From Herpetosiphon aurantiacus DSM 785 (lineage in GTDB: Bacteria > Chloroflexota > Chloroflexia > Chloroflexales > Herpetosiphonaceae): DNA of 64,000 bases. The translations under genes and the position numbers were made by a program. The DNA lies in contig CP000875.1 of NCBI GenBank assembly GCA_000018565.1, positions 3,425,199 to 3,489,198 of the forward strand, given 5' to 3'. This document shows positions 1 through 64,000 of this stretch, piece by piece (positions within the stretch are counted from its first letter, which is position 1; each line of letters begins with the position of its first letter). The notes under the pieces are model-generated. The model was not told where the DNA came from. It searched no databases and was given only the letters and a program-made list of their open reading frames with translations.

Positions 1-2
1 GC

Positions 3-614
3 GTCGATGGCTCGACCACACCAATTCCGACAGCTGTACCAACCTCGGGAACCAACCCAACCGCCACTCCAGTACGCACGGCCACCCCAACCCCCAGCAC
101 CGGCTGTACATCGAGCCGCCTGTTCTTCTCAGAATATGTCGAAGGCAGCAGCAACAACAAAGCTTTGGAACTTTACAATAATACTGGAGCCAGCGTCAGC
201 CTCAGTGGCTATAGCATTCAGTTGTATGCCAACGGCTCGACCAGCGCCAGCAGTAGCGTGAATTTGAGTGGCTCGGTCGCCAATGGCGCAACCTATGTGA
301 TTGCCAACGCCTCGGCATCAAGTAGCGTACAGAATCTTGCTAACATCACCAGCAGTGTGGCCAACTTCAATGGCAATGATGCACTTGTGCTGACCTACAA
401 TGGCACGGTGGTTGATAGCTTTGGCCAAGTTGGCAACGACCCAGGTAGCAGCGGTTGGGGTGGCACAACCACCGATCGCACGTTGCGCCGTAAAGCAACA
501 ATCAGCGCAGGCGATACCAATCGCAGCGATAGCTTCACCCCAAGCAGCACCTGGGATAGCTATAGCCTTGATACATTCAGTGGCTTGGGCAACCACAGTG
601 TCAGTTGCCCATAG
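3..614 (+). CDS. Secreted lamin-tail-domain (LTD) protein, C-terminal part
   Basis: The reading frame is open from the window edge, so the true start lies upstream. The visible part begins with a Thr/Pro-rich linker of about 35 residues, typical of secreted Chloroflexota proteins. It is followed by a single LTD domain starting at SRLFFSEYVEGSSNNKALEL and containing the usual ELYNNTG and GYSIQLY strands. The domain runs to the end of the protein, with the stop at 612-614. LTD domains in bacteria are usually C-terminal on extracellular nucleases, phosphatases or surface proteins and act as beta-sandwich accessory modules, so the catalytic portion, if any, is outside the window. A strong terminator follows. 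The domain call is firm; the function of the whole protein is unknown. Confidence 0.8.
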   Translation, partial: VDGSTTPIPTAVPTSGTNPTATPVRTATPTPSTGCTSSRLFFSEYVEGSSNNKALELYNNTGASVSLSGYSIQLYANGSTSASSSVNLSGSVANGATYVIANASASSSVQNLANITSSVANFNGNDALVLTYNGTVVDSFGQVGNDPGSSGWGGTTTDRTLRRKATISAGDTNRSDSFTPSSTWDSYSLDTFSGLGNHSVSCP

Positions 615-644
615 GCCGCAAATCGTGCTGAATTGAATATCTGC

Positions 645-685
645 AAAGGGCTGCTGGAGGAAAATCTAGCAGCCCTTTCATTCTT
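645..685 (+). terminator. Rho-independent terminator after the LTD gene
   Basis: An 11 bp perfect stem (AAAGGGCTGCT at 645-655 with AGCAGCCCTTT at 668-678) encloses a 12 nt loop and is followed by a T-rich tail. It separates the LTD gene from the ABC exporter operon. Confidence 0.8.
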
Positions 686-788
686 AAGGACGAGGGCGGT
701 TCGCTCTCGAATACCTGTTTAACGATCGGTCAGCCATGGTATGCTTAGGCAGTGGGTAGGCTCCTAGCCTACAGGAGGAAACGATTAC

Positions 789-1691
789 ATGGCAATGTTA
801 AATATTGTTGATGTTAAAAAATCTTTTGCCGGAACTGAAGCAGTTCGGGGAGTAAGTTTTAACGTCGAACCTGGCGAATTGTTTGGGGTACTTGGCCCCA
901 ATGGTGCGGGTAAAACCACCACTATCCGCATGATTTTGGATATTTTGCGCCCCGACAGCGGCTCAATTGAGGTGCTGGGCGGCGCAATGGATGAAGCCAA
1001 AAAGAACCGCATCGGCTATCTGCCCGAAGAACGCGGTCTGTATCGCAACCTTAAAGTTCTAGATTGTATGGTCTATTTGGCGACACTCAAAGGCCTTGAG
1101 CGCAACGAGGCTCGCAAACGCGCCAGCGACTATCTTGAACGGGTCGAGCTTGGTCATGTGGCCCAAAAGAAGGTCAGCGAACTAAGCAAAGGGATGCAGC
1201 AAAAAGTACAATTTGGCACAACTATTTTGCACGAACCCGATATTGTGATTATCGACGAACCATTTGAGGCGCTTGACCCAGTAAACACACGTATGGTCAA
1301 AGATCTATTGTTTGATATTCGGCGCGAAGGTCGGGCAGTGCTGATGTGTACCCACCAAATGCACTTAATCGAAGAAATGTGCGACCGGATTGTGATGTTC
1401 AATCGTGGCGAGATTGTTTTGAATGGGACATTGCGTGATGTTCGCCGCCGCTTCGCTCCCAATGCCGTTTGGGTTGAAGGCCATGGCTCATTCGATAATT
1501 TGCCAGGCATCGAGAGTGTCCAAACTGAAAACGGCCAAGTGCAGCTCAATTTGCAAGCTGGCACCAGCCCGCAAAGCGTTTTCCAAGCCTTGGCCAGCCG
1601 TAGCGACACCACCGTTGATCGTTTTGAAGTAGCGATTCCCTCACTCGACGATATTTTTGTGCGAGTGGTTAATGGGGAGCGTGGCCAATGA
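789..1691 (+). CDS. ABC exporter ATP-binding protein (NatA-type)
   Basis: This 300-residue ATPase energises the two permeases encoded directly downstream. Visible motifs are Walker A GPNGAGKTT near residue 37, the degenerate signature LSKGMQQK typical of the NatA/ABC-2 group, and Walker B IIDEPFEALDP, followed by an H-loop (THQM). A C-terminal domain of about 80 residues follows the nucleotide-binding core, as in Na+ and drug exporter ATPases. The ATG is preceded by AGGAGG at 772-777. The stop overlaps the next start as ATGA, indicating translational coupling. By family, the complex probably extrudes Na+ or a toxic compound; the substrate cannot be read from the sequence. Confidence 0.9.
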   Translation: MAMLNIVDVKKSFAGTEAVRGVSFNVEPGELFGVLGPNGAGKTTTIRMILDILRPDSGSIEVLGGAMDEAKKNRIGYLPEERGLYRNLKVLDCMVYLATLKGLERNEARKRASDYLERVELGHVAQKKVSELSKGMQQKVQFGTTILHEPDIVIIDEPFEALDPVNTRMVKDLLFDIRREGRAVLMCTHQMHLIEEMCDRIVMFNRGEIVLNGTLRDVRRRFAPNAVWVEGHGSFDNLPGIESVQTENGQVQLNLQAGTSPQSVFQALASRSDTTVDRFEVAIPSLDDIFVRVVNGERGQ

Positions 1692-2926
1692 GCAAGGCAA
1701 AATGGTGGACGATCGCCGCGCATGAATATAGTGTCCATGCCAAACGCAAAGGCTTTTTGCTAGCCACCTTTGGCACACCATTGCTACTTGGCGCAATCTT
1801 TGGAGCAGTGATTGCCTTTGTGGCCTTTGGCAATCAGAGCAATAATCTTGGCGTTGTCGATCAAGCTGGAATTACAACCCAACTGCCTGCCACAGTCACA
1901 ATTACCGATACCTTGCGCAAAGATGTCGATGTCATTCGATTTAGCGATGAAAATCTAGCCAAAAATGCCCTAAGCAATCAAGAAATTGATGGCTATTTGG
2001 TGATTCCCAACGATTATTTGCAAACGGGCGCATTGCGGGGAGTCGCTGCTGAAGGCAATTTGAATAGCGATGCCCAAGGTCGCTTCAAAAATTACATGCA
2101 AAAAGCGCTGATCAGCCATCAAGCACCGCTTGATAGCGTTCGAGCGCTTGAACCAATTAGTGAAGTGTATAACCGCAAACCCAATAGCAATGCAGAAATT
2201 AGCGAAGCCCAAGGAGTGTTGCTATTTTTCACTCCTTACATCTTTGGCATCTTTCTGTTTATCACCGTATTTAGCTCAAGCGCCTACCTGATGACGGCCT
2301 TGGTCGAAGAAAAAGAATCACGGGTGATGGAGATTCTGGCAACCTCAATGCGTCCCTTTGAGTTGATGCTGGGCAAGATTGTTGGGCTAGGCTTGGTCGG
2401 CTTAACCCAAATCAGCATCTGGGTCGGCACAGCGCTGCTCGGCTTTATGATTGCCCGGGCCAACATCGACGATCTAGCTAATCTGACGCTACCAACCAAT
2501 GTGTTACTGATTGGGGCCATCATGTTTGTGCCAGCCTATTTGATGGTGGCCGGGGCATTAGGTGCAATCGGAGCGGGGGTTTCAGCCGTCCAAGAAGGTC
2601 AACAATTCTCGGGGGTCGTCTCGCTCCTGATGATTTCACCAGTCTGGTTTATGACGCTGATTATTGAAAACCCCAATGGCTTCTTAGCCGTGTTCTTGAG
2701 CATTTTCCCCTTTACTGCGCCAATTGTAATGATGCAACGCGTTGCTTTAGTGAGCGTTCCAGCTTGGCAACTTGGGCTCTCAGTGGTTGTACTGGTTGGC
2801 ATGGCAATTGCCATGATTTGGCTTTCAGCGCGAATTGTGCGGATTGGCATGTTGCGCTATGGCAAGCGGCTTTCGTGGGTCGATATCCGCCGTGCCTTGA
2901 GTTTGGGAGGTCAGCATGGCGAATAA
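1688..2926 (+). CDS. ABC-2 type exporter permease (NatB-like), first copy
   Basis: The protein is a 412-residue membrane subunit with the ABC-2/NatB layout: one N-terminal membrane helix (about residues 22-45), an extracytoplasmic domain of about 130 residues, then five to six helices from about residue 175 onward. The motif VEEKESRVMEILATSM just after the second helix is the cytoplasmic coupling segment diagnostic of NatB/YhaP-like permeases. It overlaps the ATPase gene by 4 bp and the following permease by 11 bp. The next gene is a clear paralogue, so the transporter is probably a heterodimer of two permeases with an ATPase dimer. Confidence 0.88.
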   Translation: MSKAKWWTIAAHEYSVHAKRKGFLLATFGTPLLLGAIFGAVIAFVAFGNQSNNLGVVDQAGITTQLPATVTITDTLRKDVDVIRFSDENLAKNALSNQEIDGYLVIPNDYLQTGALRGVAAEGNLNSDAQGRFKNYMQKALISHQAPLDSVRALEPISEVYNRKPNSNAEISEAQGVLLFFTPYIFGIFLFITVFSSSAYLMTALVEEKESRVMEILATSMRPFELMLGKIVGLGLVGLTQISIWVGTALLGFMIARANIDDLANLTLPTNVLLIGAIMFVPAYLMVAGALGAIGAGVSAVQEGQQFSGVVSLLMISPVWFMTLIIENPNGFLAVFLSIFPFTAPIVMMQRVALVSVPAWQLGLSVVVLVGMAIAMIWLSARIVRIGMLRYGKRLSWVDIRRALSLGGQHGE

Positions 2927-4202
2927 AACCTTCAGTGTCGCCCAAAATGAATTTATCAAACACATTCGTAAACCAACATTTTGGCTGGCTGTGTTTGGCG
3001 TACCCTTAATGATTACGATCATCAGCTTTGTGGGCCAATCAGGCAACAATAGCAACCGCGATGGTTTTGCCGTACCAGGTTTAGGCGATCCGACCAAAAT
3101 CAACGAAGATATTTTGGCTGGCAAGCTCAAAATTGGCTTTGTCGATCAAAGCGCAATCATCAATGGCATTCCCAGCAGCTTTGACCCGCAAACCGCCGCG
3201 CTGTATGTGCAATACCCTGATCTTGATCAAGGCTTGGCTGCCTTAGAAAAAGCCGAAATTCCAGCGCTGTATGTGATTCCAAACGATTATGTTGCGACTG
3301 GCAAGGTTCAGCGCTATAGCAACCAAGTTAATCCATTTGGCGATAGCATCCAATCATCATTGCTGGAGCTGCTGTTGAGCAGCAGTTTGTATCCTGATAC
3401 TGGCAGCAGTTATGCCTTTTTGACCCAACAACCAACCGCTCAGCTGAAGGTTGAAGGACCAGATGGGCCAACCAGCAATGTAGCCAATGAAGGCGAGCGC
3501 ATGCAATCGGCCTTTATGTTGGGCATGGGCTTGGCGTTGCTGTTATATATTTCCATCTTCTCATCGGCCAACTTGCTGTTGCAATCGCTGATCGAAGAAA
3601 AAGAAAATCGGGTGATGGAAGTAATGCTCTCATCATTACGACCACGCAGTTTGCTCCAAGGCAAAATTCTTGGTTTAGGCCTGTTGGGCTTAATCCAAGT
3701 TGGCATCTGGATTACGATTGGCGCAGTGGTGACTGGTCAAGGTGCAGCATTGAGCAGCATGCTCGCAAACGTTGAAATTCCGCTTGGGGCGTGGGTTTTG
3801 GCCTTGATTAGCTTTTTGCTTGGCTATGCTATGTATGCGTCGCTCATGGCCGGAATTGGGGCGGTGGCCAACACCATGCGCGAAAGCTCACAGCTAACCA
3901 TGATTGTAGGCCTGCCAATTATTGTACCATTGGTGTTTCTCAGTGTCATTATCGAGCAACCAAATGGCGGCTTTACGGCGGCCCTCAGTATGTTCCCACT
4001 AACCGCGCCAGTTGTACTAACGATTCGCAGCGTCTTAACCAGCGTGCCATTTTGGCAAATAGCGGTGTCGGTAGCCTTAATGGCCTTAACCGTGATTGGC
4101 TTGCAATTTGTCACGGCTCGTATGTTTCGCGCCAGCACCTTGTTGCGTGGCAGCAAAGCCTCGTTTGGAGCCATGTGGCAAGCCTTGCGCCAATCAGAGT
4201 AA
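2916..4202 (+). CDS. ABC-2 type exporter permease (NatB-like), second copy
   Basis: This 428-residue permease has the same layout as its upstream neighbour: an N-terminal helix, a large extracytoplasmic loop to about residue 185, the coupling motif IEEKENRVMEVMLSSLRP, and five to six C-terminal helices. The pair looks like an ancient tandem duplication, with only the coupling helix and core helices strongly alike. It is the last gene of the exporter operon. A long hairpin follows within 10 bp of the stop. Confidence 0.88.
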   Translation: MANKTFSVAQNEFIKHIRKPTFWLAVFGVPLMITIISFVGQSGNNSNRDGFAVPGLGDPTKINEDILAGKLKIGFVDQSAIINGIPSSFDPQTAALYVQYPDLDQGLAALEKAEIPALYVIPNDYVATGKVQRYSNQVNPFGDSIQSSLLELLLSSSLYPDTGSSYAFLTQQPTAQLKVEGPDGPTSNVANEGERMQSAFMLGMGLALLLYISIFSSANLLLQSLIEEKENRVMEVMLSSLRPRSLLQGKILGLGLLGLIQVGIWITIGAVVTGQGAALSSMLANVEIPLGAWVLALISFLLGYAMYASLMAGIGAVANTMRESSQLTMIVGLPIIVPLVFLSVIIEQPNGGFTAALSMFPLTAPVVLTIRSVLTSVPFWQIAVSVALMALTVIGLQFVTARMFRASTLLRGSKASFGAMWQALRQSE

Positions 4203-4211
4203 TGCAACAAA

Positions 4212-4250
4212 CCAACGATTGCTAGCGTAGATTTCCCTAGCAATCGTTGG
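4212..4250 (+). terminator. Long hairpin after the exporter operon
   Basis: A perfect 14 bp stem (CCAACGATTGCTAG at 4212-4225 with CTAGCAATCGTTGG at 4237-4250) has an 11 nt loop. No T-run follows immediately, so it may be a transcript-stabilising or weak termination structure. A second hairpin (TTTAGCAG/CTGCTAAA, about 4267-4287) lies just downstream in the leader of the S9 peptidase gene. Confidence 0.5.
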
Positions 4251-4362
4251 CAAAATTGCTCTCGTTTTTTAGCAGCAAATCTGCTAAAGTAGAGCCGAGT
4301 TGGAAATGTTCGCGTGTTGGGCTTTGTGTGGAAGAGCTTTGCTCTAGGAGGAAACAAGCGTT

Positions 4363-6738
4363 ATGCGACGACGCATCAGCTTACTGCTGGCTTTGTTGGC
4401 GATCTTGTTTACGACAATGCCTGCCTCGGCAGAAATTGTCAATGTCCCTTACTTTGAAGAACCGGAATTGCTGCTTGCTGAAGATGAGTTGCTCAAACTC
4501 GCCCAACTGCAAGACAACACCTACCCCAGTGTTGGCACCAAAATCAGCCCCGATGACACGACGGTGGTCATTGGCAACTATCGTTATAGCGACACTGGTT
4601 CAGCTTTCTTGAATGTTGTTGATGGCTCGATTGTGCCAATTCAGCCATTACAACTCCCCGAAGATAGCGATTTCTTCCCTTTGGCAGCCACCGAAATGGT
4701 TTGGCTTGATAATGACAACATTGGTCAAGTCTTATACGACCTGTTTATGGGTGGGATGGTGCTGTCCATTAATCGCTACAGTGGCCAAATTAGCTTGTAT
4801 CCAGTTAATTTGCCATTCTTACCGTTATCGATTGCGCCCAATGGCTCGCGCTTGTTGGTGGTCACCTTCGAAGCATCCGAACTTGAAGCAATGCGCCAAT
4901 CGCCCGATTCGGTGAAGTTGCCATTCAACATCGAAGCCCCAAAAACCACCATGGAACGCACCATGCCCAAGGATCGGATTGCCTATTACAGTCATACCGA
5001 TTCACGCCGCCACATGAGCGAAGAAACCCTTGATTTGGCAATCTTCGATCTAACGACTGGCGCATTAACGCCACTCTACAGCGTGCCTGATCATACCTTG
5101 CTCTACGATTATGCATGGTCAAAAGATGGCTCAAAATTCGCTTTGATTCGCGATACGGTGATTTTGGGCGAAGGTTTTGGTGAAAAGCGCTTGGTTGACG
5201 TGATGACCCAAGATGCACTTGGCGGTCTTTCACCCAAGGATAACCCACTCTTCACCGAAAATGTGCTCGATATCTTCGATCTGACGACTGGCAACTTCCA
5301 GCCAGAAGCATGGCGAGCGGTTGATGGCGATGGTCGCGTTGTTCGCGACATCGAATGGAGCACCGACGGCCAACGCTACATCGTGCGCTTGGAACGTCCA
5401 GCTCAAATCGCTGGTCGCCCACACCCAACCTATATCTTCCCAGATATGGCCAGCTATCAATTCCGTAGCGTCGATGGCACGTTGCAACGCGAATTGTATG
5501 CACCTGAATTGCAAACCCCTGAAGCTTCAGGCTTCTTCTATCTCTCACCAGATGAAGTCTTGTTCATCACTGCCAATGGCACCAACCAAGCCTTGTACTA
5601 CTTCAACCAAGGCTCAGGCGAGTTCCGCAAAGTGTCGAACATGGATGGCACCTATTTTGGTGTAACCACCACGAATATGAGCCGTCAGTTGATCTTCAGC
5701 TACATGTCGTTCAGCCAGCCAGCCGATATTTATCGTTTGAACTGGGATGGCCAAGCGCTCAGTCGCTTGACCTGGGCCAACGCCGAGCTTGAAAAAATTA
5801 ATAATGTTCGAGTTGATAGCGTTTCGTTTACCGTCAGCAGTGGCGCACAACGCAATGGCTTCTTAATTCAACCTGCTGGCGCTGAGTTCCCACCAAAAGA
5901 TGTGCCAATCGTGATGTGGCAAGAAGGTGGACCACGCGCTACAATGACCCAATTCTTCGCGACCAACACTGAAAATCCCTACAACCTGTTGCCAAACTTT
6001 GGCATCGCGGTGTTGTATGTGCCACTGCCTGGTCGCTTGGGCTTCGGGCCAGAATTCTTGAACGCCTTGGCTGATAATGACAACTTCGGCAAGATCGATA
6101 TCGACGAAGGTGCCGAAATTATTGGCCAAGCAATTTCACGCGGTTGGACCTCACAAAATAAGGTTGGGGTAACTGGCTGTTCATACGGCGGCTATTTCAG
6201 CGCCCAAAGTATCACCCGCCACCCAACTCGCTACGCTGCTGCCAACCCACAATGCACCTTGCTCAACAACGCCAATGAATTCCACTTTGGCTTGGGGCCA
6301 TTAATTGCCTACCTCGAAGGTGGCACACCAATGGATAAGCCCGCTGAATATGCCGCTGATTCGCCATTGAATCGCGCTGATCGCGTGCGCACTCCAACCC
6401 TGTTGTTCCATGGCGAATACGACTTCTTGCCAGTCAAGTATGCCGTTGACTTCCATGACCAAATCGAAATTCAAAAGCACCGCGTCAAGTTGGTGACCTA
6501 TGAACTCGAAGGCCATGGTTTGAGCGACCCTGCCAACCAATATCGCGCTGCCCAAGAGCAAATCTTGTGGTTCCGCCAATATTTGAGCGGTAGCCCAAGT
6601 GTCGCTGCCGAGCCAGTCGTGACCGATGCCGCAACCATGACAGTGCCTGAAACTACTGATGTAATCGTGTTTACGGAAACCGCTACGTTTGCAGCACCAA
6701 GCTTGCAATTCGGCAAGAATCTGATTACTGCTGAATAA
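4363..6738 (+). CDS. Secreted S9-family (prolyl oligopeptidase-like) peptidase
   Basis: The 791-residue protein begins with a signal peptide (MRRRISLLLALLAILFTTMP, cleavage probably after ASA). A beta-propeller-like region follows to about residue 500, with WD40/PD40-style segments such as PNGSRLLVV and WSKDGSKFALIR. The C-terminal alpha/beta-hydrolase domain carries the nucleophile elbow GCSYGGY with Ser607, Asp687 in HGEYDFLP and His718 in EGHGLSDP, so the catalytic triad is intact. Such enzymes hydrolyse oligopeptides. The signal peptide places it outside the cytoplasmic membrane, fitting a predatory or scavenging lifestyle. An AGGAGG site precedes the ATG. The last 45 residues are Thr/Val-rich and lie beyond the hydrolase fold. 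Confidence 0.9.
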   Translation: MRRRISLLLALLAILFTTMPASAEIVNVPYFEEPELLLAEDELLKLAQLQDNTYPSVGTKISPDDTTVVIGNYRYSDTGSAFLNVVDGSIVPIQPLQLPEDSDFFPLAATEMVWLDNDNIGQVLYDLFMGGMVLSINRYSGQISLYPVNLPFLPLSIAPNGSRLLVVTFEASELEAMRQSPDSVKLPFNIEAPKTTMERTMPKDRIAYYSHTDSRRHMSEETLDLAIFDLTTGALTPLYSVPDHTLLYDYAWSKDGSKFALIRDTVILGEGFGEKRLVDVMTQDALGGLSPKDNPLFTENVLDIFDLTTGNFQPEAWRAVDGDGRVVRDIEWSTDGQRYIVRLERPAQIAGRPHPTYIFPDMASYQFRSVDGTLQRELYAPELQTPEASGFFYLSPDEVLFITANGTNQALYYFNQGSGEFRKVSNMDGTYFGVTTTNMSRQLIFSYMSFSQPADIYRLNWDGQALSRLTWANAELEKINNVRVDSVSFTVSSGAQRNGFLIQPAGAEFPPKDVPIVMWQEGGPRATMTQFFATNTENPYNLLPNFGIAVLYVPLPGRLGFGPEFLNALADNDNFGKIDIDEGAEIIGQAISRGWTSQNKVGVTGCSYGGYFSAQSITRHPTRYAAANPQCTLLNNANEFHFGLGPLIAYLEGGTPMDKPAEYAADSPLNRADRVRTPTLLFHGEYDFLPVKYAVDFHDQIEIQKHRVKLVTYELEGHGLSDPANQYRAAQEQILWFRQYLSGSPSVAAEPVVTDAATMTVPETTDVIVFTETATFAAPSLQFGKNLITAE

Positions 6739-6753
6739 CTACGTTCGGAATGC

Positions 6754-6790
6754 AACAGGCGGGGCAATAGTTGCTCCGCCTGTTTTTATT
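6754..6790. terminator. Bidirectional terminator between convergent genes
   Basis: A 14 bp stem (6754-6767 with 6771-6784, one G-T pair) and a 3 nt loop are followed by TTTTT on the plus strand. It lies between the peptidase stop and the stop of the minus-strand thiamine diphosphokinase gene, and could serve both. Confidence 0.8.
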
Positions 6791-7443
6791 TAAGCCAAGT
6801 ATCCCGACTGTAGCTCGCGTTCGATCATCGCCAACAACAGCCCTGAGCGAATGCTGACTTGGGCCGATTCTGTTGCAAATTCGTTGCTAACGCCTCGCGC
6901 TGGGCCAATTGGCAAATCTTCGTCGCGCAATGGGTAGCGCAAGCCCTCAGTACGTACTCCCGCAACATCGCCCAAGGGCAACAGCGAAACCCGCAAACCA
7001 AGTTTACCCTGCAGCTGCAATTGATCACGAATTAAGCGCACTTCCCAATTGGCATCAAGCAACGCCACATCACGCCCAATCAAGGCTGGATGGGTCAGCA
7101 AGAGTTGGTTGGCCATATGCATATCGGGCCGACCACCAAGCGCCGCCAGAATCCGAATCTGATCCGCGCCGCGTTCAGCCGCCAGCAACAATGCCAATTC
7201 GAGGTCGGTTTCGTTTTTGGCCGCTGGAAAGCGCTGAATCTCAACCTTGCGGGCTTGCATAATCTCCAAGGTTGCAGGCTGAATCGAATCCAAATCGCCG
7301 ATAATCACATGCGGTGTAACCCCATGATTCAAGGCATGACGTGCCCCGCCATCAGCAGCAATCAATAAATCGGTACTACTCAATAAAGGCAAGGCCGCCC
7401 GAATATCGGCTTGCGGCGCGTCGGCAATAATAACTGCTAGCAT
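6790..7443 (-). CDS. Thiamine diphosphokinase
   Basis: This 217-residue protein matches thiamine pyrophosphokinase, which transfers diphosphate from ATP to thiamine to give thiamine diphosphate. It shows the N-terminal catalytic fold with DLLIAADGGARHAL (about residues 27-40) and VIIGDLDSI (about 46-54), the Asp cluster that binds Mg-ATP, then KNETDLELAL, all hallmark family motifs. A C-terminal beta-sandwich thiamine-binding half follows (LGLRVSLLPLGD). Length agrees with the family. Its ATG overlaps the stop of the upstream HAD gene by one base (TAATG), so the two are probably co-translated. Confidence 0.9.
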   Translation of the reverse strand: MLAVIIADAPQADIRAALPLLSSTDLLIAADGGARHALNHGVTPHVIIGDLDSIQPATLEIMQARKVEIQRFPAAKNETDLELALLLAAERGADQIRILAALGGRPDMHMANQLLLTHPALIGRDVALLDANWEVRLIRDQLQLQGKLGLRVSLLPLGDVAGVRTEGLRYPLRDEDLPIGPARGVSNEFATESAQVSIRSGLLLAMIERELQSGYLA

Positions 7444-8111
7444 TAGGCTCCTTGGCTCAGTGGCGCTAAATCCAATAATTCAGTCAGCGAGTTAATTACA
7501 TAATCGGTTTGCACAGCGCGTATTTTAGCTTCAGGCCGCTGGAGCAGTACGGTGGTCATGCCAAATTTGGCTGCGCCAGCATGCTCTTGGGTATCGCCAT
7601 CACCAACATACACCACCTCACGCGGGTCAACATTCAAGACATCGAGGGCATGCTGATAAATGCCAGGCTCAGGCTTGGCCGAACGCACATCGCAGGAGTA
7701 GGCAAGTGCATCAAACAAATTTAGCAAACCCAGCGGCTCCATCATCGGGATGGTTTCGGCTGAGCAGTTGGTGACCAAGGCAATTTGGTGGCCACGTGCT
7801 CGCAAGGCTTGCAAGGTCGGTATCGAATCGGGATAAACGCGAAGCGTGCTGAAAAACTCCAAGCGCTGTTTGGTCAGCGTGGCATGCACCTCAGGTGTAA
7901 CGCTCATCCCCAAATAGCCCAAGGTTTGATCAACAATCTCTTCAGCCAAACGATAGGTGCCAACCATCCGCGCTTGATACGAACGACCAGCCGCAGCATG
8001 AAAGGCATGCTGCTCGATGCCGAGCAGCGGGGCTGCCAAGGTTGCCCAGTTGTAAGCGGGGTCTGGCTCAATCAAGGTAAAGTACAAATCGATAAATACA
8101 GGTCGTGGCAT
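7443..8111 (-). CDS. HAD-family hydrolase
   Basis: The start is placed at the ATG at 8111, which has GGAG six bases upstream and gives 222 residues beginning MPRPVFIDLYFTLIE; a longer frame to 8255 would overlap the divergent gene's promoter. The nucleophile is Asp8 in FIDLYFTL, where the second Asp of the usual DxD is Tyr, as in haloacid-dehalogenase-like members rather than classic phosphatases. ALVTNCSAE is motif II. KPEPGIYQHAL with VVYVGDGDTQEHAGA are motifs III and IV. The substrate is unknown. Coupling to thiamine diphosphokinase hints at, but does not prove, a link to thiamine phosphate metabolism. Confidence 0.85.
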   Translation of the reverse strand: MPRPVFIDLYFTLIEPDPAYNWATLAAPLLGIEQHAFHAAAGRSYQARMVGTYRLAEEIVDQTLGYLGMSVTPEVHATLTKQRLEFFSTLRVYPDSIPTLQALRARGHQIALVTNCSAETIPMMEPLGLLNLFDALAYSCDVRSAKPEPGIYQHALDVLNVDPREVVYVGDGDTQEHAGAAKFGMTTVLLQRPEAKIRAVQTDYVINSLTELLDLAPLSQGA

Positions 8112-8214
8112 ACATACTCCGTCGCAAAAAACATTCTTGCAGCTATTGTATGCAGATTGGCGTTTTATGGTACGATGCTGGCTGATTGTGGCCTTTAATT
8201 CCGAAGGGTTGTGC

Positions 8215-10740
8215 ATGGATCGGCCCAGCGTTTCGATCATTGTGATCAATTTCAATGGTAAAAAACACCTCGTTGATTGTTTAAATTCGTTGTTTGTTCA
8301 GCGCTACCCAAGCAGTGCGCTTGAAATAATTGTCGTCGATAATGCCTCGCACGATGGCTCCTGCGACTTACTTCGTCAGCAATTTCCCAAGGTTCGTTTA
8401 ATTGAAAATCGTGAGAATCTGGGTTTTGCTCCGGCAGTCAATCAGGCGGTACGGCTCAGTCAAGCCCAATATGTTGCCTTGATCAATAACGATGCCAAAG
8501 CCGATCCCAACTGGATCGAGCATTTAGTTGCCGATATCGAAGCGCATAAAGCCGAAAAGGTAATTGCGGTTGGGGCAAAAATGCTCGATTGGGAAGGCCA
8601 ACAGATTGATTTTATCCAAGCGGCGTTGAATGTCTTTGGCCATGGCAATCAGCCATTTACGCGCATGCCAACTGCTAGCATCGCAGGCCAAGCTGGCCCA
8701 CAACTCTTTGCTTGTGGCGGGGCTATGCTGGCCGATCGGGCGTTTTTTTTGGCAATTGGCGGCTTCGACGAAAGCTATTTTGCCTATTTTGAAGATGTCG
8801 ATTTTGGCTGGCGAGCATGGTTGTTGGGCTACCAAATTCGTTTTAATCCATCAGCGCTGGTCTATCATCGCCAACATGCCACCGCCAACACTATGGGCGG
8901 ACATCAAATTCGCGCCTTACTTGAGCGCAACGCCCTACGCACCATCATCAAACATTATGCCGATGAGCAATTGTGGCGCATTCTGCCAGCTGCCATTTTG
9001 CTGATTATTCAGCGTAGTTTGCTCGATGGCAGCGGTGGCTTTGATCGCAAAGAATTCGATTTACGGCTGCGCAAACAGGGCGACCAAACCAGCACCATGC
9101 AAGTTCCCAAGATTATGTTGAGTTACATCGCGGCTTTGGGCGATGTGCTTGATGGCTGGGATAGCTTGTGGGCTGAGCGTGAACGCTTGCAAACGCTTCG
9201 CCAACGTAGCGATGCTGAATTATTTAATTTGTTTGAACAACCATTTGGCCTGATCGATCTTGATGTGCGTTTGCATATGCAGCAGCAAACCATGGTTGAA
9301 AGCTTTAAATTGCGAGAACTTATGCCCAACCCAACCACGAATGTGCTGATTGTCAGCATTGATCCCTTGCAAGCAGCCTTGGCTGGCCCGGCGATTCGCA
9401 GCGTGCAAATTGCCAAACAACTGAGCCACTCCTGCAAAGTTGTGCTAGCAGCGCCCGATCAGGCCGATCTTGCCATTCCAAATGTTCAAACCATCGCCTT
9501 TCCTAGCAACGATGGCCGCAGCTTGGGTGAGTTGGCGCTAAATGCCGAGGTCATTATTGTTCAAGGCTATAGTTTGCAAAAATATCCCCAATTGCTGAAT
9601 GCTGAACGCATTTTGGTGGTCGATCTCTACGATCCCTTCCATTTTGAAGCCCTTGAATTAGCCGAACGCCGTGGCCTCAGTTTAGAACGAGCGCTTGAAC
9701 TGAATGATGCCAGCGTGGCAGCCTTGACGCAACAACTAGCGCTTGGCGATTTCTTTATCTGTGCCAGCGAACGCCAACGTGATTTGTGGCTGGGAGCCTT
9801 GACCGTTAGCAAGCGCTTGACTCCCGAACACTATCGCAATGATCCAACCTTACGCAAGTTGATCGATATTGTGCCATTTGGCTTGCCCAGTGAGCCACCC
9901 CAAGCCACTCAGCCAGTGATGCGTGGCGTAATTGAGGGCATTCAGCAAAACGATGTAATTGCATTATGGGGCGGCGGCATCTGGGAATGGCTTGATCCAT
10001 TGACGATCATTCGGGCCATGGCCGAATTGCAGCAGAGCCACCCCCAATTAAAGCTGGTCTTTATGGGTGGGCAACACCCGAATACCCAAGATGTTGGGGT
10101 GATGCAGCGGTATAGCGAAGCAGTTGAGCTAGCAAAACAGCTGGGTTTATACGCCAAAACGGTCTTTTTCAATCAAACATGGGTCGCCTATGATCAACGG
10201 GTCAACTATTTGCTTGAGGCCGATTTAGGAGTTAGCGCTCATCATAATCATACTGAAACCCGTTTTGCCTTTCGCACGCGATTGCTCGATTACCTCTGGG
10301 CCAGCTTGCCAATGATCGTTTCGGCAGGCGATAGTTTGGCCGATTTGGTGCAGCAACAACAGCTTGGTCAGGTTGTCGCAATCGAAGATGTCCAGGGCTG
10401 GGTCGCCGCTTTAACCCATGCCGCCGATCATCCTTCCGATCGTCAGCAACGCCAAGCCCAATTTGCCAACATTCAACAAGCCTATACCTGGGAACAAGCT
10501 TGTGCGCCGTTGGTCGAGTTTTGTCGCCAACCACAGTATGCTGCCGATAAACGCCGCAACGTCAAAGCCCAAGGCCAACAATCAGGCCAAACCAGCATGC
10601 GCTACCGTATGGATGAGCTTGATCGGGCGGTTGCCGAGAAAAATGAGCATATCGCCCAGCTTGAGCAGCATATCAAAGCGCTAGAAAACGGTAAAGTCAT
10701 GCGCTTGTTAAAGTGGGTCAATCGGTTGCGAAAAAGTTAA
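8215..10740 (+). CDS. Two-domain glycosyltransferase (GT2 plus GT4-like) with C-terminal coiled coil
   Basis: The start is taken as the ATG at 8215 (MDRPSVSIIVINFNGKKHL), since the family begins directly with the GT2 fold. Residues 5-300 form a GT-A family 2 domain resembling rhamnosyltransferases (VDNASHDGS, ENLGFAPAVN, LINNDAKADP, CGGAMLADR, FEDVDFGWR). Residues of about 385-760 form a GT-B domain (LIVSIDPLQAALAGPAIRS, then IALWGGGIWEWLDPLTIIRA and LEADLGVSAHHNHTETRFAF). The last 70 residues are Gln/Lys-rich with heptads (MDELDRAVAEKNEHIAQLEQ), probably a coiled coil. Fused GT2-GT4 enzymes commonly build surface polysaccharide. The gene is divergent from the HAD gene. Confidence 0.88.
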   Translation: MDRPSVSIIVINFNGKKHLVDCLNSLFVQRYPSSALEIIVVDNASHDGSCDLLRQQFPKVRLIENRENLGFAPAVNQAVRLSQAQYVALINNDAKADPNWIEHLVADIEAHKAEKVIAVGAKMLDWEGQQIDFIQAALNVFGHGNQPFTRMPTASIAGQAGPQLFACGGAMLADRAFFLAIGGFDESYFAYFEDVDFGWRAWLLGYQIRFNPSALVYHRQHATANTMGGHQIRALLERNALRTIIKHYADEQLWRILPAAILLIIQRSLLDGSGGFDRKEFDLRLRKQGDQTSTMQVPKIMLSYIAALGDVLDGWDSLWAERERLQTLRQRSDAELFNLFEQPFGLIDLDVRLHMQQQTMVESFKLRELMPNPTTNVLIVSIDPLQAALAGPAIRSVQIAKQLSHSCKVVLAAPDQADLAIPNVQTIAFPSNDGRSLGELALNAEVIIVQGYSLQKYPQLLNAERILVVDLYDPFHFEALELAERRGLSLERALELNDASVAALTQQLALGDFFICASERQRDLWLGALTVSKRLTPEHYRNDPTLRKLIDIVPFGLPSEPPQATQPVMRGVIEGIQQNDVIALWGGGIWEWLDPLTIIRAMAELQQSHPQLKLVFMGGQHPNTQDVGVMQRYSEAVELAKQLGLYAKTVFFNQTWVAYDQRVNYLLEADLGVSAHHNHTETRFAFRTRLLDYLWASLPMIVSAGDSLADLVQQQQLGQVVAIEDVQGWVAALTHAADHPSDRQQRQAQFANIQQAYTWEQACAPLVEFCRQPQYAADKRRNVKAQGQQSGQTSMRYRMDELDRAVAEKNEHIAQLEQHIKALENGKVMRLLKWVNRLRKS

Positions 10741-10754
10741 AGGGCAGAGCTTTT

Positions 10755-10816
10755 AACCACGAAGAGCACGAAGAACGCCATAACCACTCCTTTGTGTAGC
10801 TGCGTGCCCTTTGTGG
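10755..10816. repeat. Short interspersed CGAAG/CTTCG repeat, copy 1
   Basis: The intergenic stretch contains ACCACGAAGAGCACGAAGAA and, in inverted form, TGCGTGCCCTTTGTGGAT. The same motif recurs near 24440-24466 and 59730-59768. Such strings occur between genes and look like a low-complexity dispersed repeat rather than a regulatory site. Confidence 0.55.
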
Positions 10817-10817
10817 A

Positions 10818-11732
10818 TCAAAAATCAAACGCACCAATCAAATACCGATGATCAGATACGCCAGCCCCTGTTTCAAGCTGGATTGGACGGATTGCTGCGT
10901 TATGCCAGATATAGTCGATGCGGACTATGGGCGGATGCCACGATCGCTGCGGCCAACTAAAACCCATACCCACCCCGCGTTCGTGCCAACTATCACCCCA
11001 AACCGTGTTCAACGCCGCATAGCCCGCCTGTTGCTCAACCGTATTAAAATCGCCAGCCAAGAGCACTGGCTCGGTTGTTTGGCCAAAATCAGCGATCATT
11101 TGCCCAATCGCTGCCTCTTCACGCTCACGCTCGAACCTGAGCCAACGAATCGGGCTATGCTCAATATGCACATTCACCAAAATTAAGGGTTGTTGGGGGT
11201 GCTGCACGCGATAGGCTCGCCGATAGCATTGCCAATAGGCACATGGATGAATCAGCGCAAACGGCCATTTGCTCCACAAGGCCAAATCGGCTGGTTGTGC
11301 CGCTCCGCTCGCTGGGCGAAATTCAACATACGGATACTTGCTAGCCAAGGCTGTTTGTAATGGTTTACCCAAACCGACATCGACTTCTTGCAGGGCAATT
11401 AAATCGGGTTGTTCATCATCGATCACTCGTAGAATATCAACGCTATTTAAATTCCAACCAGCTACATTCCAACTGAGCAGGCGTAAGGCTGGCGTTGTAT
11501 CGGGTCTTGGTTGAGGTAACCAACGCTCAGCATACAACCAAAGCCAGATCAAACCGATAAAGATTGCCATTACACTCAGCCAGCGCCGCCGTTGCGGAAT
11601 TGCCCACAGCAATAATGGCAGGGCTGGCGCAAAAAACCATGGTTGCAGCACGCTCAGCAGATCAATCACATTGCTGTAACTTAGGCCTAGCCCAAACAAC
11701 CACAAGCCTAGCCAAAACCGTGGCCAACTCAT
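10818..11732 (-). CDS. Membrane-anchored endonuclease/exonuclease/phosphatase-family protein
   Basis: The start is set at 11732, where ATGA overlaps the stop of the upstream permease gene, giving 304 residues. The N-terminus has two to three membrane helices (residues about 5-75). The EEP fold follows: LLSWNVAGWNLNS, LIALQEVDVG, VLLAGDFNTV, RIDYIWHN and the terminal SDHRYLIG, which supply the conserved Asn, Glu, Asp and His residues of the metal-dependent phosphodiesterase active site. Substrates in this superfamily range from DNA to phospholipids. The membrane anchor and outward topology suggest an extracytoplasmic phosphodiester or lipid head-group substrate, but this is inference. Confidence 0.85.
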   Translation of the reverse strand: MSWPRFWLGLWLFGLGLSYSNVIDLLSVLQPWFFAPALPLLLWAIPQRRRWLSVMAIFIGLIWLWLYAERWLPQPRPDTTPALRLLSWNVAGWNLNSVDILRVIDDEQPDLIALQEVDVGLGKPLQTALASKYPYVEFRPASGAAQPADLALWSKWPFALIHPCAYWQCYRRAYRVQHPQQPLILVNVHIEHSPIRWLRFEREREEAAIGQMIADFGQTTEPVLLAGDFNTVEQQAGYAALNTVWGDSWHERGVGMGFSWPQRSWHPPIVRIDYIWHNAAIRPIQLETGAGVSDHRYLIGAFDF

Positions 11733-13747
11733 GCGCGGCGTGCTCGTGCGCGATACCACACTGTCAAATAGAGCATCAAACCAAAACTGAGAAAATTCGC
11801 GCCACGCGGATTAATCGCGCTCCACAGCCAATTGCCAGTTTGCTCGCGTAAATCATCAAACAATTTACCAAGCTTGGGAATCAGCAATAAATCGTAGCCC
11901 AACACCAAACATGTGGCGATCAACGGGGCAATAATTCGCCGCGAACCTGCCAAAACCACAATAATTAAGGCAATTGCCGAAACTCGAAATTCGGCCAACG
12001 TCGGCGAGATATAGCTAAAACTGACTGCGAACAGGCCACCAGCCAAGGCCGCCACGCCGCCACCCCAAGCATACGCCAAGCGTTTGAGCGCCACAGGTGC
12101 AACCCCAACACTGGCCGCTGCCAATTCATCGCTGGCCAAGGCCGCCAAAGCTCGCCCATAATGCGAACGCACCAAGTTATAGCCCAAGATGCCAACGCCA
12201 CAGGTGATTGCTAACACTGCATAATAGGTCGCGCTAGGCGTAGCCAAATCTAAGCCAAAAATTTGCAGGTTAGGCACGCCCGAAATGCCGCTTGAGCCAT
12301 TGGTCAGGCTGCGCCAATTTTGCAACACGCGCTGTGCAATTACGCCAAGTGCAAAGGTAACAATTGCCAACAGTTCATTATCAAGCCGTGCTGCTAAAAG
12401 CCCAATCAGCCAACCAAATAGGCTGCCGCCAATCCCACAAACCAGTAAAATTCCCGCCAACTCGCCCGAGGCGAGCCATGTTTGCCAACCGCCATGCAAG
12501 CCCGTGCTCATTAATCCGACCAAATAAGCGCCCAATACAAATGGCGCAGCATAGCCTAAATCTAGCATGCCGCCCCAGCCAACAATCAGGTTTAAGCCCA
12601 ACGCCAGCAAGCCATAAATCAAGATCTGAATCGCAGCAACTTGAATACCCAATTCAAACCAGGCATTCAGCAACGGCACACAGGCCAAGAATGCTGGCAC
12701 AATCAGCCAACGCCAGTTTTGCCGAACCGCTTGGACACTGCCAACCAAGGCCGAATTAATCGGGCTATCTTCTATTTTTGGTTGTTGGCGCAGCACCACC
12801 AGCAGCACCAACAAACCAAGCGTAAGCGCTGGAGTCCACTGGGCGGCGATAAAATAATCGCTGAAGGCCGCCAAAATGCCCAAGGCCAAGCCACTCAACA
12901 ATGCTCCCAGTGGCCTGCCAACGCCACCCAATAATGCAGCAGTAAAGGCAATTAAGCCACTTTGCGCCCCGTAATTGGTGTAAGGCGCAGTGTAATACAG
13001 GCTAAAGAGCAAGGCCGCTAAGCCCGCCAAAGCACCACCAAGCGCAAAAACTTGACGCAAGGTTGCGCTGTAGTTGATGCCACACAACTGGGCCATGGTC
13101 GGGTCGGCGGCGCTAGCTTGGAGCTTCCAGCCAAAGCGGGTTCGCTGCAACAGCCAATGCAAGCCTAGCGCCACACTCACTGCCGCCGCCAGCACAATCA
13201 AATCTTTGCCTTGTAAAATTAGCGCCGCATCGCCAAACAAATTGCCATGCGGCAACAGATCAGGCACATTAATGCGGGCTACTTCGGGAATGCCAGGCAC
13301 ACTGCGATGTTCGCCTGGAATGACGGCGTTGGTCAGGGTACGCACAAACAAAGCGGCTTGGTAGAGCATAAATGAAATGCCAAGGGTCGCCATCAACGGG
13401 GCTAAACGCGAAGCCCCTCGAAAAGGCCGAAAGCCAATTTGTTCGATGAGCAGGCCTGTGCCTGCTCCAACCACTGCACAAATGGCCAGCACTACCAGCA
13501 ATCCTAGTCCAATCGAGAGCCATGAAGCGCCAACTTGCAAGCCCAAAATCGTGATTGATTCGGCTGCCAAAACCGTGAGCAAGGAAAATAAATCGCCATG
13601 GGCAAAATTGAGCATGCGCACAACGCTATACACCAGCGTCACACTGATCGCATTCAGGGCGATAATTGCCCCATTGGCCAAGCCAAAAATCACCAATTGC
13701 AGCAAAAGCTGGCTACACGAAAACTGGGCACTACCACAAGCAGTCAT
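11729..13747 (-). CDS. Fused branched-chain amino acid-type ABC permease (LivH-LivM fusion)
   Basis: The start at 13747 has GGGGGA upstream and gives 672 residues. Residues 1-300 resemble LivH (NGAIIALNAISVTLVYSVVRMLNFAHGD is interrupted here only by length limits; key part VRMLNFAHGDLFSL). Residues from about 340 resemble LivM (GLNLIVGWGGMLDLGYAAPF, then GRALAALASDELAAASVGV). Both halves have about eight helices and the family's EAA-like cytoplasmic loops. The protein would form the whole membrane channel of a hydrophobic amino acid, urea or amide importer. No LivF/LivG ATPase or LivK binding protein is adjacent, so partners must be encoded elsewhere. The neighbouring EEP gene is translationally coupled. 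Confidence 0.88.
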   Translation of the reverse strand: MTACGSAQFSCSQLLLQLVIFGLANGAIIALNAISVTLVYSVVRMLNFAHGDLFSLLTVLAAESITILGLQVGASWLSIGLGLLVVLAICAVVGAGTGLLIEQIGFRPFRGASRLAPLMATLGISFMLYQAALFVRTLTNAVIPGEHRSVPGIPEVARINVPDLLPHGNLFGDAALILQGKDLIVLAAAVSVALGLHWLLQRTRFGWKLQASAADPTMAQLCGINYSATLRQVFALGGALAGLAALLFSLYYTAPYTNYGAQSGLIAFTAALLGGVGRPLGALLSGLALGILAAFSDYFIAAQWTPALTLGLLVLLVVLRQQPKIEDSPINSALVGSVQAVRQNWRWLIVPAFLACVPLLNAWFELGIQVAAIQILIYGLLALGLNLIVGWGGMLDLGYAAPFVLGAYLVGLMSTGLHGGWQTWLASGELAGILLVCGIGGSLFGWLIGLLAARLDNELLAIVTFALGVIAQRVLQNWRSLTNGSSGISGVPNLQIFGLDLATPSATYYAVLAITCGVGILGYNLVRSHYGRALAALASDELAAASVGVAPVALKRLAYAWGGGVAALAGGLFAVSFSYISPTLAEFRVSAIALIIVVLAGSRRIIAPLIATCLVLGYDLLLIPKLGKLFDDLREQTGNWLWSAINPRGANFLSFGLMLYLTVWYRARARRA

Positions 13748-13831
13748 TGTGATTCCCCCAAGCAAAGTGCGATTGTGGAGTTGAGCAGAGGGTTATTTGT
13801 AATGGTTTCTTAGGTTGGTAATAATCGCTAG

Positions 13832-13942
13832 CCCTCACCCCCAACCCCTCTCCCACTGCGGCGGGAGAGGGGAGTTCCCCCCTTCATACTGAGCTATTTC
13901 CCCCTCGCCTCGCTGGCGGGAGAGGGGGCTAGGGGGTGAGGG
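13832..13942. repeat. G/C-rich palindromic intergenic repeat (family A)
   Basis: About 110 bp whose two ends are near-perfect inverted repeats: CCCTCACCCCC at the left and GGGGGTGAGGG at the right, with inner CCCTCTCCC/GGGAGAGGGG arms. The same element recurs at 20099-20200 and, in tandem, at 53010-53390. It carries no ORF and resembles a REP- or MITE-like dispersed element. Confidence 0.8.
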
Positions 13943-13972
13943 CATGTCAACCGAGTTCGCTCTTATGGTAGC

Positions 13973-16060
13973 TTAAGCCGTGTGGCGACGCAAAAAATAC
14001 ATCTGGCTATCGAAGGGTTCTTCGCCAGCAGGTGGCAAATGACAGCCATATAAACCATTAGGCAGCAAAATTCGCGCTTTGGCGGTATCGCGCCATGCCA
14101 CGCCCAAGATTTCTTCACGAATATAGTTCAACAAACTTGGGTCTTCAATTGGGAATAAAACCTCAACTCGGCGATCTAAATTGCGCTCCATCAAATCGGC
14201 GCTGCCAACATACAATTGCTCATCGCCGCCATTGCGAGCATAATACAGACGGCTATGCTCCAAAAAGCGCCCAACAATACTCTTAACTTGGATGGTTTCG
14301 CTCAAGCCTTCAACCCCAGGCCGCAGCGAACACATGCCCCGAACCAGCAATTGAATTTCAACCCCAGCCTGCGAAGCCCGATAGAGCAATTGAATGATGT
14401 TTGGGTCAACCAGCGAATTCATTTTGAAAATTAATTTGCCGCTCCGCCCAGCTTGTTGATGTTGAATCTCGCGCTCGATCATATGGGTCAAGCGGCGGCG
14501 CAAATTGATCGGGGCAATCCACAATTTGCGAAATTGGCTTTGGCGCGAATAGCCCGTCAGAAAATTAAACAAATCCGAGGCATCAGCCCCAAAATCAGGA
14601 TTACAGGTCAGCAAACCAAGGTCGGTATAAATATTGGCAGTCACGGCGTTGTAATTGCCAGTGCCAAGGTGTAAATAACGTGATACGCCATCGCGCTCTT
14701 TACGCACTACCAAGGCCACTTTGCAGTGCGTTTTCAAGCCCATCAAGCCATAAACCACATGTACGCCTTCACGTTCCAAGGCCTTGGCCCATTCAATATT
14801 GTTTTCCTCATCGAAACGTGCCTTGAGTTCGACCAACACCGCCACCTGCTTATCGTTCTCACGCGCTTTGAGCAAGGCTTTAACAATTGGCGAATTCGAG
14901 CCAACCCGATAGAGCGTTTGTTTAATCGCCAACACATTTGGGTCACGTGCCGCTGCTTGCAGAAAATCTACCACTGGCATAAATGAATCATAAGGATGAT
15001 GCAATAGCACATCGCGGCGTTGCACCACATTAAAAATATCTTCGCCAGTTGAGAGCACCGCTGGCACACTGGGCTTGAATGGTGGCAACTTCAACTGCCA
15101 ACGATCCAAGCGCACGACACTCATGAGGCTGCTCAAATCGAGCGAACCATTCAACTGATAAACATCATCGCGCTCAACCTCAAGATTATCGATCAGCAAA
15201 TCGACAATTCGTGGCGGCATGGTTGAGTGAACTGAAAGCTTGGTGACTGAGCCAAAACGGCGTTGACGCACACCTGCCTGAATCGTCTCAAGCAAATCGG
15301 CGGCTTCATCTTCTTCAATTTCGACATCGGCGTTGCGAATCACCCGAAACGTGTAGGCCTCAGAAACCTGTACGCCAGGAAAGAGCGTGCTAATATTTTC
15401 GGCGATAATTTGTTCAAGCCAAGTATAACAAACGGTATTTGGATGCTCGCTGGGCACGCTGACCAAGCGTGGCAACGAAGCCGGCACTTTGATTCGCGCA
15501 AAATGCTCGTCGCTGTCGGGGTCTTGAATCACAACCGCCAAGTTGAGGCTCAAATTAGAAATATGCGGGAAGGGATGGCCTGGATCAAATGCCAAGGGGG
15601 TCAGCACCGGAAAAATCTCATGATCAAAATAATTTTTGAGCCATGCCTGTTGATGAATCGAAAGCTGGCTGTATTCTTGGATAAACACCCCTTCGGCGGC
15701 CAGTTTGGGCTGCAAATCTTGGATGAAACAGGCTCGTTGTAGTTCCATCAAGGGGGCAACTGCTGCCCGAATTGCGCGTAATTGCTCAAGCGGCGTTTTG
15801 CCATCGGCTGAGCGTTCAAAGACCCGCGCCGCAACTTGCTGGCGAATCCCCGAAACCCGAATCATAAAAAACTCATCGAGATTGGTGCTGAAAATCGCCA
15901 AAAATTTCACGCGCTCCAACAATGGCAATGAAGGATCAAGGGCTTCCTCTAAAACGCGCCGATGAAACGCCAACGAACTCAATTCACGATTCAGGAAATT
16001 TCGTGGGTCAGCCAGATTTAGTGGTTCAGCAACTGTGTCGGGTATCAACAACTCAGTCAT
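13973..16060 (-). CDS. ppk1: Polyphosphate kinase 1
   Basis: The start at 16060 gives 695 residues, matching the PPK1 family; the longer frame adds an unrelated N-terminus. PPK1 reversibly makes polyphosphate from ATP. The four domains are visible: N domain beginning NRELSSLAFHRRVLEEA and FLAIFSTNLDEFFMIRVSG, head domain (middle), C1 with PYDSFMPVVDFLQAAARDP and KQTLYRVG, and C2 with GLKTHCKVALVVR carrying the autophosphorylated His and later FLEHSRLYY with the second catalytic His. YVGSADLMERNLDRRVE near the C-terminus is also characteristic. It stands alone, with no adjacent ppx or ppk2. Confidence 0.96.
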   Translation of the reverse strand: MTELLIPDTVAEPLNLADPRNFLNRELSSLAFHRRVLEEALDPSLPLLERVKFLAIFSTNLDEFFMIRVSGIRQQVAARVFERSADGKTPLEQLRAIRAAVAPLMELQRACFIQDLQPKLAAEGVFIQEYSQLSIHQQAWLKNYFDHEIFPVLTPLAFDPGHPFPHISNLSLNLAVVIQDPDSDEHFARIKVPASLPRLVSVPSEHPNTVCYTWLEQIIAENISTLFPGVQVSEAYTFRVIRNADVEIEEDEAADLLETIQAGVRQRRFGSVTKLSVHSTMPPRIVDLLIDNLEVERDDVYQLNGSLDLSSLMSVVRLDRWQLKLPPFKPSVPAVLSTGEDIFNVVQRRDVLLHHPYDSFMPVVDFLQAAARDPNVLAIKQTLYRVGSNSPIVKALLKARENDKQVAVLVELKARFDEENNIEWAKALEREGVHVVYGLMGLKTHCKVALVVRKERDGVSRYLHLGTGNYNAVTANIYTDLGLLTCNPDFGADASDLFNFLTGYSRQSQFRKLWIAPINLRRRLTHMIEREIQHQQAGRSGKLIFKMNSLVDPNIIQLLYRASQAGVEIQLLVRGMCSLRPGVEGLSETIQVKSIVGRFLEHSRLYYARNGGDEQLYVGSADLMERNLDRRVEVLFPIEDPSLLNYIREEILGVAWRDTAKARILLPNGLYGCHLPPAGEEPFDSQMYFLRRHTA

Positions 16061-16167
16061 GGGACGCTTCTTTCCACATTCAAGATCAAAACGGCGTTGC
16101 CATTGTACGGCAAAAAGTGTGCCCCACAACCAGTAAACCTACGACAATGGCTAAATTTAACCAAGGT

Positions 16168-16551
16168 TTAAAGAAAAAACTGATCGCGCCGCTCATCCTC
16201 GTGGATCGCCCCGGTAATCGCTAGAATGCCAATCCAGAAGCCGCGCGACACCCGGTAGCAGAACAATTGAAAAATACTCAGCACGCCAATTAACCCAGCA
16301 GTACCCAGAATTAAATGGTCAGGCCATTGCCAAACCAAAATTAATGCTCCAGCAAAGCCAAGTGCTACGGTGATGGTTAATGAAATCCCCATTGCCCCAG
16401 TACTTTGATCGCCAGTTCCTTCAAAGCGTAAGCCACATGCAGGGCAACCCTCAATTAGGCCAAAAAATGTTTTGAACATGTGCCCATAGCCACATGTGGG
16501 GCAACGCCCACCCAAACCACGCCAGAGCATCAAAAGTGCATTAAACATCAT
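16168..16551 (-). CDS. DUF983 small membrane protein
   Basis: This protein of about 127 residues has the DUF983 signature: an N-terminal zinc-ribbon-like pair (RCPTCGYGHMF and GCPACGLRFEG) followed by two transmembrane helices (about residues 50-100). Its biochemical role is unknown. DUF983 proteins sit near cytochrome oxidase genes in some proteobacteria, but no such context exists here. Three adjacent possible starts (16554 TTG, 16551 ATG, 16548 ATG) follow AAAGG; one of the ATGs is likely. It is followed on the same strand by ppk1 about 100 bp downstream. Confidence 0.85.
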   Translation of the reverse strand: MMFNALLMLWRGLGGRCPTCGYGHMFKTFFGLIEGCPACGLRFEGTGDQSTGAMGISLTITVALGFAGALILVWQWPDHLILGTAGLIGVLSIFQLFCYRVSRGFWIGILAITGAIHEDERRDQFFL

Positions 16552-16795
16552 CAACCTTTCGTTGCTAGATTTGCTAAAACCCGTTGTGAGTAATCCTTAA
16601 GTCCTGTTATAGCCTAGGACAGGCCTAAAAACATGTGCATAGAGATGCTTTATGCTGTATGATAGCGAAAATTACTCCGAAATGAGCAGCAAACTCACGC
16701 TTGCCGAGTAGCAATATCATACGTATAATAGGCACATACTCCATACGCAAGCTTTTGTTGTGGCTCATCTTCGCGTTCGACTTCAGGGAGGCCGC

Positions 16796-17179
16796 TTGGA
16801 CATCGTTAATATTCCAATTCTTAAGATCGAGAACTTTTTAATTGCTTCGGTTCAGGTTGCCCTGTATGACATGCAAGCAATTCAGTTCAAAGACGCGGTT
16901 CTCCAGAAGATCTATGAGACCAAAGCAAAAGGGGTCATCATCGATCTAACGGCGATGGATGTATTAGACAGCTTCGTAGGCCGCTTGATTAGTGATATTG
17001 CGGCGATGGCTCGCCTGATGGGGACAACCGTTGTTATTACAGGGTTGCAACCTGCCGTCGCAATTACGTTGGTGGAGCTTGGGCTTGAGTTGCCTGGTGT
17101 CACAACGGCGCTGAATTTGGAAAAAGGCATCGCTAAGTTGCGGCTGATTACGGAGAACAATGCGGATGGCAATGCCTAA
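16796..17179 (+). CDS. rsbS: RsbS-like STAS-domain antagonist protein
   Basis: I choose the TTG start at 16796, preceded by AGGGAGG, instead of the GTG at 16760. It yields 127 residues beginning MDIVNIPILKIENFLIASVQ and aligns the whole N-terminus with Bacillus RsbS. With this start the phosphorylatable serine in MDVLDSF is Ser59, the same number as in B. subtilis. The single STAS domain (IIDLTAMDVLDSF, then TTVVITGLQPAVAITLVELG) is close to RsbS throughout. RsbS is a stressosome scaffold that sequesters the switch kinase RsbT until phosphorylated. The rsbT homologue overlaps its 3' end, as expected for the S-T pair. No RsbR homologue is adjacent. Confidence 0.88.
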   Translation: MDIVNIPILKIENFLIASVQVALYDMQAIQFKDAVLQKIYETKAKGVIIDLTAMDVLDSFVGRLISDIAAMARLMGTTVVITGLQPAVAITLVELGLELPGVTTALNLEKGIAKLRLITENNADGNA

Positions 17180-17573
17180 TAAAGTCATCACAATTCAGAG
17201 CGACCTCGACATTGTGGCGGCACGGATGGCGGCCCGCGATATGGCTAAGGCAATGGGCTTTGGCGCTATCGACCAAGCACGGATTGCTACCGCGATCTCC
17301 GAACTGGCGCGGAATATTTATCTCTACGCCGGTGAAGGTACTGTCACTGTCAGTGAAATTCAACAGGGGCTCCGCAAGGGGCTTCAGGTCGTTTGCGAAG
17401 ACCAAGGGCCAGGGATCGAGGATATTAGCCTCGTGATGCAGGATGGCTATACCACCTCTAAGGGGATGGGGATGGGCATGCCAGGTGCAAAACGGCTCAT
17501 GGATGAGTTCGAAATTGAGTCGGTGGTCGGCGAAGGTACCAAAATTACCTGCCGCAAATGGAAACGCCCCTAA
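17160..17573 (+). CDS. rsbT: RsbT-like switch protein-serine kinase
   Basis: The 137-residue protein is a GHKL-fold ATPase of the RsbT group, which phosphorylates RsbS and then activates a downstream partner (RsbU in Bacillus). The N-box is ATAISELARNIYLYA, the G1 box is VCEDQGPGI, and the G2 region is KGMGMGMPGAKRLMDEFEI, followed by GEGTKI. The start at 17160 has GGAG five bases upstream and overlaps rsbS by 20 bp. No RsbU phosphatase, sigma factor or anti-sigma factor follows, so its output must be encoded elsewhere. In other phyla such orphan modules feed into diguanylate cyclases or PP2C phosphatases. Confidence 0.9.
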   Translation: MRMAMPNKVITIQSDLDIVAARMAARDMAKAMGFGAIDQARIATAISELARNIYLYAGEGTVTVSEIQQGLRKGLQVVCEDQGPGIEDISLVMQDGYTTSKGMGMGMPGAKRLMDEFEIESVVGEGTKITCRKWKRP

Positions 17574-17600
17574 ACAACCGATCAGCATTCACCCCGACCA

Positions 17601-17630
17601 AGAGCAGCACCTGCTGCTCTTTATTATTTA
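17601..17630 (+). terminator. Terminator of the rsbST operon
   Basis: A 9 bp perfect stem (AGAGCAGCA/TGCTGCTCT, 17601-17620) with a 2 nt loop is followed by TTATTATTTAA, closing the two-gene operon. Confidence 0.8.
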
Positions 17631-17750
17631 ACTAGAATAGGACGCTTCCAAGGACAAAAAGATGGACAACATGGCGGACAACACGATCGTATTATCGCGA
17701 TACAATCAGTGTGTGATCATCAACAACCATTTGTTGGAGGAAGTTCGTCT

Positions 17751-18314
17751 ATGGCAGACACACTCAAGATTGTTGGGATTTCGGGCAGCTTGCGCAAGGA
17801 TTCGTATAACACGGCGTTATTGTGGGCTGCGGCTGGGTTAATGCCCGATGGCGTGGAGTTCAACATTATCCTATTGCATGATATTCCGTTATTCAATGAG
17901 GATGTTGAGCAACACGGCTTCCCAAGCAGCGTGCAACATCTACGCCAAGCAATTAGTGAAGCCGATGCTGTACTGATTGCCACGCCTGAGTACAACTACT
18001 CAATTCCTGGCGTGCTGAAAAATGCGCTCGATTGGGCTTCGCGGCCTGGTAGCGCTGGCGAGATGCCACTGAGCGGCAAGCCCTTGGGAATTATTGGCGC
18101 AAGCGTCGGAGCCTATGGCACTGCTCGCGGTCAGCACCATTTACGCCAAGTGACCGTCAATACCAACATGCATCCCTTAAATAAACCTGAGGTGATGATT
18201 ACCTTCGCAGACAAAAAGTTTAGCGATGGTCAATTACACGATGAACCAACCCGCAAGGTTGTACGTAACCATTTAGAAGCGCTTGTGGCTTGGACGAAAC
18301 GGTTAAGTCAATAA
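17751..18314 (+). CDS. NADPH-dependent FMN reductase-family protein
   Basis: The start at 17751 (MADTLKIVGISGSLRKDSYN) is preceded by TTGGAGGAAG and gives 187 residues, the usual length for this flavodoxin-fold family. The phosphate-binding loop is GISGSLRKDSYN at residues 8-19, and the second FMN loop is TPEYNYSIPGVLKNALDW with SVGAYGTARGQ. Members reduce FMN, quinones, azo dyes or chromate with NAD(P)H. It is followed 55 bp downstream by a ring-cleavage dioxygenase and an esterase on the same strand, so the three could form a small detoxification or quinone-handling operon. Confidence 0.9.
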   Translation: MADTLKIVGISGSLRKDSYNTALLWAAAGLMPDGVEFNIILLHDIPLFNEDVEQHGFPSSVQHLRQAISEADAVLIATPEYNYSIPGVLKNALDWASRPGSAGEMPLSGKPLGIIGASVGAYGTARGQHHLRQVTVNTNMHPLNKPEVMITFADKKFSDGQLHDEPTRKVVRNHLEALVAWTKRLSQ

Positions 18315-18369
18315 ATAGTTAACTTAGGGCAACCGGGTCGTCGCATGTTCACACAAAGGAGTGTTGATT

Positions 18370-19473
18370 ATGTCGATTTTGGGCTTACATCATATTACAA
18401 TTGTTAGTGCAGACGCGCAGCGAACTGTTGATTTTTACACTGGCGTACTGGGGCTGCGTTTGGTCAAGCAAACCGTGAATTTCGACGATCCCGGTTCCTA
18501 TCATCTTTATTTTGGCGATCAGCATGGCTCTGCTGGTACGATTATCACTTTTTTTGAATGGCCACGTGCGCCGCGCGGGGCAACTGGCCTTGGTGGCACG
18601 CACCACTTGGCGCTGAGCGTTACCAACGAGCAAGCTTTGCTCAAATGGAAACGCCGTTTGCTCGACGCTAAAGTGCGGGTCAACGGCCCCTACGATCGCA
18701 ACTATTTCAAATCGCTGTACTTCCGTGATCCCGATGGTACAATTCTCGAAATTGCGACCAAAGGCCCAGGCTGGACAGTCGATGAGCCATTGGAAAGCCT
18801 TGGACAAACAGCCTTGATGCCACCCAAAGAATTGATGAGCAGTAATCGTAACGAATGCGATATTGCCACGATCAATTGGCCGGAACCAGTGCCCGAAATT
18901 ACCGCCGATATGTCGTTGCACGAAGGCTTGCACCATATTTCAGCGATTGGAGCAAGCGTCGAGCGTTCGCACGAGTTTTATGCAGGCATTTTGGGCTTGC
19001 AACGGGTCAAAATGACCTATAACTTCGATGATCCAACCTCGGCGCACTGGTATTGGGGCAGCGAGAATGGCAAGCCAGGCACGGTCATGACGTATTTTGA
19101 GCGTGATCCAGCGCATACCCGGCCTGTGCGCATGGGTGCTGGCCAAACCCATCATATTGCTTTTGCAGTGGCCAACGACGATGAGCAGTTAGCATGGCGC
19201 GAACGCTTGTTGAGTTTTGGCAAACGGGTTTCGCCAGTGCAGGATCGCACCTATTTCAAAAGCATTTATACCAACGATCCCGATGGGCATATCATTGAGT
19301 TGGCAACGCTTGGGCCTGGTTTTGCAGTCGATGAACCAGTTGAGCAATTGGGCAAAACGCTGAAATTGCCACCATGGCTCGAAACTCAACGCAGCCTAAT
19401 CGAAGAACATCTTACGCCGTTGGTTATTCCATGTAGCAAATTGGCAGTGGTGGAGCAAAGTCATGCATTCTAA
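18370..19473 (+). CDS. Ring-cleaving dioxygenase, double VOC domain (MhqO/LinE-like)
   Basis: The ATG at 18370 lies 8 bp after GGAG and gives 367 residues. Two vicinal-oxygen-chelate modules pairs are visible: module 1 starts SILGLHHITIVSADAQRTVD with GGTHHLALSV and DPDGTILEIATKGPG; module 2 starts GLHHISAIGASVERSHEF with TYFKSIYTNDPDGHIIELA. The His, His and Glu metal ligands (GLHH, THHL/THHI, LEIA/IELA) are present in both. Bacterial relatives such as MhqO and MhqE cleave hydroquinones or catechols and are induced by quinone stress. Its position between an FMN/quinone reductase and an esterase fits that role, as in the Bacillus mhqNOD operon. Confidence 0.9.
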   Translation: MSILGLHHITIVSADAQRTVDFYTGVLGLRLVKQTVNFDDPGSYHLYFGDQHGSAGTIITFFEWPRAPRGATGLGGTHHLALSVTNEQALLKWKRRLLDAKVRVNGPYDRNYFKSLYFRDPDGTILEIATKGPGWTVDEPLESLGQTALMPPKELMSSNRNECDIATINWPEPVPEITADMSLHEGLHHISAIGASVERSHEFYAGILGLQRVKMTYNFDDPTSAHWYWGSENGKPGTVMTYFERDPAHTRPVRMGAGQTHHIAFAVANDDEQLAWRERLLSFGKRVSPVQDRTYFKSIYTNDPDGHIIELATLGPGFAVDEPVEQLGKTLKLPPWLETQRSLIEEHLTPLVIPCSKLAVVEQSHAF

Positions 19474-20086
19474 TCCGATTATTCAAACTGGAACTAACCT
19501 CGAAAACGCCACAGGAGCCATGATTATGCTGCATGGACGCGGCGCTGATGCTGCCAGCATCCTCAGTTTGAGCCAAGCATTTGAGCGGCCAGATTGGGCC
19601 TATCTTGCGCCCCAAGCCGATAATCATACCTGGTATCCACAGCGTTTTGTCGAGCCAGTCGCGGTCAATCAACCAGCACTCGATTTTGCCTTGGCAGCGG
19701 TTGGTCGCGCCGTGGCCGAGGCCGAAGCTCTCAAGATTCCGCGCAATAAGATTGTGGTGTTGGGTTTTTCGCAGGGTGCATGTTTGGCCTTGGAATGGGT
19801 GGCCCGCTATGGTCAGGGCTTGGCTGGCGTAATTGCGCTCAGCGGCGGCCTGATTGGCGCTGGCACGCATTTGACCAGCTATAGCACGAACCTCGCAGGC
19901 ACAACGGCATTTCTCGGCTGTAGCGACCGTGATTTTCATATTGCTGCCGAACGGGTGCGCGAAAGTGCTAGCGTTTTTGAGCAAGCTGGGGCCATCGTCG
20001 ATCTGCGGCTTTACCCAAATATGGGCCACACCGTCAACGACGATGAAATTAGCGCAATTCAAGCTTTGTTGGGCAAGTTAGTTTAG
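19463..20086 (+). CDS. Alpha/beta-hydrolase, carboxylesterase/phospholipase family (MhqD-like)
   Basis: The protein has 207 residues with the short carboxylesterase fold: oxyanion HGRGADAASI near residue 25, nucleophile elbow VVLGFSQGACLALE with the catalytic Ser, GCSDRDFHI supplying the Asp, and NMGHTVNDDEI supplying the His. It overlaps the dioxygenase by 11 bp, so the genes are co-translated. In Bacillus the order mhqN (nitroreductase), mhqO (dioxygenase), mhqD (this esterase family) is a quinone-resistance operon, and the gene types here match that order. The function is inferred from family and context. Confidence 0.88.
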   Translation: MHSNPIIQTGTNLENATGAMIMLHGRGADAASILSLSQAFERPDWAYLAPQADNHTWYPQRFVEPVAVNQPALDFALAAVGRAVAEAEALKIPRNKIVVLGFSQGACLALEWVARYGQGLAGVIALSGGLIGAGTHLTSYSTNLAGTTAFLGCSDRDFHIAAERVRESASVFEQAGAIVDLRLYPNMGHTVNDDEISAIQALLGKLV

Positions 20087-20095
20087 TTGGTAGCA

Positions 20096-20200
20096 TGCCC
20101 TCATCCCCAACCCTTCTCCCACTGCGGCGGGAGAAGGGCCTTCTACCCATCAGGATTGGATGGTTCCCCCTCGCCTGCTGGGCGGGAGCAGGGGCGAGCT
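20096..20200. repeat. Palindromic intergenic repeat family A, second copy
   Basis: CCCTCATCCCCAACCCTTCT at 20099 with CCCACTGCGGCGGGAGAAGG, followed by CCCCCTCGCCTGCTGGGCGG, repeats the arrangement seen at 13832-13942. The right arm is more diverged here. No gene lies in the 410 bases between the esterase and the tRNA. Confidence 0.75.
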
Positions 20201-20275
20201 TACAAGGGTCGGTTTTCGCTGTGACCCACGGATACGCTGGTTCATCGATGAATGCATACATATCCTTGATTGCCC

Positions 20276-20330
20276 TTGAGGGGGTGCAGGGGGATTAAAG
20301 CCCCCTGCGTCTCTCGCCTTGAGGCGGGAC
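20276..20330. repeat. Intergenic repeat family B (GGGGGTGCAGGGGGAT type)
   Basis: TGAGGGGGTGCAGGGGGATT and AAAGCCCCCTGCGTCTCTCG form an imperfect palindrome with arms GCAGGGGG/CCCCCTGC. The same element borders the IS4 insertion near 62512 and 63968-64000. From 20331 to the tRNA promoter I see no further feature. Confidence 0.7.
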
Positions 20331-20443
20331 GGAAGGGTGGTGATCTCAATATGTGACTGCTAGCACGTTTATGGTTAAACCCTCCCTCGAAAAGAGCGAG
20401 AAGCTAAAGGGAAGACAATGTTTGATGCTCGGTTTCGTGCAAT

Positions 20444-20472
20444 TTGACAAACAAACTATTCTCCGCTATAAT
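20444..20472 (+). promoter_or_regulatory. Consensus sigma-70-type promoter of tRNA-Pro
   Basis: TTGACA at 20444-20449 and TATAAT at 20467-20472 are both perfect consensus with the ideal 17 bp spacing. The predicted transcription start is near 20479, leaving a 22 nt leader before the tRNA. Confidence 0.88.
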
Positions 20473-20500
20473 GCCACGCGCAACGATAAAACAAAAGCAA

Positions 20501-20576
20501 CGGGGTGTAGCGCAGTTGGTAGCGCGCGACGTTTGGGACGTTGAGGTCGTAGGTTCGAATCCTATCACCCCGACCA
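20501..20576 (+). tRNA. tRNA-Pro (anticodon TGG)
   Basis: The acceptor arm CGGGGTG (20501-20507) pairs with CACCCCG (20566-20572). The D-arm TAGCGCAGTTGGTAGCGCG, anticodon arm CGACG-TTTGGGA-CGTTG giving anticodon TGG, and T-arm GTAGG-TTCGAAT-CCTAT are all complete. The 3' ACCA end is encoded. The molecule is 76 nt. It has its own promoter and terminator. Confidence 0.97.
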
Positions 20577-20579
20577 CTA

Positions 20580-20612
20580 CAACGAGGGCAATTTGCTCTC
20601 GTTGTTTTTTTG
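20580..20612 (+). terminator. Terminator of tRNA-Pro
   Basis: An 11 bp stem (CAACGAGGGCA/TGCTCTCGTTG with one G-T pair, 20580-20604) and a 3 nt loop are followed by seven T residues. It ends the tRNA transcript before trpD. Confidence 0.88.
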
Positions 20613-20636
20613 TTGTTTTGCTGCAAGGAGCCAACC

Positions 20637-21653
20637 ATGCAGATTCGCGATGCGATTATTACGGTTACCAATCGAACGGATTTAAGCCAAGACGATGCGG
20701 CGGCGGTGATGGAGCAGATGATGAATGGCGAGGCCACGCCAGCCCAAATCGCGGCCTTGCTCACGGCGTTACATTTCAAAGGTGAAACTGACGCAGAAAT
20801 TGCTGGTATGGCCCAAGTGATGCGGGCTAAATCGCTTGCCGTGCCCCACGATGGCGGCGTGGTCGATACCTGTGGCACTGGTGGCGATCATTCAAATACC
20901 TTCAATATTTCAACGACTGCAGCGTTTGTGGCAGCAGGTGCAGGCGCAACCGTCGCCAAACACGGCAATCGCGCTATGTCGTCGAAATGTGGATCAGCCG
21001 ATGTGCTCGAAGGTTTGGGGGTCAATATCGAGCTTGATGCTGAAGGTGTGGCCCGCTGTTTGCGCCAAGCAGGCATCGGCTTTATGTTTGCGCCTAAGTT
21101 TCATCCCGCAATGCGTTATGCTGGGCCAGTGCGCCGCGAAATTGGCATTCGCACGATTTTCAATGTCTTGGGGCCACTGACCAACCCAGCCCGCGCCGAA
21201 TATCAGGTGATTGGGGTTGCTAACGCAGGTTTGGCCGAAAAATTGGCCAATGCTCTAAGCAAAATGGGTATTCGCCGTGCCTTGGTGGTGCATGGCAGCG
21301 ATGGGCTTGATGAAATTTCAATCAGCGCCTCAACCTTGGTGTTTGATGTGCGAGCTGGGGCTACTCCCCAAGCCTCGACAATTAGCCCTAGTGATTTTGG
21401 TCTAAGCCTTGCGCCGCGTGAAGCAATTGCTGGTGGCTCAGTCGAGGAAAATGTGGCCATGACCAAGGCAATTCTTGAGGGTAGCGATACTGGCCCACGT
21501 CGCGATATTGTGCTCTTGAATGCCGCCGCCGCATTGGTTGCTTGTGAACGCGCCGATTCGTTTGGCGAGGCTTTGCGTCAAGCTCAACAGGCCATCGACA
21601 CTGGCAGCGCCAATCAGCGTATGCAACGAATGATCGAGGCCAGCAACGGCTAG
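20637..21653 (+). CDS. trpD: Anthranilate phosphoribosyltransferase
   Basis: The ATG at 20637 follows CAAGGAG and gives 338 residues, the normal length. The enzyme joins anthranilate to PRPP in tryptophan synthesis. Visible motifs are GEATPAQIAALLTALHFKGE in the N-terminal helical domain, DTCGTGGDHSNTFNIST (the PRPP pyrophosphate loop), KHGNRAMSSKCGSADVLEGL, and the anthranilate-site GIGFMFAPKFHPAMRY. FNVLGPLTNPA is also characteristic. No other trp gene is adjacent, so it is a dispersed pathway gene. Its stop overlaps by 4 bp the stop of the convergent glycosyltransferase gene. Confidence 0.96.
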   Translation: MQIRDAIITVTNRTDLSQDDAAAVMEQMMNGEATPAQIAALLTALHFKGETDAEIAGMAQVMRAKSLAVPHDGGVVDTCGTGGDHSNTFNISTTAAFVAAGAGATVAKHGNRAMSSKCGSADVLEGLGVNIELDAEGVARCLRQAGIGFMFAPKFHPAMRYAGPVRREIGIRTIFNVLGPLTNPARAEYQVIGVANAGLAEKLANALSKMGIRRALVVHGSDGLDEISISASTLVFDVRAGATPQASTISPSDFGLSLAPREAIAGGSVEENVAMTKAILEGSDTGPRRDIVLLNAAAALVACERADSFGEALRQAQQAIDTGSANQRMQRMIEASNG

Positions 21654-22645
21654 CGTTGAGCGATCAATTGGCCGAGTGCTTGATTTTCACGCCAAATTGC
21701 CAGTGGTGAACGGGCTGGTTTAATCCAATGATCAAGCTCAGCGATGCTAGCCGTGCGGCGAGCTTGAATTGCTTGGCGCTGTTGGCGTAGTTGGGGCAGT
21801 TGGCGCAAGGCATGCAAACGCCCGCTGACCGTTGTCCAGCGGCGGCGCACGATAGCCTGTGCACAAGCCAAACCATCGTAAGCTAGCATTAATGGGAGAG
21901 CGCGGGCCAACAACGGCGTTGGCCAGCAACGCAAAATTACCCGCCAGCGATTACGCGCAATCAGCCAATCCTTAAAGGGCGAACCTTCGCCGCCAGTGGC
22001 CGAGTAGATATGCCGAGCGACGGCCTGCGGGGCTAGCACGGTTTGCCATTCGCGCAACTGCAAACGCCAAGCCAAATCGACATCTTCCAAATAGGCAAAA
22101 TAGCCTTCATCGAACATGCCGACATCGGCTAAAGCGGCACGTCGATAGGCTACCGCTCCACCGCTGCCACCCCAAATTGGGCTTGGTTGGCTGGCTAATT
22201 GAGCAACTGGCTGCAACAACCCAGCATCAGTTGCCACGCCATCGCGATAGAGCTGAATTCCGGCTGAGGCGATGATTTCAGGTCGATGCGCGAACGTCAT
22301 CAGACCAGCGCTAGCAGCAAGCGTTGGTTGGTGCTGAAACGGCGCGAGAATCGCCGAGATAAAATTTGGCTCAACGATTGCATCATTATTCAACAACAAC
22401 AGCACATCGCCACGCGCCACATGCAAGCCAACATTGACCCCACCGCTAAATCCACGATTGTTGGTGAGCGCCAACAAGCGCACTTGGGGATAATGTTGAT
22501 GCAGCCACGCCGCCGAGCCATCATGTGAGCCATTATCCACCACCAACACTTCGATTGAAGCATCGCATTGGGGCAATAAGGCGTTGAGGCAATCAGCGAG
22601 CAGTGCTCGGCCATTCCAATTTAAAATAATGATAGAACAATTCAT
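21650..22645 (-). CDS. Family 2 glycosyltransferase
   Basis: The 331-residue protein has a GT-A fold: MNCSIIILNWNGRALLADCL at the N-terminus, VVDNGSHDGSAAWL, NRGFSGGVNVG, LLLNNDAIVEP (the DxD-equivalent), GGSGGAVAYRR and YFAYLEDVDLAWRL. These match the rhamnosyltransferase-like group also seen in the N-terminal half of the 8215-10740 protein. The last 90 residues are Arg/Gln-rich and probably peripheral to the membrane. Substrates are unknown; surface polysaccharide synthesis is the likely role. Its stop codon shares four bases with that of trpD. Confidence 0.9.
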   Translation of the reverse strand: MNCSIIILNWNGRALLADCLNALLPQCDASIEVLVVDNGSHDGSAAWLHQHYPQVRLLALTNNRGFSGGVNVGLHVARGDVLLLLNNDAIVEPNFISAILAPFQHQPTLAASAGLMTFAHRPEIIASAGIQLYRDGVATDAGLLQPVAQLASQPSPIWGGSGGAVAYRRAALADVGMFDEGYFAYLEDVDLAWRLQLREWQTVLAPQAVARHIYSATGGEGSPFKDWLIARNRWRVILRCWPTPLLARALPLMLAYDGLACAQAIVRRRWTTVSGRLHALRQLPQLRQQRQAIQARRTASIAELDHWIKPARSPLAIWRENQALGQLIAQR

Positions 22646-22646
22646 A

Positions 22647-22675
22647 CAAAAAAAGCGATTGGTTACCCAATCGCT
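22647..22675 (-). terminator. Terminator of the DivIC-like gene
   Basis: On the minus strand a 9 bp stem (AGCGATTGG/CCAATCGCT, 22654-22675) with a 4 nt loop is followed by seven T residues (A7 at 22648-22654). It also overlaps the ribosome-binding region of the glycosyltransferase gene downstream. Confidence 0.82.
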
Positions 22676-22692
22676 CGATCCTTCATCCGAAA

Positions 22693-23148
22693 TTAAGAAT
22701 CAAATAACACTTCCAGCCAACGCCGCCAATTGGGCGTTGAGTCCACAGGCGGCAAGGCCACAGGCTCAGCGGCGGGAGCTTCTAAGGCAATCGTTGGCGA
22801 AACCGTCAACGTTGGCGTAACCACACTGACATGCAACACCACATCGCCTGGTTTGGCCATATCGAGCATGTCGCGGGCCGCCAATTCAATCGCCGCATCG
22901 GAGCGCACATAGGCAGCGCGATCACGCAGGGCTTGGCTTTCGGCGGCCAAACGGGCATTTTCGGCTTCCAAGGCTTGAGCCTGTTGCTCCATGGTATAGC
23001 CTTGCACCACCAAACTGCCAAATAGCACCATCAAATAGAGCGCAAAGGCTGCCAAGCCCCAAGTTACGGCCAGCGTCGCCCCACTGCGCAATTGGGTTGG
23101 TTGCGGAATCTGTGGTTTACGCCATTGTGGCCAGCGCCAACGAGCCAT
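22693..23148 (-). CDS. Septum formation initiator (DivIC/FtsB-like) protein
   Basis: The ATG at 23148 is preceded by GAGG and gives 151 residues. The layout is a basic, Pro-rich cytoplasmic tail (1-35), one membrane helix (about 38-60, AVTWGLAAFALYLMVLFGSL), then an extracytoplasmic coiled coil (MEQQAQALEAENARLAAESQ), then AAIELAARDMLDMAKPGDVV. That last segment, an Ala-rich helix ending in a low-complexity motif, is the family's conserved patch (usually YIExxARExLGMVKPGE). Such proteins link to the divisome. Downstream residues form a Pro-rich tail. The neighbours (bactofilin and DUF4446) suggest a cell-envelope/shape cluster. Confidence 0.85.
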   Translation of the reverse strand: MARWRWPQWRKPQIPQPTQLRSGATLAVTWGLAAFALYLMVLFGSLVVQGYTMEQQAQALEAENARLAAESQALRDRAAYVRSDAAIELAARDMLDMAKPGDVVLHVSVVTPTLTVSPTIALEAPAAEPVALPPVDSTPNWRRWLEVLFDS

Positions 23149-23250
23149 AACATCATCCTCAGGTTTAGATAGTCGTGTTAGCCTAGCACATCGCTTGGGC
23201 AAAAAACTGCCTTGATCGATGACAAATTGCTAACAATCAGCATTGAGGAA

Positions 23251-23688
23251 TTAAACCCCGCTTGGCTCTTCGTTTAAGCGTGAGCGTGGAGCATCGAGCA
23301 ACAATGGCTCATCGATATTTGAAGTCATGCTGCTTTGGCCACGGAACAAGCCACCTGGCTCGATATGTAACGAAGCGGCAGTAATATCGCCCCAAACCTT
23401 GCCCGAAGGCGAGATTTCCAGTTGCTCAGTCGCGATGATTTCGCCTTTGACTGCGCCTGAAACGTGGATATTCTGGGCCTTGAGCGTAGCAATAACCCGC
23501 CCAGTTGAGCCAACGATCAAATTGCCAAGCACCTCGATCTCGCCCTCAACAGAGCCATCAACCCGAACATTCCCGTCGGATTTGAGGGTTCCAACAAAGG
23601 TGGTATTGGCTCCAATCACGGTTTCGGGCTTGCCGGTTGGCGATTGGGCGATTGGTTGTACCACTTTTTTGTTACCGAATAAGCTCAT
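23251..23688 (-). CDS. Bactofilin-family cytoskeletal protein
   Basis: The 145-residue protein carries a bactofilin (DUF583) domain, a right-handed beta-helix that self-polymerises without nucleotide. Regular six-residue turns with small residues are visible from GANTTFVGTLKSDGNVRVDG through GEIEVLGNLIVGSTGRVIA and GAVKGEIIATEQLEISPSGK to GDITAASLHIEPGGLFRG (residues about 26-118). Short disordered tails flank the core, as usual. Bactofilins position wall-modifying enzymes and affect shape. Its start overlaps the stop of the DUF4446 gene by 4 bp (ATGA type), so the two are co-translated. Confidence 0.92.
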   Translation of the reverse strand: MSLFGNKKVVQPIAQSPTGKPETVIGANTTFVGTLKSDGNVRVDGSVEGEIEVLGNLIVGSTGRVIATLKAQNIHVSGAVKGEIIATEQLEISPSGKVWGDITAASLHIEPGGLFRGQSSMTSNIDEPLLLDAPRSRLNEEPSGV

Positions 23689-24215
23689 GAATTGCCTCCT
23701 GTTGTAGCGGGTTGAGCTGCTGATTCCACTGAGGTAAATTGACCAAGGGCTTGCGCAATTGATGCAACTTCTTCTTCGGAAAGCGTATGGGTTGATTGGC
23801 CGCGTTGCACAGCCTTGGCGTAGGTGCGCACCCCTGAACGACTGTAGATACTGCTCAGGACAACCCCACTTTGTTCGCCATCGAGCAGCGCCAAAGCATA
23901 ACTTTGATCGCCGCCAACATCGCCAAAGGGATTAAAGCGCACAAGCCCAACATGATGCAGGCTGCTGCGGCCCAAACGCCGAACTTCACGTTCGAGGGCG
24001 GTTATTTGATCATCGTGATGCGCAACTTGCAGCGAGCGCTGAAGCCAAATATCTTCAAGATGTTCAGCATCAACGCCTTTAGTGAGGGTAGTGTAGCGTT
24101 GATCGATGGCGCTCAGCCGTTTGCTTAAACGCCCGATCCAGATCAGCAAGCCGATAATCAGTAGGCCGCTGCCGATCCATAAGTAGAAGCCATAGGTTGT
24201 CCAAAAAGCTATCAA
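23685..24215 (-). CDS. DUF4446 membrane protein
   Basis: The protein has 176 residues. One N-terminal membrane helix (about residues 8-28) is followed by a coiled coil (DAEHLEDIWLQRSLQVAHHD with ITALEREVRRLG) and then the conserved DUF4446 core, VGLVRFNPFGDVGGDQSYAL, ALLDGEQSGVVLSSIYSRSG and RTYAKAVQRGQSTHTLSEEE. The function is not established. In Firmicutes, DUF4446 genes commonly sit near ParB/Soj and the chromosome-segregation locus; here the partner is bactofilin, which supports a role at the membrane in morphogenesis. The protein ends in a short Ala/Thr-rich tail. Confidence 0.88.
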   Translation of the reverse strand: MIAFWTTYGFYLWIGSGLLIIGLLIWIGRLSKRLSAIDQRYTTLTKGVDAEHLEDIWLQRSLQVAHHDDQITALEREVRRLGRSSLHHVGLVRFNPFGDVGGDQSYALALLDGEQSGVVLSSIYSRSGVRTYAKAVQRGQSTHTLSEEEVASIAQALGQFTSVESAAQPATTGGNS

Positions 24216-24541
24216 GGATATGCCTCGTCTTCAAAACTGCCCTTTATTATAAACGAGGCTATCACCCTCACGCAAACGCCAACCGAAAACAGACATAAGG
24301 ATGAAGGATGAAGAACAAGGCGGAAGGCAAAAGGCAAAAAAGGTAGCAGGGAATAGTAGCTAATCAAATCAATCTGTGGAATCTGTGACTAAAAACAGCA
24401 ATTTGTGGCGACAATAGCCAAAAACCCATAGCCTAATCTTTGTGTTCTTCGTGTCCTTCGTGGATCATCCCTTTGCGCTTATTTTGCATAACTCAGCGAA
24501 ATCGGCTAGCATAGAGTGCTGATTATCGTAGGAGTGTGGGT
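24216..24541. other. Intergenic stretch with decayed short repeats
   Basis: This 326-base gap separates two divergent genes. It contains AAGGATGAAGGATGAAGAAC, GGCGGAAGGCAAAAGGCAAA and a TTCTTCGTGTCCTTCGTGG string shared with 10755-10816 and 59640-59768. I see no ORF, RNA gene or confident promoter in it. Confidence 0.55.
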
Positions 24542-25522
24542 ATGTTGCCACCAGCTTTGCGGGTTGCCTTAGAACGTGAGTTAACTGGCACTGATCAACG
24601 GCGTTTAGCGGCGGCAGCCAGCGGGCTTTCCGAGCGCTACCGTGCAGGCCATAGCCGCACGACCGCGCCATTTGTGCAAAATGCCGCCGATGTGTTGGCC
24701 TACGCCGCCACGCGCATGCCCGCAACCCTCGGGGCCATCAAAGCCGCTTGTGCTGAAATCGCCCAACGCCAACCAAACTTCCAGCCTCAAACGCAGCTTG
24801 ATTTGGGAGCTGGCACTGGAGCAGCAACCTGGGCCGCCAGCCAAACATGGTCAAGTTTGCTGCAGCATCAGTTAATTGAACGTGAAAACACCATGTTGCA
24901 ACTTGGTCAACGGTTAATGCAGGCTGGGCCAACTTCGCTCCAACAAGCTCGCTGGCAACAAGCCAATTTACCCAATGCCAATGCCTTGGGTAATTATGAT
25001 TTGGTGACGATTGGCTATGTGTTGGGTGAATTAAACGCAACTCAGCGCCAACAATTATTGCTCCAAGCATGGCAAGCCAGCAGCGGTGTATTGTTAATTG
25101 TTGAGCCAGGCACACCGCGCGGCTTTGAATTGATTTTGGCAGCTCGCACGTTTTTACTCGAACAACAAGCCCATTTAATTGCGCCATGTCCTCATCAACA
25201 AACGTGCCCAATGCAAGCCAACGATTGGTGTCATTTTGCCACCCGCATCGAACGCACCCGCTTCCATCGTAGCTTAAAAGCTGCCGAGTTGGGCTACGAA
25301 GATGAAAAATCGAGCTATATTGCGGTTAGTCGCCAATCAAGCCAGCTAGCGCAAGCACGAGTTATTCGCCACCCCTCGCAACAACCACAGCGCATCCAAT
25401 TGCAACTCTGCACACCCCAAGGCCTTAGGAGCATAACGATTAATAAACGTGATGCCCAATGGAAACAAGCGCGAAAAGCCGAATGGGGTGATAGCTTCGA
25501 GCTAAACCCAACCCAAGATTAA
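24542..25522 (+). CDS. Rsm22-family (METTL17-like) ribosomal methyltransferase-like protein
   Basis: The ATG at 24542 follows TAGGAG and gives 326 residues. Features of the Rsm22 family are visible: a helical N-terminus (LPPALRVALERELTG), the AdoMet-binding motif LDLGAGTGAATWAAS near residue 88, VTIGYVLGELN, LLIVEPGTPRGFELIL, and a cysteine-containing segment CPHQQTCPMQANDWCHF with Cys216, Cys222 and Cys230. Rsm22/METTL17 acts in small-subunit ribosome assembly, and the eukaryotic mitochondrial protein binds a 4Fe-4S cluster through cysteines in this region. The gene next door encodes an A-type Fe-S carrier, an interesting coincidence. The C-terminal 60 residues are basic. Confidence 0.88.
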   Translation: MLPPALRVALERELTGTDQRRLAAAASGLSERYRAGHSRTTAPFVQNAADVLAYAATRMPATLGAIKAACAEIAQRQPNFQPQTQLDLGAGTGAATWAASQTWSSLLQHQLIERENTMLQLGQRLMQAGPTSLQQARWQQANLPNANALGNYDLVTIGYVLGELNATQRQQLLLQAWQASSGVLLIVEPGTPRGFELILAARTFLLEQQAHLIAPCPHQQTCPMQANDWCHFATRIERTRFHRSLKAAELGYEDEKSSYIAVSRQSSQLAQARVIRHPSQQPQRIQLQLCTPQGLRSITINKRDAQWKQARKAEWGDSFELNPTQD

Positions 25523-25680
25523 CCTTAATCATTGACAAAACTAGCAAACTAAGCCCCTCAGACCGTGCTATACTAGCAATGGTATCAGCACATTGCACAG
25601 CGTATTAATTTGGCTGAATTCCAGCCCAAGCCAAGCCCAAGCCACGACCTCATCGGCGCTTGGTTTATGCGCTTTTTACC

Positions 25681-25721
25681 CTTGAAACAGGTCAAGCTTT
25701 GCTTGCGTTTCAAGCTTTTTT
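25681..25721 (+). terminator. Terminator or attenuator in the leader of the Fe-S carrier gene
   Basis: CTTGAAAC (25681-25688) pairs with GTTTCAAG (25707-25714). Nested inside, CAAGC (25693-25697) pairs with GCTTG (25701-25705), and six T residues follow at 25716-25721. The structure ends about 77 bp before the erpA-like ATG. It may be an attenuator in the leader or the end of a short independent transcript. Confidence 0.6.
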
Positions 25722-25797
25722 CAAGTATGCTACAGGGAAGCAAATGCCATTTGAAGGCATGTTGTCAACCTGATTTTCCGGCACAGGAGGCTCTCAA

Positions 25798-26241
25798 ATG
25801 AGCGATGTAGCAGTAAAACCAATGACTGCCATTGAAATCGATCCAGCATTGGTCACGGTGACGGCATCAGCAGCAAATCGCTTGTTGTCGATCAAGCAAG
25901 AAAAAGAATTGTCCGATGAATATGCCCTGCGGGTTTTTGTAGCCGGCGGTGGCTGTTCAGGTTTGCAATATGGTATGAGCTTCGATGATCAAACCAACGA
26001 AGGTGATACCGAATTCTTCGCCAGTGGCTTGCGGGTAATTGTAGACCCAATGAGCGCTCAATACATTGGCGGTGCCTCGATCGATTACATCGACAGTTTG
26101 ATGGGTGGCGGTTTCAAAATTGATAACCCCAACGCAACCTCAAGCTGTGGCTGTGGTAGCTCGTTCAAACCCAAAAACGGCGAAGCTTCCGCCAGTGGTG
26201 GTAGCTGTGGCAGCGGGGCGGGCGGCTGCGGCTGTCACTAA
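25798..26241 (+). CDS. A-type iron-sulfur carrier protein (HesB/IscA/ErpA family)
   Basis: The 147-residue protein has an A-type domain (about residues 18-125) that receives and delivers Fe-S clusters. The three conserved cysteines are present: Cys53 in GGGCSGLQYGM and Cys117 and Cys119 in SSCGCGSSF. FDDQTNEGDTEF and YIGGASIDYIDSLMGGGFKI are typical. The extra 22-residue tail is Gly/Ser-rich and holds three more cysteines (GGSCGSGAGGCGCH), unusual for the family and a possible extra metal site. AGGAGG lies 5 bp before the ATG. No isc or suf genes are adjacent. A strong terminator follows. Confidence 0.93.
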   Translation: MSDVAVKPMTAIEIDPALVTVTASAANRLLSIKQEKELSDEYALRVFVAGGGCSGLQYGMSFDDQTNEGDTEFFASGLRVIVDPMSAQYIGGASIDYIDSLMGGGFKIDNPNATSSCGCGSSFKPKNGEASASGGSCGSGAGGCGCH

Positions 26242-26281
26242 GCCTAGGCCCAAGCCTTAAGCTGTTTGACGATACAGTGAG

Positions 26282-26312
26282 CGGGGACGAGCAACTCGTC
26301 CCCGTTTGTTAT
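26282..26312 (+). terminator. Terminator after the Fe-S carrier gene
   Basis: A perfect 10 bp stem (CGGGGACGAG/CTCGTCCCCG, 26282-26304) with a CAA loop is followed by TTTGTTATG. It ends only 14 bp before the next ATG. Confidence 0.78.
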
Positions 26313-26317
26313 GTTTC

Positions 26318-26758
26318 ATGAAGCGCAGACATTTCTATGGTTGGTTGGCGCTGCTCTATACATTGGCCGTATTTGGCCTAGCATGGCATAATTGGACAGG
26401 TAGCACAACCCAGCCTAGCCTTCAATTGCAAATCGGAGCCACGATCAGCGCAGCCTTCCAGCAAGGGGGGCGGGCTGCTTTGATTAATATCATCGGAAAT
26501 GTGGCGGCATTTGCCCCTAGCGGCTGGCTTTTAGCTTTCTGGCGGCCCAAACTGCGGCTTTGGCTCATTGGCCTCATTGGCCTTGGGTTAAGCTGCACCG
26601 TCGAGCTTGGTCAATATTGGCTGGGCTATCGGGTTGTTGATATTGATGATGTTGTGTTGAATAGCTTGGGGTTTAGCCTCGCTGGCAGCGTTGCTCGCGC
26701 AAGCCAACGCTTGATTCAACGGTGTACGAGGGAAGTCGATCGTGGCGATTCCAGCTGA
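26318..26758 (+). CDS. VanZ-like membrane protein
   Basis: The ATG at 26318 gives 146 residues. There are four predicted membrane helices and the VanZ signature: IGNVAAFAPSGWLLAFW after the first loop and ELGQYWLGYRVVDIDDVVLN before the last helix, with the conserved Glu, Asp and Asn residues. VanZ proteins have been linked to low-level teicoplanin resistance, but most bacterial homologues have no known function. Translation probably starts directly after the preceding terminator hairpin, with no clear Shine-Dalgarno. Its 3' end overlaps the next gene by 17 bp. Confidence 0.85.
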   Translation: MKRRHFYGWLALLYTLAVFGLAWHNWTGSTTQPSLQLQIGATISAAFQQGGRAALINIIGNVAAFAPSGWLLAFWRPKLRLWLIGLIGLGLSCTVELGQYWLGYRVVDIDDVVLNSLGFSLAGSVARASQRLIQRCTREVDRGDSS

Positions 26759-27218
26759 TCATGAGCTTTGGCTCACCGCTTATTGTTTTCAAAGTAATAA
26801 TCATCAAATTATCGCCGCCGCCGTGCGGACGATCACCCAATGCCACGATCAAGCTCCGACGCTGGCCCAATGGCAAGCAACCCAGCCCTTCGCTGAACAG
26901 GTTGTTCAAGGCATGCCAACCTCATATCATATCGCACCTGCTGAACAAGGTTGGGTACTGGTTTATCCCAATCGTTATGCCAACTTAGCCTTTGCCTCAT
27001 CACTCTCACGTCAATCGCGCAAATTAACGATCGCCTATTTTCCTGATCGCCGCGAAGCCTGGGAGCGTGGTCACCCTGCCGATCTGCCAAGTTTGCCCGA
27101 TTTTGGCTTGCTTGATTGCCGTTATTTTAGCCAATTGATTCAGCCACCAGTTGCCGATTGGTCGCAATGGATACACCTGTGGCATCCACGTTGGATTGCC
27201 CCTAGCCAAGGAGCTTAA
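26742..27218 (+). CDS. Hypothetical protein
   Basis: A GTG start at 26742 with GAGGGAAG upstream gives 158 residues. I do not recognise the family. The sequence is soluble, Gln/Trp-rich and has no membrane helix; WVLVYPNRYANLAFASSLSR and LTIAYFPDRREAWERGH look like globular beta-alpha segments. It overlaps the VanZ gene and ends 1 base before the rhodanese gene's start, so it sits in an operon with both. Coding is supported by that tight packing, by codon usage like its neighbours, and by the Shine-Dalgarno. Confidence 0.7.
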   Translation: MAIPADHELWLTAYCFQSNNHQIIAAAVRTITQCHDQAPTLAQWQATQPFAEQVVQGMPTSYHIAPAEQGWVLVYPNRYANLAFASSLSRQSRKLTIAYFPDRREAWERGHPADLPSLPDFGLLDCRYFSQLIQPPVADWSQWIHLWHPRWIAPSQGA

Positions 27219-27219
27219 G

Positions 27220-27543
27220 ATGTATAACAACCAAAGTGCCGAAGACATTGCCGCCCGTATTGCCGCTGGGGAAGATTTGTATCTGCTCGATGTGCGCGAA
27301 CCCAATGAATGGGAAATTGCCAGTATCGCAGGCAGCGAACGGAAAGCAATGAGCCAAATTAACGATTGGTGGGGCGAATTGCCCAAAGATCGTGAGATTG
27401 TGGTCTTTTGTCACCATGGCGGTCGCTCGGCTCAAGTATGTCAGGCGCTTGCTACCCAAGCAGGGTTTACCCAACTAACCAACATGACTGGCGGGATTGA
27501 TCGCTGGTCGGTAGCAGTCGATTCTAGCATTAAGCGCTACTAA
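27220..27543 (+). CDS. Single-domain rhodanese-like protein
   Basis: The ATG at 27220, preceded by AAGGAG, gives 107 residues, the size of single-domain rhodaneses (GlpE/PspE type). The motifs are LLDVREPNEWEIASIAGSER, with the CH2-A equivalent, and the active-site loop VVFCHHGGRSAQVC with catalytic Cys64. MTGGIDRWSVAVD is the C-terminal family motif. It would carry sulfur as a persulfide, for transfer or detoxification. The start follows the stop of the upstream hypothetical protein by one base. Confidence 0.92.
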   Translation: MYNNQSAEDIAARIAAGEDLYLLDVREPNEWEIASIAGSERKAMSQINDWWGELPKDREIVVFCHHGGRSAQVCQALATQAGFTQLTNMTGGIDRWSVAVDSSIKRY

Positions 27544-27555
27544 AATCTGGTGGTG

Positions 27556-27930
27556 ATGATGGACATGCCGATCCAGCAAACCAGTGAATTTATCCAAGGC
27601 TTCGAGTTATTCAACGCTGGCCACTATTGGCATGCCCACGAAGCTTGGGAAGTGCAATGGCTCCAACGGAACGGCAACGAACGAGATTTGCTCCAAGGCC
27701 TGATCCAAACAGCTGCGGCGTTGGTTCATTGGTCGCGGGGTAACCCCAAAGGTTTGTTGCTCAATTGGCATAAAGCCGCTCCCAAGCTCCAAGCCGCCCT
27801 AACTTGGGTCGATTTTCTTGATCTTCAGCATGTGATTGTTACCATGCAAGCACTGGTTGATGATCAGGCTAAGCATCCGCCGCAATTGCGTTTCGTTTCA
27901 GCTTCCGATCCACTTTGCAATCAACATTGA
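27556..27930 (+). CDS. DUF309 family protein
   Basis: This protein of about 124 residues carries the DUF309 signature: FELFNAGHYWHAHEAWEVQW followed by ERDLLQGLIQTAAALVHWSRG and NPKGLLLNWHKAAPKLQAA. The conserved HxxxE/WE residues in the first helix suggest a metal or nucleic-acid contact, but no function is established. Several starts are possible (GTG 27550, GTG 27553, ATG 27556, ATG 27559). It continues the operon of small cytosolic proteins that begins at 26318, 12 bp after the rhodanese stop. Confidence 0.85.
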   Translation: MMDMPIQQTSEFIQGFELFNAGHYWHAHEAWEVQWLQRNGNERDLLQGLIQTAAALVHWSRGNPKGLLLNWHKAAPKLQAALTWVDFLDLQHVIVTMQALVDDQAKHPPQLRFVSASDPLCNQH

Positions 27931-27940
27931 GGGTATCGTC

Positions 27941-28927
27941 ATGTCGGAGATCATTTTAGTTGTTGATGATGAGGCTCGTAGTATTGATACCTTGCGACGG
28001 GTGCTTGAACGTGAGCGCTATACCGTGCGCATCGCTCGTGATGGTGTCGAGGCACTAGCTGACATTCAAGCATGTATGCCTGATTTGGTCTTGCTCGATG
28101 TAACTATGCCCGTTATGAATGGGTTTGAGGTCTGTCGGCGGTTGCGCGACCGCGAGGAAACCCAATTGTTGCCAGTTGCCATGCTCACCGGCCTTAACGA
28201 TGATGAATCGCGGATTTTGGGCTTGGAGATGGGCGCTGATGATTTTATCAACAAGCCGTTCGAGCGCACTGTGCTCTTAGCTCGCATTCGCTCGCTGCTC
28301 CGAGTGCGCCGCCTCACCGAGGAACTTGAAAGCACTGAGCGGGTGATTTTCACCCTCGCAACCACAGTCGAATCGCGTGATCCCTACACTGAAGGCCACT
28401 TGCGCCGACTAGCTTCGTATAGTTATGCCTTGGCGACGGCCTGCGGCTGCGATGCCAAAGAGTCGCGTTTGATTCGCTATGGTGGTTTGTTGCATGACAT
28501 CGGCAAAATCGCCATTCGCGAAACGGTGCTGCAAAAAGAGGGCAAACTCACCAGCGAAGAATACGACGAGATGAAGAAGCATCCGCAAATTGGGGCCAAT
28601 ATTGTCGCGCCAATGCGCTTTTCGGTTTCGGTTGGGCCAATGGTTTTACACCATCATGAACGGTGGGATGGCAAAGGCTACCCGCATGGAATCGCTGGTG
28701 ATACAATTCCGCTAGGGGCGCGGATCATTGCGGTGGTTGATAGCTTCGATGCAATGACGACTGATCGACCTTATCGCAAAGGTATGAGCCGTGCCGAAGC
28801 AGTGCAAGTGCTTCAATCGGGGCGCAACACCCAATGGCAAGCCGAATTGGTCGATCTCTTCGTCGAATTGATCGAACATGGCCATGTGGCTTCGGATGAT
28901 CTTAGTTGGGTGCTGCGCAACGCCTAA
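27941..28927 (+). CDS. Response regulator with HD-GYP phosphodiesterase output
   Basis: The ATG at 27941 gives 328 residues. The receiver domain (residues 1-120) has ILVVDDEARS with acidic pocket Asp9/10, phosphoacceptor Asp53 in LVLLDVTMP, and Lys in NKPF. The HD-GYP domain (about 150-320) has GLLHDIGKIAI with His185/Asp186, HHERWDGKGYP and DSFDAMTTDRPY. Such proteins hydrolyse cyclic-di-GMP to pGpG or GMP when phosphorylated. No histidine kinase is adjacent. It lowers c-di-GMP in response to an unknown signal, which in gliding bacteria often controls motility and surface matrix. Confidence 0.93.
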   Translation: MSEIILVVDDEARSIDTLRRVLERERYTVRIARDGVEALADIQACMPDLVLLDVTMPVMNGFEVCRRLRDREETQLLPVAMLTGLNDDESRILGLEMGADDFINKPFERTVLLARIRSLLRVRRLTEELESTERVIFTLATTVESRDPYTEGHLRRLASYSYALATACGCDAKESRLIRYGGLLHDIGKIAIRETVLQKEGKLTSEEYDEMKKHPQIGANIVAPMRFSVSVGPMVLHHHERWDGKGYPHGIAGDTIPLGARIIAVVDSFDAMTTDRPYRKGMSRAEAVQVLQSGRNTQWQAELVDLFVELIEHGHVASDDLSWVLRNA

Positions 28928-28966
28928 ACTCAATGCGCCTTAAACGGGCGTTTCAGTGAGGTAGCT

Positions 28967-29791
28967 ATGCATCCTGATTTGCTTCCATGGTTGCGTTGTC
29001 CGGTTTCACAAACCAGCCTTAGCCTGCACGATGCCCGTTGGCGCGATGGCATGATTTGGTCGGGCACTTTGGTCAGCGCCGTCGGTCACAGTTGGCCTAT
29101 TCGCGATGGAATTGTCGATCTGTTGCCACGCGCGGCAGCTTGGAACGGCGCACAGGTGGTCAATCGGCTGCCATTAGCGGCTTGGGGCTACGAACGGCTC
29201 TGGCGTTGGCAAGCGTTGAGCAAACTCAGTGGGCGCAGCTTTCCGGTCGATGAAGAATTAGCCTTGCTGATGGCCCAATTAGCACCACAACGCGGTGGTG
29301 TCTACCTCGATTTAGCTTGCTCGAATGGCTTGTATGCGCGGGCAATCGCCGCCGCCCTCCCCGCAGACAGCTATTGTATTGCCCTCGATCATTCGTTGCC
29401 AATGTTGCGCGAAGCCCAACGCCGCAGCCGCGCAAAACGCCTCAAAATTAGCTACATCCGTGGTTTAGCCGAAGATCTGCCGTTTGCCGACCAATGTTTG
29501 GCGGGCGTGGCGTGTGGTGGCTCGATCAACGAGTTTGTTCGGCCAGATCGGGCAATTTCTGAGGTACGCCGCTGTTTGCTAGCCGCAGGCCGCAGTTTTT
29601 GGATGCAAGCCCAGCAGGCCGCTTCACGCTCAGGCCGTTTATTGCAAACATTTTTATTGAGCGGCGGAATCCAATTTCTGGCAGGCGATCAGTTTGTCGA
29701 AAGTTTACGCGCCGCTGGCTTGTATGTCGCCTATGAGCAGCGCGATGGCGCAGTCCAAATTGTGGCAACTCGTGGCCGGATTATTGCTTAG
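28967..29791 (+). CDS. SAM-dependent methyltransferase with Trm112-like N-terminus
   Basis: The 274-residue protein starts with a short domain resembling Trm112p/YcaR (DLLPWLRCPVSQTSLSL and GHSWPIRDGIVDLLPR), which in free form is a zinc-ribbon partner of methyltransferases. A class I fold follows: motif I is VYLDLACSNGLYARAIA, motif II is YCIALDHSLPMLREA, and RGLAEDLPFADQCLAGVACG and EVRRCLLAAGR continue the fold. The closest well-known relatives are UbiE/Coq5-like and bacteriochlorophyll- or quinone-type methyltransferases, but the substrate is not evident. It starts 39 bp after the HD-GYP gene. Confidence 0.83.
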   Translation: MHPDLLPWLRCPVSQTSLSLHDARWRDGMIWSGTLVSAVGHSWPIRDGIVDLLPRAAAWNGAQVVNRLPLAAWGYERLWRWQALSKLSGRSFPVDEELALLMAQLAPQRGGVYLDLACSNGLYARAIAAALPADSYCIALDHSLPMLREAQRRSRAKRLKISYIRGLAEDLPFADQCLAGVACGGSINEFVRPDRAISEVRRCLLAAGRSFWMQAQQAASRSGRLLQTFLLSGGIQFLAGDQFVESLRAAGLYVAYEQRDGAVQIVATRGRIIA

Positions 29792-29842
29792 CTATTGCGG
29801 ATTTTGCCCATAGCATGGCGCTCTGATTGCAGGATACAATTC

Positions 29843-30376
29843 ATGGCACAAGCACAATTACTCTATATCGGAACTGAACAAGGCGTGGTATTGTTGAGCA
29901 ATCCAGGTCGAATTGATCGCTGGATCTCAGTTGGTATCGAATTAGCTGATCAGGCTATTGCCGCCGTTATTTGCCAAGCCGATGCCCCAATGCAAGCCAC
30001 AGTTTGGAACAGCAACCAAGCTTGGCAAACCAAGGATGGTGGTCAATCGTGGCAAGCGCTTGAGCCAGCGCCTAGCCTGATTGCACCAAGCCAAAGCATA
30101 GAACTTACAGGCCAACCTCCAGCCACAATTCGCATCGCCAGCGATCCCAACCAACTCGAACGTAGCAGCGACGGCGAAAGCTGGCAACACTTGGCAATTG
30201 GCCAGGTTGGGGAATGGAGTTGTTTGATCAGCGTAGCCTATCAGATCGATAGCATTTACGCGGCAACCAAGGCTGGGCAGGTGTGGGTTTCCAGCGATCG
30301 GGGCCGCACATGGGCACTGTTGAAACAACAACTTGCGCCGATTACAGCCTTGGCAATTGGTCGGGTTATCTCTTAG
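29843..30376 (+). CDS. BNR/photosystem-assembly-like beta-propeller protein
   Basis: The ATG at 29843 follows GCAGGA and gives 177 residues. It shows repeated BNR/Asp-box units typical of sialidase or Ycf48-like beta-propellers: TKDGGQSWQAL, SSDGESWQHLA and SSDRGRTWALL, each an S-x-D-x-G-x-x-W motif, spaced about 60-75 residues. No signal peptide is present, so it appears cytosolic. Three Asp-boxes are too few for a closed propeller, so it may oligomerise or be a small degenerate relative. Its function is unknown. Confidence 0.78.
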   Translation: MAQAQLLYIGTEQGVVLLSNPGRIDRWISVGIELADQAIAAVICQADAPMQATVWNSNQAWQTKDGGQSWQALEPAPSLIAPSQSIELTGQPPATIRIASDPNQLERSSDGESWQHLAIGQVGEWSCLISVAYQIDSIYAATKAGQVWVSSDRGRTWALLKQQLAPITALAIGRVIS

Positions 30377-30397
30377 CAGCAATGTTTGGTGGAGCAC

Positions 30398-31315
30398 ATG
30401 AGCAAAATAACCGACCGATTCACCCATTTTAGCCAAGAGCCGCTCTACAACACCAAGGCAGTGGTGCAACGAACAGGCGTTGCCGCCGATACGCTGCGAG
30501 CTTGGGAGCGTCGCTATGGTGTACCGTTTCCTGAGCGCACCGAAGGCCGCCAACGGGCCTATTCTGATCGCGATATTGCGATTATCGATTGGTTGCGCCA
30601 ACAAACGGAATCGGGATTAACCATCAGCCAAGCCGTGGCCTTGCTGCAAACCGATAGTGTGATCGAACAACCAACGTATGATCTAGCGCCATTGGCCGAA
30701 TTAAGCAACGATTGTGTCCAAGCCTTGCTCAGCTTCGATGTGCTCAAAGCTGAAGATATTTTGAACAAAGCCTTTAGCGTTTATCCGGTTGAAACGGTTT
30801 GTATCGAAGTCATCGAACGGGTGATGGTGGCAATTGGCGATGGTTGGCATGCTGGTAAAATCTCAATCTCGCAGGAACATGCCGCTACAGCGTTTATGTC
30901 GTTGAAATTGAGCAATTTGATTCATCAAGCGCGAACTCGCTCCAACCGTGGAGTGATTGTAGTGGCAACAGTGCCTGGTGAGCAGCATGAGCTTGGGGTG
31001 ATGATGGTAGCCTTGTTTTTGATGCGGCGCGGCTGGCGAGTTGTCTACCTTGGCAGCAACCTGCCTGCTGCCGAATTGCTGCATACAGTGCAACGGCTCA
31101 GCCCGAAATTGGTAGCGCTGAGTGCCACCACCAAAGACAATTACAGCCAAGCCGTGCAGTTGCTCCAAGAACTGCACAAAATGCCAAAACCACCAATCAT
31201 TGGCTACGGCGGAGCGGCGTTAAGTGGCACAACCCAGCAAACCGTGTTGCCAGGAATCTTTTTGGGCTATAACGCCGACCAAGCTTGCGATAAAATTGAG
31301 GAATTATTGGCCTAA
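30398..31315 (+). CDS. carH: CarH-type cobalamin-dependent MerR regulator (photoreceptor)
   Basis: The ATG at 30398 follows GGAG and gives 305 residues. Residues 16-85 are a MerR winged helix (LYNTKAVVQRTGVAADTLRA, WERRYGVPFPERTEG). Residues of about 100-180 form the four-helix cap with the Wx9EH signature: Trp150, Glu160 and His161, with His151 directly after the Trp. Residues 185-305 are a B12-binding Rossmann domain with EQHELG, His197 being the lower axial ligand. These residues match Trp131, His132, Glu141, His142 and His177 of Thermus CarH, an adenosylcobalamin-dependent repressor inactivated by light. The phytoene synthase gene follows 86 bp downstream, so control of carotenoid synthesis is likely. 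Confidence 0.9.
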   Translation: MSKITDRFTHFSQEPLYNTKAVVQRTGVAADTLRAWERRYGVPFPERTEGRQRAYSDRDIAIIDWLRQQTESGLTISQAVALLQTDSVIEQPTYDLAPLAELSNDCVQALLSFDVLKAEDILNKAFSVYPVETVCIEVIERVMVAIGDGWHAGKISISQEHAATAFMSLKLSNLIHQARTRSNRGVIVVATVPGEQHELGVMMVALFLMRRGWRVVYLGSNLPAAELLHTVQRLSPKLVALSATTKDNYSQAVQLLQELHKMPKPPIIGYGGAALSGTTQQTVLPGIFLGYNADQACDKIEELLA

Positions 31316-31345
31316 TTCTTGCGCCGACTCATCCAAAACCAAACC

Positions 31346-31376
31346 GTTTGCGTAGCACCAAAAGCAAACCTATGGT
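31346..31376 (+). promoter_or_regulatory. Candidate CarH-controlled promoter and operator of the phytoene synthase gene
   Basis: TTGCGT (31348-31353) and TATGGT (31371-31376) are spaced 17 bp apart. An inverted repeat, GTTTGC (31346-31351) and GCAAAC (31364-31369), overlaps the -35 and fills the spacer. A MerR-type repressor bound here would block RNA polymerase. The placement directly upstream of crtB and downstream of carH is suggestive, but no published consensus is being matched. Confidence 0.45.
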
Positions 31377-31401
31377 GAGTCTGTAGCAGGAAGGATGCGC
31401 T

Positions 31402-32376
31402 ATGTCTTGGCCTTCGCTCGATCCTCAAATGTGTGCTGGGTTGACCTTACCAGCTCAATTTATTCCAACGGTTGCCGAGTGCGTGTCACATCAGCCCAGC
31501 AACCAATGGCTTAATCATGCTTATGCCCATTGTACCGAACTAACGAACGTTCACTCAAAGAGCTTCTATTTTAGTACTCAATTGTTGCCTGCTCGGAAGC
31601 GTGATGCAATTCGGGTGTTGTATGCTTTCTGTCGAACGAGCGACGACTTGGTAGACATGCACCCTGAAACAGCCCCAGAACGTTTGCAACAATGGCTCAA
31701 AACCTTGCGTTCCACCCCGCGCCACGACGACCCCGTGCCATTAGCTTGGCATCATGTGCGCAACCATTTTCGCATTTCTAGCAAACTTGAATCAGAATTA
31801 TTGGCAGGAGTCGAGATGGATCTCTCGATTAATCGCTATGCGACCTTTGCCGATTTATGGCTCTATTGCTATCGTGTGGCTTCGGTGGTCGGGTTGCTCA
31901 GCATGCAGGTAATTGGCTACGCTGCAGGAGCCGTGCCCTACGCAATCAAATTAGGCGTGGCCTTGCAATTAACCAACATTCTGCGCGATATTGGCGAAGA
32001 TGCGCGGCGCAACCGAATTTACCTACCAAAAGAAGATCTAGAGCGCTTCGGGGTGAGCGAACAAGATATTTTGAATGGGGTGCGCAGCCCACAGATGCAG
32101 CAATTATTACAATTTGAAATGCAGCGGGCGCATCAACTCTACGATGAAAGTTGGCAGGGCATCGGGTTATTGCACCCCGATTCACGCTTTGCCGTGGCAA
32201 CCGCCGCAACTGTCTATCGTGGCATTCTTGATCAGATTGTGCGCAATAACTATGATGTGTTTAATCGACGCGCCAGCCTCTCGTTAGGGGCAAAATTGGC
32301 TTATTTACCCAAAATTCTCTGGCGCTTGCGCAAGCTCAACCGTGAGTTTCCGCTTGATCAATGGGGGCAAGTATGA
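31402..32376 (+). CDS. crtB: Phytoene/squalene synthase family protein, probable phytoene synthase
   Basis: The 324-residue protein condenses two polyprenyl diphosphates head-to-head. Motifs are KSFYFSTQLLPARKRDAIRV, the first Asp-rich motif RTSDDLVDM, YCYRVASVVGLLSMQVIG and the second Asp-rich motif NILRDIGEDARRNRIYLP. YRVASVVG and RIYLPKEDLERFGV point to CrtB (phytoene synthase) over squalene synthase. AGGAAGGA precedes the ATG. It is the first gene of a pair with the SDR gene and sits directly after carH, consistent with light-regulated carotenoid synthesis. No crtI is in the window. Confidence 0.9.
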   Translation: MSWPSLDPQMCAGLTLPAQFIPTVAECVSHQPSNQWLNHAYAHCTELTNVHSKSFYFSTQLLPARKRDAIRVLYAFCRTSDDLVDMHPETAPERLQQWLKTLRSTPRHDDPVPLAWHHVRNHFRISSKLESELLAGVEMDLSINRYATFADLWLYCYRVASVVGLLSMQVIGYAAGAVPYAIKLGVALQLTNILRDIGEDARRNRIYLPKEDLERFGVSEQDILNGVRSPQMQQLLQFEMQRAHQLYDESWQGIGLLHPDSRFAVATAATVYRGILDQIVRNNYDVFNRRASLSLGAKLAYLPKILWRLRKLNREFPLDQWGQV

Positions 32377-33299
32377 TTTTAGTAACTGGTGGCACAGGCT
32401 ATGTTGGTTCACGTTTGATTGAAAAATTACGCCAACGCCCTGAGCCAGTGCGAGTGTTGGTTCGCACCCCAGAAAAAGCTCAAAAGCTGGTTGCTGGCAA
32501 CGTTTCAATTGTCAAAGGCGATGTGACCGATCCTGAGTCGTTAATCGCGGCGATGAAAGGGGTCAGCACGGTTATTCATTTGGTGGCGATTATTCGCGAA
32601 CGTTCGGGCGGAATCAGCTTCGAACGGATGAATTATCAGGCCACGGTTAATGTGGTCGATGCCGCCAAAGCCGCCGGAGTCAAGCGCTTTTTGCATATGA
32701 GTGCGCTTGGCGTGGTCAACGACCCCAATTTGCCCTATATGGATACGAAATTTCGCGCTCAAAAATATGTTGAGGCCAGTGGCTTAGACTGGACGGTCTT
32801 TCAGCCGTCGGTAATTTTTGGCGAAGGCGATGAATTTATCAATACCTTAGCCGATTTGGTACGCCGCCCGTTGATGATTGCCCCAGCGCCGTTTGTACCA
32901 GTGGTTGGCGATGGCAAAACTAAATTTCAGCCAGTTTGGCGCGACGATGTGATCGATGCTTTTATCAAAGTCTTGGATGATCACAGCACGATTGGCCAAA
33001 TCTATCAATTGGGCGGACCAGAAGCGCTAACCTACGAGCAGATGCTTGATCTGATTATGCAAAAATTGGGCAAAAAACGTAGCAAAATCTATGTGCCAGT
33101 GCCGTTGATGAAGCCAGCAGTCTTTATGATGGATAAATTGTTGCCCAAGCCACCAGTCACGCCCGCCCAACTGACAATGCTTAGCCTTGATAATAGTGCG
33201 CCGCAATCGGCCACCGAACAGCTGATTGGGCATAGGCCGTTGGCTTTAGGCGATGGTATCGACTACATCAAAAAGCCAAACGCTGCTCGCCATAATTAA
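32373..33299 (+). CDS. NDUFA9-like atypical SDR (NAD(P)-binding) protein
   Basis: The ATG at 32373 shares ATGA with the crtB stop and gives 308 residues. The Rossmann motif ILVTGGTGYVGSRLIEKL is at the N-terminus, followed by DVTDPESL, the MSALGVVNDPNLPYMDTKFRAQKYV region (no strict YxxxK) and WTVFQPSVIFGEGDEF. This is the complex-I 39 kDa/NDUFA9-like atypical SDR group, which bind NAD(P)H but are of uncertain activity; in chlorophototrophs relatives are quinone- or chlorophyll-linked reductases. Translational coupling to crtB ties it to carotenoid or quinone metabolism, but a structural role is possible. Confidence 0.85.
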   Translation: MILVTGGTGYVGSRLIEKLRQRPEPVRVLVRTPEKAQKLVAGNVSIVKGDVTDPESLIAAMKGVSTVIHLVAIIRERSGGISFERMNYQATVNVVDAAKAAGVKRFLHMSALGVVNDPNLPYMDTKFRAQKYVEASGLDWTVFQPSVIFGEGDEFINTLADLVRRPLMIAPAPFVPVVGDGKTKFQPVWRDDVIDAFIKVLDDHSTIGQIYQLGGPEALTYEQMLDLIMQKLGKKRSKIYVPVPLMKPAVFMMDKLLPKPPVTPAQLTMLSLDNSAPQSATEQLIGHRPLALGDGIDYIKKPNAARHN

Positions 33300-33304
33300 A
33301 TGAT

Positions 33305-33345
33305 AAACCCGTCTGTTGAATTGATTGCAACAGACGGGTTTTCGG
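33305..33345. terminator. Bidirectional terminator between convergent genes
   Basis: A perfect 14 bp stem (33305-33318 with 33328-33341, arms CCCGTCTGTTG/CAACAGACGGG) and a 9 nt loop are flanked by TTTTCGGTTT on the plus side. It separates the crtB operon from the cax gene. Confidence 0.85.
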
Positions 33346-33346
33346 T

Positions 33347-34459
33347 TTAACCGACAAAGAAGAAGCCAATCCCAACGATAATATAGACCGCCAGCAACAT
33401 TGCTCCTTCTAGCCAATTACTCTCACCATCCATTGAAACAAAGGTAGCAATAATCACACTCAAACCAAGCACCATCACCTCAAACAAGCTGAAGAACAAG
33501 GTCATTTGCTGATCAAACAGCATGCTAATAAACACCAACAATGGTGCAACGAACAGGGCAATTTGCGTGCTTGATCCCAATGAAATCGTCATTGAAAGAT
33601 CCATTTTATTTTTGAGCGCTGCTTGAACCCCAACTAAGTGTTCGGCAACGTTGCCCACAATTGGAATAAAGATAATCCCCAAGAATAACTCGCGCACGCC
33701 CAACGAACGGGCAACTGGCTCGACCACACCCACCAAAAATTCACTCATAAAGACAATTGCTAAGGTACAGACAGCCAAAATACCAACTGCGGCTTTAATG
33801 CTCATAGTGGCTTTATGGCTTTCGATTTCGTCGGTTTCTTCAAAGCCAGTGTGTGAAATTGTGCCCGAATCACCATCACGCAGAATGTAGATCATACTCA
33901 AGATATAGACGATGATCAACACCGCCGCCACACCAATTGAAATAGCCCGTAGTTGTGGGTCATCAACTTGGGTTTTAAACACATCAAGCGCAACATTGGG
34001 ATCGGCGATTTCTTTGAACAATTCAAACAAGGTTGGAATAATCAAACCAATCACTGCCAGCGTCATCAGCGAGGCCGACATCCCAGTTAGACCACGATCA
34101 AACTTTTGCTTGCCATGCTTCAAGCCGCCAAGCAGGAAGCTAAACCCAATGATCAAGAGCAAATTACCGATAATTGAGCCAGTAATTGAAGCCTTGACCA
34201 ACTCGAATTTACCTGCTTTCAATGCCACAATCGTGATGATCAATTCGGCAGCATTGCCAAGTGTCGCATTCAGCAAACCACCAATTTTTGGCCCAGTGTG
34301 AATCGCTAGCTCTTCGGTCGCCTCGCCCAAAAACCCAGCCAATGGAATTAAGGCCAAGGCTGAAAAAACAAAAATCAACATCTCGTTATATAAAAAGAAT
34401 TCAGCGACCACCGCCAACGGCACAAACAACAACATGTAATGAATCCAGCGCAGTTTCAT
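33347..34459 (-). CDS. cax: Calcium/proton exchanger
   Basis: The 370-residue protein is a CaCA-superfamily H+/Ca2+ antiporter with about 11 helices in two inverted halves. The cation-binding repeats are GNAAELIITIVALKAG (first, with GSIIGNLLLIIGFSF) and GNVAEHLVGVQAALKN (second, with SLGSSTQIALFVAP). The paired acidic residues are conserved in both. An acidic loop near residue 215-235 (EETDEIESHK) follows the first half, typical of CAX. The enzyme exports Ca2+ in exchange for protons. It is monocistronic. SD is weak (GAGGAT about 13 bases upstream). Confidence 0.93.
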   Translation of the reverse strand: MKLRWIHYMLLFVPLAVVAEFFLYNEMLIFVFSALALIPLAGFLGEATEELAIHTGPKIGGLLNATLGNAAELIITIVALKAGKFELVKASITGSIIGNLLLIIGFSFLLGGLKHGKQKFDRGLTGMSASLMTLAVIGLIIPTLFELFKEIADPNVALDVFKTQVDDPQLRAISIGVAAVLIIVYILSMIYILRDGDSGTISHTGFEETDEIESHKATMSIKAAVGILAVCTLAIVFMSEFLVGVVEPVARSLGVRELFLGIIFIPIVGNVAEHLVGVQAALKNKMDLSMTISLGSSTQIALFVAPLLVFISMLFDQQMTLFFSLFEVMVLGLSVIIATFVSMDGESNWLEGAMLLAVYIIVGIGFFFVG

Positions 34460-34518
34460 CGTGGATCATCCTCACACTAGCGAAACAAGGAACTTCCTAT
34501 AGGGCTGATTAACGACGA

Positions 34519-34546
34519 CAGCGTATCGACATTCGCCAATACGCTG
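34519..34546 (-). terminator. Weak hairpin after terC
   Basis: An 8 bp stem (CAGCGTAT/ATACGCTG, loop 12 nt) lies 30 bases beyond the stop of the TerC gene on the minus strand. No T-run follows, so it is at best a weak terminator. Confidence 0.35.
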
Positions 34547-34575
34547 TTGATTATAGATCGTTCTAAATACTGGTT

Positions 34576-35343
34576 TTACTTGGTGCTTTCTTCAACTGCT
34601 TCTTGCAAATATGAAGGTTGGCGCAATTCAACAGGCTTTTGAGTAACTTTCTTAACCCGTAAGTTAAGCATTTCGACCAATACCGAAAAGCCCATAGCAA
34701 AATAAATGTAGCCTTTGGGAATGTGTTGATCCAAGCCTTCGGCCACCAACGACATCCCAATCAAGAGCAAGAAGCTGAGGGCCAACATTTTGACGGTTGG
34801 GTGACTGTTGACAAAATCGCTGATTTTGCCTGCTGAGAGCAACATCACGCCCACCGAAATCACCACTGCTGCGATCATAATTTCAATATGATCAACCATA
34901 CCCACCGCTGTAATTACCGAGTCGAGCGAGAACACAATATCCAAAATTAAAATTTGGACAATCACTGAATTGAACGATTTGGCTTTGACATTTTGCTCAT
35001 GATGCTCAGTACCTTCCAAGCGTTCATGAATTTCAAAGGTTGCCTTGCCCAAGAGGAACAAGCCCCCAACCAGCAAAATTAAGTCGCGCCCTGAAATTTC
35101 TTGGCCAATAACCGTAAAGAGTGGCTTGGTTAAGCTCATAACCCACGAAAGCGAAAGCAACAGCAAAATCCGTGTGATCAAGGCTAAGGCTAAACCAGTT
35201 TGGCGTGCTTTGGCTTGTTGGGCTTGGGGTAATTTGCCCGATAAGATCGAAATAAACACAATATTATCGATCCCTAAGACGATTTCGAGCATAGTCAAGG
35301 TTAATAGGGATACCCAAGTCTGTGGATCAGATAACCATTCCAT
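34576..35343 (-). CDS. TerC-family integral membrane protein
   Basis: The ATG at 35343 has GGAG upstream and gives 255 residues. Seven to eight membrane helices and the TerC motif TMLEIVLGIDNIVFISILSG are visible; the first Glu and the Asp in GIDN are the conserved metal-coordinating acids, echoed later in ILILDIVFSLDSVITAVGM. Members export manganese and support metalation of exported proteins, or confer tellurite resistance in the ter operon. No ter genes are nearby. Metal-ion export is the best guess, given the neighbouring cax, but they are not co-transcribed. Confidence 0.9.
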   Translation of the reverse strand: MEWLSDPQTWVSLLTLTMLEIVLGIDNIVFISILSGKLPQAQQAKARQTGLALALITRILLLLSLSWVMSLTKPLFTVIGQEISGRDLILLVGGLFLLGKATFEIHERLEGTEHHEQNVKAKSFNSVIVQILILDIVFSLDSVITAVGMVDHIEIMIAAVVISVGVMLLSAGKISDFVNSHPTVKMLALSFLLLIGMSLVAEGLDQHIPKGYIYFAMGFSVLVEMLNLRVKKVTQKPVELRQPSYLQEAVEESTK

Positions 35344-35415
35344 ACAGGTGCGCTCCTTCAATTAGCGAAAATGAATTCTTCCAAATTGTATGCAATCATG
35401 CTGCAATGTAAAGGG

Positions 35416-35421
35416 TATAAT
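35416..35421 (+). promoter_or_regulatory. -10 element giving a possible leaderless transcript
   Basis: TATAAT at 35416-35421 is a perfect -10. Transcription would start about 7 bases later, at the ATG at 35429. No -35 with standard spacing is obvious, and no normally spaced Shine-Dalgarno is present, so the mRNA may be leaderless. Confidence 0.45.
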
Positions 35422-35428
35422 TTCTCAT

Positions 35429-37240
35429 ATGATACGAACACATGCTTCAATCGAATGGCTGGCCAGTTTACCTACCAGCGAACGCCATGTGCTGGCACAT
35501 TTATGGCAAGTTGCCGATGCTGCTCAGCTTGGGCAACCAAGTGCCATCCAAGCCTTGGTTGCGCGTTTATCCACGCCTGAACGCTCAGCGCTTGATCGGG
35601 TGATTGCGGCTGGTGGTAAGCTCGCGGCCAAATCGCTTGAACGTGAGTTTGGCAAAATTCGCTCACATCGGGATATTGTGACTCCTCGGGCCTATTTATT
35701 GGCGCTGCACGGCCAAGCTTCGGTGCTTGAACGTCTCTATATTTTGGGCTTGCTTCAGCCACTCAAAACGCTGGACGGCGAGTATTACGTGATTTTTAGC
35801 GATTGGTTGCAGGCGTTGCCAGCAGTTTCGGCCCCCAGTTTGCCAACCTGGCAGCAACATCCCAGCCCAAGCAACTGGATCGAAGCAGATCTCAATCAAA
35901 CCGAAACGCTGCTGACTACGATCTTGGCGCTGTGTTATCAGCAACCGCTCCAGCTGACCCGCCAACTTCAACTTGAACGCGATGGTTTGAAAGCAATCTG
36001 TCAACGCATAGCAGTTTCTACGCCAGCAAGCGAACGCCAATTTCCTCAATTAGCCTGGCTGCGAAATTTGGCGCTTGAGGCTGGCTTATTACACATCCAA
36101 CATCAACAGCTTCAGCTCGCTGGCAACCCAATTAATTGGCTAGAAGCTACGCCCAAACAGCGGTTAGAGCGCTTATTTAATGCCTGGTTGGTTTGTGATT
36201 TTGATGAGTTTAGCTTGACTGAGTTGCAGCCTCAGACTCCATTTACCCTCCAAGCTGCTCGCCAAGCCTTATGGCAAGTATTAACAACCGCGCCACCCGA
36301 TCAATGGTTGGCCTTCGACGATCTACTGGCACAAATCCAAGCCTTACATCCCGAACTGTTGCGCAGCGATTTCGAGCAGCCCGTAATTCACAATCAATCC
36401 AATGATTCATTCGTTGGTTGGCAACATTGGGCCAAAGTTGAGGGCGCATGGATCAAAGCCGCCTGCCAAGGGCCATTGTTCTGGCTCGGCTTGCTTGATG
36501 TCGATCAACTTAACCATCCACAGGCTTTGCGTTTAACTCAATGGGCAAGCTGCTTACTCGATCCAGCGCACGAGCCAAGTCAATTTGCTGGGCAACTACA
36601 ACTAAGCAGCGATGGCCTGATTCGGGTTCCACCAACGGTTGAGCCGCTGCCGCGCTTTCAAATCCAACGCATCACCGAATGGCAATCAACCGACAGCCAT
36701 GGCACCATGCTCGTGCGCTTGACCGCCCATTCGTATAGCCAAGCCTTGCAACGTGGCATTCAGGCCAGCCAAATGCAAACATTTTTGCAACGCTGGTGTG
36801 ACCGACCAGTGCCAAACGATTTGCAAAGCTTATTTCAGCAATGGCAAAACGATCGCCAGCACTTATTGGCTCGTCCGGCTTTATTGCTGGAAGCCGATGA
36901 TCCCAGATTACTCAACGAGCTGGCTAAACTGCCTAACTTACCACCCTACGCCGAGCTTAATCCCCAACTTTGGGAATTGGAAATAGCTGATAGTGCCGCA
37001 TTAACCAATCTGTTGCATACAGCAGGCTATGCAATCAACCCAGTCAGCGAGCCAGATCAACGGATCAGTGACCATGATCTTAAACAGTTGATTACGGCCT
37101 TATTGACGGTTCAGCGTTTAGCGCCAACTGTGGTCAGCCAAGCAGTGATTGAGCGGGTGGTGCAGGCCTTGCCCAGCAGCGAACGCCAACAGCTCACAGC
37201 CAACGTCAACCAATGGCTATCAATCATTAATCGAAGCTAG
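35429..37240 (+). CDS. Helicase-associated (XPB/Ssl2 N-terminal-like, Helicase_C_3) domain protein
   Basis: This 603-residue protein has no helicase motor. The C-terminal third carries a Helicase_C_3/XPB N-terminal-like domain: [40 protein letters not shown] and [12 protein letters not shown] match that family's core (about residues 395-485). The N-terminus ([20 protein letters not shown]) and the Leu/Gln-rich middle are helical. Homologues in Actinobacteria and Chloroflexota are free-standing partners, and in some genomes lie next to XPB helicase genes; none is here. RecO follows 11 bp downstream, so a DNA-repair role is plausible. The function is inferred. Confidence 0.75.
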
Positions 37241-37251
37241 AAGGAGCCAGC

Positions 37252-38013
37252 ATGCGCGACCGATTATATACCACCGAAGCCCTGATTATTCGGCGCTCCG
37301 ATGTTGGCGAGGCTGATCGGATTCTGACGATCTACACGCCGCATCATGGCAAACTCAGCGTTACGGCGCGAGGTGTGCGCAAAATGACCAGCAAATTGGC
37401 TGGCCATTTGGAGCTGTTTATCCACACCCGCTTACAACTTGCCAAAGGCCGCTCATTCGACGTGGTGACCGAAAGTCGGGTAGTCCAGCCATTTCGCAGC
37501 TTGCGCGAAGATCTCTCGCGGATCAGCCAAGGCTATTACGTGGCCGAATTGCTTGATCAAATGACCCCCGACGAGAGCGATAATCCGGCGCTTTTTCGCC
37601 TAACATGCGAAACCCTAGCAGCCTTGGATGTGCTTGATGACGTTGTGCGGCGTGATGTCATTTTGCGGTATTATGAATTACACACGCTGATTCTTTCAGG
37701 CTATCGGCCACATCTGTTTGATTGTGCTAACTGTGAACGCGAGCTTAGCCCAGATGCAGATCGATACAGCCCAATCACTGGAGGTGTTTTATGTCAACAA
37801 TGTTCAAGCAACGAGCCACGAACATTGCCGATCAACCTCAATACCTTCAAATTGTTACGCTATCTGGCGCGAATGCCGCTGGAGACAGTTGTCAGCCTTG
37901 TACCGGCCCCAGCGACAGTTCAGGAAGCGCGATTAGTCTTGAAAGCCTCGTTAAGCCAAATTTTAGAGCGTGAGCTAAAATCAACCCAATTTCTCAATTT
38001 AGTGCGTGGTTGA
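37252..38013 (+). CDS. recO: DNA repair protein RecO
   Basis: The 253-residue protein has the RecO layout: an OB-fold N-terminus ([40 protein letters not shown]) and a helical C-terminus with a zinc ribbon, [16 protein letters not shown] then [10 protein letters not shown], the four cysteines conserved. RecO works with RecR in the RecF pathway to load RecA onto SSB-coated ssDNA. GAAGGAGC precedes the ATG. It is the second gene of a pair with the helicase-associated protein. Confidence 0.95.
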
Positions 38014-38069
38014 CAAGCCTATAGCTTACCACTACACTAGCCGCGATTCCCCCTAAAGGAGCACAACCA

Positions 38070-38753
38070 ATGAGCTATGTTGAGCAACTCTTGGCTGAAA
38101 ACGAAGATATTAAATATGAAGCCCATCAGCACCCGTTCGTTTTCTTGGGACGCATTAGTTTTGAAGTCGTTGTTATGGCAATTATGGTTGCAGCAATTGT
38201 GTTTATCACCAATTTGCCTGGCCAAAAATGGCAAGAAATTCAACCATATGTGCAATTTATTTTAATTGCGATCATTCTGCTCATTCTCGCCAGCGCAGTG
38301 ATTGACTTCCTACGCTGGCGGAACGAAAAGTTTCTGCTTACCGATCGTCGAGTCATTCATTTGCGGGGCATTATTAATAAATCGACGCTCGATTCATCGC
38401 TCGATAAAATTAACGATGTCCAAATGCGTCAAACCTTTATGGGGCGGATGTTCAATTATGGTGATCTTGAAGTCCAAACGGCTAACGAAAATAGTGATAA
38501 TCTTTTTACCTTTATTCGTAACCCACTGGAATTTAAACGCGCCATGATGAATGCCAAAGAGGAACACGACCGCGAACCAGCAATGTATATGCAATCGGTC
38601 AACGCTTATCAAAACTTTGTACCACCATATCAACGCCCCAACGATCAAGACGTTGAAGAATTGTTATTGCGCTTAAACGATCTACGTCAGAAAAATTTAA
38701 TTACTGATGCTGATTTTGAGGCCAAAAAACGCGAAATTTTAAGTCGGATATAA
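38070..38753 (+). CDS. Bacterial PH-domain membrane protein with SHOCT tail
   Basis: This 227-residue protein has a short cytoplasmic N-terminus, two membrane helices (about residues 27-48 and 60-85), then a bacterial PH (YdbT/bPH2) domain (FLLTDRRVIHLRGIINKSTL, LDKINDVQMRQTFMGRMFNY, GDLEVQTANENSDNLF). The tail ELLLRLNDLRQKNLITDADF is a SHOCT helix hairpin, commonly an oligomerisation module. The function is unknown. AAAGGAGC precedes the ATG. Confidence 0.88.
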   Translation: MSYVEQLLAENEDIKYEAHQHPFVFLGRISFEVVVMAIMVAAIVFITNLPGQKWQEIQPYVQFILIAIILLILASAVIDFLRWRNEKFLLTDRRVIHLRGIINKSTLDSSLDKINDVQMRQTFMGRMFNYGDLEVQTANENSDNLFTFIRNPLEFKRAMMNAKEEHDREPAMYMQSVNAYQNFVPPYQRPNDQDVEELLLRLNDLRQKNLITDADFEAKKREILSRI

Positions 38754-38801
38754 TGCCTGCGGCCATAGCAATGTGGCTATTGTTGCAAAGGATTTCAATT
38801 C

Positions 38802-39647
38802 ATGACCACCAACCGAACTCAAGCAATCACTGGCGCAGTCGCTGCCATTCGTCAATATACCGAGCGCGTACCCCAAGTTGGCATTATCCTTGGCTCTGGC
38901 TTGAGTCAACTTGTTGATCATATTCAGGATGCCGTGGTAGTTCCCTACACTGCGATTCCAGGCTTCGCACCTTCAGCGGTGCCAGGCCATCGCGGTGAAC
39001 TTGTTTTAGGTGAACTTGGTGGGGTTTCTGTGCTGGCAATGCGTGGCCGCTTTCACTTCTACGAAGGCTATGCCATGGACGAAGTAACCTTGCCTGTGCA
39101 TGTGATGCGAGCGCTGGGAGCCGAGATATTAATTGTTACGAATGCGGCTGGTGGCTTAAATGCCAATTGGCAGGTCGGCGACTTAATGCGCATCAGCGAC
39201 CATATTTTTATGCCAGGCATGGCGGGCTTTCACCCATTGCGCGGCCACAACGACGATACGCTTGGCCCACGCTTCCCAGCCATGCTCAACGCCTATGATT
39301 CTGAATTAGGTGCAATGGCCAAGGCTGCCGCTGAACGGGCTGGCGCAACTCTGCGCGAAGGGGTTTATGCCATGCTAGCCGGGCCATCGTTTGAAACTGG
39401 CGCTGAGATGAACTATCTGCGCGGGGTTGGGGTTGACGCTGTGGGCATGTCTACCGCCCCTGAAACGATTGTGGCTCGCTACCGTGGTATGCGCGTCTTG
39501 GGCATTTCGTTGATCACCAATATTGCCCACCCCGACGCGCCACCAGCCAACCATGAAGAGGTGCTTGAGGCAGGCGAAACTGCCAAGCCCATGTTCAGCG
39601 CATTAATCACCGATGTGCTAAGCCAAATCGCTGCCGATGGCAAGTAG
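38802..39647 (+). CDS. Purine nucleoside phosphorylase
   Basis: The 281-residue enzyme cleaves purine nucleosides with phosphate to base and ribose-1-phosphate. It is the trimeric class I form: VGIILGSGLSQLVDHI, VPGHRGELVLGEL, AMRGRFHFYEGYAMDEVTLP, NAAGGLNANW, GPSFETGAEMNYL and VDAVGMSTAPETIVARYRGM are all canonical. The length is right. The stop overlaps the following CAP gene by 11 bp. It functions in purine salvage. Confidence 0.95.
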   Translation: MTTNRTQAITGAVAAIRQYTERVPQVGIILGSGLSQLVDHIQDAVVVPYTAIPGFAPSAVPGHRGELVLGELGGVSVLAMRGRFHFYEGYAMDEVTLPVHVMRALGAEILIVTNAAGGLNANWQVGDLMRISDHIFMPGMAGFHPLRGHNDDTLGPRFPAMLNAYDSELGAMAKAAAERAGATLREGVYAMLAGPSFETGAEMNYLRGVGVDAVGMSTAPETIVARYRGMRVLGISLITNIAHPDAPPANHEEVLEAGETAKPMFSALITDVLSQIAADGK

Positions 39648-40299
39648 TTTGCGTGGCGTAGGCTTATTGCTGATAGGAATTGTAATTGGCATGATCATTG
39701 GGGTGTGGTGGTTAGCGCCACGCCTCAATGGAACGATTATTCGCTTTGAGAGCGCTACCAATCCAATTGCTAGCCCTAGCGTACCGACGATCACGCCCAA
39801 TCAAGCACCAATGCCAAGCGCCACCAGCCCAGCCAGCCCAAGCAACTCGGCTAGTCCAACTCCATCAGCGACCATCCAAGCAACTGCTAGTTTGACCAGT
39901 TCCGGTGATCTTAAGCTTGATCTGTTAGCGGCGGTTAATCGCGAACGCCAACAAACCAATTGTGAAGCCTTGGTTTTCGATTCGCGGCTGCAAAGCATCG
40001 CCCAAGCCCATGCCGATGATATGGCTCAGCATGAAAAAATTGATCACGTTGGCAGCGATGGTCGCAGCTACAGTCAGCGGCTTGAGGCGGTTGGCTATCA
40101 ATTTATTCGGCGCGGCGAAAATATCTCAGCCTGGTTCGCCACTCCAATCAAGGTTGTGGCTCAATGGATGGACGAGCCAGTTGATGGGCCACATCGCGCC
40201 AACATCACCAATTGTGCTTATCGCCATGTGGGCATTGGCCTAGCCTACGTTGGCGACCACCCGTATTGGGTGCTTGACATGGCCGAACCAAAACCCTAA
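39637..40299 (+). CDS. Membrane-anchored CAP (SCP/PR1)-domain protein
   Basis: The 220-residue protein starts with an uncleaved membrane anchor (residues about 8-30), then a Pro/Ser/Thr linker to about residue 88 (MPSATSPASPSNSASPTPSA). The CAP domain follows with LLAAVNRERQQTNCEALVFD, IAQAHADDMAQHEKIDHVGS, RRGENISAW and CAYRHVGIGLAYVG, including the His-Glu-His-type tetrad positions. Such proteins are extracytoplasmic with unclear enzymology. The start lies inside the PNP gene, so the two are coupled. Confidence 0.88.
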   Translation: MASSLRGVGLLLIGIVIGMIIGVWWLAPRLNGTIIRFESATNPIASPSVPTITPNQAPMPSATSPASPSNSASPTPSATIQATASLTSSGDLKLDLLAAVNRERQQTNCEALVFDSRLQSIAQAHADDMAQHEKIDHVGSDGRSYSQRLEAVGYQFIRRGENISAWFATPIKVVAQWMDEPVDGPHRANITNCAYRHVGIGLAYVGDHPYWVLDMAEPKP

Positions 40300-40308
40300 G
40301 ATGCAGTT

Positions 40309-41832
40309 ATGTTAAGCGTCATTGAGCATATCATTCAGCCAATGCTGTGGGCAATTGGCACCTATGCAGTGTTGCGCCTGTTAATCCGGCTTGGTCGGCG
40401 CATTGGGCTGATTAGCGGGTTAAGTATCCTTGGCCAATTTTTGGCGCTCAGTAGTGCTGGCTTAATTGGCCTATGGTCGGATCAACAGCTTGAACATTGG
40501 CCGCTGCTCACTAAAATTTTGCAAACTACCGTGACTGTTTCGATTATTGCGGTGGTTTTGCATATTGGTGATCAACTATTGGTGCGGCGTTTGGCTGCCG
40601 ATGGTCGCCCTAACGCCATCCCGCGCTTGATGCGTGATATTGCCCGTGGTTTTGTACTGCTTATGACCTTGCTGATTTGCATTGGCCATTTTTTCAAAGT
40701 GCAAATTGGCACAGTGCTGCTCAGCTCGACCGTTTTTACCGCTGTGGTTGGCCTTGCCTTACAAGATTTGCTCAAAAATGTGATTGCTGGGATTGCGCTG
40801 CAAATGGAGCGGCCTTTTATGCCTGGCGATTGGATTTTTATCGATGTGCAAACTGGCTATGGCCGCGTTTTGGAGATGAGCTGGCGGGCGATTCGGGTCA
40901 AGCCGCGTGATGGACAGGTCGTGGTCATTCCCAACACGATTATTGCCCAACAACAAATTATCAATATGAGTGCAACTGGCTTGCCTGTAGCCATGCGGGT
41001 TGCAGTAACCGTCGATTGTGTGCACCCGCCAATGATGGTGCGCGAATTGTTGAAAGAAGCAGTACTTTCCAGTCGCGGGGTCGTCGCCCAGCCGGAACCA
41101 TTTGTATTTGTGCGCAACTATACTGCATTTTCCACAACCTACGAAGTTAAATGTTGGATCAGCAACTACGATGATTTTCCCCAGTTGCAAGGTGATGCAC
41201 TCAGCCGAATTTGGTATGTGTTCCAGCGTCAAGGCATTCACTTTGCCTCAAACGAAATGGTGCTGACCCGTCCTGAACAAGCGAGTCGGCAACGCCGGCT
41301 TGATTATACCCCTGAGCAAATTTTCGACCGTTTGCGCCGAATCAAGCTGCTCGATGGCTTGCACGAGCAAGAATTGCGTTTTTTATCGGAGCATGTCGAA
41401 ATTCGCTTATTTGAGCGCGGCGAAATTCTGGCCCATCAAGGCCGCCATGAACATATTTTGTATGCAATTACCCGCGGCAAAGTACGGGTTGAAGTTGCGC
41501 ATGACGATCAGCCTGCAATTGTCGTCTCGCACTTAGGCGCTGGCGATGTGTTTGGCGAGCGTGGCATGTTAATGGATGAGCCACGTTCGGCTAGCGTGAT
41601 TGCCGAGGAAGATACGCGTACAATTGTGATCGAACGCCACGATTTGGCTCCGCTGTATGCCAAAAATCCCTCATTGGCTGAACGTTTGGGGGTTATGGTA
41701 GCCGAGCGCCAACAAGCTACCCACAATTATTTAGAGCAGCAACGCTCGGTCAACCAAAACCCCACGCCATCGCCTGCTGCCCGCTCAATCACCGAGCGCA
41801 TCCGCGATGTGCTGCTCGATTTGAGCAAATAA
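40309..41832 (+). CDS. MscS-family channel with C-terminal cyclic-nucleotide-binding domain
   Basis: The 507-residue protein has four membrane helices (to about residue 155), then the MscS pore and vestibule: LLSSTVFTAVVGLALQDLLK, ALQMERPFMPGDWIFIDVQT, MSWRAIRVKPRDGQVVVIPN. Residues of about 350-465 form a cNMP domain: FERGEILAHQGRHEHILYAI and the phosphate-binding cassette VFGERGMLMDEPRSASVIA, with the conserved Gly-Glu and Arg. The channel would open under membrane tension, gated or tuned by a cyclic nucleotide. Bacterial cyclic-nucleotide-gated MscS homologues are known but uncommon. Confidence 0.92.
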   Translation: MLSVIEHIIQPMLWAIGTYAVLRLLIRLGRRIGLISGLSILGQFLALSSAGLIGLWSDQQLEHWPLLTKILQTTVTVSIIAVVLHIGDQLLVRRLAADGRPNAIPRLMRDIARGFVLLMTLLICIGHFFKVQIGTVLLSSTVFTAVVGLALQDLLKNVIAGIALQMERPFMPGDWIFIDVQTGYGRVLEMSWRAIRVKPRDGQVVVIPNTIIAQQQIINMSATGLPVAMRVAVTVDCVHPPMMVRELLKEAVLSSRGVVAQPEPFVFVRNYTAFSTTYEVKCWISNYDDFPQLQGDALSRIWYVFQRQGIHFASNEMVLTRPEQASRQRRLDYTPEQIFDRLRRIKLLDGLHEQELRFLSEHVEIRLFERGEILAHQGRHEHILYAITRGKVRVEVAHDDQPAIVVSHLGAGDVFGERGMLMDEPRSASVIAEEDTRTIVIERHDLAPLYAKNPSLAERLGVMVAERQQATHNYLEQQRSVNQNPTPSPAARSITERIRDVLLDLSK

Positions 41833-42321
41833 CTACAACGCTTGAAAATGACCAACCAAAGCGGCATAAGTATCATCCATGGCTTCGGGAATGAGCTTGA
41901 CCCCACCAATTAATGGCATAAAGTTGGTATCGCCATTCCAGCGTGGCACGATATGCATATGCAAGTGTTCGTCGATACCCGCGCCAGCTGGCCGCCCCAA
42001 ATTCATGCCCAAATTGTAGCCATGCGGGTTCATAACAGTACTCAAAATTGTGGCTGAACGTTGGGTCAAATGCATAATTTCGGCGGCAGTTTCAGCGGAC
42101 AAATTGGCAAAATCGTTGGTATGCGCATAGGGCACAATCATCAAATGGCCTGGATTGTAGGGGTACAAATTCATCAGCACATAACTAAATTGCCCACGAT
42201 ACAGCACATGATTTTCAGCATCGTTTGATTCTTCATGTTTGACGCACAGCACACAGCGCGAATCTTTGGGCGTTTCACCTTTGACAAACTGTCCACGCCA
42301 AGGTGTCCATTTAATCTCCAT
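41833..42321 (-). CDS. HIT-family hydrolase (Ap4A phosphorylase-like)
   Basis: The ATG at 42321 follows GGAGGTCGTA and gives 162 residues. The histidine triad is DEHLHMHIVPRW, H-x-H-x-H. Upstream, RCVLCVKHEE is a CxxC pair and NLYPYNPGHLMIVPYAHT and NLGRPAGAGIDEHLH complete the fold. The zinc-type Cys pair and GxGI motif resemble mycobacterial Rv2613c-like Ap4A phosphorylases. It would hydrolyse or phosphorolyse dinucleoside polyphosphates. Confidence 0.92.
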   Translation of the reverse strand: MEIKWTPWRGQFVKGETPKDSRCVLCVKHEESNDAENHVLYRGQFSYVLMNLYPYNPGHLMIVPYAHTNDFANLSAETAAEIMHLTQRSATILSTVMNPHGYNLGMNLGRPAGAGIDEHLHMHIVPRWNGDTNFMPLIGGVKLIPEAMDDTYAALVGHFQAL

Positions 42322-42382
42322 TACGACCTCCAAAAAGCCAAAGAACCAGCGTCATTGTAGCCGAGAATTGCTGTTTAAATGC

Positions 42383-42411
42383 CAACCGATCGCCCTAACG
42401 ACGATCGGTTG
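42383..42411 (-). terminator. Terminator of paralogue 1 of the tandem secreted family
   Basis: A perfect 10 bp stem (CAACCGATCG/CGATCGGTTG) with a 9 nt loop lies 22 bases beyond the stop on the minus strand. The same hairpin sequence, with small changes, closes the other two paralogues (43862-43892, 45766-45810). Confidence 0.75.
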
Positions 42412-42432
42412 CGCCTTGTTTAGTTGGAAGGT

Positions 42433-43596
42433 TTATTGGTTTTTGGCAAGCGGAATAAAGAGTTTATAGGGTAGACCATCGTGTACTTGCACATTAATGG
42501 GATTACGGGCGCTCGTATAACCAAATGTCCAGCCATCACCAACAAACATATCGGCTATGGCTCGACCATTAATTGTTAACATCCCTGGAGCCGTCGCCCG
42601 TAACGTAATCGTCGAACACTGGGTCGGATGTTCCGAATAGCGACATGGCATGGTCAATGGCGGATCAAACTGAGCCAATTCGCTTGAGCTAAGCATGATT
42701 TCCATGCGAGGTGCACTCATATTCTGATAATCGACGGTCATGGTAAACATATCGCCAACCTGAACTTGGCTTGGCGCATTCAAAATCAACTGATGCGACA
42801 CTGCTGGTTGACAAGGCACAGGAGTGATTGTCGAAGTAGAACTTGGCGTTGGCGTTTCGGTTAAATCAGGAACGCGTTGACCAACCACGGTTGGAGTATA
42901 GGTTGGCTGGGCCGTGGACGTAGGCGTTAATGTGGCAGGCACACACGTTGGGGTTGGCACTGGGGTGCCATTTGGATCGATAACATTAATCGTCAGTGGA
43001 GTTCGTGCCGCTGCTGAACTCCAATACCAACCATAATGAAACGATTCACCTCGTGCATCAGCATTGATAACCAAGGTACCAACGCTGGTAGCTCGCAACG
43101 TAATACGCTCACAGCGGGTTGGGTGGCGATCATATTGACATGGCATGACTAATGGTGGGTCAAACCGTGCCAAATTTGCATCGTTAAACCAGATTCGCGT
43201 GTGTTGCATACCAATATTTTCATAGGTAATCGATAAAGTGAATAATTCGCCAACATTAACTTGGCTTGGTCCATTGAGAAATAAGGTCGGATGCACATAG
43301 CAAGGATCAATATTGGGGGTTGGAACGGGGGTGCGCGTTGGGCTTGAGTTTGGTATATGCGCTTGGGCATCGCTCTCGAACAGATAGTAGGTTGGACAGA
43401 TGACAGTCGGTGTCATGATAGAAGTACTATTTGGTGATGGTACTATAGAACTACTTGTTGCAATGGAAATTTCGCTTGGGGTTGGGGTTTCAGTTAATCT
43501 TACTTTGGCATTTGTTAATCCAGGGTTTTTAGCGACAGCAAAAGCAAATAACACTGCACATAAACTAACTAACAAAGCCAGCCGCCTGTTATCCAT
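42433..43596 (-). CDS. Secreted Thr/Pro-linked repeat-domain protein, paralogue 1 (two domains)
   Basis: The 387-residue protein has a signal peptide (NRRLALLVSLCAVLFAFAVA), a Ser/Thr/Pro linker to about residue 100, one repeat domain (about 104-207), a second TPT linker, a second domain (about 269-372) and the tail LPYKLFIPLAKNQ. Each domain follows the pattern [LI]-x-L-[NS]-[AG]-P-S-Q-V-x-V-G-[DE]-x-F, then FDPPL.MPC, HPTxC, LRA and RNPI. The Cys pair (C153/C162, C318/C327) is probably a disulfide. Domain 1 is the most diverged. I cannot assign a function; adhesin or surface layer component is a guess. It has its own leader and terminator. Confidence 0.85.
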   Translation of the reverse strand: MDNRRLALLVSLCAVLFAFAVAKNPGLTNAKVRLTETPTPSEISIATSSSIVPSPNSTSIMTPTVICPTYYLFESDAQAHIPNSSPTRTPVPTPNIDPCYVHPTLFLNGPSQVNVGELFTLSITYENIGMQHTRIWFNDANLARFDPPLVMPCQYDRHPTRCERITLRATSVGTLVINADARGESFHYGWYWSSAAARTPLTINVIDPNGTPVPTPTCVPATLTPTSTAQPTYTPTVVGQRVPDLTETPTPSSTSTITPVPCQPAVSHQLILNAPSQVQVGDMFTMTVDYQNMSAPRMEIMLSSSELAQFDPPLTMPCRYSEHPTQCSTITLRATAPGMLTINGRAIADMFVGDGWTFGYTSARNPINVQVHDGLPYKLFIPLAKNQ

Positions 43597-43861
43597 AGAA
43601 GTCTCCTTGATTCCGAATAATAATCCTAGACTCTTAGTATTGACTATCAGAACTATGCTTGCTATAGGACTAACAGCCCAAAAATAAACTTATTTACAAC
43701 GATCGTTATTATTATTCATTAAGCAAGCCTTTATGGCTACGTTGCAGCATCAAATTTCTGGTACGTGCTTTGAAACCGATTTAGCAAGAGGGTAATCTCC
43801 ATTACAATCTCCCAAATCTAAAGAACTATCACTTCTAACCTTGAAGAATTATGTTTAAATA
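43597..43861 (-). promoter_or_regulatory. Leader region of paralogue 1
   Basis: CTTAGTATTGACTATCAGAA (near 43635) and GCTATAGGACTAACAGCCCA (43661-43680) match the stronger shared leader of paralogues 2 and 3. The paralogue 1 copy is the most diverged. The rest of this A/T-rich stretch shows no gene. Confidence 0.5.
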
Positions 43862-43892
43862 TCAACCGATCGCCCTAGCGACGATCGGTTGA
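43862..43892 (-). terminator. Terminator of paralogue 2
   Basis: An 11 bp stem (TCAACCGATCG/CGATCGGTTGA) with a 9 nt loop lies 21 bases past the stop of paralogue 2 on the minus strand. Confidence 0.75.
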
Positions 43893-43912
43893 GCAGGTTT
43901 GAAATCAGCGGT

Positions 43913-45601
43913 TTATTGGGTTTTGACGAACGGAATAAAGGCTTTGTGGGCTAAAACGCTGCGTACTTGAACATTAATAGGATTCCGTGCATGAGCGCTA
44001 CCCCAAGCCCAGCCACCACCAGAAATTGGCACTTCGCCATTCGCTCCGGCATTAATCGTAATCGTACCAGGCGCAACCGCCCGCAAACCAATCGTGCGGC
44101 AATCGGTTGGGTGCTCATTGAATTTACATGGCATCGTCAATGGTGGATCGAATTGGACAGTTCCGGTTGGGCTGAGCGTAATTCCAGTATAGGGCACGCC
44201 AATATTGACATACTGAATCGTCAAACTGAATGCATCACCAACATTGACCAATGGCGGCGCACTCAAAATCAATTCTGAAACAATTGGCGTAATGGTCGGA
44301 CTCCCACGGTTTGGCGTGATCGTTGGGGTTCCGATACAAGTACTACCGCGCATCGCCAAGTTGGTTGGGCATGGAGTGGCCGTTTTAGTAGCCGTTGGGG
44401 TTGGCGTACACGGCACTTGGGTTGTTTGCACGCGATTGCTATTCAATGGTTGAGCGGTTGGCGTGAAACATGGTGCACTTGGAAAGGTCGGCGTTGCGGT
44501 TGAAGTTGGCGTTGGAGTACACGGCGCTTGGGTTACTTGGGGTGCTTGCTTCTGAATTGGCCGTGTGGTTGGCGTATAGCATGGATAGCTTGGGAAGGTT
44601 GGAGTTGGCGTGCCAGTCTTAGTCGGTGTTGGCGTAAAGGTTGGTGTGCCATCACCCGCCACAATATTTACATACACAGGATTACGTGCCCGTGCCCCAC
44701 CCCACATCCAGCCGCCATCAATAAACAATTCACCAGTTGCCCAGGCATCAATCGTTAATTCGCCTACAGCGGTTGCCCGCAAGCGGATTTTGGTACAATG
44801 GGTTGGGTCTTCAAAGAAATCGCAGGGCATGACTGATGGCGCTTCAACTTGAGCCAAGCCATTGGGGCTGAGGCTAATGCCAGTATCTGGCGCACCAATA
44901 TTCACATAATCAATCGTTAGCGTAAAGACATCGCCAACTCGGACTTGGCTTGGGGCACTCAACAGCAACTCGGCATATGAAGTTTGTTGGCATGGCAGAG
45001 CTGTTGGTGTTGGTGTGCGAGTTTTGGTTGGAGTTGGCGTGGCAGTCGCCTGACCTGCTGGAGTTGGGGTATAGGTTGGCAACATCGTAGACGTTGGGGT
45101 TCGGGTCGCAGGCACACAGGTTGGCATAGGAGTTGGCGTGGCAGTCGCATTCGGATCAATCACATCGATCCAAATTGGATTCCGTGCTTGAGCGCTACCC
45201 CAAGCCCAACCACCGCCAGCAATTGGCACTTCGCCAGTCGCCGATGCGAAGATTTCTAGCATTCCCCCAGTTGTTGCCCGTAATGTAATCGATTGACAAC
45301 CTGTTGGATGTTCATTGTACTTACAAGGCATCGTCATCGGCGGATCAAATTGAGCCAGATTGTTCGGACTCATCGTGATTGTGGTGTAGGGCAAACCAAT
45401 ATTGACGTACTGAATCGTAATTGTGAACAGTTGACCAACTTGGACTTCGGTCGGGCCGCTCAGAATTAATTCTGAACGAAGTGGTGTTGGAGTTGGCGTT
45501 AATAACGCCTTGGCGCTTGTTACTTCAGGTCGTTTAGCCACAGCAAAGCCAAGCAACACTGCACACAAGCTCACTAACAGGGCCAGCCGCCTGTTATTCA
45601 T
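43913..45601 (-). CDS. Secreted Thr/Pro-linked repeat-domain protein, paralogue 2 (three domains)
   Basis: The 562-residue protein has the same signal peptide as its neighbours (NNRRLALLVSLCAVLLGFAV) and three copies of the repeat domain at about residues 43-149, 210-314 and 442-548. The Cys pairs are C93/C102, C260/C269 and C492/C501. Domains 1 and 3 share GEVPI.GGGWAWGSA.ARNPI almost exactly. A roughly 130-residue, Cys- and TPT-rich linker (about 315-440, with repeated APCTPTPT and PCFTPTAQ units) separates domains 2 and 3. The tail is LAHKAFIPFVKTQ. It is the most regular family member. The fold looks like a beta-sandwich, but I do not recognise a named family. Confidence 0.87.
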   Translation of the reverse strand: MNNRRLALLVSLCAVLLGFAVAKRPEVTSAKALLTPTPTPLRSELILSGPTEVQVGQLFTITIQYVNIGLPYTTITMSPNNLAQFDPPMTMPCKYNEHPTGCQSITLRATTGGMLEIFASATGEVPIAGGGWAWGSAQARNPIWIDVIDPNATATPTPMPTCVPATRTPTSTMLPTYTPTPAGQATATPTPTKTRTPTPTALPCQQTSYAELLLSAPSQVRVGDVFTLTIDYVNIGAPDTGISLSPNGLAQVEAPSVMPCDFFEDPTHCTKIRLRATAVGELTIDAWATGELFIDGGWMWGGARARNPVYVNIVAGDGTPTFTPTPTKTGTPTPTFPSYPCYTPTTRPIQKQAPQVTQAPCTPTPTSTATPTFPSAPCFTPTAQPLNSNRVQTTQVPCTPTPTATKTATPCPTNLAMRGSTCIGTPTITPNRGSPTITPIVSELILSAPPLVNVGDAFSLTIQYVNIGVPYTGITLSPTGTVQFDPPLTMPCKFNEHPTDCRTIGLRAVAPGTITINAGANGEVPISGGGWAWGSAHARNPINVQVRSVLAHKAFIPFVKTQ

Positions 45602-45638
45602 AGGGGTCCTCCTCTATATGAGATTAATCGGCCTAGGC

Positions 45639-45745
45639 TTCTAAGTATTCATCAACTAAGCCTAATCCTGCTATAGGACAAATGGCCCAAAAAACAAGCT
45701 ATCTAGCTTACTAGATATTAAAAATCATTAAAGAAGCTTGCTATG
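45639..45745 (-). promoter_or_regulatory. Conserved leader element of paralogue 2
   Basis: CCTAATCCTGCTATAGGACA (near 45660) and TAGATATTAAAAATCATTAA (near 45715) are shared almost base for base with the leader of paralogue 3 (47500-47594). On the coding strand the first contains a small inverted repeat, TCCT-N5-AGGA. It is probably a promoter or regulator site duplicated with the gene. Confidence 0.6.
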
Positions 45746-45765
45746 AATAATAAATTTAAACTGAA

Positions 45766-45810
45766 TTAAACAGCAACCGATCGCTGCCATAGCGATCGGT
45801 TGCTGTTTAA
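45766..45810 (-). terminator. Terminator of paralogue 3
   Basis: A perfect 20 bp stem (45766-45785 with 45791-45810; core CAGCAACCGATCGCT) has a 5 nt loop. It is unusually long and lies just past the stop of paralogue 3 on the minus strand. Confidence 0.8.
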
Positions 45811-45823
45811 TCAACTCAGCAGT

Positions 45824-47461
45824 TTATTTTCTCGCCAGCGGAATAAAAATCCGATATGCTAATACGTCGCGCACTTGAATCGAAATTGGGTTTGAAAAAG
45901 CACTGCCCCAAGCCCAACCACCCCCAGCAATTGGCACCTCGCCAGTTGCTCGAGCGCTAAGGTGAAGGGAGCCTGCGGCAATTGCCCGCAACCGAATGGT
46001 GCGACACTGGGTTGGATGCTGATTGAATTTACATGGCATGATCAATGGTGGATCAAATTGCCCAATTCCGCCTGACCAATTGGTAACCCTCGTATAGGGC
46101 ATCCCAATATTGATATACTGGATCGTCGCGGTAAAAACGTCACCAACATTGACCAGGTATGGCGCACTCAAAAACAACTCTGAAACAATCGGCGTAGCCG
46201 TTGCGGTGCCATTGATTGGTGTAATAGTTGAGGTTCCGCCACAACCACTGCCGCTGATTGCTAAGTTCGTTGGGCATGGTGTAGCAGTTTTGGTAGCGGT
46301 CGGAGTTGGTGTACGGGTTGGTATGGCATTGTTTGGCAGAATATTAATATAAACTGGATTGCGAGCATTCGCATACCCATCCTCCGCCTGTTGACCACTA
46401 ATGAAAATCAGGCCAAAAGCACTAGCATCGATCGTTAATTCACCAGCGGAAGTCGCCCGCATGGTTATCTCTTCACATGAAGTAGGGTGCGAGAATCGTT
46501 GGCAAGGCATTGCTAGCGGCGGATCAAACATCGCTAAATCATTCGAGGCGCGGCTAATATTGACGGTATAAGGGGCAATATTCACATAATTCATTGTCAA
46601 GGTAAAAATATCGCCAACCTGCACTTGGCTTGGGGCATGCAACACCAACTCGGCATATGCGGTTTGGTAGCATGTCAAGGGGGCAGCAGTTGGGGTTGGA
46701 GTACGGGTTGGGATTGGGGCCGAAGTGGCTGTCGCCTGACCAGCCAGCGTTGGCGTATTTGTTGGTATATTTGAGGTTGGGGTGCTGGTAGCAGGTATGC
46801 AGGTTGGCACAGGCGTAAAGGTTGACGTTGGCGTTGAATTCCAATCAATAATATTAATAAAAACTGGCGCTTGGGCTTCAATCCAAATGAGGTGCCAACC
46901 ACCATTGTAATAAGCTTCGCCTAATGCCGCTGCATCAAAATCAAAAACCCCTGGATTGGTGGCTCGTAGGGTAAAGCTCGTGCAATGCGTTGGGTGTTGC
47001 TCAGCAACACATATTTCATTCATTGGTGGCTCAAAATGGGCTAAACCGCCATCACTAGCCCAGAGAGAGGTCGAGGGTGAGGCCAGATTGATATACTGGA
47101 TTGAGATGGTGAATAGCTCGCCAACCTCGACCTGGCTTGGTGCTGTGATAATCACCTTTGGCTCGACAAAACAGGGATCATTTGGAGTTGCGGTAAAGGT
47201 TGGTCTTTCGGTTAATGTTGGCTGCTGCCGAGTAGGGGTAACAGTAGCATTGGGCCGAATCCATTGCGTTGGCGTTGGCGGGTTTACCACACAGGTTGGA
47301 GTAGGGAGCATCTTACGATCAGAGGCAAGCGGATCGATGCTTTGATTGTGGGTTGAAGGTAACAGTCCATTGGCGCTGATTGCCTCGGAGCGTTTAGCCA
47401 TAGTAAAGCCAAGCAACACCGCGCACAAGCATACGAACAGGGCTAGCTGCCTGTTGTTCAT
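45824..47461 (-). CDS. Secreted Thr/Pro-linked repeat-domain protein, paralogue 3 (three domains)
   Basis: The 545-residue protein has the family signal peptide (NNRQLALFVCLCAVLLGFTM), a long TPT/Asn linker to about residue 98, and three domains at about 101-205, 268-372 and 428-533. Domain 3 is nearly identical in its C-terminal half to those of paralogue 2 (GEVPIAGGGWAWGSA). Domain 1 is the most diverged, with NEICVAEQHPTHC in place of the MPC..HPTxC motif. The linker SGSGCGGTSTITPINGTATA matches the corresponding linker in paralogue 2. The tail is LAYRIFIPLARK. Duplication of whole modules inside and between the three genes is evident. Confidence 0.86.
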   Translation of the reverse strand: MNNRQLALFVCLCAVLLGFTMAKRSEAISANGLLPSTHNQSIDPLASDRKMLPTPTCVVNPPTPTQWIRPNATVTPTRQQPTLTERPTFTATPNDPCFVEPKVIITAPSQVEVGELFTISIQYINLASPSTSLWASDGGLAHFEPPMNEICVAEQHPTHCTSFTLRATNPGVFDFDAAALGEAYYNGGWHLIWIEAQAPVFINIIDWNSTPTSTFTPVPTCIPATSTPTSNIPTNTPTLAGQATATSAPIPTRTPTPTAAPLTCYQTAYAELVLHAPSQVQVGDIFTLTMNYVNIAPYTVNISRASNDLAMFDPPLAMPCQRFSHPTSCEEITMRATSAGELTIDASAFGLIFISGQQAEDGYANARNPVYINILPNNAIPTRTPTPTATKTATPCPTNLAISGSGCGGTSTITPINGTATATPIVSELFLSAPYLVNVGDVFTATIQYINIGMPYTRVTNWSGGIGQFDPPLIMPCKFNQHPTQCRTIRLRAIAAGSLHLSARATGEVPIAGGGWAWGSAFSNPISIQVRDVLAYRIFIPLARK

Positions 47462-47498
47462 GGGGTTCCTCCTCGCTAAACATTAATGAGCTTACAAC

Positions 47499-47594
47499 CT
47501 TAGTATTCCTCAACCAAGCCTAATCCTGCTATAGGACAAATAGCCCATTAACCGAAATATCTAGTAATATAGATATTAAAGATCATTAAAAGAT
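47499..47594 (-). promoter_or_regulatory. Conserved leader element of paralogue 3
   Basis: CTTAGTATTCCTCAACCAAG, CCTAATCCTGCTATAGGACA and TAGATATTAAAGATCATTAA repeat the leader of paralogue 2 over about 95 bp at the same distance from the start codon. Confidence 0.6.
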
Positions 47595-47661
47595 CCTAAT
47601 GCCAAATAGCCAGTTCGCAAGCATCAAACGGCCAAGCGCCTATGATACAATAGACTCTGTG

Positions 47662-48309
47662 ATGAATCGAACAGATGTGGCGCTACAACTGAGCTGGCAC
47701 GAGCTTGCCAAAACCTACAGCACCCGCCCGGTCTACGACCAGTTGGCGGGCGAATTGCATAGTGGTGAAGTTTTGGCAGTGCGCGGCCCAAATGGCGCTG
47801 GCAAATCGACCTTTTTGCGCTTGCTCTGCGGACTCGAACGGCCAAGCGCTGGCACAATTCGCTATCAGTGGCAAGGCCAAACCTACAGCCCCAACACGAT
47901 GCGCCCCTGGATCGGCTTTGTTGGGCCAGATGTCGCTTTGTATCGTGAATTAAGCGCGATCGAACATTTGCAATTTTTGGCCAAAGCCCGTGGTTTAGCC
48001 GCCGATCAAGTTTATTGGCGCGAATTGTTGGCCCAGGTTGGGTTGGCTGGTCGTGAAGCAGAACGGGTCGCCCATTTTTCATCGGGCATGGCCTTGCGTT
48101 TGAAATATGCAATTGCGCTTTTAGCCAAGCCACCAGTGCTGCTGCTCGATGAGCCAACCGCCATGTTCGATGAGCCAGGTCGCCAATTTGTGGCTCAGCT
48201 GGTTGAACAACAGCGCCAGCATGGTCTGACCATCTTGGCCACCAACGATCAGCGCGATGCTGCTTGGGCAGATCTCGTTTTGACGGTAGGAGCGGCGGCG
48301 CGTGGCTAA
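47662..48309 (+). CDS. ccmA: Haem exporter ATP-binding protein CcmA
   Basis: The ATG at 47662 gives 215 residues. A longer frame from 47599 adds an N-terminus without family support. It carries Walker A GPNGAGKSTFLRLL, the signature FSSGMALRLKYA and Walker B VLLLDEPTAMFDEPG. With CcmB and CcmC it forms the CcmABCD complex that releases haem-loaded CcmE. It is the first gene of the operon; a weak TACAAT -10 lies at 47645-47650. The next gene overlaps by 8 bp. Confidence 0.93.
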   Translation: MNRTDVALQLSWHELAKTYSTRPVYDQLAGELHSGEVLAVRGPNGAGKSTFLRLLCGLERPSAGTIRYQWQGQTYSPNTMRPWIGFVGPDVALYRELSAIEHLQFLAKARGLAADQVYWRELLAQVGLAGREAERVAHFSSGMALRLKYAIALLAKPPVLLLDEPTAMFDEPGRQFVAQLVEQQRQHGLTILATNDQRDAAWADLVLTVGAAARG

Positions 48310-48994
48310 ACCAACATTATGGCAAGCTGCTTGGGCAGTCGCCTACAAAGATTTACAAATCGAGCTGCGCACACGTTATGCCTTGAATGCCATGGCCTTG
48401 TTTGCAGTCACTACTGCGGTGATGGTCAGCTTTCGCTTGGGGCCATTGGGCCTGAGCCGTGATCCGCGCTCGGCAGCAACCTTGGCTGTGCTCTTGTGGA
48501 TTGCGATCTTTTTTGCGGCGATGAATGGCCTAGCACGGACGTTTGTGCGCGAGGAAGAAGCGCATACTGCAACCTTATTGCGCTTAAATGTGCCAGCCTT
48601 GGCCGTCTATTTGGGCAAACTCTTGGTCAACTTGTTGATTTTGGCCTTGCTCGAAACGCTGGTAACCCTGCTGTTTATTGGCTTGTTGAATGTCACAATT
48701 ACCAAAGTTGGCTTGTTTCTGGCCACACTCAGTTTAGGCGGAGTCGCTTTGGCCGGAGCAACCACTATTTTAGCAACTTTAGTCGCCAAGGCCGATGGCA
48801 AAGGCTCGTTATTTACGATTTTGGCCTTTCCCTTGGTGCTGCCATTATTGATTATCGCGGTTGAAACAACCGAATTAGCGCTAAGCGGCGGGACATGGGG
48901 TTCAGCTGGCAGCGGTTTGCAACTGCTTGCGGCCTATACCATCGCTGAACATGTGGCCGCGCTCTGGCTGTTTGAACGAGTTTGGGAAGCCTAA
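48302..48994 (+). CDS. ccmB: Haem exporter membrane protein CcmB
   Basis: The 230-residue protein has a GTG start and about six membrane helices. FVREEEAHTATLLRLNVPAL after the second helix is the CcmB signature segment, followed by LGGVALAGATTILATLVAKADGKGS and FPLVLPLLIIAVETTELAL. Length and motifs match the family. It is the permease-like partner of CcmA. Confidence 0.93.
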   Translation: MAKPTLWQAAWAVAYKDLQIELRTRYALNAMALFAVTTAVMVSFRLGPLGLSRDPRSAATLAVLLWIAIFFAAMNGLARTFVREEEAHTATLLRLNVPALAVYLGKLLVNLLILALLETLVTLLFIGLLNVTITKVGLFLATLSLGGVALAGATTILATLVAKADGKGSLFTILAFPLVLPLLIIAVETTELALSGGTWGSAGSGLQLLAAYTIAEHVAALWLFERVWEA

Positions 48995-49020
48995 AACTCT
49001 ACTGGTGGGAATAATTAAGC

Positions 49021-49983
49021 ATGCTTGCGACAACCTTTAAGTGGTTTACTGGAATTTGGCTAGCTTTGGTCAGCCTAGCAATGTTCTTGTGGGTACCGGC
49101 TCACGAGGGCTTGGGCAATGTTGGACGAATTGTGATTGTCCATGTGCCAACAGGCTGGCTAACCAGTGTGGCCTTTTTGTTTTCGGCAATTTATAGCTGG
49201 CGCTACTTGCGTAATGGCCGTGCCCGTGACGATGCCTTGGCCTTGGCTGCGGCAGAATTGGGCTTGATTTTTAGCATTCTGGCCACCGTAACTGGCTCGA
49301 TGTTTGCCAAAGTAGTGTGGGGAACCTACTGGAATTGGGACCCACGCGAGACCGCGATTGCTGCATTAATGTTGATTTATGCGGCCTATTTTGCCTTGCG
49401 TACCTCGATTGAAGATCGTCAGCGCCAACGCTATCTTGGCTCAATTTATGCCCTGCTGGCGTTTGTAGCCGTGCCATTTTTGATCTTTGTGATTCCCCGA
49501 GTCACCGATGATACGCTGCACCCCAATTGTGCAATTTTGAATACGCCCAATTGCCAAGGCATTCAATTAACCGAAAATGGGCGAATTATTGGCACAATCG
49601 AGGATTTCAAGGTTGAATTGCTGGGCATCGAGCAACAAGCTGATTTAACGGTTGCCACGGTCAGCATTTTATCGAATGGCACAAATTACACCCTTAAACC
49701 GTCATTTAATCGGGTCAGCAATAAGCCCGAAGCCATAGAGCGCTTGCCCGAAACCTTGCGCGATGTACAAATCAAGCGATTAAGTGGCGAGCCTGGCAAT
49801 CAAACGGTCGAAATTGCGATTGCCAACACCGGCAATATTGGCCTGCTAACCGAGCAACGCACCCTGCTAACCTTCTTTGCCAGCTTATTTGGCTTTACGT
49901 TGCTGTTCTTCTGGCTCTGGTGGTTACGCGCCGATGTGCTCGATATCAACGAACAATTAGTACAACAAGGAATGACGATATGA
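49021..49983 (+). CDS. ccmC: Cytochrome c maturation protein CcmC, with an extracytoplasmic insertion
   Basis: The 320-residue protein holds haem for transfer to CcmE. The WWD motif is WGTYWNWDPRETA (residues 100-112). The two haem-ligand histidines are His41 in VIVHVPTGWL and His167 in TDDTLHPNC. About 95 extra residues (about 170-270, starting at the second His) separate the last two helices; E. coli CcmC lacks them. They form a soluble domain on the outer face, with FKVELLGIEQQADLTVATVS and ETLRDVQIKRLSGEPGNQTV. The last helix is FASLFGFTLLFFWLWW. It overlaps the next gene by 4 bp. Confidence 0.92.
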   Translation: MLATTFKWFTGIWLALVSLAMFLWVPAHEGLGNVGRIVIVHVPTGWLTSVAFLFSAIYSWRYLRNGRARDDALALAAAELGLIFSILATVTGSMFAKVVWGTYWNWDPRETAIAALMLIYAAYFALRTSIEDRQRQRYLGSIYALLAFVAVPFLIFVIPRVTDDTLHPNCAILNTPNCQGIQLTENGRIIGTIEDFKVELLGIEQQADLTVATVSILSNGTNYTLKPSFNRVSNKPEAIERLPETLRDVQIKRLSGEPGNQTVEIAIANTGNIGLLTEQRTLLTFFASLFGFTLLFFWLWWLRADVLDINEQLVQQGMTI

Positions 49984-50204
49984 ATGGATTAACCGACCCC
50001 GGCTTAGCCATGTATGTGGCAGCGGCGGTAACCTTGGTGGTTTGGCTAGGCATTTTTGCCTATTTGCTGAAGATTGATCGCCAAGCCAAAGCCTTGCGCC
50101 AAGCCCTGCAAGAACGCCAAGCCAACCCAGCCAATCAAACCAACAATGCCCCGATTCGGCCAGAACGGGTCAGCCCAGAACGAAAGGAGACCAGCAATGT
50201 CTGA
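49980..50204 (+). CDS. ccmD: CcmD-like small membrane protein
   Basis: The ATG overlaps the ccmC stop (ATGA) and gives 74 residues. One membrane helix (about residues 10-30, AMYVAAAVTLVVWLGIFAYL) is followed by KIDRQAKALRQALQER, a basic amphipathic helix, and a Pro/Gln-rich tail. Size, topology and position match CcmD, which holds CcmE at the CcmABC complex. Sequence conservation of CcmD is weak everywhere, so the call rests on position. Confidence 0.75.
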   Translation: MNGLTDPGLAMYVAAAVTLVVWLGIFAYLLKIDRQAKALRQALQERQANPANQTNNAPIRPERVSPERKETSNV

Positions 50205-50598
50205 CGTTAAACCGCGTTTTCGCTTAAAACCACTCCATCTCGTGGGGATTGCCTTGTTGCTGCTGGCAGGTTGGTTGGGCTTTACCTCGATGGGTGATTC
50301 GCTGACTCCCTATGTCAATGTGACCGAGGCCAAAGCCAGCGGGCGCAATGTCCAAGTGATGGGTTACCCGCAAAATCAAGGCACGGTTGAATCGGGTACA
50401 TTCCGTTTCACCATGCGCGATGAAATGGGCCAACCAATTGAAGTGCTGTATCGCCAGCCCAAGCCAGGCAACTTTGATCAAGCGATCAGCGTGGTAGCAA
50501 TTGGCGCATTCGATGAAAGCCAAGGCATTTTTGTGGCCGACGATTTGTTGGTCAAATGCCCATCGAAGTATCAAGAAGATACCCAAGCTGCCAAGTAG
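50197..50598 (+). CDS. ccmE: Haem chaperone CcmE, Cys variant
   Basis: The ATG at 50197 follows AAAGGAGA and gives 133 residues. One N-terminal membrane helix (about 12-30) is followed by an OB-fold: YVNVTEAKASGRNVQVMGYP, FTMRDEMGQPIEVLYR, VVAIGAFDESQGIFVADDLL. Where Escherichia CcmE has the haem-attaching His in HxxxY, this protein has Cys121 in KCPSKY (C-P-S-K-Y125). This matches the CxxxY-type CcmE of the variant System I reported in archaea and some bacteria, in which CcmH is absent. Haem would be held through Cys. Confidence 0.93.
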   Translation: MSDVKPRFRLKPLHLVGIALLLLAGWLGFTSMGDSLTPYVNVTEAKASGRNVQVMGYPQNQGTVESGTFRFTMRDEMGQPIEVLYRQPKPGNFDQAISVVAIGAFDESQGIFVADDLLVKCPSKYQEDTQAAK

Positions 50599-50656
50599 GT
50601 CGCAAAGCTGGGGTTTGTGCTAACTTCAGTTATCAATCCAAACCAGAGGATCATCC

Positions 50657-53002
50657 ATGAATTTGTTTATGTTTGGCACGTTGCTGCTGGTTGTGGCGTT
50701 AGTTGCCGCTTTCACCGCCACCACTTCATATACATTGCTAATTGCAGGCCAGCGCACCGCCTTGAGTTGGGGTCGTTGGAGTGTGCGGATCGCCGCAGTT
50801 TCGATCCTTGTGGCTTCGCTGTTGCTCTTGGCGTTGTTCTATTTTGGGCGCTATGAGTTCGATTATGTCTACAACTACTCATCGAACGATTTAGAGCTAC
50901 GCTACAAACTTTCGGCGCTCTGGGCTGGCCAACAAGGCTCATTTATGATTTGGGCCTTGGTTGGCTTGTTGGCAGCGCCGTTGTTGCTACGTCGCTCACG
51001 CGAGTTTGAGCCGTTTGTGCTCATGCCCTTGATGGCGGTGCAAGTGGCAATTATCAGCTTTATGTTGATCAATAATCCATTTGCCTTGCGCTTCGATGTT
51101 GCCAAACAAATCATCTATGCTGAAGATGGGCGTGGCTTAAACGAGCTGCTGCACAACCCATGGATGGTGATTCACCCGCCGATTTTGTTCTTGGGCTACG
51201 GCTTGTTGGCAATTCCCTTTGCCTATGCCATCGCTGGGCTGTGGCGGCGTGATTACGATGGTTGGGTCAAAGCAGCCTTGCCTTGGACAATTACCGCCTG
51301 GGTTATCTTAACGACTGCATTAACCCTTGGTGGTTATTGGGCCTACGAAACCCTAGGCTGGGGTGGCTATTGGGCATGGGACCCAGTGGAAAACTCATCG
51401 CTTTTGCCATGGCTGACTGTGACGGCATTGCTCCACGGGATGTTGGTGCAACGTGCCCATGGCGGTTTGCGACGGGCCAATTTTAGCCTAGCAATTGTCA
51501 CCTATGGCTTGGTCATGTATGCTTCATTCCTCACGCGTTCGGGGGTTTTGGGCGATTTTTCGGTGCACTCATTTACCGAAGATGGCCTTGGCACGACCAT
51601 GGCAGCAGTTTTGGTGGTTGGTTTAGTGGTTTCACTGGGCATCTTCTTCCAGCGCTGGCGTGATGTGCCAATCAACAAGCTCTCGGAAAGCCTGTTTTCG
51701 CGTGATAGTTTGTTTGTGCTCGGCATGTTTTGTTTGGTGATTATCACGCTGATTGTGGGCCTTGGCACGTCAATGCCGCTGTTTTCCAAAACGCCAATTT
51801 TGCGTGATGGCCTACGCACGACGTTTGCCAAAGCTTTTGATATTGCCGCGAGCCAAGATGGCCGCTTTAGCTTGCAACCAAGCTTTTTCCGCACCGTTAC
51901 GCCGCCGTTTGGCTTGGTCGTGATTGGCTTGATGACGATTGCCCCATTGCTTGGTTGGCGCGGCGGCAACATGCGCAAATTTATTTTTGCGCTGCGTATG
52001 CCAGCAATTTTGGCAGTGGTGGCTACAGTAGTTGGATTGTTGCTTGGCGTGCGCAAACCGCTCTCGCTGGCTTACCTAGGGCTGGGCAGTTTGGGGCTTG
52101 GGGTTAATATTTTGATGATCGTGCGCACTGTGCGCGGCGGCTGGATGCGCATCGGCGGCTATGCAGCCCATATCGGTGCAGCCCTGCTGGTGATTGGATT
52201 CGTCGGCTCATCGGCCTACAGCTCGCCCGACATCAACATGACCATTCCCTTAAACACCACTCAAACCGCTTTTGGCCATAAAATTACCTTCGAAGGCTAC
52301 GCAACCCGCACCAACAACCAAGGAGCCGAAAAAGGCGTGATCGATTTGGCGGTGCAACGCGGCGATGGCGAAATCCAAGATGCTGCGCCACAGTTGTATC
52401 TCAACCCCCGCGATGGCCAATGGATCAGCAATCCAGCGATTATTCGCGAATGGTGGGGCGATTTGTATATCTCGCCTGGTAAGTATTTAGCTGCCAGCAA
52501 CCCTAATTTATTGACCTTGGCGCAAGGCCAAAAAGGCAGCGTCGGCCCCTATAGTTTTGTGTTTCAAAACTTTGATTATAGTTTGCCCGAAGGCCACAGT
52601 GGTGCTGAAGCGCAAACCGACGAGATTACAATCAAAGCGCGTTTGACCTTCTACGATGAGGCGGGCAATGCCACGACAATCGAGCCAGGCTTACGCGCCG
52701 TCGCCAACGTTGGCAACCAGCCCGAGCCTTACACCTTGGCCGATGGCAACCAAGTGTTGATTTCAGCCTTGAGCTTGGAAAATCGCCAAGTGGAATTGCA
52801 AATTGTTGGGCTTGATTTGCCAGTCTTGCCTGAACGCGCTGATATTTTTGTCAGCACCAAGCCAGCGGTTGGCTTGGTTTGGGTTGGCACAGTAGTGATG
52901 ACGCTTGGTGGATCGTTGGCGGCAACGCGGCGCTTTATCGAACATGCCACCAAACGTCGTGCCCAAGCGAGCGTGCCGGAGGCCGCTACCCAAGCTGCTT
53001 AA
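50657..53002 (+). CDS. ccmF: Cytochrome c haem lyase CcmF
   Basis: The 781-residue integral membrane protein has about 15 helices. The WWD motif is WGGYWAWDPVENSSLLPW, preceded by NPWMVIHPPILFLGYGLLAI, and further signatures are ANFSLAIVTYGLVMYASFLT and GGWMRIGGYAAHIGAALLVI, which carry haem-ligating His residues. A roughly 180-residue soluble domain (about 520-740) follows, as in other CcmF. It completes haem ligation to the apocytochrome. No SD of standard strength lies directly before the ATG apart from CAGAGGATC. Confidence 0.95.
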   Translation: MNLFMFGTLLLVVALVAAFTATTSYTLLIAGQRTALSWGRWSVRIAAVSILVASLLLLALFYFGRYEFDYVYNYSSNDLELRYKLSALWAGQQGSFMIWALVGLLAAPLLLRRSREFEPFVLMPLMAVQVAIISFMLINNPFALRFDVAKQIIYAEDGRGLNELLHNPWMVIHPPILFLGYGLLAIPFAYAIAGLWRRDYDGWVKAALPWTITAWVILTTALTLGGYWAYETLGWGGYWAWDPVENSSLLPWLTVTALLHGMLVQRAHGGLRRANFSLAIVTYGLVMYASFLTRSGVLGDFSVHSFTEDGLGTTMAAVLVVGLVVSLGIFFQRWRDVPINKLSESLFSRDSLFVLGMFCLVIITLIVGLGTSMPLFSKTPILRDGLRTTFAKAFDIAASQDGRFSLQPSFFRTVTPPFGLVVIGLMTIAPLLGWRGGNMRKFIFALRMPAILAVVATVVGLLLGVRKPLSLAYLGLGSLGLGVNILMIVRTVRGGWMRIGGYAAHIGAALLVIGFVGSSAYSSPDINMTIPLNTTQTAFGHKITFEGYATRTNNQGAEKGVIDLAVQRGDGEIQDAAPQLYLNPRDGQWISNPAIIREWWGDLYISPGKYLAASNPNLLTLAQGQKGSVGPYSFVFQNFDYSLPEGHSGAEAQTDEITIKARLTFYDEAGNATTIEPGLRAVANVGNQPEPYTLADGNQVLISALSLENRQVELQIVGLDLPVLPERADIFVSTKPAVGLVWVGTVVMTLGGSLAATRRFIEHATKRRAQASVPEAATQAA

Positions 53003-53009
53003 TCATAGT

Positions 53010-53390
53010 AGCTTCCCTCACCCCCTAGCCCCCTCTCCCGCCCAGCGAGCGAGGGGGAAGCACTCAATGATCAGGTTTGAACTCCCCTCTCCTGCCGCCG
53101 TGGGAGAGGGGCAGGGGTGAGTAAACAGAGATTATCCTTAAAACCTACCCTTGTACGTTAGCCCTCTCTCCCGCCCAGCGAAGGGGATCAACCCAATCAT
53201 TAAGGTTTGACCTCCCCTCGCCCGCCGCCGTGGGAGAGAGGCTGGGGTGAGGGAACGGAGATTATCCTTAAAACCTACCCTTGTACGTTACTCCCCTCTC
53301 CCGCCGAGCGAGCGAAGGGGATCAACCCAATCATTAAGGTTGGAATCCCCCCTCGCCCGCCGCAGTGGGCGAGGGGCAGGGGTGAGGGAA
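53010..53390. repeat. Three tandem copies of repeat family A
   Basis: About 380 bp hold three ~130 bp units. Each unit has CCCTCTCCCG, a stretch with AATCATTAAGGTTTGA or similar, and CGTGGGAGAGG or CAGTGGGCGAGG with GGGTGAG. The linker ATTATCCTTAAAACCTACCC recurs at 53131 and 53261, a period of 130 bp. It separates ccmF from the TPR gene and holds no gene. It is the only tandem form of the repeat in the window. Confidence 0.82.
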
Positions 53391-53474
53391 AGCAAAAACC
53401 ATTACAACTTAATCGATCATAACCGCTGCGGATGCAGGCAACGTTTGCATCTGTAGCTAGCGAGTTTAAACAGA

Positions 53475-54245
53475 ATGTCGGAACAACCCGATGAATTAGA
53501 TTATCGTCCGCTGCCCTCGCGGCGTGGCAATCCCACAATTAAACCCATTGATGTGGAACGAGCAGTGCGTTGGCGCTGGCTAAATGGCTGGTTAGTGTTG
53601 GTCATTACAACTGCACTAGTAATTAGCGGAACTGGCGGCTTAATTTGGCTCAATACTCGTCCGCCAGCTGAGACCGCCCCGCAACAAATGCCGCTCTTTG
53701 CCTCGACGATTTTGAGCGAAATTAGCGACCCAAATGTGCGCGATCAACTGCTGGCGCTTGATGCGAGCACTATCCAAGCCCAAAGTGTGATCAACCAAAA
53801 CCCGCGTGATCCGAATGGCTGGATTATGCTCGGCCATGCCCATTATGATTTTATTCAGATGATTTATGAGCATGCCCCCAACGGCCAAGCCTATGTGCAA
53901 AACCTCAGCCGTTGGATTCAAGCCAGCGATGCCTATTCGCAAGCCTTGGCCTTGGATACCTTCCAACCGCTGATTCGTTCGGATCGGGCGGTGGCCTTGG
54001 CACGCTATGGGATTGGCTTTGGCAACCCCTTTTATAGTGAACAAGCCCTCGCAGAAGCTGAAACCGCCTTGTCCCAAGATGATCAGACCTTGCTGGTGTT
54101 GCTGAATGTGGGGCGCGTGTATGCCTTATTGCCTGAACCACGCATGGCTGATGCCGAGCGTTTATGGCGAAAAGTTATTGAACTTGGCCCAACCAGTTTG
54201 CAGGCCAAATTAGCCCAAAGCCTGCTTGATGGAGCCAAGCCCTAG
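53475..54245 (+). CDS. TPR-containing cytochrome c biogenesis protein (CcmI-like)
   Basis: The 256-residue protein has one membrane helix (about 38-60) and an extracytoplasmic TPR region: NPRDPNGWIMLGHAHYDFIQ, AYSQALALDTFQPLIRSDRA, ALAEAETALSQDDQTLLVLL and AERLWRKVIELGPTSLQAKL, three to four repeats. In gamma- and alphaproteobacteria CcmI/NrfG uses such a TPR to hold the apocytochrome C-terminus. The Ccm operon context supports that. CcmI normally carries two N-terminal helices and a separate Cys-handling partner; those are not seen. Confidence 0.8.
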   Translation: MSEQPDELDYRPLPSRRGNPTIKPIDVERAVRWRWLNGWLVLVITTALVISGTGGLIWLNTRPPAETAPQQMPLFASTILSEISDPNVRDQLLALDASTIQAQSVINQNPRDPNGWIMLGHAHYDFIQMIYEHAPNGQAYVQNLSRWIQASDAYSQALALDTFQPLIRSDRAVALARYGIGFGNPFYSEQALAEAETALSQDDQTLLVLLNVGRVYALLPEPRMADAERLWRKVIELGPTSLQAKLAQSLLDGAKP

Positions 54246-54256
54246 GAGCAATCATC

Positions 54257-54823
54257 ATGACCAGCGAATCTGAAACTAGCGCCAAGCAAGGCCTTTCACG
54301 CAAAGAATGGCTTTGGCTCGGCGCAGGCATTGTCGTGGCAATTATCGTTATTGCGACAGTGGCAATCTTAACGAGTGGTGGTAGTAAACCGCAAACCGTG
54401 GTTGGTATCGATCGACCAGTGCCTGATATGGTGCTCAAAACGGTTGACGGTGGCAGCTTTAACCCGACGGAATATAAGGGCAAACCAATCATTATTAATT
54501 TTTGGGCCTCGTGGTGCGAGCCATGCAAGGAAGAAATGCCCGCTTTGGTGCGCACAGCCGAACGTTATGGTGATAAAATCGCCGTCGTTGGCATCAACCT
54601 AACCGATCAAGATAACGATCAAGAAATTCGGCGCTTTATTCAGCGCTACGCCGTAACCTACCCGATTGCGCTTGATAACGAGCGGGTTGCCCAACAAGCA
54701 TTTGGGATTTTTAATATTCCTGTTACTTTTTTTATTGATTCTGAAGGCATTATTCGGTATACTCGGATTAATGCGATTACAGAGTCTGAGATGGATCATG
54801 TATTATCGGAATTATTGCCCTAA
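54257..54823 (+). CDS. Membrane-anchored thioredoxin-like protein (CcmG/ResA/TlpA)
   Basis: The 188-residue protein has a membrane anchor (about residues 20-40) and a thioredoxin fold: DRPVPDMVLKTVDGGSFNPT, NFWASWCEPCKEEMPALVRT with Cys87 and Cys90, VVGINLTDQDNDQEIRRFIQ and FNIPVTFFIDSEGIIRYT. It would reduce the CxxCH cysteines of apocytochromes before haem attachment. It lies 11 bp after the TPR gene. Confidence 0.92.
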   Translation: MTSESETSAKQGLSRKEWLWLGAGIVVAIIVIATVAILTSGGSKPQTVVGIDRPVPDMVLKTVDGGSFNPTEYKGKPIIINFWASWCEPCKEEMPALVRTAERYGDKIAVVGINLTDQDNDQEIRRFIQRYAVTYPIALDNERVAQQAFGIFNIPVTFFIDSEGIIRYTRINAITESEMDHVLSELLP

Positions 54824-54861
54824 AAAATCGGGTTAGTGTTTTTGGAGAGGATCTCTCACTT

Positions 54862-55542
54862 ATGGAACAACCGTTAATTTTAGTTGTAGACGATGAACCC
54901 GATGTTGCCCAGTTGTTGTCGTTGCAATTGACCATGGAAAAATATCGGGTTCAAATTGCCTACGACGGTCCAACCGCCATCGAGTATGTCCGCTCACTCA
55001 CACCCGATTTAATTATCTTGGATGTGATGTTGCCTGCCATGGACGGCTACGAAACTTGCCGTCGAATTCGCGAGTTCAGCAATGTGCCCATTTTGATGCT
55101 GACCGCCAATATTCAAGACCAGCAAATTGTCTCAGGTTTGGATAGTGGGGCCGATGATTATGTCACCAAGCCCTATAGCCCAAGCCAATTGTTAGCACGG
55201 GTTCGGGCTTTGTTGCGCCGGATTCCACCGCAACGGCCAATTATCACCGCTGGCGAAGGCTTGATGGTGCTGGATCGACAACGCCGCGAATTGAAAGTCA
55301 AAGATAAAGTGATCGATCTCACGCCAACCGAATATCAATTGTTGATTTTGCTGGCTGATAGTGTTGGGCAAGTTGTGCCGCACGAAAAATTGCTTGGCTC
55401 GATTTGGGGCAGTGGCAAAGAATCAGATCACGATTCGCTGAAAGTCTATATCTGGCATTTACGGCGTAAATTAGAGGACAATCCCCGTCAGCCGAAAATT
55501 CTGCTGACCGAATGGGGTGTTGGCTATCGCCTAGCTGAGTAA
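54862..55542 (+). CDS. OmpR-family response regulator
   Basis: The 226-residue protein has a receiver domain (LILVVDDEPDVAQLLS, phosphoacceptor Asp54 in LIILDVMLP, Lys in VTKPYSPSQLLARVRALLRR) and a C-terminal winged helix (VIDLTPTEYQLLILLADSVG, WGSGKESDHDSLKVYIWHLR). GGAGAGGA precedes the ATG. No histidine kinase is adjacent. It starts 38 bp after the thioredoxin gene and may be co-transcribed with the ccm genes; its target is unknown. Confidence 0.93.
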   Translation: MEQPLILVVDDEPDVAQLLSLQLTMEKYRVQIAYDGPTAIEYVRSLTPDLIILDVMLPAMDGYETCRRIREFSNVPILMLTANIQDQQIVSGLDSGADDYVTKPYSPSQLLARVRALLRRIPPQRPIITAGEGLMVLDRQRRELKVKDKVIDLTPTEYQLLILLADSVGQVVPHEKLLGSIWGSGKESDHDSLKVYIWHLRRKLEDNPRQPKILLTEWGVGYRLAE

Positions 55543-55568
55543 CCTAGTTTGCTTGTGGATTGAGGAAT

Positions 55569-55604
55569 AAGCGGCACGATCAACGAGGATCGCGCCGCTT
55601 TGGC
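55569..55604. terminator. Terminator between convergent genes
   Basis: An imperfect stem with arms AAGCGGC and GCCGCTT plus inner CGATC/GATCG (55569-55600) is followed by TTTGGCATTTT. It lies between the response regulator and the convergent secreted beta-helix gene. Confidence 0.65.
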
Positions 55605-55607
55605 ATT

Positions 55608-57389
55608 TTAGCGGGTGGCCCAAGGGGCAAATTGATGGTAGAAGGTTTGGGTCGAAACAAATTCGTAAGCACCAAGATCGCAGCGAGCCAACAAATCGCC
55701 ATTGCCATCGATTGGCCGTGATTGACCGCGTTGATCGCTCGCGGGGCAGGCTTGGTTGTTGCCCGCATCAACCGCTGGGCTGGTTTGGGTTAATGGTGCA
55801 ACCCAAGTGTAGTCATCAACTTGGGTTAGCGGGCTGGTTTGAGCCGCGAGATCACCAAGATTCGTATTGCCAGCCAGTTGGCAATCATCAAGCTCGCTAA
55901 TCAGCGCATAAAAACCTTGCGTCGCCCCCCAGCAATCGGCTCCCGCAGGCGCTGTATTGAGGCTGATCAAGGTATTGGTAAGGTAGCTCGTACTGGCGGG
56001 TAGCGTATAAATTCCACCGCCAACTCCATCTTCATCGCCAAATTTAATGCCATTGCTAATCACACTAGTGTTGATCAAGTGCAATGAGCGCGAATTATAA
56101 ATCCCTGCACCCGCCAAATTAGCCGTATTATTGCTAATCGTGCTATTGATAATGGTTAATTGATTGGTGTTGTGAACTCCGCCGCCAGTGCCAATTGGCG
56201 CAGTGCCCATAAATTCAATTGCTCGATTGGAATTATTGATGATTGTAGCGCGATCAAGTTGCATCGTGCCAGCATTACCAATCGCTGCTGAATCACCAGC
56301 ATTGAATTTAAAGATACTGCGATTAATATTCGACTGGCCTTTGCTATGAATTGCCGTGCCATGAGCAATCCCATTGCCACTTCCAGCAGCATTGCGATCA
56401 AAGATGCTCGTATTGATCGTCAAAGCCTTGAGCGCATAGATTGCACCACCAGCATTGGCCTCGTTGCTCCGAAAGATCGTATTGCTGATCGTCTTGGTGC
56501 TATTCAACCACAACGCACCACCTTGCGGATCTTCGTTATCGTTCACAATGATTGCTTCGTTATCAGTAAATTCGCTGGTACTAATGCTTAATTGTTGATC
56601 GGTCGAAGTGCTATAAATTGCCCCACCATTGACTGCTTGATTTTGGCGAAAGTCAACCGCATTAATTGTTAACTGAGCGGTATTATAAATTGCTCCGCCA
56701 TTAAAATCATGCAAGGTTGCGGCAGTACGATTACCAATCAATGCACTATTACTAATCGATAAACTGCCAGCATTGTAGATTGCTCCGCCATGTAAGGCAG
56801 CGAGATTATCGTTGTAATTCAGATTCAAAACGGTCTGATTATTATTCAGATTAACATTATTGATGGTTAGCTGGCCTTGATTATAAATTGCAGCACCATT
56901 CCATGGGCTATGTGCTTCGATTAAGCTCAGGTTGCTCAGATTAACCGTACCACTATGAATATGCAGAATTCGATTGGTATTGGCGACACTCAGGCCACTA
57001 ATGATCGTCAGATTCGGAGCCGCGCCGACCAAACTCAGCGTATCGGTAATATCCAAATCGCCATATAAGCCGCTATTATCATCAAGCCGAAACTCCGTGC
57101 CAACTGGCGCAGGGTTATCGATATTCAGCGTATAGGTTCCGCTGGCTAAATTGATCGTCGTGACTAGCGCTCCATTGCCACAATCGGCGCTGACACTGTT
57201 GGTATTGGCCGCCACAATTGCCTCGCGCAACGAGCATTGGCCATTCTGATTAACTTCATCATTAAAGGTGGTTACGGTAAAAATCGAAGCAGCCGCCTGC
57301 GTTGCAATGGTTTGTTGGGCATGACCAATTCCAGCGGTCGCCAAACCAAGCAGCATGCTGCCCAGACCGATTATCGTTTTCAGATGCAT
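55608..57389 (-). CDS. Secreted parallel-beta-helix (Pmp-like) repeat protein with choice-of-anchor Q-like end
   Basis: The ATG at 57389 follows CGAGGTTTTG and gives 593 residues. It has a signal peptide (MHLKTIIGLGSMLLGLATAG, cleaved near GHAQQ), the CSLREAIVAANTNS motif near residue 52 that marks CSLREA-domain surface proteins, and then repeated GGAIYN/GGAIYA units (for example HGGAIYNAGSLSISNSALIG and NEANAGGAIYALKALTINTS), which build a right-handed beta-helix. RPIDGNGDLLARCDLGAYEF near the end is the choice-of-anchor Q-type motif, followed by TQTFYHQFAPWATR. The role is probably surface attachment or polysaccharide binding. Confidence 0.9.
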   Translation of the reverse strand: MHLKTIIGLGSMLLGLATAGIGHAQQTIATQAAASIFTVTTFNDEVNQNGQCSLREAIVAANTNSVSADCGNGALVTTINLASGTYTLNIDNPAPVGTEFRLDDNSGLYGDLDITDTLSLVGAAPNLTIISGLSVANTNRILHIHSGTVNLSNLSLIEAHSPWNGAAIYNQGQLTINNVNLNNNQTVLNLNYNDNLAALHGGAIYNAGSLSISNSALIGNRTAATLHDFNGGAIYNTAQLTINAVDFRQNQAVNGGAIYSTSTDQQLSISTSEFTDNEAIIVNDNEDPQGGALWLNSTKTISNTIFRSNEANAGGAIYALKALTINTSIFDRNAAGSGNGIAHGTAIHSKGQSNINRSIFKFNAGDSAAIGNAGTMQLDRATIINNSNRAIEFMGTAPIGTGGGVHNTNQLTIINSTISNNTANLAGAGIYNSRSLHLINTSVISNGIKFGDEDGVGGGIYTLPASTSYLTNTLISLNTAPAGADCWGATQGFYALISELDDCQLAGNTNLGDLAAQTSPLTQVDDYTWVAPLTQTSPAVDAGNNQACPASDQRGQSRPIDGNGDLLARCDLGAYEFVSTQTFYHQFAPWATR

Positions 57390-57685
57390 ACCAAAACCTC
57401 GTACTATAAAAAATCGAACCACTACCCATGAACTATATCGAAATTAGGGTGTATGGGTACGACTATGGTTGGCACCAGATTGAGGTGAGCAGGCTTGAAT
57501 AGTCTCTCCCTATCAAAGCCGAAGTTGTTAAAACCACACCAGCGGGTTTATCCTAGCATACAATCCAGCATTTAAGTAGGGACGATTGTACTACTCGCTG
57601 AAGCGCATGCTACGTGCGCCTCAAGACTGATAGCTAAAACTTAAAGCAATGGTATGATGTGTGAAACCTTGAGGAGCACCCGATA

Positions 57686-59635
57686 ATGTCTGTCTTAATT
57701 GCTAATAATCTCGGCAAATGGTTTGGAGCCGAACAAATATTTGAAGCTGTCTCGTTCCAAGTGGCTCGTGGCGACAAAATCGCCTTGGTTGGGGTCAATG
57801 GCGCGGGCAAATCTACGTTAATGAAAATTATCGCTGGCATCGATAGCTCCAGCGAAGGTTCGTTGCATCGCTCACGCGGTTTGCGCGTGACCTACCAAGC
57901 TCAAGAAGCAACGTTCGCCGCCGATTCGACCTTAGAGCGCGAAGCGCATGCCGCCTTTGCTGCGCTGAGCAACATCGAAGACGAAATGCGCCAGCTCGAA
58001 GTTACAATCGCCAATCCCGATGATCCCCAATGGGAACAGGCGATGGAGCGCTACGGCGAGTTGCAACATCGCTATGAGCATGCTGGCGGCTATGAAAAAG
58101 AACATCGCATTACCCGTACCTTCCAAGGTTTGGGCTTTACTGATGCTCAATGGACGCAGCCGATTGCTCAGTTTAGTGGTGGTCAACGCACCCGCGCCGC
58201 GCTTGCCGTGGCCCTACTAGGAGATCCCGATATTCTATTGCTTGACGAGCCGACCAACCACTTGGATATGGCGGCCTTGGAATGGCTCGAAGACTTTTTG
58301 CGCGATTGGGAAGGCACATTGATCGTGATTTCCCACGACCGCTACTTCCTTGATCGGGTTTCAAATCGCACTTGGGAAATGGAGTGGGGCCGCTTGCAGG
58401 ATTACGCCGCGCCCTATTCCAAATATCAAACGATCAAGGCTGAACGCATGGAGCGTTTAGCCAAAGAGTTTGAAGCCCAACAACAGATGATCGCCAAAAC
58501 CGAGGAATTTATTCGGCGCTTCAAGGCTGGGGTTCGTGCCCGCGAAGCCAAAGGCCGCGAACGCCGACTTAATCGCTTTAAAGAAGGCTGGAATAGTATT
58601 CACGGCCATGTTAAAGCGATTGAAGGCCCGCAACGCCGCAAAGAACTTAAATTTGCCTTGCAAACCAACCTTCGTTCTGGCGATGTTGTGCTAGCGCTCG
58701 ATCAATTGGGAGTTGGCTATACCAACAACGGACAAACCACCACTTTGCTACAATTTGATGAATTGTATGTGATGCGCGGCGAACGGGTGGCCTTGCTGGG
58801 GCCAAATGGCAGCGGCAAATCAACCTTGCTCAAAACCGTGGTCGATCAACTCAAGCCCTTGGCTGGTAGTTTTGAGGTTGGAGCCAACGTACAGCTTGGC
58901 TATTATGCCCAAGGTCACGAAGGCCTCGATTTCAACAACACGATTTTGGATGAAGTGCTGCGCCATAACCCGCAAATGGGCGAAACCCGGGCACGTACCA
59001 TGCTCGGCAACTTCTTATTTACCAGCGATGATGTATTCAAGCAAATTCGCGATCTTTCGGGCGGCGAGCGTTCGCGAGTAGCCTTATCGCAGTTGATGCT
59101 CAATGGTGGCAACTTCTTGATGCTCGACGAGCCAACCAACCACTTGGATATTCAGGCCCGCGAGGCGCTTGAAGGCGTGCTTAACGATTTTAATGGTACC
59201 TTACTGTTTGTCTCGCACGACCGCTATTTTATCGATGCAGTCGCTGATACCTTGTGGTTGGTCAACGATGATGGCAGCATTACGCGCTTTCCAGGCAATT
59301 ATTCGGCGCTTGCTGCTCAGCGAGAAAACGAACGTCGTGCTGCTGAAGCCGCCGCGATCGAGGCCAAACGCGCTGCCGAACGCCAAACCAAGGCCAACAA
59401 AGCCAATCCAACGCCTGTGCCAGCCAGTGCCAAGCGCCAATTGCAAAACCTTGAGCGCGAAATTGCCAGCCTAGAGCAACGCAAAGCCGCGCTTGATGCC
59501 GAAATTATGCAAGCATCAATTAAGCAAGATAGCCGCAAAATTGGCGAGCTTGGCACGCAATATGCCGCACTCGAAAACCAACTCAGCGATTATTACACCC
59601 GCTGGGAGCAATTGGCCGAAGAAGTTGGAGCCTAA
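57686..59635 (+). CDS. ABC-F family ATPase
   Basis: The 649-residue protein has two ABC domains without membrane helices. Domain 1: Walker A GVNGAGKSTLMK, signature FSGGQRTRAALA, Walker B LLLDEPTNHLDMAAL. Domain 2: GPNGSGKSTLLK, LSGGERSRVALS, FLMLDEPTNHLDIQAR. The linker (DRTWEMEWGRLQDYAAPYSK to FKEGWNSIHG) is the charged P-site tRNA interaction motif. A Lys/Glu-rich C-terminal coiled coil (QNLEREIASLEQRKAALDAE) follows. ABC-F proteins act on the ribosome in translation or antibiotic protection. The C-terminal extension resembles the Uup group. Confidence 0.93.
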   Translation: MSVLIANNLGKWFGAEQIFEAVSFQVARGDKIALVGVNGAGKSTLMKIIAGIDSSSEGSLHRSRGLRVTYQAQEATFAADSTLEREAHAAFAALSNIEDEMRQLEVTIANPDDPQWEQAMERYGELQHRYEHAGGYEKEHRITRTFQGLGFTDAQWTQPIAQFSGGQRTRAALAVALLGDPDILLLDEPTNHLDMAALEWLEDFLRDWEGTLIVISHDRYFLDRVSNRTWEMEWGRLQDYAAPYSKYQTIKAERMERLAKEFEAQQQMIAKTEEFIRRFKAGVRAREAKGRERRLNRFKEGWNSIHGHVKAIEGPQRRKELKFALQTNLRSGDVVLALDQLGVGYTNNGQTTTLLQFDELYVMRGERVALLGPNGSGKSTLLKTVVDQLKPLAGSFEVGANVQLGYYAQGHEGLDFNNTILDEVLRHNPQMGETRARTMLGNFLFTSDDVFKQIRDLSGGERSRVALSQLMLNGGNFLMLDEPTNHLDIQAREALEGVLNDFNGTLLFVSHDRYFIDAVADTLWLVNDDGSITRFPGNYSALAAQRENERRAAEAAAIEAKRAAERQTKANKANPTPVPASAKRQLQNLEREIASLEQRKAALDAEIMQASIKQDSRKIGELGTQYAALENQLSDYYTRWEQLAEEVGA

Positions 59636-59639
59636 TTAA

Positions 59640-59768
59640 AGGCAAAAGTCAGAAGGCAAAAATCAAAAGCGCAGAGGCGCAGAGAAAAGAAGGGTACGAA
59701 GATTTAGGGTTTTGGCTGTAAACGTTGTTAATATCAGCCTTCGTGCCCTTCGTGTCCTTCGTGGTTAA
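59640..59768. repeat. Short interspersed repeats, copy 3
   Basis: AAAGGCAAAAGTCAGAAGGC and CTTCGTGTCCTTCGTGGTT repeat the strings at 24300-24470 and 10755-10816. The stretch separates the ABC-F and coaE genes and holds no ORF. Confidence 0.55.
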
Positions 59769-59815
59769 ACGGTATCTTTCATAGTTCATAATTCATCCTT
59801 GTATAAGGGCTTGTA

Positions 59816-60424
59816 ATGTATCGAATTGGTTTGACTGGCAATATTGCATGTGGCAAAAGCACGGTGGTGGCGATGCTTCACGAATTAGGCGCAGCTGTTT
59901 GCGATGCTGATGCCGTGGTGCATCAAGTGCAAGCCCCTGATGGCAGCGCTTATACACCGATCGTCGAGGCTTTTGGCCTTGGAATTCTGCAAAACCAAAC
60001 CTTTGGCCAGCCAATTAATCGTCAAGCCCTAGGCCAAATCGTTTTCACCGATCAAGCCCAGTTGCGCCGTTTGGAAGCCTTGGTACACCCAATTGTTCGC
60101 CAAACAATTATGGCTTGGCTGGAAGCTCAGCGCCAAAATAATGCTCAGGTTGTGGTGATCGATGCAATTAAATTGATTGAAAGTGGCTATCCTGCTTTGT
60201 GTGATGCAGTTTGGGTTGTCACCGCTGATCCAGCAATTCAGCTAGCTCGCTTGATCGAAACCCGGGGTATGAGCGAAGCCGAAGCCTTGCTGCGGATTAA
60301 TGCTCAAAATAGTCAGGCCGATAAAATCGCCCATGCCGATGTTGTAATTGATAATAGCGGTTCGCTCGCGGAAACTCGCCGCCAAGTTGAACAAGCATTT
60401 TTGGCGATTCAACGCCATGATTAA
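59816..60424 (+). CDS. coaE: Dephospho-CoA kinase
   Basis: The 202-residue protein catalyses the last step of coenzyme A synthesis. It has the P-loop GLTGNIACGKSTV (residues 5-17), CDADAVVHQVQAPDG, HPIVRQTIMAWLEAQ, VVVIDAIKLIESGY and WVVTADPAIQLARLIETRGM. Length and motifs match CoaE. The following histidine kinase gene starts 19 bp downstream. Confidence 0.95.
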   Translation: MYRIGLTGNIACGKSTVVAMLHELGAAVCDADAVVHQVQAPDGSAYTPIVEAFGLGILQNQTFGQPINRQALGQIVFTDQAQLRRLEALVHPIVRQTIMAWLEAQRQNNAQVVVIDAIKLIESGYPALCDAVWVVTADPAIQLARLIETRGMSEAEALLRINAQNSQADKIAHADVVIDNSGSLAETRRQVEQAFLAIQRHD

Positions 60425-60443
60425 ACCAAGTAAGGAGCCAGTT

Positions 60444-62441
60444 ATGCGTGTTCTTGATGCCCCAACCAATCAAGCACGACCAACCCCTCAACCACGATTA
60501 ACCCCAGCCATGAGTTTTGGCTTGGCAACACTTGGTGTTTTTGTGGGGGTTGGCTGGCTCTGGCTTGCGCCACACTGGCTAGCATTGCTAATCACGCTTG
60601 GTTCATTAAGCCTTTTGCTCGGCCAAGCGTGGGCCAGTATCCAACGCACTGAGCGCGAACGCACGGTTTTAGCTCAAGCACATAGTGCCCTCGATAGCGA
60701 ATATAACAGCATTCAAGCCGATTATGCCACGCTCGAACGGGCCTACGAAGATTTGCAACAATCGTATCAACGCTTGCAACGGCGGATCGATGAACGCACC
60801 GCCGAACGCGATCAATCGACCAATCAGTTGCAAACCTTGCTTGATGATACCCGCTCGTATGTCGCCCAACTAACGGCATTGAATGAAGTTTCAGTTGCTT
60901 TGAACGCCACGCTTGATCGCGATGAGGTGTTGGCTTGTATTTTGCGCCAACTTGAACGGGTGGTTACCTTCGATAGCGCTTCAGTTCAGCAGCTTGAAGA
61001 TGATGAATTGCAAGTAATCGCTGCCCGTGGCATGAATAACGAAGTCTATGATATGCGGATTTCGGTGCCTGATAATGAATTGGCGCGGAAAGTGGTTGGA
61101 TCGCCTGCACCAGTGGTTTTGGGCGATGTGCGCAAAGATCCATCGTTTGTGATGCAGCCTGGGCCAATTCGTTCATGGATTGGGGTGGCCTTGCGGGTGG
61201 GCGAACGCACGGTCGGCATTTTGACCGTCGATAGCCATCGCGAAAATGCCTATACCGCCGATGATGGTCACTTGGTCGCCAATTTTGCCAACCAAGCTGC
61301 CTTGGCCTTGCACAACTCACATCTGTTTGCGGCTGCTGAACGTCGCGCCACCGAAATGGCCTTGCTTTTGGAAATGACCCGCACGGTTGGCTCGACCTTG
61401 CACTTGCCCGAAGTCTTGCTCCGTGCCGCCGCCGCCATTGGCGAGGCCTTGCATGCTGAAGATGTATTGGTGTTATTGCTTGATGAACAGGGCGAGCGTT
61501 TGACTCCCCAAGCTGGCGCAATGGGTGATCATAACTACTTGCGCATGCGTTGGGCCAGCCCAACCTCGTTGAGTAACGAGCCAACTTTAGCCAAAGTGAT
61601 CAAACAAGGCTGCGCCAGAGTAATTCATGCGGTTTCGCCGACGATTCCTTACCAAACCTTGTTGGCCTTGCCATTGAGCATCAAAGAGCAAGTTTTAGGG
61701 GTTGTCTTGGTCGCCACACCTGATCGCGATGCCCCATTTGGGCCACAGCAATTGGTTTTAGCTGAAGGTTTAGCCACCTCAGCCGCCATCGCGATCGAAC
61801 AAGCACGTTTGTATGATCAAGCTCGACGCGCGGCTCAAGCTGAGGAGCGTTCACGTTTGGCGCGTGAATTGCACGATTCGGTCACCCAGACCTTGTTTAG
61901 CATGACCTTGACGGCTGAAGCTGCCCGTGCCCAAGTTGAGCGCAACCCAGTTCGGGCGGCCACTCAAATTGATCGCTTGAAGGCCGCAGCCCATCAATCA
62001 CTAGGCGAAATGCGTGAACTCTTGCTGCAATTACGCCCAACGCCGTTGCAAGAACATGGCATTATCAAATCGCTGCGCGACCATATTGCCAGCTTGAATG
62101 CTCAAGAAGTTGCCATTAATTTGGAGTGTGAGGGCGAGGATTCGGTACTTAGCCCAGCCAATGCTGCTGGCTTATATCGAATTGCCCAAGAAGCGATTGC
62201 CAATGCGCTGCGCCATGCCCAAGCAACTAATGTACGAGTGAGCTTCAGCTTTGCCAGCAAATCGACGACCTTGATGGTGAAAGATAATGGCTGTGGCTTC
62301 GACCCCGATTTATTGGAGCGCAGTGGCCGCCATTTGGGGCTAACCAGTATGGCCGAGCGTGCCGGAGAACTGGGTGGCACGCTCGATGTGCAAAGTGTCG
62401 TTGGCGAAGGTACCTGCTTAACCGTGCACCTGCATGGGTAA
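60444..62441 (+). CDS. NarL-type sensor histidine kinase with two GAF domains
   Basis: The ATG at 60444 follows AAGGAG and gives 665 residues. Two membrane helices (about 23-66) precede a coiled coil (about 68-145) that leads to two GAF domains (about 155-310 and 330-460; VSVALNATLDRDEVLACILR, LLEMTRTVGSTLHLPEVLLR). The HisKA_3 dimerisation helix is ERSRLARELHDSVTQTLFSM with phosphoacceptor His477, and the ATPase has RIAQEAIANALRHAQATNVR and VKDNGCGFDPDLL. GAF domains bind small ligands, so the input is probably a diffusible or redox signal. No response regulator is adjacent. Confidence 0.93.
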   Translation: MRVLDAPTNQARPTPQPRLTPAMSFGLATLGVFVGVGWLWLAPHWLALLITLGSLSLLLGQAWASIQRTERERTVLAQAHSALDSEYNSIQADYATLERAYEDLQQSYQRLQRRIDERTAERDQSTNQLQTLLDDTRSYVAQLTALNEVSVALNATLDRDEVLACILRQLERVVTFDSASVQQLEDDELQVIAARGMNNEVYDMRISVPDNELARKVVGSPAPVVLGDVRKDPSFVMQPGPIRSWIGVALRVGERTVGILTVDSHRENAYTADDGHLVANFANQAALALHNSHLFAAAERRATEMALLLEMTRTVGSTLHLPEVLLRAAAAIGEALHAEDVLVLLLDEQGERLTPQAGAMGDHNYLRMRWASPTSLSNEPTLAKVIKQGCARVIHAVSPTIPYQTLLALPLSIKEQVLGVVLVATPDRDAPFGPQQLVLAEGLATSAAIAIEQARLYDQARRAAQAEERSRLARELHDSVTQTLFSMTLTAEAARAQVERNPVRAATQIDRLKAAAHQSLGEMRELLLQLRPTPLQEHGIIKSLRDHIASLNAQEVAINLECEGEDSVLSPANAAGLYRIAQEAIANALRHAQATNVRVSFSFASKSTTLMVKDNGCGFDPDLLERSGRHLGLTSMAERAGELGGTLDVQSVVGEGTCLTVHLHG

Positions 62442-62508
62442 GCTTGTTGCATTCGTACCAATCGCAAAGGCCTAAGCAAATTGATTGATTGCCTAGCCTT
62501 GTTAATCG

Positions 62509-62537
62509 CACTTTAGGGGGTGCAGGGGGATGAACCT
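62509..62537. repeat. Repeat family B, left part interrupted by the IS4 element
   Basis: TTAGGGGGTGCAGGGGGATG leads up to the insertion. The matching right part (CAGGGGGATGAACCCCCTGC) lies at 63968-64000, after the IS. Confidence 0.7.
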
Positions 62538-63967
62538 ATAGGCATCAACCTTAGCCGCTCCCAGCAGTTAAGGCCAACAACCGCTGCGCTGTCGATGGCC
62601 GTTTTTGACGTTTCTGCACCCGCGCCAACCGCCCAATGATGCTCGCAAGGGTCGTGAGCACCGTCTCCAATTGCTCACGACATCCGCGACTGCTCGCCAG
62701 ATCAGTCGCATAGGCCATCACGATTTGCGCCGCTTTGAACAGACTGCGTTCCGCCGTATCCCACGCACTTGCCACCAGAATCCACTGCTGGAACACCAGT
62801 CCAAGCAATTTCGCATAGATTTCGCACAAAATCCGGGCAGGTTTTTTCGTTCGCCATTCATCTACGTGGCCATGACTCTTCCACAATTTAAACAACAGCT
62901 CGATCTGCCAGCGCATTTTCAGTAAGACCATGGCCTCGGTGAGGCCGAGCTTATCTTCCGGCGCGTTCGTGATAACCACCGTCCATGCCGCCAGATCCAT
63001 GGCAGCGTTGGAGACTGGGCGGCACTTGTCATGCGCCTCGTCTTGTACCCGCTGGCGACGTTGTGCCGCCACGGCATCGGGGACGCGTTGCACCAATAAG
63101 CGGGCCGCGAGTCGCTCCTTGCTTCCCACCAGCACCGTCCCTTCCCAGTGATCCGCATCCCCCAACCCCGTCACGACCTCCAGAATTGACTGTTCTTTCT
63201 GTCCTGGCAGCCGAATCCGACTGTGACTCTGGACGCGTGACAGCCAATATACCTCGGCGGCAGCAAGCTCACGAAAGATACGGATGTTGTAGAAGCCGAG
63301 GTCCGCCAGCCGAAGGCTCCCAGCAGGCAGCGGGGCACGTTGAACCGATAACACCTGATCCGAAGCTCGTCCGTCCGTGAGGTCGATCCCACACAGGGTT
63401 CCCGTGAGGAGATCGAGCTGGACACCACATTTCAAGCCTGCCGTCCCGCGTGCCGAAGCATTGCCACAGCCACGATACGTGGTCGCCAGCGCATCAGGCA
63501 GGCCGATCGTCGTGCTGTCATGAATACGCACGCTGGTGAACCGTTGGAGGATGGACACCGCCACGGGATCGGCACTGATCGCATACTCCATACTGGCCAG
63601 TAACACGTGATGGAGCAGATCGACGGTGGCCAGCGTAAAGCGGCGATCAATCGCTTGCGGTGAGACCGTCGCGCCTACCCGTGCCGCCATCTGAGCCAAT
63701 TGGCCTAAACTGGCGGTTGGGTTCGCCAACCAGCCATAGACGAGGGTCTGCACCAAGGTGCTCGGCGTGAAGGTCGCTCGATCGGCCCGCTTCACATAGC
63801 CGAGGGTTGCCGCGACGGTTTCGGTGGTCGTGGTCAGTACGGTTTGCATCGCGTCACTGACGTGCGGTATGATGGACATGGGCACTCCTTGGACTCATGG
63901 TGTAGTGCAATTCCATGATGCCATAGGAGTGCCTTTGAGTGATACTGGCGATAAGGTTGATGCCTAT
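62538..63967 (-). mobile_element. IS4-family insertion sequence
   Basis: A 1430 bp element is bounded by 16 bp inverted repeats: ATAGGCATCAACCTTA at 62538-62553 and its complement at 63952-63967. The single transposase gene fills most of it. Flanking sequences share CAGGGGGATGAACC (62523-62536 and 63974-63987) at slightly different offsets, consistent with insertion into a family B repeat and an imperfect target duplication of about 20 bp. Confidence 0.85.
62551..63879 (-). CDS. IS4-family DDE transposase
   Basis: The ATG at 63879 has AAGGAG five bases upstream and gives 442 residues. The DDE residues fall in VRIHDSTTIGL (first Asp), LRLADLGFYNIRIF (second Asp) and KMRWQIELLFKLWKSHG (Glu, with the Y-x2-R-like W-x2-E motif of IS4). 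The C-terminal region is Arg-rich. The gene appears intact, so the element may be active. Its stop lies 13 bp inside the left inverted repeat end. G+C content is higher than in its neighbours. Confidence 0.93.
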   Translation of the reverse strand: MSIIPHVSDAMQTVLTTTTETVAATLGYVKRADRATFTPSTLVQTLVYGWLANPTASLGQLAQMAARVGATVSPQAIDRRFTLATVDLLHHVLLASMEYAISADPVAVSILQRFTSVRIHDSTTIGLPDALATTYRGCGNASARGTAGLKCGVQLDLLTGTLCGIDLTDGRASDQVLSVQRAPLPAGSLRLADLGFYNIRIFRELAAAEVYWLSRVQSHSRIRLPGQKEQSILEVVTGLGDADHWEGTVLVGSKERLAARLLVQRVPDAVAAQRRQRVQDEAHDKCRPVSNAAMDLAAWTVVITNAPEDKLGLTEAMVLLKMRWQIELLFKLWKSHGHVDEWRTKKPARILCEIYAKLLGLVFQQWILVASAWDTAERSLFKAAQIVMAYATDLASSRGCREQLETVLTTLASIIGRLARVQKRQKRPSTAQRLLALTAGSG

Positions 63968-64000
63968 GGGGGGCAGGGGGATGAACCCCCTGCGTTTCCC
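63968..64000. repeat. Repeat family B, right part after the IS4 element
   Basis: GGGGGGCAGGGGGATGAACC and CCCTGCGTTTCCC continue the family B palindrome interrupted at 62537. It reaches the window edge. Confidence 0.7.

Follow-up and report, generated by a model that had tools for sequence, protein, structure and literature searches.

Three adjacent genes raise the question of what kind of protein they encode, and what the domain repeated in their products does, in Herpetosiphon aurantiacus, a Gram-negative-staining, filamentous, gliding and predatory member of the phylum Chloroflexota. We analysed the genes within a stretch of 64,000 nucleotides of the genome of strain DSM 785 (the window). 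An earlier note on this DNA had described a minus-strand tandem family of secreted multi-domain proteins with two, three and three copies of an unrecognised domain, and our analysis agrees with that description for the genes that we call A, B and C (Table 1). All three proteins begin with near-identical leaders (M[ND]NR[RQ]LAL.V.LCAVL..F), which supports, at the level of sequence, their classification as export-type proteins; judged from the leader alone, we infer that the products are exported, and they are presumably located at the surface. The modules are joined by linkers in which 47–54% of residues are Thr, Pro or Ser, consistent with the Thr-Pro linkers described earlier. Domain searches matched no recognised domain in the tandem proteins besides the modules.

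Table 1. Genes, modules and expression signals of the tandem cluster, with positions in the window.
Feature	Positions	Strand	Description	Basis or remark
Gene A	42433..43596	-	387-aa export-type protein; 2 predicted Ig-like modules; tail YKLFIPLAKNQ	ORF call; dN/dS 0.31 vs G001 orthologue
Gene B	43913..45601	-	562-aa export-type protein; 3 modules; tail HKAFIPFVKTQ	ORF call; dN/dS 0.08–0.11
Gene C	45824..47461	-	545-aa export-type protein; 3 modules; tail YRIFIPLARK; most divergent	ORF call; tree
Module A1	42970..43290	-	residues 103–209	
Module A2	42475..42795	-	residues 268–374	
Module B1	45149..45475	-	residues 43–151; copy used for AlphaFold2 model	
Module B2	44654..44974	-	residues 210–316	
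Module B3	43952..44278	-	residues 442–550	
Module C1	46838..47161	-	residues 101–208; divergent	
Module C2	46328..46654	-	residues 270–378; no W-x-W strand	
Module C3	45860..46183	-	residues 427–534	
5' block, gene A	43661..43680	-	conserved block upstream of gene A	
5' block, gene B	45670..45689	-	conserved block upstream of gene B	
5' block, gene C	47528..47547	-	conserved block TGGGCYRTTWGTCCTATAGC upstream of gene C	perfect genome match only at three cluster genes
Hairpin, gene A	42384..42410	-	AACCGATCG...CGATCGGTT after gene A	
Hairpin, gene B	43864..43890	-	AACCGATCG...CGATCGGTT after gene B	
Hairpin, gene C	45775..45801	-	AACCGATCG...CGATCGGTT after gene C; intrinsic-terminator-like	

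The module is ~108 residues long, close to the ~105 residues first proposed. Alignment of the eight cluster copies gave 17 invariant columns, both Cys included, and all 28 pairs of copies scored at least 179, as compared with a maximum of 55 in 560 shuffled controls; chance is excluded as the source of the similarity. The Cys pair that the earlier note had called invariant is nine positions apart (C-x8-C) in 39 of 39 copies from eight genomes, and a disulfide between the two residues most likely closes the module. The other motifs listed at that time, which include the pattern FDPPL-MPC, are present in the copies as stated, but with departures in C1 (FEPPMNEIC), in B2 (VEAPSVMPC) and in C2, which lacks the Trp strand. 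The module ends in R-N-P-[IV], and 34 of the 39 copies have W-x-[WF] in the hairpin that precedes the last strand, with a variable residue between the two tryptophans of W-x-W. The W-x-W motif is missing from C2 and from both copies found in MAGs. At the position of this hairpin both MAG copies (L055:5734-6459 and L056:1-414) have C-x-C, which may form a second disulfide.

The structure-model check proposed in the earlier note, run on module B1, yielded a confident Ig-like beta-sandwich (AlphaFold2 with 19 sequences: pLDDT 95.4, pTM 0.83, nine strands, no helix), in keeping with the definition of that fold class as a two-sheet, all-beta sandwich of 7–9 strands. The repeat is therefore confidently predicted to be an Ig-like beta-sandwich. 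Fold comparison with Foldseek and VIA-align matched the nucleoporin Ig domain 9hcj (Z 10.3, rmsd 1.9 over 85 residues), the cohesin-like modules 2w1n, 2jh2 and 2vo8 of Clostridium perfringens glycosidases (Z 9.2–10.0, rmsd 2.8–2.9, 100–101 residues) and, all at Z 8.0–8.9, LigA, S-layer SbsC (Z 8.5), filamin and CARDB (3idu, Z 8.0). We discounted the many antibody and nanobody rows of the PDB fold searches as reflecting general Ig likeness, and a search of viral structures likewise gave general Ig-like matches only. As no single structural match stands out, the assignment is secure only at the level of the fold class, and matches at Z 8–10 among Ig-like sandwiches say nothing on function.

No curated Pfam or NCBIfam family matched the module at cut-off, in line with the earlier failure to recognise a named family, and sequence searches against solved structures gave nothing significant. 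The possibility that the domain belongs to a known Pfam family, for example CARDB or a bacterial Ig fold, is thus borne out for the fold, the model being Ig-like, but not for the sequence family, for which there was no Ig-like or CARDB match. CARDB (PF07705) shares with the module its Ig-like fold and a similar start (VGDxFTLTIxYVNxG); however, the CARDB end, E-x-N-E-x-NN, is absent from the module, and we do not assign the module to CARDB, given a profile-profile probability of 0.7% against 11 Chloroflexales CARDB domains. The BatD DUF11-like family (PF13584) gave a sub-threshold match over most of the module (E 6e-4), but at 20.8 bits this falls short of the cut-off of 24.1, and no BatD match was found in the 26 genomes searched. 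The cohesin profile (PF00963) did not match the modules, and other Ig sandwiches lie within 1–2 Z of the cohesin fold matches. The module is similar to Ig-like stalk and accessory modules (S-layer SbsB/SbsC, LigA, and the cohesin-like modules of C. perfringens GH84C and GH33) in its predicted all-beta sandwich, its modular arrangement on flexible linkers and its occurrence in a carbohydrate-active enzyme. By contrast, identity to these proteins in structural alignments is 8–14%, with no common sequence family, and the Herpetosiphon module is distinguished by its invariant Cys loop and its restriction to one genus and two MAGs.

That enzyme was identified by a domain-profile search, which found nine clear copies of the module in the H. 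aurantiacus genome: the eight in the cluster and one at C1:6131374. This ninth copy is part of a secreted xylanase encoded by a 652-aa ORF; a GH10 xylanase domain (E 7e-105) lies on one side of it and a CBM2 cellulose-binding domain (E 4e-32) on the other, with Thr/Pro linkers in between. By both Pfam domains the gene is an ordinary member of the GH10 xylanases with CBM2; unlike them, it holds an unnamed module between the two domains. The other five Herpetosiphon genomes also have the module in a protein of like size class and GH10-X-CBM2 layout (6/6 in total), with linkers that differ in length between species and modules that remain constant. The xylanase modules group in the tree as a single clade next to the C-terminal modules of the cluster, with modest support (89/89). 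Beyond the genus we found only two relatives, in a Herpetosiphonaceae MAG and on a 3-kb contig of an Oscillochloris MAG that may have been binned wrongly; the scan of the large collection used two short peptide patterns. Among 400 sampled Chloroflexota genomes, with few candidates scored per genome, matches were confined to Herpetosiphon and the Oscillochloris MAG, and almost none of the other searched genomes of the order has the module. Very distant relatives would escape both searches. The restriction to Chloroflexota that the earlier note had proposed to check is supported by these searches, which in fact narrow it almost to one genus. We rejected a viral or plasmid origin, there being no relative in viral contigs or plasmids. 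The PHROG match of gene B falls in a Thr/Pro linker, and those of the xylanase start in linkers.

The cluster genes of the six searched Herpetosiphon genomes all share one chromosomal slot, which lies between what we take, from their sequences, to be a HIT-family gene and an ABC-transporter ATPase gene of the cytochrome-c-maturation type. The slot holds three genes in H. aurantiacus and in the genome G001, where an in-frame stop breaks one of them; H. giganteus and H. llansteffanensis have two each, and H. geysericola and the genome G003 one each. G001 has an additional two-module gene outside the slot, and its orthologue of gene C (L089:9291-10940, minus strand) carries one in-frame stop in a linker, with the flanking modules open. 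The C-terminal modules of most genes cluster in the tree, as do several first modules, and this grouping of modules from corresponding positions indicates whole-gene duplication; together with the module scores relative to shuffled controls, it bears out the intra- and inter-gene duplication suggested earlier. Selection on the module family is purifying: dN/dS was 0.08–0.31 for genes A and B and 0.05 for the xylanase module, as compared with ~0.02 for two neighbours, the HIT and the MscS-like gene. Divergence is highest in gene C, whose modules belong to the more relaxed ones (dN/dS 0.15–0.32). A CAP/SCP-like exported protein encoded on the plus strand next to the cluster (39637-40299 of the window) has a dN/dS of 0.12, and is thus about as free as the tandem genes.

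Each gene has its own leader and terminator, as had been claimed, in the form of a conserved 5' block, an RBS and a hairpin. The 5' block lies ~65–88 bases before the start codon and is kept in 12 of 13 genes across species, and the hairpin has no further occurrence in the genome beyond the ends of the three genes. Since every gene has the same end hairpin and the conserved 5' block, the duplicated unit comprises leader, gene and terminator. We found no support for a regulon sharing the 5' block: perfect matches are confined to the three cluster genes, and matches with three mismatches look like chance or like an unrelated duplicated element. An RNA leader or riboswitch was also rejected, the Rfam matches being weak, implausible and far below gathering scores. 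The proposed phase advantage is unsupported, as a search for simple repeats found no tandem DNA repeat able to drive phase variation, and so is a dosage advantage; copy number simply varies between species, from 1 to 3. As a separate observation, L202:3119-4866 contains a DNA element present ~4 times in tandem (spacing ~410–490 bases) with a strong terminator-like hairpin; short ORFs inside it look spurious.

The proteins of genes A, B and C share a C-terminal tail, F-I-P-[LF]-x-[KR] (FIPLAKNQ, FIPFVKTQ and FIPLARK). In a 1.26-Mb sample of the genome, taken as stretches at even steps, a motif of this type terminates 17 of the 267 ORFs to which a crude test assigned a signal peptide, as compared with 2 of the 555 others (Fisher p 3e-7; the internal rate predicts about one in each set), and independent cases are fewer than these counts, since the sample includes two of the three cluster genes and a tandem paralogue group on L097. 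No such enrichment was seen in a small sample (400 kb) of two other Chloroflexales genomes. The cluster tails resemble the Y-L-P box of a putative sorting motif (NCBIfam NF050076 and NF053834), but these models matched none of five tails of the module family, while matching two other Herpetosiphon tails. A literature search found no paper describing the YLP-box sorting motif or using that name. More generally, exported Herpetosiphon proteins (for example at L097:9108-18111, L102:5574-8180 and L127:12824-15403) show a strong enrichment of a short [FY]-[LIM]-P tail near the C-terminus, which NCBIfam in part names as the YLP-box motif. The first of these loci, on the plus strand, encodes four tandem paralogous secreted-type proteins (553–730 aa) with VYLPLVSK-like tails; the second, on the minus strand, encodes a relative of the type IX secretion sortase PorU (868 aa; E 5e-56, short of the curated cut-off) whose tail is QAIYLPAIIK.

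With regard to function, the explanation that we prefer, and to which we give an even chance, is that of a lineage-specific Ig-like extracellular module, with binding somewhat favoured over spacing. The module would work outside the cell, and the three tandem genes would yield non-catalytic exported proteins whose two or three modules, on flexible Thr/Pro linkers, may serve as multivalent binders or stalks at or close to the surface of the filament; the module would also have been shuffled into, or out of, the GH10-CBM2 xylanase, between the enzyme and the cellulose binder. Its most likely role would be weak multivalent contact with polysaccharide or matrix, perhaps via the W-x-W hairpin, a plausible sugar-contact site, with plain spacing as the fallback. 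The variable residue between the tryptophans would, however, also fit buried tryptophans. Two further points count against binding: a module placed between a catalytic domain and a CBM is often no more than a spacer, and H. aurantiacus is reported not to hydrolyse cellulose (PMC3368417). A more specific form of the binding explanation, in which the module is a new, disulfide-closed Ig-like family of carbohydrate-binding modules and the tandem proteins are multivalent polysaccharide binders holding filament, xylanase or prey on a surface, we consider rather unlikely. It is possible, if somewhat unlikely, that the modules bind nothing and are pure spacers or stalks that keep some other function, for example the catalytic domain of the xylanase, off a surface, in the manner of bacterial Ig-like stalk repeats. 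The fold, the position between GH10 and CBM2 with Thr/Pro linkers, and the constancy of the modules where linker length varies are all consistent with spacing, but in the tandem proteins no further domain is recognised that a stalk could present, and the conservation of the W-x-[WF] hairpin and the Cys loop in almost every copy goes beyond the apparent need of a spacer.

Two further explanations assign the tandem proteins a role apart from weak binding or spacing. They could be surface adhesins or sheath proteins needed for gliding, in line with the suggestion of the earlier note, a role that we regard as improbable. In its favour, the module is present in every searched species of a gliding, filament-forming genus, and the gliding genes of Chloroflexota are reported to be unknown (PMC3368417). 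Nevertheless, searches of the other genomes of the order almost never found the module, although gliding is reported for Chloroflexus as well (PMC13104615); two Herpetosiphon species have only one gene, and the only informative common context is the xylanase. That context makes polysaccharide contact more likely than a function in gliding, which the analysis does not support. Less probable still is that the tandem proteins are small scaffoldins whose cohesin-like modules capture dockerin-bearing enzymes. The C. perfringens cohesin-like modules are among the closest folds, aligning over ~100 of 109 residues, and a cellulosome cohesin profile gave a weak, non-significant match (E 0.75), but there was no Pfam cohesin match, unrelated Ig sandwiches score nearly as high, and the genome has no cohesin and one marginal dockerin at the cut-off. 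With dockerins all but lacking, such scaffoldins would have no set of enzymes to capture, and a cellulosome-like role is unlikely; we rejected a cellulosome-like scaffold on this basis.

We conclude that the module is a real, so far unnamed, nearly genus-restricted domain family of known fold, and that it would suit as a clean new Pfam family. The family alone leaves the larger picture unchanged; it will interest annotators and students of Herpetosiphon, and its general interest is modest. Its delimitation defines an unclassified domain shared by all searched members of a genus of gliding predators with little-known surface proteins, and the xylanase context provides a concrete handle on what that domain may bind.
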